Assembly (NCBI GenBank): GCA_030432315.1
Contig: JAUIHM010000029.1
Span: 1 to 35,170 of the forward strand
Direction: 5' to 3'
Length of the DNA: 35,170 bases
Source of the DNA: Alphaproteobacteria bacterium
Lineage (GTDB): Bacteria > Pseudomonadota > Alphaproteobacteria > Rhodobacterales > Rhodobacteraceae
Under the pieces are notes generated by a model. The model did not search any database. It had not been told where the DNA came from and saw nothing but the letters and a program-made list of their open reading frames with translations. Position numbers and translations under genes: made by a program. Shown here one piece after another: positions 1-35,170 of the stretch. Position 1 is the first letter of the stretch. Each line of letters opens with the position of its first letter.

Positions 1-683
1 TCGGCACCGCGACCGCGTCAAGCGAACTCAACCGCGTGTTCGGTCTGCGCAACGTGCATATCGAAGGGCCGCGACCGCTGGTTCCGGGCCGCTCGGTCGC
101 CGGGCCTGCCCTGACGCTGCAGTTTGTACCGAAGCGCGAAGACCTCTTTGAAGGCGGCGAATACGACAACCCGGACCTCCAGCTGCACCGCAGCGTCATG
201 TATCCGGCCCAGGCGGGTGACATGATTGTCGTCGATGCCCGGGGAGACATGTCGAGTGGGATCTTCGGTGAAATGATGCTGACCTTTTTTGCCGGGCGTG
301 GTGGCAAGGGAGTGATTGTTGACGGTTGCATTCGCGATTCGGGTCCTGCGCGTGCGATTGATGTCGGGGTCTGGGTTCGGGGGATCACACCAAATTATCA
401 TGCGCAGACGCAAATCGTTCCCTGGGCCGTCAATGTCCCGATCGCCTGCGGCGGCACTTTCGTTCTGCCCGGCGACATCGTGATCGCCGATGACGATGGC
501 GCCGTGGTTGTTCCGGCAAACCTGGCAAAACCGCTGGTCGAGGTCGCCGGAGAGCATGCGGAATGGGAAGAATTCTCGCGCATGAAGCTCAGTCAGGGCG
601 CTGATCTCGCCAAGTACTATCCGCTGACGCCGGAAGCCGAAGACGAGTACCGCGCCTGGCGTGCCGCGCAGCAGGCAAAGTAA
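1..683 (+). CDS. RraA-family protein (HMG/CHA aldolase-like), 5' truncated
   Basis: The reading frame is open from the left edge and ends at a TAA at 681-683. A GTG lies at position 36, but the frame upstream of it reads through family-like sequence (TATASSELNRV), so the true start is outside the window. The RraA-family core is visible: GIFGEMM, then a glycine-rich stretch, then GVIVDGCIRDS, with the conserved Arg-Asp pair used for metal and oxoacid binding in the 4-hydroxy-4-methyl-2-oxoglutarate aldolase branch. Family members act as class II pyruvate aldolases or oxaloacetate decarboxylases, or as RNase E inhibitors. A catabolic aldolase role is inferred here from the sugar genes around it. 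An FGE-like remnant begins 2 nt after the stop, so the two were probably once co-transcribed. The family is secure; the substrate is unknown. Confidence 0.85.
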   Translation, partial: GTATASSELNRVFGLRNVHIEGPRPLVPGRSVAGPALTLQFVPKREDLFEGGEYDNPDLQLHRSVMYPAQAGDMIVVDARGDMSSGIFGEMMLTFFAGRGGKGVIVDGCIRDSGPARAIDVGVWVRGITPNYHAQTQIVPWAVNVPIACGGTFVLPGDIVIADDDGAVVVPANLAKPLVEVAGEHAEWEEFSRMKLSQGADLAKYYPLTPEAEDEYRAWRAAQQAK

Positions 684-685
684 GC

Positions 686-990
686 CCGGCAAGACAGCCG
701 GTCCATCGCGTGCATGTCGGCGCGTTCCGTATCGACTCCACCCCGGTTACCGACGCACAGTTCCCGCGTTTCGTGCGGGTTACGCGGCATTTCACGGTGC
801 ACAGGAAAAACCTGATCCCCGCGACTACCCGGAGACCCTGCCCGAAGTACTCCATGCGGGGTCGCCGGTATTCATACCGCCGGGCCCGCCGCTGCCGCCG
901 AATGATTTCAGCCGGTGGTGAACGCGCATCAAGCGGGCCGACTGGCGGCACCCGTATGGTCCCGGCACGATGTTGCAGGGGCGCGACCTC
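686..990 (+). pseudogene. Formylglycine-generating-enzyme (SUMF1/FGE-sulfatase domain) remnant
   Basis: Two overlapping frames together spell the N-terminal part of an FGE-sulfatase domain. From 686 the second frame reads PVHRVHVGAFRIDSTPVTDAQF. Somewhere between about 775 and 805 the similarity moves to the first frame, which continues AQEKPDPRDYPETLPEVL, then PPNDFSRW. A TGA at 919-921 stands where the family normally has the second Trp of SRWW. The same frame then goes on as RADWRHPYGPGT and GRD. The N-terminal strand before PVHRV and everything after GRD are missing. FGE enzymes oxidise the active-site cysteine of sulfatases to formylglycine; no sulfatase is present in the window. The gene carries a frameshift, a nonsense codon and losses at both ends, so it is not functional. 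Its place directly behind the RraA gene suggests a former operon. Confidence 0.75.
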
Positions 991-1191
991 ATTGGCTCGC
1001 GCATGTCGCCCATTCAGACCGTATTTCGGCGCGTCATGCACCTGACAGAGGAAAAGCCTGCTGAATACCGAAAAAACCGCGTGGCGGCACGCTGGAAGGA
1101 AGCCGTGACCCGGGACAGGCCCATATCATGGGGCCCGCCAACGTTTTGCCCCTGCCGTGCTCGAGCGGACCAGGGGCCCGCAATAGGCGTC

Positions 1192-1228
1192 TGCCGCACG
1201 GCGCATTGCCTTGATGTGTCGTGCGGCA
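1192..1228 (+). repeat. Inverted repeat between convergent genes
   Basis: TGCCGCACG (1192-1200) pairs with CGTGCGGCA (1220-1228). G-U pairs extend the stem inward on the plus-strand transcript. It lies downstream of the minus-strand SDR stop and of the FGE remnant. No T-run follows on either strand, so it is at most an atypical terminator or an RNA-stabilising hairpin. Nothing else recognisable was seen from 991 to 1256. Confidence 0.35.
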
Positions 1229-1256
1229 AACCGGATCAGGCCCGTGAGCGGGTGTC

Positions 1257-2066
1257 TCAGCTCGGGAAGTTTACCAGCCCGCCATCAACGCAAAGCACCT
1301 GACCGTTGATGAACTTCGCCTCGTCCGAGGTCAGAAAAGCCACCGCATCAGCGATCTCGCCCGGCTCGGCATAGCGCAGCAGCGACGGCTTGTTGGAGTT
1401 CATCATTTCCGGGCTCACAGTCCGTGTCGCCTGGAACCTCGCTGTCTTGGAGGGGCCGGGCGATACGCAGTTGACGCGGACGCCATGTTCCTGGAGTTCC
1501 TTGGCAAGGCACCGGGTGTAATGCGCGACCGCCGCTTTCAGAATGGCATAGATCGCCCCTTCCGAAACGCCGAACTGACCTGCGACCGAGCCGATGTTGA
1601 CCACGATGCCCGAATTGCGGTCGCGCATCGGCGGGATGAACGCCTTGCAGACGGTGATTGTGCCGATGAGATTGTTGTTGGTCAGCGCCTGCACGTCCTC
1701 AAGCGGGATATCGAGAGCATTGTTCGGCACCGGCTTGCCGCCCGCCGCGCCAATGTCACCACCGGCGCAGTTGACGAGGATATCGACCTGACCCATCTCG
1801 GCATCAATTGTCTTTTTCATCGCCGCAACTGCTTCGGCGTCGCCAATGTTTCCGGTTACCGCCAGAGTCTGGACGCCAAACCGTTTGAAATCCTTCTCAA
1901 CGGCTTCGAGGTCCTGGGCCTCGCCATACTGCGAGGGTGCCGCCCATTCGCGGTCATGAATGATGATGTTCGCACCACGGTCTGCGAGACGTTCCGCCAT
2001 CAGGCGACCGAGGCCGCGGCCGGAACCGGTGACAAGTGCGGTTTTGCCGCTGAGAGGTTTGGACAT
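1257..2066 (-). CDS. SDR-family NAD(P)-dependent oxidoreductase
   Basis: A classical short-chain dehydrogenase of 269 residues, the usual length. The cofactor motif TGSGRGLG is at about residues 14-21. NCAGG replaces the common NNAG. The catalytic serine lies in VVNIGSVAG and the Tyr/Lys pair in YAILK. The C-terminus ends INGQVLCVDGG, which closes the fold. The start is the ATG at 2066, with AGGAG just upstream overlapping the stop codon of the isomerase gene 9 nt before it, which implies translational coupling. It is the last gene of the minus-strand sugar operon that begins with the CUT1 binding protein. It probably oxidises or reduces a sugar, sugar acid or lactone in the cytoplasm. The substrate cannot be read from the sequence. 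It appears intact, unlike the other SDR of the operon. Confidence 0.85.
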   Translation of the reverse strand: MSKPLSGKTALVTGSGRGLGRLMAERLADRGANIIIHDREWAAPSQYGEAQDLEAVEKDFKRFGVQTLAVTGNIGDAEAVAAMKKTIDAEMGQVDILVNCAGGDIGAAGGKPVPNNALDIPLEDVQALTNNNLIGTITVCKAFIPPMRDRNSGIVVNIGSVAGQFGVSEGAIYAILKAAVAHYTRCLAKELQEHGVRVNCVSPGPSKTARFQATRTVSPEMMNSNKPSLLRYAEPGEIADAVAFLTSDEAKFINGQVLCVDGGLVNFPS

Positions 2067-2075
2067 GGGAAGCTC

Positions 2076-3065
2076 CTAAAGAATGCCGAGTGTTTTCATG
2101 TTGGCAGCGCTTTTGCGGATCATCGCGAGTTCATACGCCTCGAGTTCACCGTCAGCCTTGCGCTCCCATGGGGTCCGGTAGTCATCAGCGTCCGCCAGAG
2201 CGTTTTTCCGTGTCGCCAGCAGGCAGGCCGCCAGGTCCTGTGCCGGTTTCGGGGCGTAACCCTGCCACCAGTCCGGGGTAAACAGTCTGACATGCCGCGC
2301 CTCAAGCGCGCCGGGTTCGAGGACCGCCGTCATTGTTTCATGGTGCTCGCCGAGGATGGAAAAGAGTTCGCGGAACGGCACCGCGCCGTCGCCTATGGCG
2401 CAACGGATAAGCCGGAAACCTTCGCTGGAGAACTGCACGCGGTAGTCCTTGAGGTGCAGATGTCGGACATGCGGCGCAACGGTGCGCGTAAAATCCAGCG
2501 GGGCCTCGCCGACCGGAAAGGAATTGCCGGTGTCGTAGGTAATGCCGACACCGGGCGCGAGACCGCAGAACTCGACCAGTTCGGCCGAGGTGAAATCCTG
2601 GTGATTTTCGATGCCGATCATGATGCCCTGATCGGCCGCGCGCTGCCCAAGTTCGCGCACACCCCGGACAACGCCGGAGCGCAGATCGGCCCAGTCGGCG
2701 CGCGCTGCCCGGTCTCCGCAAAGCACGTTGGTCAGGGCAAACCGGATGGTCTGTGCCCCCAGCAGCCGCGCTGAGCGGAACATGCTGTCCGCATCCGCGG
2801 AAACGAAACCGCCGGAAACGACCGGTTCTATTCCCATCCCTTCCAGCCGGTCCTTCAGGGCGCGCAGGTCGTCGTCGGAAAGTTCGGAAAGCCACGGGTC
2901 AAATATCTCAAGTGCTTTTGCGCCCAACTCTTCAGCGAGCGCGATGAAGCCCTCCAGTCCCGTTCCCCGGGGATTTGCCCGGTCCGTTCCACGACCCTGC
3001 AGGCCAAGGTGATAGGTGAGACCATAGGGGTTCAGTCCGGTTCTGAATCGGGGCCAGTCAGTCAT
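2076..3065 (-). CDS. Xylose-isomerase-like TIM-barrel sugar isomerase/epimerase
   Basis: A 329-residue protein of the AP-endonuclease-2/xylose-isomerase-like TIM-barrel superfamily. The typical divalent-metal tetrad is visible: Glu153 in GIENH, Asp178 in ITYDTGN, His204 in HLHLKDY and Glu250 in VLEPG. Enzymes of this family isomerise, epimerise or dehydrate sugars, inositols and keto-sugars. In operons with oxidoreductases they often act on a 3-keto or keto-acid intermediate, but that is inference here. The start ATG at 3065 shares its A with the TGA that would end the frame-restored SDR upstream, a coupled arrangement. The C-terminal 60 residues form an extra helical tail beyond the barrel. 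The family call is firm; substrate unknown. Confidence 0.8.
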   Translation of the reverse strand: MTDWPRFRTGLNPYGLTYHLGLQGRGTDRANPRGTGLEGFIALAEELGAKALEIFDPWLSELSDDDLRALKDRLEGMGIEPVVSGGFVSADADSMFRSARLLGAQTIRFALTNVLCGDRAARADWADLRSGVVRGVRELGQRAADQGIMIGIENHQDFTSAELVEFCGLAPGVGITYDTGNSFPVGEAPLDFTRTVAPHVRHLHLKDYRVQFSSEGFRLIRCAIGDGAVPFRELFSILGEHHETMTAVLEPGALEARHVRLFTPDWWQGYAPKPAQDLAACLLATRKNALADADDYRTPWERKADGELEAYELAMIRKSAANMKTLGIL

Positions 3066-3822
3066 CAGCGAATTCCTGCATCTACGATAAAGCTTTGTTT
3101 GGTGATCATTCGGGCGTCGTCGGACGCGAGAAACAGAACCGTTCGGGCGATTTCGTCACCCAGAAGGACACGTTTGATAAGCTGGCGTTCGACCATCTGC
3201 TTCACGGAGAGTCTTCGGTCTTGTACCAGAGCGCGCGCTGGCGGGGCGTCATCACCGCGCCGGGTTCGATCGCATTGACGCGGATGTTGTCACCACCGTA
3301 GGCCGTGGCCAGCGACCGGGTCAGGCCGAGGACCCCCGCCTTTGCGGTCGCATAGGAGGTCAGGTTCGCCGGACCGCCGCGCCAGGCAATGGATGAAAAA
3401 TTGATGATCGCCCCGCCACCGGCCGAGGCCATGCCGGAGCGGACCGCCTGAGCAGCGAAGAACTGCGGCCGCAGATTGATCGCCTGCGACAGGTCCCAGT
3501 CTTCCACGCTTACATCGTCAATCTGCTCGCGCTTGTCGTTGGCGGCATTGTTGACCAGAACGGTGATCGGGCCATTTGCGGTAGCGATTTCGGCTATGGC
3601 GGCCTGCAGGGCGGATATGTCGGTGATGTCGCAGTTGCGGAAGCACAATGCCCCCCCGCACTCGTCATTCAGCGCCTCGGCCGCGTCCTGCTGGATGTCG
3701 ATTACGCCGACTTTCGCGCCCTGACCGTGAAAGGCGCGCACAATGTCCGCGCCAATACCCGAGGCGCCGCCGGTGACAAGAACGCTCCTGTCACGCAGGG
3801 AAGGATAGGTTGCAAAACTCAT
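3065..3822 (-). pseudogene. SDR-family oxidoreductase with a frameshift near its 3' end
   Basis: From the ATG at 3822 the frame encodes a normal SDR: TGGASGIG cofactor motif, NNAAN, FSSIAW with the catalytic Ser, YATAK with Tyr/Lys, and RVNAIEPGAV. It then hits a TGA at 3204-3202 after WYKTEDSP. Moving by one base in the GAGA tract at 3207-3210 restores the family C-terminus: VKQMVERQLIKR, then LFLASDDARM, then a stop at 3067-3065 that overlaps the next gene's ATG. Without the shift the protein loses about 45 residues that complete the fold and the substrate lid. The gene starts 4 nt after the ATPase stop. Either this is a genuine one-base indel that inactivates the gene, or it is a base-call error; the sequence cannot tell them apart. 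Confidence 0.75.
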
Positions 3823-3826
3823 TTGC

Positions 3827-4903
3827 TCAGAGGAGCCTTTCCGTTGTTGGATCAAACAGACAGGCATGATCCATATCGAGGGCCAGTTCGACCGTTTCAT
3901 CAACGGACGGTGCCATGTCCGGCGCAAACCGCCCGACGATCTCCTGCTGCCCGAGCCGCATGACGACAATCGTTTCCGCGCCGGTCGGCTCGACCACTTC
4001 TACGGCTGCGGTGACCCGTGCGGAATTTGGGCGGCGCGCGAGGGTTTCGGCGTCCGCACGGTGGATGTGTTCCGGGCGCAGGCCGAGGATCACATTTTCC
4101 GAAGCACCCGAAGGCACCGGTGTGGCGAGCAGGTCACCGCTCTCAAGGCGAATGCCGGAGGGTTCCGTCTTGCCCGGCAGGAAATTCATCGACGGGGACC
4201 CCATGAAACCGGCGACGAACAGGTTTGCCGGACGCGAGTAGACGTTGTGCGGTCTGTCGAACTGCTGGAGTTCGCCGCGGTACATGACGGCAATCCGCGA
4301 CGCCAGCGTCATCGCCTCAACCTGATCGTGGGTGACATAGACCGTGGTCTTGCCCACCTTGGCATGAAGTTTCTTGATCTCGGTGCGCATGTCCACCCGA
4401 AGCTTCGCATCCAGGTTCGAAAGAGGCTCGTCAAACAGGAACAGTTTGGGATCTCGGACAAGCGCCCTGCCCATGGCAACCCTCTGCCGCTGCCCGCCTG
4501 AGAGTTGCCCGGGTTTGCGCTTCAGCAGCGGCTCGATCTGCAGGAACGCCGCGACCCGGTCGACCGCCGCATTCTGCTCGGCCTTGGGAACGCCGCGGCT
4601 TTCCATGCCAAAGGTGATGTTCTCGCGCACCGACATGGTGGGGTAGAGGGCATAGGACTGAAAGACCATCGCAATGTCCCGGTCCTTCGGAGGAACCGAG
4701 TTCACCAGCCGGTCGCCAATGTAGATCTCGCCCGACGTGACGGTTTCGAGTCCCGCGATCATGTTGAGCAGCGTCGATTTGCCGCATCCCGAAGGACCGA
4801 CGAGGGCAATGAACTCACCGTCATCCGCCTCCAGCGTCACCCCCTTCAGTACTTCCAGCGCCCCGTAGGATTTTCTCGCGTCCTGGATTTTCAGTAGATC
4901 AGC
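3827..4903 (-). CDS. CUT1 sugar ABC transporter ATPase (MalK/UgpC type), start codon missing
   Basis: A MalK-type ATPase of about 355 residues. Seen in order are the A-loop Tyr in RKSYG, Walker A GPSGCGKST, the Q-loop in VFQSYALYP, signature LSGGQRQRVAMGRAL, Walker B LFLFDEP, D-loop NLDAKL, and H-loop TVYVTHDQ. A C-terminal OB-type regulatory domain follows (ILGLRPEH). It would energise the two permeases upstream. The oddity is its beginning. The family sequence starts cleanly at ADLLKIQDARKSYG, but no ATG, GTG or TTG precedes it in frame. The frame instead runs open through the permease gene out of phase. A CTG at 4894 overlaps the permease TGA and is the only nearby candidate. The next usable GTG would remove the A-loop. 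The end is the TGA at 3829-3827. Confidence 0.75.
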   Translation of the reverse strand, partial: ADLLKIQDARKSYGALEVLKGVTLEADDGEFIALVGPSGCGKSTLLNMIAGLETVTSGEIYIGDRLVNSVPPKDRDIAMVFQSYALYPTMSVRENITFGMESRGVPKAEQNAAVDRVAAFLQIEPLLKRKPGQLSGGQRQRVAMGRALVRDPKLFLFDEPLSNLDAKLRVDMRTEIKKLHAKVGKTTVYVTHDQVEAMTLASRIAVMYRGELQQFDRPHNVYSRPANLFVAGFMGSPSMNFLPGKTEPSGIRLESGDLLATPVPSGASENVILGLRPEHIHRADAETLARRPNSARVTAAVEVVEPTGAETIVVMRLGQQEIVGRFAPDMAPSVDETVELALDMDHACLFDPTTERLL

Positions 4904-5739
4904 AGCGGCGGCAGCGCGCCGATCAGCACACCTGCGCTCATGACATCGTAGTTGCGTACATTTGTCTCGCTGGCCGCCAGCGCCACGAGTGCGGCGGTGA
5001 TCGGCTGTTCCCGACCCGAAGTCAGCACCACCCCGAACAGAAACTCGTTCCAGATCCCGGTAAACTGCCAGATCACGGTCACAATCAGAATCGGCGGCGA
5101 TATCGGCAGAACGATCTTGCGGAAAATGCGCCAGAAGCCGGCTCCGTCGATCCGTGCGGCCTTGATGAGATCGTCGGGGATTGAGACGTAGAAATTCCGG
5201 CAGAACAGTGTGGTGAACGAAAGCCCCTGAATGACGTGAACCAGAACCAGTCCCTGTACCGAATTCTGCAGGCCGAGCTGTCCGAGCAGATAGGCCCAGG
5301 GCAGCAGTGCAATCTGCCCCGGAATGAAGACCCCGAGCAGCATGCAGGTGAACAGAAATTCGGACCCCGGGAAGCGCCATTTCGACAGGATGTATCCGTT
5401 CAGGGCACCCAGAAAGGTTGAGATGATCGTCGCCGGGATGGTCATGTAGAGCGAATTGAAGAAGTTCCGCTTCATTCCCTCACAGGTGCCGTTGATGCAG
5501 TAGGTCGACCAGGCGTCTATCCAGGCCGAAAACTGGATCGTCCGCGGAAAGTTGATCAGACCGTGCTGGGCAATTTCCGGCAGCGGCCGGAAGGAGTTCA
5601 TCACCACCACGGCCAGCGGAAGCAGGTAGACCGCCGAGAAGAGCAGGAGCAGACCGTAGATGATCGTCCGGTTGATGGCGTACCGCCGCCGCGCGGTCCG
5701 TGCCGCCGGGTCGTCGATAGCAATGCTCAGATCAGCCAT
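4891..5739 (-). CDS. CUT1 sugar ABC transporter permease (MalG/GtsC type), C-terminus lost
   Basis: A 282-residue inner-membrane permease with six predicted hydrophobic spans. The EAA coupling loop is DDLIKAARIDGAGFWRIF, followed by KIVLPIS, which contacts the ATPase. The start ATG at 5739 has GGGAGG upstream and overlaps the previous permease by 8 nt. Relatives usually continue after GALPPLLIY with a further 15-20 residues (a last half-helix and a VKG-type end). Here a TGA follows Tyr at once, and the adjacent ATPase lacks a start codon. The shared word GCTGATCTAC at the junction suggests a deletion between short direct repeats. The pore part is intact, so the truncated protein might still insert, but assembly with the ATPase is doubtful. 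Confidence 0.85.
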   Translation of the reverse strand: MADLSIAIDDPAARTARRRYAINRTIIYGLLLLFSAVYLLPLAVVVMNSFRPLPEIAQHGLINFPRTIQFSAWIDAWSTYCINGTCEGMKRNFFNSLYMTIPATIISTFLGALNGYILSKWRFPGSEFLFTCMLLGVFIPGQIALLPWAYLLGQLGLQNSVQGLVLVHVIQGLSFTTLFCRNFYVSIPDDLIKAARIDGAGFWRIFRKIVLPISPPILIVTVIWQFTGIWNEFLFGVVLTSGREQPITAALVALAASETNVRNYDVMSAGVLIGALPPLLIY

Positions 5740-6652
5740 GACCTGCCTCCCGTCTGCGGCGCCAGGCCATGTAGAATGCGTAGGGAACCAGCACTACCGC
5801 CAGAGCGACCAGCATCATGATTGCGGCGCCCGCGCCCTGAGCGATCTGACCGCGCTGGAACATCAGGTCATAGACGTAGATCGCGGGGAAAGTTGTCGCG
5901 ATCCCTGGCCCGCCTCCGGTCAGTGCGACCACGAGATCGAACGTCTTGATTGCGAACTGCAGCATGATTACGGCGACGGCGAGGAAAATCGGGCGAATGG
6001 ACGGCAACAGTACCTTTCTGTAGGTCCGGAAAGTCGAAGCGCCATCGATCTGGGCCGCACGCACCAGATCCTGGTCTACAGACCGCAGTCCGGCCAGAAA
6101 CAGCGCCATGGCGAAGCCGGACGACTGCCAGATCCCGGTGATCATGATGGCGTAGATGGCATAATCCCGGCTGGCGGTCAGCGCGAACTCGAAATTCTCG
6201 AAGCCGAGGGATTTCACGAGGAACTCGATCCCCGCCGCCGGGGAATAGAGCCAGGACCAGACGGTTCCCGTCACCACAAATGAAACGGCCAGCGGATACA
6301 GGAATATCGTCCGCCAGCCGCTTTCGGCTCGCACACGCTGGTCGATCAGAATGGCGAGGATCAGTCCGATGCCCATTGCGCCAAGGACGTAGAACGTGGA
6401 GTAGAAGAACAGGTTGGAATAGGCGATGTTCCAGCGCCGGCTCGACCAGAGCGATGCGTAGTTCTCAAATCCGACCCATCCGTAGCTCGGTAGAAGCGAA
6501 CTGTCGGAAAGGGAAATGTACATCGTCCAGCCGGTGAAAACGAACACATACGTCAGGCTGCCGATCAGTGAAGGAATGAGAATGAGGATGGGCAGATTCC
6601 GACCGAGCCACTCCCGAAGCGACCCAGAGGGCTGTACCCCGACCTGTTCCAT
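5732..6652 (-). CDS. CUT1 sugar ABC transporter permease (MalF/GtsB type)
   Basis: A 306-residue integral membrane protein. It has a short cytoplasmic N-terminus, a first span at about residues 18-40 (LPILILIPSLIGSLTYVFVF), and several further spans. The EAA loop is DLVRAAQIDGASTFRTY followed by KVLLPSI, the family signature for binding the ATPase. Length and order match the first permease of glucose/mannose-type CUT1 importers. The start ATG at 6652 has a purine-rich CAGGA upstream. The gene follows the binding-protein gene after a 54-nt gap that holds a strong hairpin, and its 3' end overlaps the second permease by 8 nt. No damage is visible in this gene. Confidence 0.88.
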   Translation of the reverse strand: MEQVGVQPSGSLREWLGRNLPILILIPSLIGSLTYVFVFTGWTMYISLSDSSLLPSYGWVGFENYASLWSSRRWNIAYSNLFFYSTFYVLGAMGIGLILAILIDQRVRAESGWRTIFLYPLAVSFVVTGTVWSWLYSPAAGIEFLVKSLGFENFEFALTASRDYAIYAIMITGIWQSSGFAMALFLAGLRSVDQDLVRAAQIDGASTFRTYRKVLLPSIRPIFLAVAVIMLQFAIKTFDLVVALTGGGPGIATTFPAIYVYDLMFQRGQIAQGAGAAIMMLVALAVVLVPYAFYMAWRRRREAGHG

Positions 6653-6672
6653 GAATCCTGCCCCCCGTTGTT

Positions 6673-6698
6673 ACCCGGCGCGCATGCGCGCGCCGGGT
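6673..6698 (-). repeat. GC-rich intercistronic hairpin after the CUT1 binding-protein gene
   Basis: ACCCGGCGCGC (6673-6683) pairs perfectly with GCGCGCCGGGT (6688-6698) around an ATGC loop. It lies between the binding-protein stop and the first permease start and has no following T-run. Such stem-loops typically protect the 3' end of the abundant binding-protein mRNA or attenuate transcription into the membrane genes; the role here is inferred from position. Confidence 0.7.
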
Positions 6699-6706
6699 CG
6701 CCGTGC

Positions 6707-7966
6707 TTACATCTGGGCTTCGACTTCGTCAGCCATCAGATTGGCCGCTTCCTCAGACGACATGTCCGAGTTCACGAACTCGGTGATGATTTCCATCATC
6801 GCACCACGGTACTTTTGCAGCACTGTCATGTTGTGCGCCATCGACCGCACCAGCGTACCGGCTTCGATCGAAGCGGTGAGATCCTGCTGGGATACCTGTT
6901 GGCAGGAATTGAAGCCCTCGGAAAGATCCACGTCGAGCCGCGCCGGGATGGACCCTTTCGACTGGTTGAAGATCGTCTGGAAATCCGGAGACAGGATCAG
7001 CGACGCCAGCATCTGCTGACCTTCAATGTAGTCAGGATCGCTCTGTTCGAAGAACACCACCGAGTCCGAGTTCAGGATGAAGCCTGGCTCGCCGGAATTC
7101 ATTGGAGCCTGGCCGCAGGCGATGGTGTCCCCGGGTTCGAAGCCCCAGGATTTCAGGTTGCCGATGAACCAGTCACCCATGATTTCGAACATCGCATCGC
7201 CATTCGCCAGCGCCTGGCCGGCGGTGTCATAGTCGCTCGAGAGGATGTCGGGATCGATGTAATTGTCGACGATCTGGCGCATCTCGTCAAACGCGGCGAT
7301 CATTTCGTCCGAGCGCATTGCGTCAAGATCTGCATCCACAAACGCGGCCCGGTAGGTGTCGGGCGACATGCCATAGAGTATGACCTCGAAAGTGGTTGCA
7401 TCGGTCCAATCGGCCGAGAAATGCGCGAGGCAGGTCTTGCCGATGGCCACCGCCTTGTCGCAGGCGGCATTGAACTCGTCCCATGTCTTGGGCAGTTCGG
7501 CAACGCCGGCCTCTTCCATCACTGCCTTGTTGCCCCAGAGCCAGTTGATCCGGTGGATGTTCATCGGTGCCGCGACCCAGCTGCCGGTCGGCTTCATCAC
7601 CGGAAGAAGCTCGGGCGCGATCACATCGTCCCAGCCTTCGGCGGCAGCAAGCTCATCGAGGTTGGCGGTCCGTCCGGTCGCGTTCCACTCTGCAATTTCT
7701 GGGCCCTTCAGCTGAACGGCGGACGGCGCACTGCCGGCAACAACATCGGCGCGCAGCTTGGCGAGTGTGTTTGCGGTGTGACCGGCAACCGCGGTCTGCT
7801 CCCAGGTTCCGCCGTTCGCTTCGAACATTTCGCCGAGCTTCGCAATTGATGCCGCATCACTGCCGGTTTCCCACTGATGCAGCATCAGTGTCTTGGGTTC
7901 GGCTGACGCCGAATGTGCGGACAACAAAGCAACAACCGCGGCTGTCGCCGCATTCCAAGGTCTCAT
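6707..7966 (-). CDS. CUT1 sugar-binding protein, glucose/mannose (GtsA-like) type
   Basis: A periplasmic solute-binding protein of 419 residues. The start is the ATG at 7966 with GGGAGGAAA 4 nt upstream; the reading frame extends further upstream but without a good start. The signal peptide is MRPWNAATAAVVALLSAHSA, with likely cleavage after ASA at about residue 22. Family landmarks resembling glucose/mannose-binding proteins of Pseudomonas and Rhizobium are visible: KGPEIAEWNATG, then NIHRINWLWGNK, LPKTWDEFNAACD, and later GDAMFEIMGDW and SKGSIPARLDVD. It delivers substrate to the two permeases encoded after it. The divergent alpha-mannosidase supports mannose or a mannoside as ligand. It heads the minus-strand operon and has its own probable promoter at 8056-8084. 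Confidence 0.85.
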   Translation of the reverse strand: MRPWNAATAAVVALLSAHSASAEPKTLMLHQWETGSDAASIAKLGEMFEANGGTWEQTAVAGHTANTLAKLRADVVAGSAPSAVQLKGPEIAEWNATGRTANLDELAAAEGWDDVIAPELLPVMKPTGSWVAAPMNIHRINWLWGNKAVMEEAGVAELPKTWDEFNAACDKAVAIGKTCLAHFSADWTDATTFEVILYGMSPDTYRAAFVDADLDAMRSDEMIAAFDEMRQIVDNYIDPDILSSDYDTAGQALANGDAMFEIMGDWFIGNLKSWGFEPGDTIACGQAPMNSGEPGFILNSDSVVFFEQSDPDYIEGQQMLASLILSPDFQTIFNQSKGSIPARLDVDLSEGFNSCQQVSQQDLTASIEAGTLVRSMAHNMTVLQKYRGAMMEIITEFVNSDMSSEEAANLMADEVEAQM

Positions 7967-8055
7967 GGTTTCCTCCCGTTTCACTGCGGCCCGAGGCCGC
8001 CAATCGCCTGCATCCGGGTCGTTTTTACACCACCTCTTTTGCATCCGATCGCCAA

Positions 8056-8084
8056 TTTCTATTGTGAATATAATTGCCTGTCAA
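8056..8084 (-). promoter_or_regulatory. Probable sigma-70 promoter of the CUT1 operon
   Basis: Read on the minus strand, a perfect TTGACA (8084-8079) is followed after 17 nt by TAGAAA (8061-8056). The distance to the ATG at 7966 is about 90 nt. The spacer is AT-rich in an otherwise GC-rich region (ATTGTGAATATAATTG on the plus strand), which could also be part of an operator. The call rests on sequence pattern only. Confidence 0.55.
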
Positions 8085-8461
8085 ACGTGGATACGCGTTC
8101 CGCGTGAATTCACGCAGGGTCCGGACCTCCTGCGCTGCCCGCAATCTCCCCGACTGCATCAGCAGCTTGGCGCCGGCTGTTGCGGTCCCGTCCGAACTGC
8201 CTGACCCTCACCTGACCGGGCGGTGTGCGCACGGTCGGGGCTCTGGCCGGTCTGGTCTCGCGCCCTGCGCAATCCCGCCCCATGCCACAGCCTGCAGACA
8301 GACGACGGGTCCCTTGCGCAGACCCGCCGAACGCGCAGCAGAAAGGCATGGACAATCTGCGGCCGAAATAGGCAGATACGGCGACAGCCACTTTGCCCAC
8401 CGAACTCTCCTCCAGATCATGCTGCAGGACGGTCGGGCTCTACCGCCATGGGAAATCTGAC
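8085..8461. other. Gene-free stretch upstream of the alpha-mannosidase
   Basis: Together with the promoter region this makes about 495 nt (7967-8461) between two divergent genes. All six frames were read. Open frames exist (for example 8074-8460 plus and 8110-8400 minus), but their translations are Arg/Pro/Ala-rich, match no family I recognise and lack good ribosome sites. No repeat, tRNA-like or terminator structure was recognised. It may hold a decayed regulator, but I see no positive evidence of one. Confidence 0.4.
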
Positions 8462-11400
8462 ATGCGCCAGTACCGCGACCGTCAACGCAGCATCACCCAG
8501 CTTGCCGCCCATCTCCAAACCTGGGAGGAGGAACTCGGCGCATGGGAAACCGGCAGGCGCGAACCTCTGGGGCCGTTCCTGCTGACCTCACCGGACGTTA
8601 CCGCACGCAGGGTGGATATCGGCGATCCCTGGTCGGACCGTCACGGCATCCATGTTTTCCGCACCTGCACACCCGTACGCGGCGTGGCGGCCGAAGAGGA
8701 GGTCGAACTCCATCTCGACCTTGGTGGCGAAGCACTGGTCCGGCTGGTGGGCGAGGATGGCGCGCCGCTCGATGCGTTCGGACAGAATCCGCACCACCGC
8801 CGGTTTGCACCCCTTCCCGCATGTCCGTTCCACATCGAGGCGGAAGTCGCCGCCCGCACTCTGATGGGGGTGCCGAACCGGGCGCCGAAACTGGTGATGG
8901 CGGAACTGGTGACGGTCGAGCCGTCGCTTCGCGCGCTGCGGCGCCGGATCGGGGTCATGCATGATACGATGCTCGCCGTTGACGCCGAGGACCTGGCGCG
9001 GGCGATCTACGAAACCGCTGCAATCGGCCTGTCGCTTCTGCGCCTGCCGACCGGCACGGAGGAGGTTGGCAGGCGCGTCGCGAGACTCGACTGGGCCCGC
9101 GATATCTGGGAGCGGAGCTGGGAGCCCACCGACACGCCCGTTCCTTTGGGCCGTGCACCGCTGGAATCCGTCGCAGCGGCGCTGGCGTCGATCGATGAGG
9201 GGCTGACGGGCCTGCGACGGGCCTGGCCGAAATCCGGGCGGGTTCTGGTGACCGGGCATGCGCATATCGACTACGCGTGGCTCTGGCCGCAGCCGGAAAC
9301 CGTGCGCAAGATCGTCCGAACCTTTCACGGGGTGACCTCGCTCATGCGGGCCCATCCGGAAATGACTTTCCTGCAGTCCTCGTCACTCTATTACAGCCAC
9401 GCCGAAGAGCAGGATCCGGCGCTCTTTGCCGAGATCTCCCGGCTTGTGGCCGAAGGACGTTGGGAAGTCGCGGGCGGAATGCTCATCGAGAGCGATACAA
9501 ACATGCCTTCCGCCGAATCGTTCCTGCGGCAGTTCCTGCAGGGGCAGCGCTACTTTCAGGACCGTTTCGGCATAACCTGCCGCACCGCCTGGCTGCCCGA
9601 TACGTTTGGATTCACCGGCGCGATGCCGCAGATCCTCCGCCACGCCGGGCTGAACGCGATGGTCACGATCAAGGTGACCTGGAACGAAACAGACGCCATG
9701 CCGGACAATCTGTTTCGCTGGATCGGCAATGACGGTTCACAGGTGCTGGTCCACACGTTCAACGCGCGACAAAACGACGGCTACAACATGAAGATGACGC
9801 CCGCCGCCCTGGTCGAGGTCTGGGACAACCATCTGGGCCGCGATCTGACCGACACGGTGATTGCGTCCTACGGCTGGGGCGATGGCGGCGGCGGGCCGGA
9901 TCCGGACCAGGTGGAGGCCGTACCGCTGCTGAACCTGATGCCGGCGATCCCTTCGGTCGCGCATGGCAGCATTCAGCAGCACATGGACGCGGTCGCGGAA
10001 TCCCTCGCGGAGGCAGCCGCGCTGCCGGACTGGGTGGGTGAAATGTACTTTGAGTACCACCGCGCCACGCTGACGACCCAGGGGCGGACCAAATCCCTCA
10101 ACCGTCGGGCGGAACTGGCGCTGGTTGCCGCGGAAACCTGCGAGTCACTCGCCGCACTCGCCGGGGCATCGACGGCGGCGTCCAACAGTCTCGCCGCAGA
10201 CTGGACGCTCATGCTGCGCAACCAGTTTCACGACATCCTTCCCGGGTCGTCGATCCGCGAGGTCTATGTCCAGACCGAAGCGGAACTTGCCGGTATCATC
10301 GAACGGTCGGAAACCCAGGCAGCGCGGGGGCTGGCGGCGACTGCCGGAGCCGGTCCCGGACGGCAGGCGGATCCTGACGCGATGCTGGTCGCCAATCTTT
10401 CCGGCAGCGCCAAGCCGCGCTGGCAGATCGAACGGGAGGCGCCGCTTCCCGCCTGGATGTCCCCGCAGAAGATTGAGGGCGGTTACGTCGCCACAGTCGA
10501 CCGTCCCCTGCGGCCGCTGTCGATCGCGACCGTAACCGCATCGGATGCCGCCACCACCGCGAAAGTCGTGGTCGGTGACCGGACAATGGAAAACGCGCTG
10601 GTTTCAGTTCGGTTGGACGAACATGGCCGCATTGCGAGTCTGTTCGACAAGCGCTGCGGCCGGGAACTGGTCGACGGGGCGGCGAACCGGCTGATGCTCT
10701 ATCGAAACGATTTGCCACGGCAGTACGATGCCTGGGATATCGAGCCGGGCTTCGCGCTGGGCGGCGAGGAACTGACCGCTTTCGAGAGCCTCGAATGCAC
10801 GGCGCCGGGGCCGCATCTCGGCGAGTTCACCGTGGTCCGGCGCACCGGTTCCAGCCTGATCACCCAAAGGTTGCGACTTTGGGCCAACTCCGCGCGGGTC
10901 GACATTGTGACAGATCTTGACTGGCACGACCGCAGAACCTACCTGCGCGCGGCGTTTCCGGTCAACGTGCTGAGCGACCAAGCCGAATTCGACCAGGCCA
11001 TCGGCATCACCCGCCGGCCGACCCATGACAACACCTCCTGGCAGAAGGCGCAGTTCGAAAGCTGTGGCCACCGGTTCGCATCCCTGTCCGAACCCGGCTG
11101 GGGTGCGGCCCTTCTGTCCGCAGACAAATACGGGTTCTCCGCCAGCAGGAACGTCCTGACCCTGTCACTGATCCGCGGACCGATGTTTCCGGACATGATG
11201 GCCGACGAAGGCCGGCACCGGTTTACCTATGCGATACTTCCCCATGACGGCCGCTGCTGGTGCGCCGGGGTCCAGGCCGAGGCGGACCTGCTGAACGACC
11301 CGCTGCGTATCCACCTGGGAAACGGGGTGCCGGGCGCGAATCTGGTTCCGCTGAGCTGGGGAAACGCGGAAATGCGGTTTCATGCCCTCAAACCGGCTGA

Positions 11401-11581
11401 GGATGGCAACGGCTGCATCCTGCGGCTGTCCGAAGCGACGGGCGGGCGTGGGCCGTTCACGCTGCGGGTGCCGGAGGGCTGGAGCGTGCAGTTTGTGGAT
11501 GGCCTCGAACAACCGGTGGAGCATGTCGCGAGCCTGAAACCTTTGCAGCTGGTTTCGATCCGGATTGCCAGGGTGTCGTGA
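8462..11581 (+). CDS. GH38 alpha-mannosidase
   Basis: A glycoside hydrolase family 38 enzyme of 1039 residues, normal for bacterial members. The N-terminal domain is followed by the catalytic alpha/beta barrel beginning GHAHIDYAWLWP, where His268 and Asp270 match the zinc-binding His-x-Asp. The nucleophile is Asp380 in WLPDTFGFTG. LRNQFHDILPGSSI supplies the conserved His ligand near the end of the barrel. The C-terminal beta-sandwich domains follow (for example LVDGAANRLMLYRND). No signal peptide is visible, so it should act in the cytoplasm on imported mannosides. The start chosen is the ATG at 8462; the frame is open upstream but reads non-family sequence, and the ribosome site is weak, so the start is uncertain. 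It is divergent from the CUT1 operon, which probably imports its substrate or related sugars. Confidence 0.88.
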   Translation: MRQYRDRQRSITQLAAHLQTWEEELGAWETGRREPLGPFLLTSPDVTARRVDIGDPWSDRHGIHVFRTCTPVRGVAAEEEVELHLDLGGEALVRLVGEDGAPLDAFGQNPHHRRFAPLPACPFHIEAEVAARTLMGVPNRAPKLVMAELVTVEPSLRALRRRIGVMHDTMLAVDAEDLARAIYETAAIGLSLLRLPTGTEEVGRRVARLDWARDIWERSWEPTDTPVPLGRAPLESVAAALASIDEGLTGLRRAWPKSGRVLVTGHAHIDYAWLWPQPETVRKIVRTFHGVTSLMRAHPEMTFLQSSSLYYSHAEEQDPALFAEISRLVAEGRWEVAGGMLIESDTNMPSAESFLRQFLQGQRYFQDRFGITCRTAWLPDTFGFTGAMPQILRHAGLNAMVTIKVTWNETDAMPDNLFRWIGNDGSQVLVHTFNARQNDGYNMKMTPAALVEVWDNHLGRDLTDTVIASYGWGDGGGGPDPDQVEAVPLLNLMPAIPSVAHGSIQQHMDAVAESLAEAAALPDWVGEMYFEYHRATLTTQGRTKSLNRRAELALVAAETCESLAALAGASTAASNSLAADWTLMLRNQFHDILPGSSIREVYVQTEAELAGIIERSETQAARGLAATAGAGPGRQADPDAMLVANLSGSAKPRWQIEREAPLPAWMSPQKIEGGYVATVDRPLRPLSIATVTASDAATTAKVVVGDRTMENALVSVRLDEHGRIASLFDKRCGRELVDGAANRLMLYRNDLPRQYDAWDIEPGFALGGEELTAFESLECTAPGPHLGEFTVVRRTGSSLITQRLRLWANSARVDIVTDLDWHDRRTYLRAAFPVNVLSDQAEFDQAIGITRRPTHDNTSWQKAQFESCGHRFASLSEPGWGAALLSADKYGFSASRNVLTLSLIRGPMFPDMMADEGRHRFTYAILPHDGRCWCAGVQAEADLLNDPLRIHLGNGVPGANLVPLSWGNAEMRFHALKPAEDGNGCILRLSEATGGRGPFTLRVPEGWSVQFVDGLEQPVEHVASLKPLQLVSIRIARVS

Positions 11582-11620
11582 CCGGCTGCGACCGGTCCGG
11601 CACCCCAGGACCTCCGGTCA
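11579..11620. terminator. Candidate bidirectional hairpin between convergent stops
   Basis: TGACCGG (11579-11585) pairs with CCGGTCA (11614-11620), with an inner GGTCC/GGACC stem at 11594-11598 and 11608-11612. The outer arms contain the stop codons of both the mannosidase and the GntR gene. No T-run follows, so it may be a weak or Rho-assisted bidirectional terminator. Confidence 0.4.
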
Positions 11621-12274
11621 GATCGAGTCCCTGACCCGATCCCATGTGCGCTTCAGATGCAGTGCCATGATGTCACCCAGCCGCTTCCCGTCCCGCAGTT
11701 CGAGCGCCGTGGCCATTTCCCGGTGGTCGGCGACGGCGTCGTCCCAGTCCGTCGGCTTCTGGTTGCCGATGAACCGGATCCGTTTCAGACGGGCTTGAAT
11801 GTTGGACTGAACCTCAACAAGCGTCGGGTTTTGGGAAAGTTCCGCCAGACGGGTGTGAAAGAGCTGGTTCAGTTTGTAGTAGGGCAGGCGGTCCCGTTCC
11901 TCATAGTGCTTCATCATCCGGTTGTGGATGTCGAGCAGTTCCGACACTTCTGCCGCACTTGCCCGTTCGCAGGCCAGTACACCGCCGAGCCGTTCGATTT
12001 CCGCCAGAACCTCAAGCATCGACCGCACATCGTCGGCCGAAAGTTTCCTGACGACGCTCCCCTTTGACGGGCGGATGACCACAAGGCCTTCTGCGGCGAG
12101 CGTGCGCAGGGCCTCGCGGAACGGCGTTCTTGAAACCCCCAGCTTTTCAACCAGTTCAGTTTCATCGATCCGTGAGCCTGGCTCAAGGTAGCCCTCAATG
12201 ATCAGGTCACGCACCTGGCTGGCGACCTGGTCATGCAGGGTCTGCTTTGCAATCGGGGCCGGTCCAATTTTCAT
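11618..12274 (-). CDS. GntR-family transcriptional regulator, FadR/FCD subfamily
   Basis: A 218-residue regulator. The N-terminal winged helix-turn-helix spans about residues 10-75, with landmarks LHDQVASQVRDLIIEG, SRIDETELVEKLGVSRTP and FREALRTLAAEGLV. An FCD ligand domain follows, with an all-helical pattern including HTRLAELSQNP and the metal/ligand histidine region VADHREMATAL. Members bind palindromes and release DNA on binding an organic acid or sugar acid. It is divergent from the PdxA-TRAP operon, with about 110 nt between the two starts, and TTGTATACAA sits in that gap over the likely promoter. Control of that operon is therefore the most probable job. The gene ends in a convergent hairpin shared with the mannosidase. 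Confidence 0.88.
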   Translation of the reverse strand: MKIGPAPIAKQTLHDQVASQVRDLIIEGYLEPGSRIDETELVEKLGVSRTPFREALRTLAAEGLVVIRPSKGSVVRKLSADDVRSMLEVLAEIERLGGVLACERASAAEVSELLDIHNRMMKHYEERDRLPYYKLNQLFHTRLAELSQNPTLVEVQSNIQARLKRIRFIGNQKPTDWDDAVADHREMATALELRDGKRLGDIMALHLKRTWDRVRDSI

Positions 12275-12334
12275 CTCTGCCGTCTCACTCCGTGCTGATC
12301 CCGTCCGTTTCCGTTCACCATACGAAAACCTCGG

Positions 12335-12365
12335 TTGATCTGCGATACATTTCTGTTGTATACAA
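12335..12365 (+). promoter_or_regulatory. Promoter of the PdxA-TRAP operon with overlapping GntR-type operator
   Basis: TTGATC (12335-12340) lies 17 nt before GTATAC (12358-12363), a plausible -35/-10 pair. A perfect 10-bp palindrome, TTGTATACAA (12356-12365), covers the -10. FCD-type GntR regulators commonly bind palindromes of this kind (a G-T...A-C core), so binding here would block RNA polymerase. I found no second copy of the palindrome in the window. Confidence 0.6.
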
Positions 12366-12384
12366 AATAAAAAAGAGGAAATAC

Positions 12385-13467
12385 ATGAATCGCAAACTCA
12401 GGATCGCCTTCGCGATCGGTGATGCCGGTGGGATCAGCCCGGAACTGACGGCAGGGATCCTTGCCGATCCCGAAGCCAATCTGAACGACCTCATGGTCAT
12501 CGGAGACAGGCGCCTGCTGGAGTTGGGCGCGCGCGACGCCGGGGTTTCGCTCGATCTGCCCGTGGTGGATGTCGAAGACCTCGACGGCCCGCTGCCGTCT
12601 GGCAGCTTCATGGTCGATCTGCGTAACTGTGATCCGGAGGAGGTGCCGCAGGGCGCGTCAAGCGAGGGAAGCGGACGCGCAGCGGTGCAGAATTTTCGCT
12701 GTGCTTTGCTGGCGGCAAGCGCCGGTGCAGCGGATCTGGTGTTCTTTACCCCGTTCAACAAATACGCGATGCGTCTTGCTCAGGCGGATTACGTCGACGA
12801 GATCGGCTTCATCAACGCCACGATCGGCGCCGAACGCTCCGGACGGGAGTTCAACGTGCTCGAAGAGGTGTGGAATGCCAGGGTGACCTCGCACATTCCC
12901 CTTCGCGAAGTCGCTGACGCCCTGAGCGAGGAACGGATCTACCAGAGTATCAGGCTGACCACCGAAATCATGAAGGGGGCGGGGTTCGAGCGGCCGAGGA
13001 TCGGGGTTGCGGCAATCAATCCGCACGCCGGTGACGGACGCAACTTCGGAACCGAGGACGAGGACATCATCTTCCCCGCCGTCCAGCGGGCCGCGGCGGA
13101 ACAGATGGCCGTCACCGGACCCATACCATCCGACACCGTTTTTGTGCGGGCGATAAAGGGTGAGTTCGACGCGGTTCTGACCATGTATCACGATCAGGGT
13201 CAGATCGCCATGAAGCTGCTGGGGTTTGACCGCGGCGTCACGCTGATCGCCGGGTATCCGTTCCCGATCGTCACCCCCGCCCACGGCACCGCCTATGACA
13301 TCGCCGGCCGCGGAATCGCGGACACCGGTGCAACCCGAAATGCCGTGGCCCTCGGGCGCAGGCTGGCCGCGCTCCAACCGGTCCGCGCCGCTGCCGGCGG
13401 CGACGGTGCTTCCGGACTTTCCACCCAGTTCCGCCGCGCTCTCGATCCGCAGGCAGTGTGGAGCTGA
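12385..13467 (+). CDS. PdxA-like (4-hydroxythreonine-4-phosphate dehydrogenase family) oxidoreductase, divergent
   Basis: A 360-residue PdxA-family protein. The start is the ATG at 12385 with GAGGA 6 nt upstream. The three metal histidines are kept: His170 in SHIPLREV, His214 in INPHAGDGRNFG and His269 in MYHDQGQIAMKL. The C-terminal NAD/active-site block TPAHGTAYDIAGRG is also present. Two things differ from biosynthetic PdxA. The TGPINK motif reads FTPFNK (121-126), and the PGHTE substrate-binding motif is replaced by sequence around DYVDEIGF (135-142). The last 30 residues are an unusual low-complexity tail. Catabolic PdxA2-type enzymes oxidise phosphorylated threonate or erythronate made by a partner kinase, but no such kinase is present here. 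With a TRAP importer directly downstream, a catabolic 3-hydroxy-acid dehydrogenase is likely. The substrate is unknown. Confidence 0.75.
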   Translation: MNRKLRIAFAIGDAGGISPELTAGILADPEANLNDLMVIGDRRLLELGARDAGVSLDLPVVDVEDLDGPLPSGSFMVDLRNCDPEEVPQGASSEGSGRAAVQNFRCALLAASAGAADLVFFTPFNKYAMRLAQADYVDEIGFINATIGAERSGREFNVLEEVWNARVTSHIPLREVADALSEERIYQSIRLTTEIMKGAGFERPRIGVAAINPHAGDGRNFGTEDEDIIFPAVQRAAAEQMAVTGPIPSDTVFVRAIKGEFDAVLTMYHDQGQIAMKLLGFDRGVTLIAGYPFPIVTPAHGTAYDIAGRGIADTGATRNAVALGRRLAALQPVRAAAGGDGASGLSTQFRRALDPQAVWS

Positions 13468-13522
13468 GCCGTCGAATGCTGACTTCACAACAACAACCGA
13501 CATCGCAACAGGGAGACTGAAA

Positions 13523-14503
13523 ATGCAACTTTCGAAAATCGTCGGTGGTCTTGCCGGCCTGGTGGTCGCCGCCGGCACAGGCATGGCGACCGCCCAGGAG
13601 GAACTTCTCTTCGGCATCAGTGCGGCACACGGTTCACTGCAGGAGCAGACCGCGAGCGAATTCGCCCGCCGAGCAAACGAAAAGCTTGGCGACAGGGCTG
13701 TAGTAAAGGTCTTTGACTCCTCGCAGTTGGGGAAGGACAAGGACATGCTGCAGAAGGTCAAACTGGGCACCATGACCCTGACCCTGCCGTCCTCCACCAT
13801 GCCGGAAATCGACCCGGTCTACGCGATATTCGACCTGCCGTTCATCGTCGCCGACCGGGCGCATCTCGCGCGCATCGACGAGACCTTCTTCAAGGACGTT
13901 CTCGTCCCGGCGGCGGAAGCGCAGGGCTACCTGCCGCTGGCGATCTGGGAAAACGGCTTTCGACAGATCACCAACAACGAGCGGCCGATCACCACGCCCG
14001 CGGATCTGAACGGCCTGAAGATCCGGACGCCGAATTCGTCCTGGCGGGTGGCCATGTTCAAGGAATACGGCGCGAACCCGACGCCGATGTCCTTCTCCGA
14101 AGTCTTCGTGGCACTGCAGACCGGCGTGATTGACGGTCAGGAAAACCCGCTGACCAACATCTCCGCCGGCAAACTCAACGAGGTGCAGAAGTACCTTTCG
14201 CTCACCGGCCATGTATATTCGCCGGCCTATCCGACCGTTGGTCTGGCCGCCTTCGGCAGGCTTGACCCCGAGGTGCAGGTGATCCTGGCTGAAACCGCGC
14301 AGGAAGTCGCCGGCTGGGCCCGGGACATAGGCGAGGGCGCCGACGACGAACTGCTGGCGGAACTGACCGCATCGGGCATGGAGGTGAACACCGCCGACCG
14401 CCAGACCTTTGTCGAAGCCTCGGCGCCGCTCTATGCGAAGTTCGCAGATGAGGTCGAGAACGGTCAGGCGATGATTGACCAGGTGCTGTCGCTCGCGAAC
14501 TGA
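13523..14503 (+). CDS. TRAP transporter solute-binding protein (DctP family)
   Basis: A periplasmic DctP-type receptor of 326 residues. The start is the ATG at 13523 with GGGAGA upstream. The signal peptide runs to about TATAQ at residue 24. Family landmarks are visible: PPP-like fold opening FGISAAHGSLQEQTAS, then DLPFIVADRAHL, WENGFRQITNNERPI, the ligand-carboxylate-binding region LNGLKIRTPNS with the conserved Arg, and GVIDGQENPLTNI. TRAP receptors bind organic and sugar acids through that Arg. The gene lies 55 nt after the PdxA-like gene, and a 13-bp hairpin separates it from the permease genes. The ligand probably feeds the PdxA-like enzyme; its identity cannot be read from the sequence. 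Confidence 0.88.
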   Translation: MQLSKIVGGLAGLVVAAGTGMATAQEELLFGISAAHGSLQEQTASEFARRANEKLGDRAVVKVFDSSQLGKDKDMLQKVKLGTMTLTLPSSTMPEIDPVYAIFDLPFIVADRAHLARIDETFFKDVLVPAAEAQGYLPLAIWENGFRQITNNERPITTPADLNGLKIRTPNSSWRVAMFKEYGANPTPMSFSEVFVALQTGVIDGQENPLTNISAGKLNEVQKYLSLTGHVYSPAYPTVGLAAFGRLDPEVQVILAETAQEVAGWARDIGEGADDELLAELTASGMEVNTADRQTFVEASAPLYAKFADEVENGQAMIDQVLSLAN

Positions 14504-14521
14504 GACCAGAGCGGACTGAAC

Positions 14522-14560
14522 CTGACGCGGGCGGATGCGCATCGGCACCGCCCGCGTCAG
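14522..14560 (+). repeat. GC-rich intercistronic hairpin after the TRAP binding-protein gene
   Basis: CTGACGCGGGCGG (14522-14534) pairs perfectly over 13 bp with CCGCCCGCGTCAG (14548-14560), with a 13-nt loop. It lies between the receptor stop and the small-permease start, and no T-run follows. Position suggests an mRNA 3'-end stabiliser or partial attenuator that keeps receptor levels above permease levels. Confidence 0.7.
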
Positions 14561-14594
14561 CGCCCTAAAACCCGACATCTCCGGAAAGCCCTGA

Positions 14595-15152
14595 ATGCGC
14601 CGCCTCTCCCACTGGTTCGACATTCTTCTCCAGGCCGTCACGCTCGTCCTTCTTGTGGGGCTGACGGTGGTTGTCCTGCTTGGAATCTCCTTCCGCTATT
14701 CCGGATACTCGCTGATCTGGTATGACGAAGCTGCATCGGTTCTGCTGGCCTGGATCACCTTCACCGGCGCCGCGCTGGCGATGCACAGAAGCGCCCACCT
14801 CGGGTTCAACGGCCTGCTCTTCGGCCTGAACCTCGCCGGGAGGCTGGCGCTGTTCTGGAGTGTCGAGGTGCTGGTCCTTGGCACCCTGGCGGTTGTCGCC
14901 TGGGCCGGATGGGCGATCCTCGACATATTCGGCAACGAAACCCTGACCACGCTTCGGTTTCTGCCCCGCAGCTTCGTCCAGGGCATTCTCCCGGTCAGCG
15001 CGGTGCTGATGATCGTCGGCCGCATCCTGACCGCTCCCCGCCGGCTCGCGGCGACCGTCGAGGGCAGGAACCCGGAACTGATCGAGATCGAAGAAGAAAT
15101 CTCCAGGGCGGAACTTGAACACCGGCGCACTGAAACGGAGCTCCGGCGATGA
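14595..15152 (+). CDS. TRAP transporter small permease (DctQ family)
   Basis: A 185-residue membrane protein with the four hydrophobic spans expected of DctQ subunits (for example ILLQAVTLVLLVGLTVVVLL near residues 9-28 and VLLAWITFTGAALAMHRSAH near 50-69). The family landmark is the charged YDEAASVL followed by the MHRSAHLGF turn. It pairs with DctM in the inner membrane. The C-terminal tail from about residue 155 is hydrophilic and rich in Glu and Arg. The start ATG at 14595 follows a purine-rich stretch. The stop overlaps the DctM start in an ATGA motif (15149-15152). Confidence 0.88.
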   Translation: MRRLSHWFDILLQAVTLVLLVGLTVVVLLGISFRYSGYSLIWYDEAASVLLAWITFTGAALAMHRSAHLGFNGLLFGLNLAGRLALFWSVEVLVLGTLAVVAWAGWAILDIFGNETLTTLRFLPRSFVQGILPVSAVLMIVGRILTAPRRLAATVEGRNPELIEIEEEISRAELEHRRTETELRR

Positions 15153-16435
15153 CCGAAGCACTCGTTCTTCTATCGATGTTTCTGATGATCGCGATTGGCG
15201 TTCCGATAGCCATTGCAATCCTCGCCAGCGCGCTTGCCGGTGTCTTCATCCTGAACGGACATCTCGGTTTTCTCAACGCGGCGCTGTCACTGTTCGACGG
15301 TGCAACGAGCTTCCCGCTGATCGCCATTCCGCTCTTCGTACTCGCGGGCGCGCTGATGAACACGGGCGGCATCTCGACCCGGCTCATCGCCTTCGTCTCG
15401 GCCCTGATCGGCTTCGTTCGCGGTGGGCTGGCGATGGTCAACGTCGGCGTCTCGCTGTTCTTCGCGGAAATCTCCGGTTCTGCGGTCGCAGACGTCGCCG
15501 CAACCGGTTCGGTGCTGATCCCGGCGATGAAGAAAAAGGGATATTCCCCCCGCTTTGCGGCGGCAATCACCTCTTCTTCGGCTTCCCTTGCAATCATCAT
15601 TCCGCCGTCGATCCCCATGATCCTCTACGGCGCGCTCTCCGACACGTCCATCGTTCAGCTGTTCGTCGCCGGCGTCGTCCCCGGACTGCTTGGTGCCGCA
15701 GGCCTGATGGCTCTGTCCTACTGGTTTGCCGTCCGCTACGATCTGCCGCGCGAAGAGGCGTTCAACCTCTGCCGGCTCTGGGCCGCGACCCGGGATGCCG
15801 CCTTCGCCCTGATCCTGCCAGTGATCATCCTGGGTGGCATCTTCGGCGGGATTGTCACGGCAACCGAAGGCGCCGGGCTCGCCGTGGTCGCCGCCCTGTT
15901 CATCGGCGTCTTCGTCTATCGCGAAATCGACATTCCGAAGCTCTACCATGCGCTTGTCGACGGCGTAATCCAGACGTCTGTCGTCATGCTGCTGGTCGCT
16001 TCCTCCGCGGTGCTCGGACTCTATCTGATCGAAACCGGCCTGCCGCAGCGACTCGCCGCCGGAATTACCGACATCACCACCAACAAACTCGTCGTGCTGA
16101 TGATCATCAACGTGTTTCTGCTGTTCGTCGGCATGGTGCTGCACGGTGCGGCGGCAATCATTCTGACGGTGCCGATCTTCATGCCGCTGGTTCACCAGTT
16201 GGGAATCGATCCGGTACAGTTCGGCATACTGATCACCCTCAACATAGCCCTGGGCCAGCAGACGCCGCCGGTCGCCAGCGTTCTCATCACTTCTTGCTCA
16301 ATCGCAAAAACCGATGTCTGGGGAACGACGCGAACCAATCTGCCGTTTATCGGCGTCCTGGTCGCGGTGCTGATGCTGGTGACATATGTGCCGGCAGTTT
16401 CTCTGTCACTGGTCGAGATTTTCTATCGGCAGTAG
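15149..16435 (+). CDS. TRAP transporter large permease (DctM family)
   Basis: A 428-residue polytopic protein, the usual DctM size, with about a dozen hydrophobic spans starting at residues 3-33. Family landmarks are GSAVADVAATGSVLIPAM, the SLAIIIPPSIPMILYG block, GLLGAAGLMA, and near the end QQTPPVASVL. It forms the sodium-coupled transport channel with DctQ. It is the last gene of the GntR-regulated operon and is translationally coupled to DctQ by a 4-nt overlap. It appears intact. Confidence 0.9.
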   Translation: MTEALVLLSMFLMIAIGVPIAIAILASALAGVFILNGHLGFLNAALSLFDGATSFPLIAIPLFVLAGALMNTGGISTRLIAFVSALIGFVRGGLAMVNVGVSLFFAEISGSAVADVAATGSVLIPAMKKKGYSPRFAAAITSSSASLAIIIPPSIPMILYGALSDTSIVQLFVAGVVPGLLGAAGLMALSYWFAVRYDLPREEAFNLCRLWAATRDAAFALILPVIILGGIFGGIVTATEGAGLAVVAALFIGVFVYREIDIPKLYHALVDGVIQTSVVMLLVASSAVLGLYLIETGLPQRLAAGITDITTNKLVVLMIINVFLLFVGMVLHGAAAIILTVPIFMPLVHQLGIDPVQFGILITLNIALGQQTPPVASVLITSCSIAKTDVWGTTRTNLPFIGVLVAVLMLVTYVPAVSLSLVEIFYRQ

Positions 16436-16454
16436 GTGGCTAAATATCGGGCGG

Positions 16455-16490
16455 ACGGCGGCGCGTGAACCGGGCCGGACGATCCGCCGT
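16455..16490. terminator. Candidate bidirectional hairpin between TRAP and chemoreceptor genes
   Basis: ACGGCGG (16455-16461) pairs with CCGCCGT (16484-16490) in the 87-nt gap between convergent stops. The loop is 22 nt and itself GC-rich. There is no T-run, so terminator function is only a positional guess. Confidence 0.35.
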
Positions 16491-16522
16491 GCCGGTGGGC
16501 GCGGAAACCTTCGCCGCTTTGT

Positions 16523-18223
16523 TCAGGCCGCGTCCTCCTTCCGCCGGATCGTATCCGCCTGCGGAGTTCTTGAGAAGAATCCGACAAGCTGCCGCAGGTT
16601 TTCGGCACCGCCTGCCAGGCGGGCGGCACCGGCCGCGCTGTCCACGGCCAGCGCGGCGCTCTTGCGTGTCGCATCGTCCATGCTGGCGGTGGCGTTGGTG
16701 ATTTCAGCGATGCCAAGCGCCTGTTCCCGGCAGGCACCGGTAATCTCGGCGACGCTCGCGGCAATGCCGGTGACGGCGGTCGAAATACGGGCGAGCGACC
16801 CACCGGTTTGCCGGACCAGATCGGCACCCTGGACCACTTCCTGGTTGCTCGTCTGAATCAGCGCGGTGATGTCGCGCGCGGCGTCGGCGGCGCGCTGTGC
16901 CAGCACCCTGACTTCACTGGCGACGACGGCGAAACCCCGGCCGGAGTCCCCGGCTCGGGCGGCCTCGACACCGGCGTTGAGTGCCAGAAGGTTCGTCTGA
17001 AACGCGATGGACTCGATCACCTGAATGATCGACGAGATTTCGCCGGAGCTCTTTTCAATGCGACCCATGGCCTCCACGGCCTCGCCAACCACGGCTTCGC
17101 TGCCGGCCGCGAGTTGCGACGCATCCTCGGCGGAGGCGTTCGCGGTTTCGGCATGGGTGGCTGTTCCGCTCACCGTGCTGGAGATTTCCTCCATCGCCGC
17201 CGCCGTCTGCACCAGCGCATTGGCCTGGCCGTCGCTGCGTGTCGACAGTTCCCTCGCATGTTCCGCGATCGTCGCGGATTGCGATACCATCTCTTCCGTG
17301 GCCGCGAGAATGGACCCGACCAGAGCGTCGAGCCGGTCCATCGTTTCGTTGAAACCCGTTCTGATGTCGACAAACTCCGGACTGACGGTTTCCTTGATGC
17401 GCGCCGAAAGGTCACCTTTGGCCAGCGCGGCCAACCCTCTCGAAAAAGCGTTCATGGCGCTGCGCCTGTCGGTGACGTCGATTGCGAACTTGACGACTTT
17501 GACCGGCTTTCCCCGATGATCGAGTATCGGGTTGTAGGTTGCCTGGATCCAGACCTGACGGCCGTCCCGGCCAATCCGGCAAAACTCTCCGGACTGGAAC
17601 TCACCGGCGGCAAGCGAGGCCCAGAATGCGCCATATTCCCGGCTTTGCGCGTAGTTGCGGTCGACGAAAAGGCTGTGGTGCCGACCGACCACCTCATCGG
17701 GCCGGTAGCCCATGGTCGTGAGAAAATTCTCGTTGGCTTCCAGTATCGTGCCGTCGAGGCTGAACGTCACCGTGCCCTGCGACCGCGTGATCGCACTGAC
17801 CTGGCCCGCGGCGTCGAGCGCCTTGAGCTTTGAGGCAGTGATGTCCGTTGCCACTTTGATGATCCGGTGGCCGCTGGCGGCGGGCACCGGAGTGTAGGAC
17901 GCGTCAAGCCAGACCGTCTGCCCGTCCTTGGAGATTCGGGAAAACTCGCCCCGAAGGACCTCACCACGCCGGAGGGCTTCCCAGAACACGGCGTCTCCCG
18001 CGCCTGCGGCCTCGTCCGGATCGAGGAAAATTCGGTGGTGCGCTCCCCGAACCTCGTCGATGGTGTAGCCCATGAGGTCGAGAAAATTCCGGTTCGCTTC
18101 AAGCACGTTGCCTTCCGGATCGAACCAGACCACGACATGGGAACGGTTCAGTGCCTCATCCATGGCCCTGAGGTTCAGAAGATCCTGCCCCTGGTCGGCG
18201 CGGCTCGGAAGACGAAACTTCAT
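16523..18223 (-). CDS. Soluble methyl-accepting chemotaxis protein with two PAS domains
   Basis: A 566-residue chemoreceptor. PAS 1 spans about residues 28-130 and PAS 2 about 148-253; each has the LEAN.NFL..MGY motif and a PAC-like end (KVATDIT, KFAIDVT). A HAMP-like segment (about 258-305, [14 protein letters not shown]) leads into the signalling coiled coil. The tip is at about 405-445 ([19 protein letters not shown], then [15 protein letters not shown]), the highly conserved CheA/CheW contact. No hydrophobic membrane span or signal peptide is present, so it should be cytoplasmic and sense an internal signal, perhaps redox or a PAS-bound cofactor; the ligand is inferred, not seen. The start ATG at 18223 has GGAGTTGAG upstream. 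No che genes are nearby, so it must work with a chemotaxis system encoded elsewhere. Confidence 0.9.
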
Positions 18224-18466
18224 GACTCAACTCCAGATGCAGGTGTCGCGATAACTGCACCGGATCGCGTTGAAGAAATGTAAATTCTCCGAAATGTTTC
18301 CCGTTCTGCAAAGTTTCCGCAGCAGCGAAAACCTTCGCATCTCAAGTTGCGCCCGAACGTTTGACCGGAGGGGCGCACCGTCGTGATTGCGCCGCCTTCG
18401 GCATCGAAACCGTCAGTTGCCAGGTCGTTCCCGCACGCTACTGTCGCGTGAAGCCGGCTGGGGTCG

Positions 18467-19381
18467 TCATTTCCCCCAGGACAGCACCAGCGGGTCAAGT
18501 GGTCGGAGCAATCCAATCAGCTGCTGCCGTGTGTCAGGGTGCAGTGGCGGAATCGGATGGCGGCAGAAATCCGACGCGATCACGCCGCCCTCGACCATGG
18601 CCGCCTTGGTGGCGCGAAAACCACATTGCCGGTTCTCGTGATTCACCGCCGGCAGGACCCTGGCATAGGCCGCAACGGCGGCATCACGGTCGCCGGCCTG
18701 ATAGTGTCCCAGCACCGGCTTGATCTGGTCGGGTATCATCGCCGAAGTCATGGTGCCGGTCGCGCCCGCATCGAGATCCGCCAGCAGGGTTATCGCTTCC
18801 TCGCCGTCAAACGGGCCCTCGATGGCGTCTCCGCCGGCGGCGATCAGCGCCCGCAGCTTGGCGGCGGCCTGAACGCATTCGATCTTGAACAGGCGCACCT
18901 GCTCGATTTCCCGTGCCATGCGCACCAGCAGGTCAACCGACAGATCGACACCCGAAAGTGGCGCATCCTGAACCATGATCGGCAGACCGACCTCGCTGAC
19001 GGCACGGAACTGCTCGAATGTCTGTTCCGGCGTGCCGCGCATCAGTGCCCCGTGGTACGGTGCCATCATCATCACCATCGCGGCACCGGTGTCGCGTGCC
19101 AGACGCGCCCTCGCAACCGCGATCTCGGTGGCGAAATGGCTGATGGTGACGATGACCGGCACGCGGCCCGCCACGTGTTCAAGCGACAGCCGTGTCAGCG
19201 TTTCGCGTTCCGCATCGGTAATCAGAAACTGCTCTGAGAAATTGGCCAGGATGCAGATCCCGTCGGAGCCCTGGTCAATCATCAGATCGAGAACGCGCCG
19301 CATGCCTTCAACATCGACGCTGCCGTCAGGGTGGAACGGGGTTGGCGCAACCGGCCAGATGCCAGAGTAGGGATGAGTCAT
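18467..19381 (-). CDS. DHDPS-family enzyme, L-2-keto-3-deoxyarabonate dehydratase-like
   Basis: A 304-residue class I aldolase-superfamily protein. The start ATG at 19381 has GAGGAAAG upstream. The Schiff-base lysine is Lys166 in RLFKIECVQ. It departs from true DapA. The GTTGE motif is replaced by ANFSEQF (46-52), and the catalytic-Tyr YN motif by VQDAPLSG (137-144). These substitutions, together with GDAIEGPFDGEEAITLLADL, the NHENRQ block and the ending DPLVLSWGK, match what I recall of the L-2-keto-3-deoxyarabonate dehydratase of Azospirillum (non-phosphorylative L-arabinose pathway). That enzyme converts its substrate to 2-oxoglutarate semialdehyde. It is divergent from a sugar-acid dehydratase that could supply such a 2-keto-3-deoxy acid. 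Family certain; exact substrate likely but unproven. Confidence 0.75.
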   Translation of the reverse strand: MTHPYSGIWPVAPTPFHPDGSVDVEGMRRVLDLMIDQGSDGICILANFSEQFLITDAERETLTRLSLEHVAGRVPVIVTISHFATEIAVARARLARDTGAAMVMMMAPYHGALMRGTPEQTFEQFRAVSEVGLPIMVQDAPLSGVDLSVDLLVRMAREIEQVRLFKIECVQAAAKLRALIAAGGDAIEGPFDGEEAITLLADLDAGATGTMTSAMIPDQIKPVLGHYQAGDRDAAVAAYARVLPAVNHENRQCGFRATKAAMVEGGVIASDFCRHPIPPLHPDTRQQLIGLLRPLDPLVLSWGK

Positions 19382-19632
19382 TCTTTCCTCGCTTGTCCGT
19401 GGTCTTTTTGTCCAGGCCCGGCACGGTCGTCTCAGATCACATGCTTTCCCGTCCATTCGCCAAACTTTGTTGATCGGTCCAAGCGGGCGGGTCAAGTCCG
19501 CTCTTGGCCCGGACCCTCGAAACATCGATCCGACAGCGGAGCGGCCGGACCGGAGCGCGGCAGGCGCGTACGCTGTTTTCTTCTGCCTCCGCTGCGGCTA
19601 GGTTCAACGCCGATCCAATGGGGAGGTGGAGC

Positions 19633-20730
19633 ATGGGTGTAATAAGGTCCGTGGACGCAAGGCTGTTCAGGATACCGCTGGCGGAAGTCCTGTCCGACGC
19701 GAAACACGGCGATCATACGTTTTTCGAGATTGTCACCGCGACGGTCCACACCACGGACGGTTTGCAGGGGACCGGCTACACCTACACCGGCGGGCGCGGC
19801 GGCCATGCCATCCTGGCGATGATCGAACACGATCTGGTGCCGATGCTGACAGGGCAAAATGCCGCGGAGGTGGAGAATCTGCACGAGGCGATGCTGTGGC
19901 ACGTCCACTATGTCGGCCGCGGCGGCATCGCCTCCTTCGCCATTTCCGCGCTCGACATCGCCCTCTGGGACCTGCGCGGGCACGCAACCGGTCAGCCGCT
20001 CTGGAAAATGGCCGGCGGGGCGGCGCAGACCTGCCGCGCCTACTGCGGCGGCATTGACCTCGGTTTCCCGCTGCCGAAACTGCTCGACAGCGTCCGGGGC
20101 TACCTCGACCGCGGCTTCGACGGCGTGAAAATCAAGATCGGTCAGCCGACCCTCGAAGAAGACCTCGACAGGATCCGCGCCGTACGTGACCTGATCGGGC
20201 CTGACGTGGCCCTGATGGTAGACGCCAACTACTCGATGAGCGTCGATCAGGCGATTGCCGCCGCAAGAGCCTTCGCGCCCTTCAACCTGCTCTGGTTCGA
20301 GGAACCCACGATACCCGACGATTATGCCGGCTACGGGCGGATCGCCGACGCCACCGGCTTTCCGCTGGCGATGGGCGAGAACCTGCACACGATGGAGGAA
20401 TTCGGCCTCGCTTTCGATCATGCCAAACTCAGCTTCATCCAGCCCGACAGTTCCAACTGCGGCGGCATTACCGGCTTCCTGCGCGTGGCGGAACGCGCGC
20501 GGGGATTCGGCCTGCCGGTCTGCAGCCACGGCATGCAGGAACTGCACGTCAGTCTCGTCTCCGCCCAGCCGAATGCCGGCTGGATCGAGGTGCATTCCTT
20601 CCCGATCGACACCTACACCACCCGCCCGCTCGCAGTCGAAAATCACCGCGCCGTGGCTCCCGACGTGCCAGGAACGGGCGTGACGTTTGACTGGGCCAAA
20701 CTCGAAGCGGCGAACCTCCTCAAATCCTGA
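19633..20730 (+). CDS. Mandelate racemase-type sugar-acid dehydratase (enolase superfamily)
   Basis: A 365-residue enolase-superfamily enzyme. The start ATG at 19633 has GGGAGGTGGA upstream; an in-frame ATG at 19618 lacks a site. The acid/base Lys pair is K166/K168 in GVKIKIG. The metal ligands are Asp197 in VDANYS, the Glu of WFEEPT (223/224) and Glu249 in GEN. The mandelate-racemase-type His/Asp dyad is His299 in CSHGMQEL with Asp272 in QPDSSNCGG, spaced as in mandelate racemase itself. [20 protein letters not shown] resembles galactarate/talarate-type dehydratases. It should dehydrate an aldonate or aldarate to a 2-keto-3-deoxy acid, which the divergent DHDPS-family enzyme could process. 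The downstream dehydrogenase genes are broken. Confidence 0.85.
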
Positions 20731-20737
20731 GAATCCC

Positions 20738-21027
20738 ATGACGAGCGCTGCAGCCATTTACCGCGGCAACAGAACCTTTACCGTGGAACAGGTCGACGTC
20801 CCTCCACCTTGTCCCGGCGAGGTACAGATAGACGCCGCCTACTGCGGCATCTGCGGCACGGACCTGCACATCTACCTCGGCCACATGGACAAACGTGTCG
20901 GTTTCGAGCGGACCATCGGCCATGAGATGTCCGGTGTCATCTCGGCAGTGGGCGAGGGGGGCTCCGGTCTTTAGCCCGGCCGAAACGTTCGTGCGACCGC
21001 TCGATCACTGCGGGAACTGTCCGGCCA
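20738..21027 (+). pseudogene. Zinc alcohol dehydrogenase (MDR) 5' fragment, nonsense plus frameshift
   Basis: From the ATG at 20738, 8 nt after the dehydratase stop, the frame gives a clear N-terminal GroES-like domain: VDVPPPCPGEVQI, the zinc-ligand block [10 protein letters not shown], and [14 protein letters not shown]. It stops at a TAG at 20972-20974, where a Lys codon (AAG) would be expected before PG. The similarity resumes one base out of frame from about 20982: [15 protein letters not shown], the start of the structural-zinc loop. It then breaks off into an SDR sequence. About three quarters of the enzyme, including the Rossmann fold, is gone. It was probably a sugar or sugar-acid dehydrogenase co-transcribed with the upstream dehydratase. 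Confidence 0.85.
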
Positions 21028-21416
21028 CCCGCGAAATCGGTCGCGGCATGGCGGCGCGCGGTTCCGGCAAGATCATCTTTATCGCCTCGCTGCCCACTTT
21101 TCAGGGCGGCATCAACGTACCCGTCTACGCCGCTTCCAAGGGCGGGATCGGCCAACTGACAATGGCCTTCGCCAATGAATGGGCCTCGCTGGGCGTGAAC
21201 GTCAACGCCATCGCCCCCGGCTACATCAACACTGACAACACCGAGGCACTGCGTAACGATCCGGACCGTTCGCGATCCATCCTTGATCGAATTCCCGCCG
21301 GCCGCCGGGGTGTGCCCGAAGATTTCGGAGGCCCGGCAGTGTTCCTCGCCTCCGCGGCGTCGGACTACAAGAACGGCCATGTGATGACCGTCGATGGCGG
21401 GTGGATGGGACGCTAG
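21028..21416 (+). pseudogene. SDR (gluconate/2-deoxygluconate dehydrogenase-like) 3' fragment
   Basis: In the frame that carries the shifted end of the alcohol dehydrogenase, the sequence changes abruptly after GNCPAT to the second half of an [39 protein letters not shown] with the catalytic Tyr/Lys, and [20 protein letters not shown]. The end is [12 protein letters not shown] and a TAG at 21414-21416. The N-terminal cofactor-binding half is absent. The family resembles KduD/gluconate 5-dehydrogenase. The simplest reading is one deletion that joined the 5' part of the alcohol dehydrogenase to the 3' part of a neighbouring SDR gene. The chimera has no cofactor site and cannot be a working dehydrogenase. 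Confidence 0.85.
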
Positions 21417-21532
21417 GCGCTGGCGTTTCCAGGTTGAATTCTGGCATTCCGAACCGTGTCATGGCCAATGGGCCAATGCCGTAGAAATTGTCCTGAACGG
21501 TAAACCAAAGTACTCTGTACGGCGGGCCTTGG

Positions 21533-21570
21533 CAAAAAGTACGCCGCGCATCCGATGGGATGACGCGGCG
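21533..21570 (-). terminator. Rho-independent terminator of the rhaDI operon
   Basis: On the minus strand CGCCGCG and CATCC arms fold back on GGATG and CGCGGCG (21570-21542), giving a 12-bp stem with one bulged base and a 4-nt loop. TACTTTTTGCC follows, supplying the T-run. It lies about 50 nt past the rhaI stop. A second, weaker 7-bp hairpin (21584-21606) sits between. This is the best intrinsic terminator in the window. Confidence 0.8.
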
Positions 21571-21620
21571 CAGAAGGAGGAACCCGCCGCCGGGGAGGAG
21601 CGGCGGCAGGTCCGGTCGGT

Positions 21621-22895
21621 TCAGACGATGCCGCCACCGGCACCGGAAACTGCGGGTCGAACGGCGCTGACTGTCGCGCGGTACCCTGATGCCCGGTAGG
21701 TCTGAACAGGATTGATCGCGCCGCCGTTCTCATACCGGGCCATCGCCAGGATCGGCTCCACGTCCGTTCGAAACCCGGCTTTCAGCGTCGTTGTCGCCAT
21801 CAGCGCGTCGTTTGCGTCCTGGTAACCCGAAAGGGCCGCCCGATCCACCAGCAGGGCCTGCGCATAGGCCCGCTGCACTTCCATTGCCGAGACCATCAGG
21901 CTCTCGATTGGATCGGTGACATTGTGGCTCTGGTCGAGCATGTGCATCGGATTGAAATCGTCGCGGCTTTCCGCATCGACAAGTTCATTGAACACCAGGA
22001 ACAGACGGTAGGGATCAATCGAGCCGGTATCGAGATCGTCGTCGCCGTATTTCGAATCGTTGAAATGGAACCCGCCGAGCTTGCCGAACTGGATCAGCCG
22101 CGAGACGATCATCTCGATGTTCACGTTCGGCGCATGATGCCCCAGGTCGACGAGGCAATAGGCCTGGTCTCCCAGTTCCTTCGCAATCAGGTAGTTGCTG
22201 CCCCAATCCTGAACCACCGTCGAATAGAACGCCGGCTCATACATCTTGTGCTCGGTGAACAGCCTCCAGTCCTCGGGAAGACCCGAACAGACCTGCTTTG
22301 CCGCCTCCAGATAGCGTTCGAACTGCCGCATGAAATGCGCCTGGCCGGGAAAGTTCGAACCGTCGCCGATCCAGATCGTCAGCGCCTTCGAGCCGATCGC
22401 CCGACCGATCTCGATGCATTCCAGGTTGTGCTCAATCGCCTGAGCCCGCGTGCCCGCGTCGACATGCGAAAGTGAGCCGAACTTGTAGCTCAGATCCTGA
22501 CCTTTCTGGTCCTGGAAAGTGTTTGAATTCATCGCGTCAAAGGTCAGGCCGACCTCTTCTGCCTTCGCCGTCAGATCCGCCGGATCCGCCTTGTCCCAGG
22601 GAATGTGCAGCGAAACCGAAGGGGTCGCCCGGGTCAGTTTCTGTATGACGCCGCAATCGTCCAGCTTGTCGAAAATGTCGCGCGGTTCACCGGTGCCGGG
22701 AAAGCGCGCGAACCGGGTGCCCCCGGTTCCGACGCCCCAGCTTGGCACCGCGACGCCATAGGCCGCAACCTTCGCCTTGATCGTGTCGATCTCGATCCCC
22801 CGCCGCGCCAGATGCGCGCCAAGAGCGTCATAATCCGACCGCAGGGCGCCGTGCGCTTCCGCATTGGCTTTCTCGATCGTGTCATGCCGTATCAT
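21621..22895 (-). CDS. rhaI: L-rhamnose isomerase (RhaI type)
   Basis: A 424-residue sugar isomerase of the Pseudomonas/Rhizobium RhaI type, distinct in sequence from the E. coli RhaA type. It converts L-rhamnose to L-rhamnulose in the cytoplasm with divalent metal. Metal and substrate landmarks are visible: SWGVGTGGTRFARFPG near the N-terminus, FTEHKMYEPAFY with the bridging Glu, LVDLGHHAPN with Asp, and GGFHFNDSKYGDDDLD with His and Asp. The start ATG at 22895 has GGGAGGAAAA upstream. It lies 23 nt after rhaD in the same minus-strand operon and ends before a strong terminator. Length is normal and no lesion is seen. Confidence 0.93.
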   Translation of the reverse strand: MIRHDTIEKANAEAHGALRSDYDALGAHLARRGIEIDTIKAKVAAYGVAVPSWGVGTGGTRFARFPGTGEPRDIFDKLDDCGVIQKLTRATPSVSLHIPWDKADPADLTAKAEEVGLTFDAMNSNTFQDQKGQDLSYKFGSLSHVDAGTRAQAIEHNLECIEIGRAIGSKALTIWIGDGSNFPGQAHFMRQFERYLEAAKQVCSGLPEDWRLFTEHKMYEPAFYSTVVQDWGSNYLIAKELGDQAYCLVDLGHHAPNVNIEMIVSRLIQFGKLGGFHFNDSKYGDDDLDTGSIDPYRLFLVFNELVDAESRDDFNPMHMLDQSHNVTDPIESLMVSAMEVQRAYAQALLVDRAALSGYQDANDALMATTTLKAGFRTDVEPILAMARYENGGAINPVQTYRASGYRATVSAVRPAVSGAGGGIV

Positions 22896-22918
22896 GGCTT
22901 TTCCTCCCTGAGCGCCGA

Positions 22919-25021
22919 TCAGCGCGTGAATGCCTGAACGTTGCCGGCATCGACATTGATGATGTTTCCGGTCGACTTCGACGACAGGTCCGACGCCAGG
23001 AAATACGCCGCTTCGGCGATATCTTCCGGCAGAACCGACCGCTTCAGCATTGACCGCTTGCGGTACATCTCCTCAAGCCCGCCCTTGTCGGTGCCGTAGG
23101 TCGATGCGCGCTGGTCGAGCCATTCGCCTTCCCAGATCTTCGAGCCGCGCAGCACCGCATCCGGATTGACCACATTCACCCGAATCCCATGGTCCGCTCC
23201 TTCGAGGGCCAGACAGCGCGCCAGATGGATCTCGGACGCCTTCGCCGTGCAGTAGGCCGATGCGTTCGGCGATGCCGCCAGACCGTTCTTCGAGGCGACA
23301 AACACGATTGCCCCGCCGATACCCTGCGCCTTCATCACCCTGAATGCCTCGCGGCTGACCAGGAAATACCCGGTCGAGAGAATCGCCATGTTCTTGTTCC
23401 ACAGCGCCAGCGAGGTCTCCTCAACAGGCGCGGAACTCGCAATCCCGGCGTTGGACACCAGAATGTCCACGCCGCCAAATTCCACCGCCGTTTCGGCATA
23501 GGCCGCGGCGACCGCCGTCTCATCCGTCACGTTCATGATGACGGTGCGCACCACGTCGCCGGAATACCGTCCGGTCAGATTGGCCGCCGCACTGGCGAGC
23601 GCCTTTTCGTCGATGTCGGCAAGCATCACGCAGGCGCCCTCGCGCAGGTAGCGTTCCGCCGTCGCCGACCCGATGCCGCCGGCACCGCCGGTAACGAGCG
23701 CCACCCGGCCCGCGAGCGATTTCGGCTTCGGCATACGCTGGAGCTTTGCCTCCTCCAGCAGCCAGTATTCAATGTCGAAAGCCTCCTGCTCCGGCAGACC
23801 GCAATACTCGGACACCGACGAAGATCCGCGCATCACGTTGATCGCGTTGACGTAGAATTCACCCGAAATCCGGGCCGTGGCCCGATCCCTGGCGAACGTG
23901 ATCATGCCCACGCCCGGCACCAGGTAAACGACCGCATTCGGATCGCGCAGCGGCGGACTGTTCTCGTGTTTGCAGCGCCGGTAGTACGCCTCATAATCCT
24001 CGCGGTACGCCGCAACCGCCGCCGGCAGACCTGCAAGCGTCGCCTCCACATCCGGCGATGCCGGATCGAAATCGACCACCAGCGGCCGGATCTTCGTGCG
24101 CAGGAAATGGTCGGGGCAGGAGGTGCCGAGGGCCGCCAGCGGCTTCATGTCGACCGAATTGACGAACTCCAGCACCGCGTCGGAATCGTCGAAGTTTCCG
24201 ACCATGTGCTGCTGCCCGGAAACCATGCCGCGGATTGCCGGCATCAGGCGGGCTGCCACATCCCGTCGCGCCTCCGCACCCAGGCTCTGATACTTCACCC
24301 CGCCGAACGCCGGCACGTCTTTGGTTTTTTCCTCAAACCAGTCCATTGCCTTCTGGATGATCTCCAGCGTCAGATCGTAGCACTCCCGCGCATCGTCGGC
24401 CCAGGTAAACAGCCCGTGGCTTTCCAGCACCACGCCCCGCGCGTCCGGATTGTCGAGACAGAATTTCTCCAGCCAGAGCCCGAGTTCATACCCGGGCTTC
24501 TTCCACGGCAGCCAGCCGATGTCGTCGCCGAAAATCTCCCGCGTCAGTTCCTTCGAATTCTTTGACGCGGCAATGGCGATGATTGCATCGGGGTGCATGT
24601 GGTCCACATGGGTGTGCGGCACATAGGCGTGCAGCGGCGTGTCGATCGACGCGGCGCGCGGGTTGAGATTGAACGTGCAGTGGGGCAGGTGCCCGACCAT
24701 CTCATCCTCGAACTCAACGCCACGGTACATCCCTTTCAGCGCCCGCAGCCTGTCCATGTAGAGCGTTGCAAACCCGTCCATTTTGATCGAGCCCACGTCA
24801 CCGCCGGATCCCTTGACCCAGAGCACCTCGACCGCGTCACCGGTCAGGGGATCCTTCTCCATAACCTTGGCAGAAGTATTGCCGCCGCCGTAATTGGTGA
24901 TCCGCTTGTCCGAACCGAGCAGGTTGGAGCGGTAAAGCAGCAGCTCCGACTCGCTCATCCCCTTCGCCTTCGACGCATCCCATGCGTTGACGAGTCCCTG
25001 TTTCGCTGCGGCTTTCGACAT
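22919..25021 (-). CDS. rhaD: Bifunctional rhamnulose-1-phosphate aldolase / lactaldehyde dehydrogenase
   Basis: A 700-residue fusion. Residues from about 25 to 420 form a class II (zinc) aldolase/adducin domain with ITNYGGGNTSAK, the zinc motif HTHVDH (136-141) and VLESHGLFTW. From about residue 435 to the end runs an SDR domain with ALVTGGAGGIGSATA, LVSNAGIA, and SAYCTAKASE. The aldolase half cleaves L-rhamnulose 1-phosphate to dihydroxyacetone phosphate and L-lactaldehyde; the SDR half is thought to oxidise the lactaldehyde. The start chosen is the ATG at 25021 with GGAGGGAAA upstream; the frame is open to 25105 but without a site. It heads the rhaDI operon, divergent from rhaR. Confidence 0.92.
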   Translation of the reverse strand: MSKAAAKQGLVNAWDASKAKGMSESELLLYRSNLLGSDKRITNYGGGNTSAKVMEKDPLTGDAVEVLWVKGSGGDVGSIKMDGFATLYMDRLRALKGMYRGVEFEDEMVGHLPHCTFNLNPRAASIDTPLHAYVPHTHVDHMHPDAIIAIAASKNSKELTREIFGDDIGWLPWKKPGYELGLWLEKFCLDNPDARGVVLESHGLFTWADDARECYDLTLEIIQKAMDWFEEKTKDVPAFGGVKYQSLGAEARRDVAARLMPAIRGMVSGQQHMVGNFDDSDAVLEFVNSVDMKPLAALGTSCPDHFLRTKIRPLVVDFDPASPDVEATLAGLPAAVAAYREDYEAYYRRCKHENSPPLRDPNAVVYLVPGVGMITFARDRATARISGEFYVNAINVMRGSSSVSEYCGLPEQEAFDIEYWLLEEAKLQRMPKPKSLAGRVALVTGGAGGIGSATAERYLREGACVMLADIDEKALASAAANLTGRYSGDVVRTVIMNVTDETAVAAAYAETAVEFGGVDILVSNAGIASSAPVEETSLALWNKNMAILSTGYFLVSREAFRVMKAQGIGGAIVFVASKNGLAASPNASAYCTAKASEIHLARCLALEGADHGIRVNVVNPDAVLRGSKIWEGEWLDQRASTYGTDKGGLEEMYRKRSMLKRSVLPEDIAEAAYFLASDLSSKSTGNIINVDAGNVQAFTR

Positions 25022-25092
25022 GATTTCCCTCCAGACAGACGCAATGTCCGCGCCATGAATTTTCCATACCGTTTGAACGCTCGCATCGGATT

Positions 25093-25165
25093 TGTCAATC
25101 ACCAACGATCAAAAACGGTCATATTGCAGTGCACAATGACTGAATATGAAAAAAAATGATTGACA
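25093..25165. promoter_or_regulatory. Divergent rhaD/rhaR promoter region with inverted TGATTGACA arms
   Basis: TGTCAATCA (25093-25101) and TGATTGACA (25157-25165) are 9-bp inverted copies 55 nt apart. Each contains a perfect TTGACA pointing outward, toward rhaD and rhaR respectively, so they are probably -35 boxes. The -10 candidates 17 nt downstream are poor. Between them ATTG (25123-25126) and CAAT (25134-25137) flank a TGCAGTGCA near-palindrome that could be an operator for the DeoR-type regulator. Confidence 0.45.
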
Positions 25166-25211
25166 GAAGCCGGAATTGCAAGCATCGTCCAAAAAAAAGC
25201 GGGAGGGAAAA

Positions 25212-26015
25212 ATGCACGAAAAGGAGCGTCACGGAATCATCGTGTCGGCGGTTCATGACCGCTCGATCGCGACCGTGAGTGACCTTTGCGGGCTGACCGG
25301 CGCATCCGAGGCGACCATCCGCCGCGACATTGCCACTCTCGACCGACAGAAGCGCCTGCGCCGTATTCGCGGCGGCGCTGAATCCCTTGCGACGCCTCAG
25401 TTTGGCGGTCTCGCCGGGCGGCCGTTTGCGATCAGCGAAACGATCAACATCGCGCAGAAACAGGCCATTGCCCTCAAGGCGGCCGAGCTTTGCGAGGACG
25501 GCGATCCGATCATCATCAATGGGGGGACGACGACCTTTCAGATGGTGCACCCGCTCGCCTCGCGCCGGCTGCAGGTTTTCACGAACTCTTTCCCGATTGC
25601 CGAACATCTTCTTAAGCATTCGAAAAATACCATCATGCTCTCGGGTGGCGCGATCTACCGCGAACAGAACATCATTCTGTCGCCGTTCGAAAATGACGTG
25701 ACCCGCAATTTCTACGCCAAGCGCATGTTCATGGGGGCGCAGGGGCTGGCACCTCTCGGCCTGATGGAAGCCGACCCGCTGCTGATCCAGGCTGAACAGA
25801 AACTGATTGGCCAGGCCGACGAACTGATTGTCATGATCGACAGTTCCAAATTCCGCAACCGGTCCAGTCTGGTGCTCTGCGCGCTCGACCGGATCGACAC
25901 CGTAATAACCGACGAGGGCATCACCGACCGTGAAGCGTCGATGCTGGACGCGGCTGACGTGACGCTGATTGTCGCCCCGGTTGCCGGCGCACCAAGTCAG
26001 GCGACAGCGTCCTGA
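25212..26015 (+). CDS. rhaR: DeoR-family regulator of rhamnose catabolism
   Basis: A 267-residue DeoR-type repressor. The N-terminal helix-turn-helix (about residues 5-57) includes IATVSDLCGLTGASEATIRR and the DIATLDRQKRLRRIRGGA wing. The C-terminal sugar-phosphate sensor domain carries IIINGGTTTFQMV, VFTNSFPIAEHLL, IMLSGGAIYRE and VMIDSSKF. The start ATG at 25212 has GGGAGGG upstream; an in-frame ATG at 25176 lacks one. It is the first gene of the plus-strand rhamnose operon, and the rhaR name follows the matching gene order in R. leguminosarum. It probably represses both divergent operons until a rhamnose-derived phosphate binds; the effector is inferred. Confidence 0.88.
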   Translation: MHEKERHGIIVSAVHDRSIATVSDLCGLTGASEATIRRDIATLDRQKRLRRIRGGAESLATPQFGGLAGRPFAISETINIAQKQAIALKAAELCEDGDPIIINGGTTTFQMVHPLASRRLQVFTNSFPIAEHLLKHSKNTIMLSGGAIYREQNIILSPFENDVTRNFYAKRMFMGAQGLAPLGLMEADPLLIQAEQKLIGQADELIVMIDSSKFRNRSSLVLCALDRIDTVITDEGITDREASMLDAADVTLIVAPVAGAPSQATAS

Positions 26016-26058
26016 CAACCGATAACAACAGACCAAAACCGCTCAACAGGAGGAAACC

Positions 26059-27051
26059 ATGAGTGTAATGAAAAAGATACTGTCAACCGTCGCGGTCACC
26101 GCGACATTCTTTGCCGGAGCCGCCCAGGCCGAGGACATGCGTATCGCCCTTGTGGTCAAGGCACTCGGCATCGGCTTCTTTGAAGCTGCCGCGAAAGGCG
26201 CCGAGGAAGCTGCGGCCGAACTCGGCGATGTTGAGATCATCTACACCGGCCCGACCGACACCACTGCGGAAGGTCAGATCGAGGTCATCAACGCCCTGAT
26301 CGCCCAGCAGGTCGACGCCATCGCCATTTCCGCCAATGACACCGATGCCCTGGTGCCCGCTCTGAAAAAGGCGATGGACCGCGGCATCACCGTAATTTCC
26401 TGGGACAGCGGCGTCGCGCCTGAAGGCCGCGAGCTTCAGCTCAATCCTTCGTCCAGCCCTCTGATCGGCAACATGATCATCAAGCTGGCCGCCGACAACC
26501 TGCCCGACGGCGGCGACGTCGCCGTGCTTTCCGCCACCACAACCTCCACCAACCAGAACGTCTGGATCGAGGAGATGAACAAGGTGGCCGGCAACTATCC
26601 CGGCATCAACGTGGTCGCGACCGTCTACGGTGACGACCTCGCCGACAAATCCTACCGCGAGGCCGAAGGCCTGATGCAGACCTATCCCGACCTCAAGGCA
26701 ATCATCGCCCCGACTTCCGTCGGCATCGTTGCTGCCGCCCAGGCGGTGACTGACGCGGGCAAGATCGGTGAGGTGAACGTCACCGGCCTCGGCCTTCCGT
26801 CGGAAATGGCCGGTCACGTCGAATCCGGTGCGTCGAAATCCTTCGCGATCTGGAACCCGATCGACCTCGGATACTCCGCGACGATGCTTGCCTACAACCT
26901 TGCAAAGGGCAACGCCGAAGCCGCCCCCGGCGCGGAAATCCCGATGGGTCGCATGGGTACCCTGACGCTGGATGAAAACACCGAAGGCGCAATGGCTGAC
27001 CCGTTCGTCTACGACGCATCGAACATCGAAGAGTTCAAGAGCATCTTCTGA
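26059..27051 (+). CDS. rhaS: Rhamnose ABC transporter substrate-binding protein
   Basis: A 330-residue periplasmic-binding-protein type 1 (RbsB-like) receptor. The start ATG at 26059 has AGGAGGAAA upstream. A signal peptide ends at AQA near residue 24. Two Rossmann-like lobes are visible, with IALVVKALGIGFFEAAAKGA, then ISANDTDALVPALKKAMDRG, VISWDSGVAPEG and ITTE-like hinge sequence near GLGLPSEMAGH. It captures L-rhamnose for the importer encoded next. It lies 43 nt after rhaR, and a 10-bp hairpin separates it from rhaT. The rhamnose assignment rests on gene context and overall order rather than on ligand residues. Confidence 0.88.
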   Translation: MSVMKKILSTVAVTATFFAGAAQAEDMRIALVVKALGIGFFEAAAKGAEEAAAELGDVEIIYTGPTDTTAEGQIEVINALIAQQVDAIAISANDTDALVPALKKAMDRGITVISWDSGVAPEGRELQLNPSSSPLIGNMIIKLAADNLPDGGDVAVLSATTTSTNQNVWIEEMNKVAGNYPGINVVATVYGDDLADKSYREAEGLMQTYPDLKAIIAPTSVGIVAAAQAVTDAGKIGEVNVTGLGLPSEMAGHVESGASKSFAIWNPIDLGYSATMLAYNLAKGNAEAAPGAEIPMGRMGTLTLDENTEGAMADPFVYDASNIEEFKSIF

Positions 27052-27067
27052 TCCTCCGAACTTCCCC

Positions 27068-27099
27068 GATCCGGCGCCGGTTTGGGACCGCGCCGGATC
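27068..27099 (+). repeat. GC-rich intercistronic hairpin after rhaS
   Basis: GATCCGGCGC (27068-27077) pairs perfectly with GCGCCGGATC (27090-27099); a GGT/ACC inner stem extends it past one bulged C. It sits 16 nt after the rhaS stop, with no T-run. It is the third such hairpin found after a binding-protein gene in this window. Confidence 0.7.
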
Positions 27100-27136
27100 A
27101 CCCGGATCCCGCATTCAATTCAGAGGAGGGCATTCC

Positions 27137-28674
<1,538 letters not shown>

Positions 28675-28678
<4 letters not shown>

Positions 28679-29658
28679 TCCAGCGTTTCCTCAAATCCCG
28701 CGAAGCCATTCTTCTCGCGGCGATCTTCGCCCTTACCGCCCTGATCTGGACCCGCTTCCCCGGTTTCGTTGAACCGGCAAACCTCGCCCGCGTGTTCAAC
28801 GACACCTCGCCGCTGATCATCCTCGCCATGGGCCAGATGGTGGTGATCCTCACCCGCTGTATCGACCTCTCGGTGGCCGCCAACCTCGCGCTCTCCGGCA
28901 TGGTCGTCGCCATGATCAACGCCGCATTCCCGGGCATTCCCATCCCGCTGCTGCTGGCGCTGGCGGTCGGCATGGGCGCGGTGATGGGCTCGATCAACGG
29001 CCTGCTGGTCTGGAAGCTCGACATCCCGCCGATCGTCGTGACGCTCGGCACCATGACCATCTACCGCGGCTTCATCTTCCTTATATCCAAGGGCAGCTGG
29101 ATCAACGCCCACCAGATGTCGCCTGCCTTCAAGGACCTGCCCCGCGCCGACCTGTTCGGCCTGCCGGTTCTCAGCTGGATCGCCATCGTGGTCGTGCTCG
29201 GTTTCCTGCTGCTGACCAGCCGCACCGCGCTGGGCCGGTCGTTCTTCGCCGTCGGCGGCAACCCCCATGCCGCCGTCTATACCGGCATCAACGTCGGCCG
29301 TACCCAGTGCATCGCCTTCATCATCTCCGGCGCCCTCGCCGGCCTCACCGGCTATCTCTGGGTCGCCCGCTACGCCGTGGCCTATGTCGACATCGCCGGC
29401 GGGTTTGAACTCGACGTGGTGGCGGCCTGCGTCATTGGCGGCATCTCCATCGCCGGCGGCATCGGCTCGGTCGGCGGCGCCCTGCTCGGCGCGCTGTTCC
29501 TCGGCATCGTCAAGAATGCCCTGCCGGTGGTCGACATCTCGCCGTTCTGGCAACTCGCCATTTCCGGCGGCGCGATCATCATCGCCGTTGCCTTCAACTC
29601 CGGCTCCCTGCGCAGCAAGGGCCGCGTCATCCTCAGGAAAGCGGAGCACACGGCATGA
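28675..29658 (+). CDS. rhaP: Rhamnose ABC transporter permease (CUT2)
   Basis: A 327-residue RbsC/XylH-type permease with about eight to ten hydrophobic spans. Family landmarks are VVILTRCIDLSVAANLALSG near residues 59-78, NGLLVWKLDIPPIVVTLGTM, AVGGNPHAAVYTGINV, and the glycine-rich CVIGGISIAGGIGSVGGALLG block. The rhamnose role comes from position in the operon, between rhaT and rhaQ, with 4-nt ATGA overlaps at both ends, which implies coupled translation. It forms the transport channel with RhaQ. No lesion is seen. Confidence 0.9.
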
Positions 29659-30647
29659 GCCTGTCCGACCGTCACATCCCCGACCGCCTGACCTCGCCGC
29701 TTCAGCGCCTGTTTCGCAGCTGGGAGGCGCTGCTCGTGGTGGTGGCCGTCGCCATCTTCATCACCAATTCCCTCGCCTCGCCGTATTTCCTCAACGCCTG
29801 GAATCTCAGCGACGCGACCTTCAACTTCACCGAAAAGGCCATGATCGCTTTTGCCATGGCGCTGCTGATCATTTCCGGTGAAATCGACCTCTCCGTCGCC
29901 TCGATCATCGCCCTCGCCTCCACCGCCATGGGATACGCGGTACAACTCGGCGCGGGCACCCCGGAAATCGTCGTGATCGGCCTTCTCACCGGCCTCATCT
30001 GCGGCGCCTTCAACGGCGCACTGGTCACCGGCCTCAACCTGCCGTCCATCGTCGTCACCATCGGCACCATGAGCCTCTTTCGCGGCATCTCCTACATCGT
30101 GCTCGGCGACCAGGCCTATACCGGCTATCCCTCCGACTTCGCCTGGTTCGGCCAGGGCTATGTGTTCTGGGTAATTTCGTTCGAGTTCACGCTCTTTCTC
30201 GCCCTCGGCGCGATCTACACAGTCGTTCTGCACAAGACCAACTTTGGCCGCGCCGTATACGCCATCGGCAACAACCCCACCGCCGCGCTCTTTTCGGGCA
30301 TCCGCGTCGCGAGGGTCAAATTCATCCTGTTCCTGCTCACCGGCCTGATGTCCGGCATCGCCGCCGTCTGCCTTACCTCGCGCCTGGGCTCCACCCGACC
30401 CTCCATCGCCTTTGGCTGGGAACTGGAAGTTGTGACGATGGTGGTGCTCGGCGGGGTCAACATCCTGGGCGGCTCAGGCACAATACCAGGCGTGATCCTC
30501 GCGGCTTTCGTCATGGGCCTCGTCACATTCGGCTTTGGTCTGCTGAACGTCCCAGGTATCGTCATGTCCATCTTCATCGGCCTGCTGCTGATCGGCGTGA
30601 TCGCCCTGCCGCGCATCTGGTCACGCATCGCCGCCCGCAGGGCATGA
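29655..30647 (+). CDS. rhaQ: Rhamnose ABC transporter permease (CUT2)
   Basis: A 330-residue permease, paralogous to the preceding gene. Landmarks are [56 protein letters not shown] and [19 protein letters not shown], the same motifs in the same order as in RhaP, so the two come from a duplication common to this transporter type. It begins inside the rhaP stop (ATGA overlap) and ends 10 nt before rhaU, with GGAAAG-like purines before that start. It completes the importer RhaSTPQ. Confidence 0.9.
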
Positions 30648-30657
30648 GGAAAGAACG

Positions 30658-30972
30658 ATGGAAAAATACGCCTTCAAAATGTACCTCAATCCCGGTCAGC
30701 GGGACGAATACAAAAAACGCCATGATGAAATCTGGCCCGAACTCGTCACCCTGCTGAAGGACGCCGGCGTGTCGGACTATTCCATCCATCTCGACCCGGA
30801 GACCGACATCCTCTTCGGCGTGCTCTGGCGCACCGACGATCACGGCATGGCCGCACTGCCCGATCATCCGGTAATGAAACGCTGGTGGGCGCACATGGCC
30901 GACATCATGCGGACAAACCCGGACAGTTCCCCGGTCGCCGTGCCGCTGGACCCCGTGTTTCATCTGCCATGA
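30658..30972 (+). CDS. rhaU: L-rhamnose mutarotase
   Basis: A 104-residue protein matching the RhaM/RhaU family in length. It interconverts alpha and beta anomers of L-rhamnose so that the isomerase receives the right form. The known catalytic pair is in place: Tyr18 and His22 in [13 protein letters not shown]. The substrate-pocket tryptophans are in VLWRTDD and [11 protein letters not shown]. The C-terminal PVFHLP closes the dimer interface. Its stop overlaps the kinase start (ATGA at 30969-30972). The position between permease and kinase is the one seen in R. leguminosarum. Confidence 0.93.
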
Positions 30973-32345
30973 AACCACCCCGCCACATTGCCGTCATCGA
31001 CATCGGCAAGACCAACGTCAAACTGGCCATGGTCGACCTCGACACCCTGACCGAGTTTGCCGTCGTCACCCGCCCGAATACCGTTTTGCCCGGCCCGCCC
31101 TGGCGGCATTTCGACGCCGAAGGCCACTGGTCGTTCCTGCTCGAAGCCCTCGCGGGCTTTCACCGCGAACACCGGATCGACGCCATCTCCATCACCACCC
31201 ACGGCGCATGCGCAGCCCTGCTCGACCGCGACGGTAAACTCGCCGCCCCCGTGCTCGATTACGAGGACACCGGTCCCGACAGCGTCGCCGCAACTTACGA
31301 CTGCCTGCGTCCTCCCTTCTCCGAGACCGGTTCCGCACGCCTTTCCATGGGTCTGAACATCGGCGCACAGCTCCACTGGCAGTTCGTCACCGACCCGTCG
31401 CTGCCCGACCGGACCGAAACCATCGTCACCTGGCCACAGTACTGGGGGTTTCGCCTCACCGGCGTCGCCGCCACCGACATGACGTCGCTGGGCTGTCACA
31501 GCGACCTCTGGGCGCCGGAACAGGGCACCTTCTCAAGCCTTGTCGACCGTCTCGGCATCCGTGGCAAACTTGCCGCGCCCCGTCACCCGGCGGACGTGCT
31601 CGGCCCGATCCTGCCCGAAATCTCCGCCGCCACCGGGCTCGACCCAGAAACACCCGTCGTTTGCGGCATCCATGATTCCAACGCCTCACTCCTTCCCCAC
31701 ATCATCGCCCGCGAAACGCCGTTTTCCGTCGTATCCACCGGCACATGGGTGATCTGCATGGCGGTTGGCGGTACACATGTCAGTCTCGATCCCGCCCGCG
31801 ATACGCTCATCAACGTCAATGCGCTGGGCAATCCCGTTCCTTCCGCCCGCTTCATGGGCGGGCGCGAATACGAGGTGGTTTCCGGCGGCACCCACCCTGA
31901 ACCGTCGGAAACCGACGTCAACGACGTGCTTGGTGGCGGAATCATGCTGCTGCCCGCCGTGGAACCCGGGACCGGTCCGTTCCAGGGCCGCAAAATGCGC
32001 TGGCTTCCGACCGAACCCGCTGCCGGCAGCGGCCGGCGTACCGCTGCCCTCTCATTTTACCTCGCGCTGATGACTTCCACCTGTCTGGCGATCATTGGCG
32101 CACAGGGCCCGACCATCGTCGAAGGCCCCTTTGCCCGCAACGCGCTGTTTCTCGACATGCTGCGCGCAGCAACGGGCCGTGATGCCCTTGCCTCCGGCTC
32201 GGCGACCGGCACCAGCATTGGTGCGGCTCTGCTCTATGATGCAAACCGAAAGATGACCGAAAACCACGCGCCCGGTGCGCCGCCGTCGGCAACTCTGCGA
32301 AACTATGCCACAAGATGGCAGGAACTGACCGCCGCACCAGCCTGA
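30969..32345 (+). CDS. rhaK: FGGY-family rhamnulokinase
   Basis: A 458-residue FGGY-type sugar kinase. The N-terminal ATP/phosphate loop is [13 protein letters not shown], and [16 protein letters not shown] and VLDYEDTG line the sugar site. [13 protein letters not shown] carries the probable catalytic Asp, and [13 protein letters not shown] is the second phosphate loop. The adenosine motif region is near [15 protein letters not shown]. It phosphorylates L-rhamnulose at C1 for RhaD; in R. leguminosarum the kinase is also needed for rhamnose uptake. The start ATG at 30969 overlaps rhaU by 4 nt. It is the last gene of the plus-strand rhamnose operon, 16 nt from the convergent PfkB gene. Confidence 0.9.
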
Positions 32346-32361
32346 CCGCCGGCGGCCGCGA

Positions 32362-33273
32362 TCAAACCGCGATTGCATCGTCCGGGCGCGGGAATTCCCC
32401 GATCACCCGTGCCGCTACGGCATTGCCCCGTTCCAGCGCCGCCTGAACCCAGCATCCTTCCGCGACAGCCGCCAGATACCCCGCATTGAACGCGTCGCCT
32501 GCGCCCACCGTGTCGAACGGCTCAACCGGTATTGCCCTCGCCGCCGCCTCTCCCTCACGCCAGCGGCAGACGGCACCCTCGGCACCGCATTTGACGACCA
32601 GCCGCGCCTGCGGCAGCAACTCGGGGATCAGCAGATCGAAAGCGCCCTGAATGCTGTCAGCACCGCTCAGGCCGACCACTTCCTTGTCGTTCAGCAGCAC
32701 ATGGTCTGCGAGGCCAAGCCATCGCCGCATTTCCCCGCGCACCTCGTCCGTCCAACCCTGACCTGGCCAACCTGGATCGATGGCGAGCTCGGCTCCCGCC
32801 GCCCGCAGCAGTTCAAGGAACTCCCGGTGACGCGGCCGCAGGGCTTCAAGCGCGAATGCGCCGCTGACCAACGCCAGCGAGCCGTTCAACGGCCAGTCGC
32901 GCAATCCATCCTGAAACAGACTGAAATCCAGTCGATCGAGATGGCCGTTGAACGAGAGAAACGTCCGCTCCGCGCCGGAATGCAGCACCCCTACCGAAAT
33001 GCCGGTGGGGCAGGCCAGCACCGGCACCCGGTCGAGCGGACCGTCGAACCGTGCTGCCAGCATCTCACCGCCCGCGTCCGCGCCAACCGCGGACACCAGT
33101 CCCGCCACCGCACCGAGACGCGACAGAACCAGGGCAGTGTTCGCCGCCGACCCGCCGACACGAAAGTCCGAGCGCGGCAGAAACACCTCGGTTCCCTTTT
33201 CCGGCCAGTCATCGAGCGGTCCCATGACCAGATCGATATTGGTATTGCCGATCACGCAGATCCGCCGCGCCAT
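32362..33273 (-). CDS. PfkB-family carbohydrate kinase
   Basis: A 303-residue ribokinase-fold kinase. The start ATG at 33273 has GGGAGTAG upstream; an earlier ATG in the frame at 33366 does not. The N-terminus RICVIGNTNIDLVM and the PfkB signature 1 region FRVGGSAANTALVLSRLG are clear. Signature 2 is DTVGAGDAFNAGYLA, with the catalytic Asp and the anion hole GAGD. Substrates of the family include ribose, fructose, 2-keto-3-deoxy acids, nucleosides and sulfofructose; the sequence does not decide among them. It is convergent with rhaK (16-nt gap containing CCGCCGGCGG) and not part of the rhamnose operon. A role with the nearby keto-deoxy-acid genes is possible but unsupported. Confidence 0.85.
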   Translation of the reverse strand: MARRICVIGNTNIDLVMGPLDDWPEKGTEVFLPRSDFRVGGSAANTALVLSRLGAVAGLVSAVGADAGGEMLAARFDGPLDRVPVLACPTGISVGVLHSGAERTFLSFNGHLDRLDFSLFQDGLRDWPLNGSLALVSGAFALEALRPRHREFLELLRAAGAELAIDPGWPGQGWTDEVRGEMRRWLGLADHVLLNDKEVVGLSGADSIQGAFDLLIPELLPQARLVVKCGAEGAVCRWREGEAAARAIPVEPFDTVGAGDAFNAGYLAAVAEGCWVQAALERGNAVAARVIGEFPRPDDAIAV

Positions 33274-33444
33274 GCCACTACTCCCTTGCCGTCCCGTCTT
33301 GATCGCGGATCCGCGTTGCCTTGCCATGTCGACGCTGAACCTGCCCCGCATTGCTGGCGGTGACAAGACTGCAGGGCAGGGGTGGCGCGCCGGTTTCCGG
33401 GGCGGGCCGCCGCGTTAACCTTTGCCCGTCTCTCGGAAAACGTA

Positions 33445-33488
33445 GGTATCATCCGGGTATCGGTTGGGTACCGGAAGGGTATCCGGAT
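33445..33488 (+). repeat. Four 11-nt phased GGTAYC direct repeats upstream of yebC
   Basis: GGTATC, GGTATC, GGTACC and GGTATC begin at 33445, 33456, 33467 and 33478, exactly 11 nt apart. The outer sequence also forms an imperfect hairpin (CATCCGG at 33450-33456 with CCGGATG at 33483-33489). GTTAAC sites flank the array at 33414-33419 and 33496-33501. The 11-nt period places all copies on one DNA face, as in operators of OmpR/PhoB-type regulators. The rest of the 33274-33667 gap shows no gene. Confidence 0.65.
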
Positions 33489-33599
33489 GCCACCGGTTAA
33501 CACACTGCCGCCGAACCGTGTTTTGCCGATTCGATCCGGTCCCACGCTCCGGCCCGGTAACGTTGCTGTTGGTTATTTGGAAGTGGTGTCTCTGTCCAC

Positions 33600-33629
33600 T
33601 TGAACCTTCGGCCATCCCTCGCCTATACA
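33600..33629 (+). promoter_or_regulatory. Probable yebC promoter
   Basis: TTGAAC (33600-33605) and TATACA (33624-33629) are separated by 18 nt, close to sigma-70 consensus. The -10 lies about 38 nt before the yebC ATG. The repeat array lies about 110 nt further upstream. Confidence 0.55.
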
Positions 33630-33667
33630 TCGCGCTGATCCAAATAAGCGCAAGAACGGAGGGTCCC

Positions 33668-34408
33668 ATGGCCGGGCATTCAAAATGGGCCAACATTCAG
33701 CACCGGAAGGGACGCCAGGACGCGGCCAGGTCAAAGCTTTTCTCCAAGTTTTCCAAGGAGATAACTGTCGCTGCGAAAATGGGTGACCCTGATCCTGACA
33801 AGAACCCGCGCCTGCGCCTCGCGGTCAAGGAAGCCAAGTCCAACTCGATGCCCAAGGACAATATCGACCGGGCAATCAAGAAGGCCATCGGCGGCGACGG
33901 TGAAGCCTACGAAGAGATCCGCTACGAGGGATATGGCCCCAACGGCGTCGCCGTGATTGTCGAAGCCATGACCGACAACCGCAACCGCACCGCCTCCAAC
34001 GTCCGCTCAACCTTCTCAAAACGTGGAGGAAATCTCGGCGAAACCGGCTCAGTCGCCTTCATGTTCGACCGCAAAGGCCAGGTTGTCTATCCCGCCGACG
34101 CGGGCTCGGATGACGACATCATGATGGCAGCGATCGAAGCTGGCGCCGAAGACGTCGAAAGCAGCGAAGACGGTCACGTCATCTGGTGCGCCGACACGGA
34201 TCTGAACGAGGTATCGACCGCTCTTGAAAAAGTGCTCGGAGAATCCGAGTCCACCAAGCTGGTCTGGCGCCCTCAGACGACGACTGAACTCGATCTTGAG
34301 GCGGCCCGCAGTCTGTTCAGTCTGATTGAGGCGCTCGAAGATGATGATGACGTTCAGTCGGTTACGGCAAATTACGACGTTTCCGATGAGATCATGGAAC
34401 AACTTTGA
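33668..34408 (+). CDS. yebC: YebC/PmpR (TACO1) family protein
   Basis: A 246-residue protein with the invariant family N-terminus [19 protein letters not shown]. The middle carries [17 protein letters not shown] and [19 protein letters not shown], then [19 protein letters not shown]. The acidic C-terminal domain ends [12 protein letters not shown]. Family members are described as DNA-binding regulators (PmpR, YebC) and, more recently, as translation factors that relieve ribosome stalling at proline stretches. The start ATG at 33668 has GGAGG upstream. In many proteobacteria yebC precedes ruvCAB; here it is followed by an unrelated secreted protein, so that linkage is absent. It appears monocistronic. 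Confidence 0.95.
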
Positions 34409-34586
34409 CCTCGGTGCCTTTTCCCTTACGACATCTGCGAAACTTACGGGATGTCAACTGTCGGGTTACGTCAGGTCAATACCTGCAGGCTGACGGGTGG
34501 TGCGCTTTTTCGGCCCGCGCCTGCGCAGTTGGGGATTGGCCAATGAACCTTTTCCTGTCAGATTGCCTTCCGACACGAGGGTGCGG

Positions 34587-35170
34587 ATGATCGGCCAAAA
34601 AACAATAACTTGTGCTGCGGTCAGTCTGTTTCTGGCGGCGGCGGTCACGACTGCCGCAACCGGCGAAAGCATCACGGGCACTGCTTCCTACCGTGAACGC
34701 ATCGTCCTGCCCCGCGCAGCACTGTTTGAGGCCGTTCTCGAGGACGTAAGCCGTGCAGACGCCCCGGCGATCGAAATTGGCCGGTACAGCGCCGAAGGGT
34801 CCCCCGGTCCGGAGTTCAGCTTCGAAATACCCTATGATCCCAATGCAATAAATCCCCGAAATTCCTATGGAGTAAGGGCGACAATCCGCGTTGAGGATCG
34901 GCTGGCCTTTACCTCTGACTCCTTCTATCCGGTCATTACCGGTGATGGACTCGACAGGCTCGAGATCTTGATGGTCATGGTCGATACGCCGGCAGTGGTC
35001 CCTCCCAAACCGGAAGGCAATGGTGAGTTCGTTCCGATCGACGTGCAGGCCGCAGCGGAATCCGACCAGGAAGCAGCCGAAACCGCAGAACTGACTTCTC
35101 AGGTTGAAGAATCGTTGATGGAGGATGCGGAAACTTCCGAAGTGAGTGATGGTCCGGAAGACGCGGTTCC
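34587..35170 (+). CDS. Secreted YbaY-like domain protein, 3' end cut by the window
   Basis: The frame is open from an ATG at 34587, with CGAGGG upstream, to the window edge (194 complete codons). A signal peptide covers about residues 1-24 (TITCAAVSLFLAAAVTTAAT). Residues 28-135 form a YbaY-type beta domain: ITGTASYRERIVLPRAALFE, VLEDVSRADAPAIEIGRY, FEIPYDPNAINPRNSYGVRA and LAFTSDSFYPVITGDG. The family is found in periplasmic lipoproteins, often joined to META or copper-resistance domains; no lipobox Cys is seen at the cleavage site. From about residue 140 the sequence turns into an acidic, Glu-rich linker, which suggests further domains downstream. It lies 178 nt after yebC; that gap holds only a weak 6-bp hairpin (34430-34455). 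Confidence 0.75.
   Translation, partial: MIGQKTITCAAVSLFLAAAVTTAATGESITGTASYRERIVLPRAALFEAVLEDVSRADAPAIEIGRYSAEGSPGPEFSFEIPYDPNAINPRNSYGVRATIRVEDRLAFTSDSFYPVITGDGLDRLEILMVMVDTPAVVPPKPEGNGEFVPIDVQAAAESDQEAAETAELTSQVEESLMEDAETSEVSDGPEDAV

Follow-up and report, generated by a model that had tools for sequence, protein, structure and literature searches.

What does a PdxA-family enzyme oxidize when it is encoded beside an importer of its own and no kinase gene accompanies it? The question is raised by an operon in the window, that is, the whole 35,170-nucleotide stretch of DNA analyzed here, whose host genome is a 3.37 Mb draft of 86.6% completeness. An earlier note on this DNA had described a divergent PdxA-like gene with its own TRAP importer, and profile searches bear this out: the PF04166 reading frame and the genes for DctP, DctQ and DctM, each of them intact, lie on the plus strand and include a full set of TRAP transporter subunits (Table 1). 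No DUF1537-family gene was found by profile search among the window ORFs scanned. We propose that the PdxA-like gene product acts on an unphosphorylated sugar acid, as a (decarboxylating) 3-dehydrogenase. Two further genes in the window may concern sugar acids; the 2-keto-3-deoxy-arabonate (KDA) dehydratase homolog has its true start probably near 19380, the enolase-superfamily protein is probably a sugar-acid dehydratase and reached no NCBIfam cut-off, and the tie of either gene to the operon is uncertain.

Table 1. The PdxA-like/TRAP operon and nearby features, in window coordinates.
Feature	Position	Strand	Evidence or location
Operon: GntR regulator (-), PdxA-family enzyme and full TRAP importer (+)	11618-16435		
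GntR-family (FCD) transcription regulator, divergent from operon	11618..12274	-	PF00392 and PF07729 above cut-off
Perfect palindrome TTGTATACAA	12356..12365		between GntR and PdxA-like genes
PdxA-family dehydrogenase, FTPFNK subfamily, 360 aa	12385..13467	+	PF04166, 265.9 bits
DctP, TRAP solute-binding receptor, intact	13523..14503	+	PF03480, 294.5 bits
DctQ, TRAP small membrane subunit, intact	14595..15152	+	PF04290, 61.2 bits
DctM, TRAP large membrane subunit, intact	15149..16435	+	PF06808, 385.5 bits; TIGR00786 above cut-off
2-keto-3-deoxy-arabonate (L-KDA) dehydratase homolog	18467..19525	-	373.6 bits to 7c0c, L-2-keto-3-deoxyarabonate dehydratase
Enolase-superfamily protein, divergent from KDA dehydratase homolog	19618..20730	+	PF13378 and PF02746 above cut-off

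The altered motifs that the note had singled out are present, with FTPFNK in place of TGPINK at residues 121-126 and YVDEI in the region of PGHTE at residues 136-140, and the three metal histidines are kept (H170, H214 and H269). The protein scores well above the PF04166 cut-off of 27 bits, and all seven matching NCBIfam PdxA-type models score it under their cut-offs; it falls short of the biosynthetic PdxA equivalog TIGR00557 (227.2 of 290.35 bits) and of the PdxA2/D-threonate 4-phosphate dehydrogenase equivalog NF002891 (184.7 of 583 bits). An AlphaFold2 model (mean pLDDT 88.5) matched PdxA 1yxo with a Z of 36.7 and the terephthalate dihydrodiol dehydrogenase/decarboxylase 8zj7 with a Z of 32.2, while the top sequence matches among structures were 2hi1 and 6e85. 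Following UniProt/HAMAP, we take H136, T137, N283 and R292 of E. coli PdxA to be substrate sites, and Lys274 to be a fifth. At the positions aligned with the first four, the window protein carries E139, I140, T286 and I295.

The enzyme is no singular oddity, as at least 582 relatives were confirmed. Eighty of them, 54-78% identical, were kept for all counts given out of 80 below, and the phylogeny suggested in the note places these 80 in a single clade. FTPFNK is retained in 77. The tetrad equivalent to H136/T137/N283/R292 (HTNR) is replaced in all 80, by glutamate (80), isoleucine (77) and threonine (79) at the first three positions and by isoleucine, leucine or valine, never arginine, at the fourth, whereas it is whole in 18 of 18 distinct PdxA/PdxA2 controls, at least four of which are of the PdxA2 kind. 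The three metal histidines, Asp247, Asp267 and Lys274 are retained throughout (80/80). The tetrad is also lost in both PdxA relatives from aromatic-dioxygenase operons (YPAF in L125, FQSF in L126), to which the tree path is 10.6-10.8, as against 5.5-6.4 to four PdxA2-like rows. The loss of presumed phosphate-side residues in every relative, together with the same loss in the two dioxygenase-operon proteins, supports a free-acid substrate. We know of no activity assigned to any member of the FTPFNK subfamily, and found no description of it in open-licence papers.

The neighborhoods of the 80 genes offer a second line of evidence. Counted without an identity threshold, 67 of the 80 loci have a gene for a TRAP or TTT importer at most 1 kb from the PdxA-like gene, and 70 have one at most 3 kb away; neighbor counts otherwise depend on the thresholds chosen, below which the TRAP genes of L028 (39-40% identical) fall, so that this locus is counted as importer-less. 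GntR homologs (at least 36% identity) occur anywhere in 71 loci, and 54 have a GntR match no more than 1 kb from the PdxA-like ORF. Fifteen loci have a DUF1537 gene, accompanied in 14 of them by one for an OtnC-like aldolase, and the other 65 are without one in the sequence covered. Eight of the 15 DUF1537 proteins were scored, and all eight, at 391-611 bits, exceed the 350-bit threshold of the 3-oxo-tetronate kinase model, while their D-threonate kinase scores are at most 156 of 450 bits, with none reaching that cut-off. By contrast, the kinases beside two tetrad-intact PdxA2-like genes favor the D-threonate kinase model (106 v 76 and 101 v 69 bits), below its cut-off. A dihydroxyacetone-type (DhaK-type) kinase occurs in 18 loci, 17 of which also have a TIM-barrel isomerase. 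Neither kinase type is present in 51 of the 80 loci, or in 38 of the 61 long ones, in the sequence covered. Where a partner kinase was found and tested, it is thus of the OtnK (post-oxidation) or the DhaK type and not a D-threonate kinase, which again supports a free-acid substrate.

Among the closest relatives, L028 (77%) and L032 (78%) carry OtnK-, OtnC- and OtnI-like genes at the PdxA-like locus, with the kinase gene 3.9 kb and 1.4 kb away, respectively. The equally close L029 and L030 have an LtnD homolog, the nearest 8 kb or so contain no gene of the DUF1537 family, and DhaK is absent from all four loci. On two Nitratireductor plasmids, otnK, aldolase and TIM-barrel genes adjoin those for GntR, PdxA and TRAP, and one of the plasmids has a gene annotated denD nearby. 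Across the tree, the presence of OtnK changes at least seven times and that of DhaK at least six; the independent pairs were too few for the one to be tested against the other.

The note's statement that there is no kinase holds for the window ORFs scanned; it does not extend to the loci of L028 and L032 or to the host genome, which has two DUF1537 (PF07005) genes, both on contigs other than that of the operon. One belongs to an ltnD-otnK-otnC-otnI set on contig C143, where OtnK (552 bits), OtnC (285) and LtnD (419) all score above cut-off and the OtnI-like isomerase scores below it. The downstream half of the OtnK/OtnC tetronate pathway is thus present in the genome. The D-threonate kinase model NF047819 takes its name from the gamma type, and even neighbors of tetrad-intact PdxA2 genes reach only 101-106 bits on it; the two DUF1537 proteins of the genome obtain 120 and 78 bits, with a cut-off of 450. 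No Dak1 protein was found in the 86.6% complete genome. OtnK is common in the family, being above cut-off in 20 of 37 same-family genomes, and its presence in trans is therefore weak evidence. Four genomes with a close PdxA-like relative (G000, G012, G036 and G020) divide into three with OtnK and no Dak1 and one with Dak1 and no OtnK above cut-off; since 27 of the 37 have at least one of the two, four of four is not telling, and we dropped the presence of either as proof of coupling.

The palindrome TTGTATACAA is the probable operator of the GntR regulator. Of the 80 loci, 30 have a match to at least 8 of its 10 bases ahead of the PdxA-like gene; a single mononucleotide shuffle gave 2 such loci out of 80. 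It occurs once in the draft genome, so no kinase lies under that exact operator; of the counter-case named in the note, a DUF1537 kinase elsewhere under the same operator, the gene exists and an operator copy beside it was not found. The 18 kb C143 kinase region contains one match with two mismatches, at chance level (0.94 expected). An 8-of-10 match about 200 bases before OtnK in L032 and L111 was not used as evidence, as a match of that quality is expected about once in every 18 kb of L005. OtnK sits on another contig without the operator, and this, like the 51 loci with neither kinase type, counts against the reading preferred below.

The receptor gives some indication of what is imported. 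By sequence, the solved receptors closest to DctP are 4p9k/4pak, 4pdh and 4nq8, with SiaP close behind. It is 32-38% identical to receptors of the 4p9k/4pdh/4nq8 type, which we take to be erythronate or pantoate complexes. Sialic-acid receptors nearly match these top scores (3e-49, compared with 8e-55 to 2e-50), and structural comparison ranks 4xeq and 4pdd first. All 21 aligned receptors share R147, R168 and N208. A passage of one paper describes the ligands of solved erythronate/pantoate-type receptors as mostly co-purified (PMC11668362).

Our preferred reading, to which we give a probability of about 0.45, is that a four-carbon sugar acid in its free form is oxidized at C3 by the PdxA-like enzyme, whose product then enters the known OtnK/OtnC route to DHAP. 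The TRAP system would import a free tetronate, the best candidates being D-erythronate, D-threonate and L-erythronate, and the GntR regulator, acting on TTGTATACAA, would control the operon. With NAD and a divalent metal, and without prior phosphorylation, the enzyme would form 3-oxo-tetronate, a beta-keto acid, which OtnK and OtnC, encoded on the other contig, would phosphorylate and decarboxylate to DHAP. The kinase would then follow the dehydrogenase, opposite to the kinase-first order of PdxA2. Alternatively, the PdxA-like enzyme might itself decarboxylate its product to dihydroxyacetone, which could suit relatives with a dihydroxyacetone-type kinase. The probable shared intermediate with the known tetronate pathway is 3-oxo-tetronate, although entry here would be by a single C3 oxidation and not by C2 oxidation and isomerization. 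As this likely product enters a described branch present in the genome, the note's phrase ‘unassigned pathway’ is probably too strong; its suggestion of a non-phosphorylated acid is favored by the sequence comparisons, through the tetrad loss and the type of the partner kinases.

Could the enzyme instead be a conventional PdxA2 with altered motifs, acting on a 4-phosphorylated tetronate made by a genomic DUF1537 kinase, with the phosphate held by other residues? It shares with PdxA2, the 4-phospho-D-threonate/D-erythronate dehydrogenase, the fold, the metal site, a catabolic setting and a probable organic-acid substrate class; two DUF1537 genes are available, Lys274 is universally retained and PdxA2-like 2hi1 and 6e85 are the top sequence matches. 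We nevertheless consider this decidedly unlikely, because four substrate-side positions are replaced jointly in all 80 relatives, one of them by glutamate, neither genomic kinase reaches a D-threonate-type score, all eight tested neighbor kinases are of the post-oxidation type and 65 loci have no DUF1537 gene in the sequence covered. A further difference from PdxA2 is the importer, which in the subfamily is of the TRAP or TTT type. A second PdxA copy for vitamin B6 synthesis would accord with PF04166 membership, but the chance of it is next to negligible given a separate, tetrad-intact PdxA on contig C95 of the host genome, the score below the PdxA equivalog cut-off and the setting beside an importer and a GntR gene.

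An unphosphorylated substrate of another kind also has precedent. TphB/TpaB, the terephthalate cis-dihydrodiol dehydrogenase/decarboxylase (8zj7, 4aty), shares the PdxA fold, appears among the structure matches of the model and presumably acts, with decarboxylation, on an unphosphorylated substrate; the tetrad is lost in both groups. That the window enzyme likewise takes a quite different hydroxy acid is very unlikely, as the dioxygenase-operon proteins are remote in the tree and no Rieske or aromatic-dioxygenase family, as a TphB/TpaB-type operon would have, was found among the window ORFs scanned. The two groups differ, too, in the replacing residues and in the aromatic substrate of TphB/TpaB. 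Less remote, though still unlikely, is a five-carbon acid: a free pentonate would be oxidatively decarboxylated to erythrulose, to be processed further by an erythrulose kinase of the dihydroxyacetone type together with a TIM-barrel isomerase, with the nearby KDA and enolase-type dehydratases handling the same or a related acid. In erythrulose routes, a TIM-barrel isomerase is paired with a kinase of the DhaK type, and both genes accompany the PdxA-like gene in 17 loci; this makes a five-carbon acid possible, and a four-carbon ketose derived from it fits the pairing better than dihydroxyacetone does. The one isomerase tested (L118) scores 312 bits to 5tnv, which we take to be a protein of Mycobacterium smegmatis, a species with an erythrulose route. 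KDA dehydratase homologs, present in 10 of the 80 loci, in the sister-group loci L119 and L120 and in the window, point to five-carbon acids, and in L120 the TRAP, PdxA-like, enolase-superfamily and KDA dehydratase genes are consecutive on one strand. Against this, the 86.6% complete host genome lacks a detectable Dak1, four of the nearest relatives carry Otn-type genes or an LtnD homolog and none of the four has DhaK, and the receptor is closest by sequence to those we take to bind erythronate. The ketose would here come from an acid and not, as in known routes, from a polyol.

For the family as a whole, we see even odds that this unnamed, widespread PdxA subfamily comprises (decarboxylating) 3-dehydrogenases of free aldonic acids, reversing the PdxA2 order. 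Within this reading, it would stand at the head of two downstream modules: OtnK/OtnC, which would take four-carbon acids, and the DhaK-type kinase with its TIM-barrel isomerase, which would take the ketose that decarboxylation of a four- or five-carbon acid leaves behind. If true, this would add a one-step entry to the tetronate pathway and explain why some PdxA-like operons lack a D-threonate kinase, and whether HTNR is kept or lost would become a simple sequence rule separating phosphorylated from free substrates across the PdxA family.

The locus lies on contig C160 of a 3.37-Mb draft genome (189 contigs, 86.6% complete), and its anatomy was confirmed as the earlier note had described it, with a PdxA-like enzyme beside its own TRAP importer. 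The divergent motifs had also been read correctly: in the PdxA-like protein, FTPFNK occupies residues 121-126, YVDEI residues 136-140, and the three metal histidines are residues 170, 214 and 269. The remaining window genes include an ABC sugar uptake system, an alpha-mannosidase (GH38) and rhamnose genes. The gene position held by a chemotaxis protein in the window is taken by a diguanylate cyclase/phosphodiesterase gene in two Nitratireductor records. The truncated alcohol dehydrogenase/short-chain dehydrogenase fusion reflects gene decay or recombination, or else a join made during assembly.

Features of the PdxA-like locus and its surroundings
Feature	Position	Strand	Remarks
GntR/FCD regulator	within 11618-16435	-	intact
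PdxA-family protein	within 11618-16435	+	360 residues; intact
TRAP subunits DctP, DctQ, DctM	within 11618-16435	+	all intact
Perfect palindrome TTGTATACAA	12356-12365		~20 bases upstream of the pdxA-like start codon
PAS-PAS methyl-accepting chemotaxis protein	16523-18223	-	separates TRAP operon from dehydratase pair
KDA dehydratase homologue and enolase-superfamily protein	18467-20730		divergent pair
Zinc alcohol dehydrogenase	20738-21416	+	stops after ~78 residues; then short-chain dehydrogenase C-terminal half in other frame

A scan of GTDB species genomes gave at least 595 candidate stretches and at least 582 confirmed relatives, and the 80 best of these (54-78% identical) were retained. 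FTPFNK is exact in 77 of the 80, the others carrying FTPYNK, FSPFNK and FVPFNK, while Y-x-D-E is found in all 80 and Y-x-D-E-I in 77. In maximum-likelihood trees (quick search, SH-aLRT support), the FTPFNK family formed one supported clade separate from PdxA and PdxA2 (support 97 with 84 rows in the first tree, 98 with 85 rows in the second), with deeper joins unsure because long branches were flagged elsewhere in the tree. The first tree grouped the window protein with those of loci L028, L029 and L030 (support 95). We found no solved structure inside the subfamily (best PDB match 2hi1, 166.6 bits) and no published description of it in searches of open-licence literature, which does not prove absence, and we know of no measured activity for any member.

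We take E. coli PdxA residues H136, T137, K274, N283 and R292 to be substrate sites, following UniProt/HAMAP, and infer that all of these but K274 hold the phosphate. These four positions (the HTNR tetrad) are lost in the family: E stands at the equivalent of 136 in 80/80 relatives, I at 137 in 77, T at 283 in 79, and I, L or V at 292 in 79, with R at 292 in none. The sole exception at 283 and 292 is L044, where the sequence appears garbled. All 80 relatives retain the metal histidines, D247, D267 and K274. The tetrad is intact in 18 of 18 distinct PdxA/PdxA2 controls, comprising 14 proteins from relatives, the genome's own PdxA (contig C95), E. coli PdxA and two plasmid proteins, one adjoining a DUF1537 kinase and one annotated as D-threonate 4-phosphate dehydrogenase. 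Most of the 14 resemble their genome's ordinary PdxA, and two (L014, L016) adjoin a DUF1537 gene. Three sister-group proteins beyond the clade (L012, ELSV; L013, EHTI; L121, YKTI) have lost the tetrad too, so its loss predates the FTPFNK motif.

Two PdxA relatives from aromatic-dioxygenase operons, a terephthalate-type setting, carry YPAF and FQSF in place of HTNR, and judging by these operons they presumably act on unphosphorylated diols. Structures of terephthalate dihydrodiol dehydrogenase/decarboxylase (8zj7 and others in the PDB) match the window protein model with Z of 31-32. Free-substrate PdxA enzymes are therefore already known, and requiring a phosphate of every member outside B6 synthesis was too narrow a premise.

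In 67/80 loci the PdxA-like ORF has a TRAP or TTT importer gene within 1 kb, and in 54/80 a GntR match within the same distance. By identity thresholds, 71 loci have a GntR homologue at any position, 53 have TTT parts and 14 have TRAP parts. The 13 with neither importer include short contigs, and also L028, solely because its TRAP genes show 39-40% identity. The PdxA-like gene is constant while the attached importer switches between two different transporter types. The palindrome has no second copy anywhere in the draft genome by genome-wide search; 30/80 loci have an upstream match to 8 or more of its 10 bases, against 2/80 in one shuffle. On a Paracoccus plasmid (L112), an oxidoreductase with DRL and SAF domains (13225-14622) follows the PdxA-TTT genes; a similar-sized gene in the same place in L114 is annotated FlgA.

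By sequence, the solved receptors closest to DctP are 4p9k/4pak, 4pdh and 4nq8 (E 8e-55 to 2e-50; 32-38% identity), which we take to be erythronate or pantoate complexes, followed by the sialic-acid receptor SiaP (E 3e-49); the structural ranking is led by 4xeq and 4pdd, tied within ~1 Z. DctP R147, R168 and N208 are invariant in 21/21 aligned receptors, at positions that fit the Arg/Arg/Asn carboxylate site described in PMC11668362. That paper mentions receptors, related to its own, with pantoate or erythronate bound, most crystallised ligands having co-purified. These observations are a lead rather than proof.

The earlier note had also seen no kinase. This stands for the window, where no DUF1537 match was found among the ORFs scanned, but not for the genome, which encodes two DUF1537 proteins. 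One is OtnK; its neighbours are LtnD and OtnC, all three scoring over cut-off, and a protein resembling OtnI (268 of 325 bits). The other (L006, contig C11, 7076-8686, minus strand) most closely resembles the 3-oxo-isoapionate kinase OiaK (503 of 700 bits), so apionate-type catabolism may also be present in this genome. Among the relatives, 15/80 loci have a DUF1537 gene, separated from the PdxA-like ORF by 1.2 to 4.6 kb, and 14 of the 15 also have an OtnC-like aldolase. Eight of these 15 kinases were tested: each exceeded the cut-off for 3-oxo-tetronate kinase, and none reached that for D-threonate kinase; the kinases beside two tetrad-intact PdxA2-like genes scored higher as D-threonate kinase than as OtnK, both far below cut-off, an indicative control only. 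In two Nitratireductor plasmids (77% identical), otnK, aldolase, TIM-barrel, GntR, PdxA and TRAP genes are adjacent, and in one a gene annotated denD lies near this cluster. In the described pathway, L-threonate passes through LtnD, OtnI, OtnK and OtnC to DHAP (PMC12540250), and Brucella growth on D-erythronate requires OtnK (PMC10580937). As the OtnK substrate is already oxidised, a PdxA-like enzyme feeding it would have the free acid as its substrate.

A five-carbon acid as substrate has real support as well. A DhaK-type kinase is present in 18/80 loci and is accompanied by a TIM-barrel isomerase in 17 (DUF1537 and DhaK-type kinases both in 4 loci, neither in 51), a KDA dehydratase homologue occurs in 10/80 and in the window, and L120 encodes TRAP, PdxA-like, enolase-superfamily and KDA dehydratase proteins consecutively on a single strand. 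A KDA dehydratase homologue also lies beside the PdxA-like gene in L119. The window pair, L119 and L120 are hints of a pentonate branch tied to the family. Against it, no Dak1 protein was found in the genome, at 86.6% completeness; against the four-carbon route counts that OtnK is unlinked to the PdxA-like operon here.

Pocket residues and partner kinases together support well the earlier idea of a non-phosphorylated acid, and a free sugar acid is the probable substrate. That it is a tetronate feeding OtnK we hold tentatively, at a probability of roughly 0.45. With D-erythronate and L-threonate already handled by DenD and LtnD, the other isomers may be the substrates of the PdxA-like enzyme.
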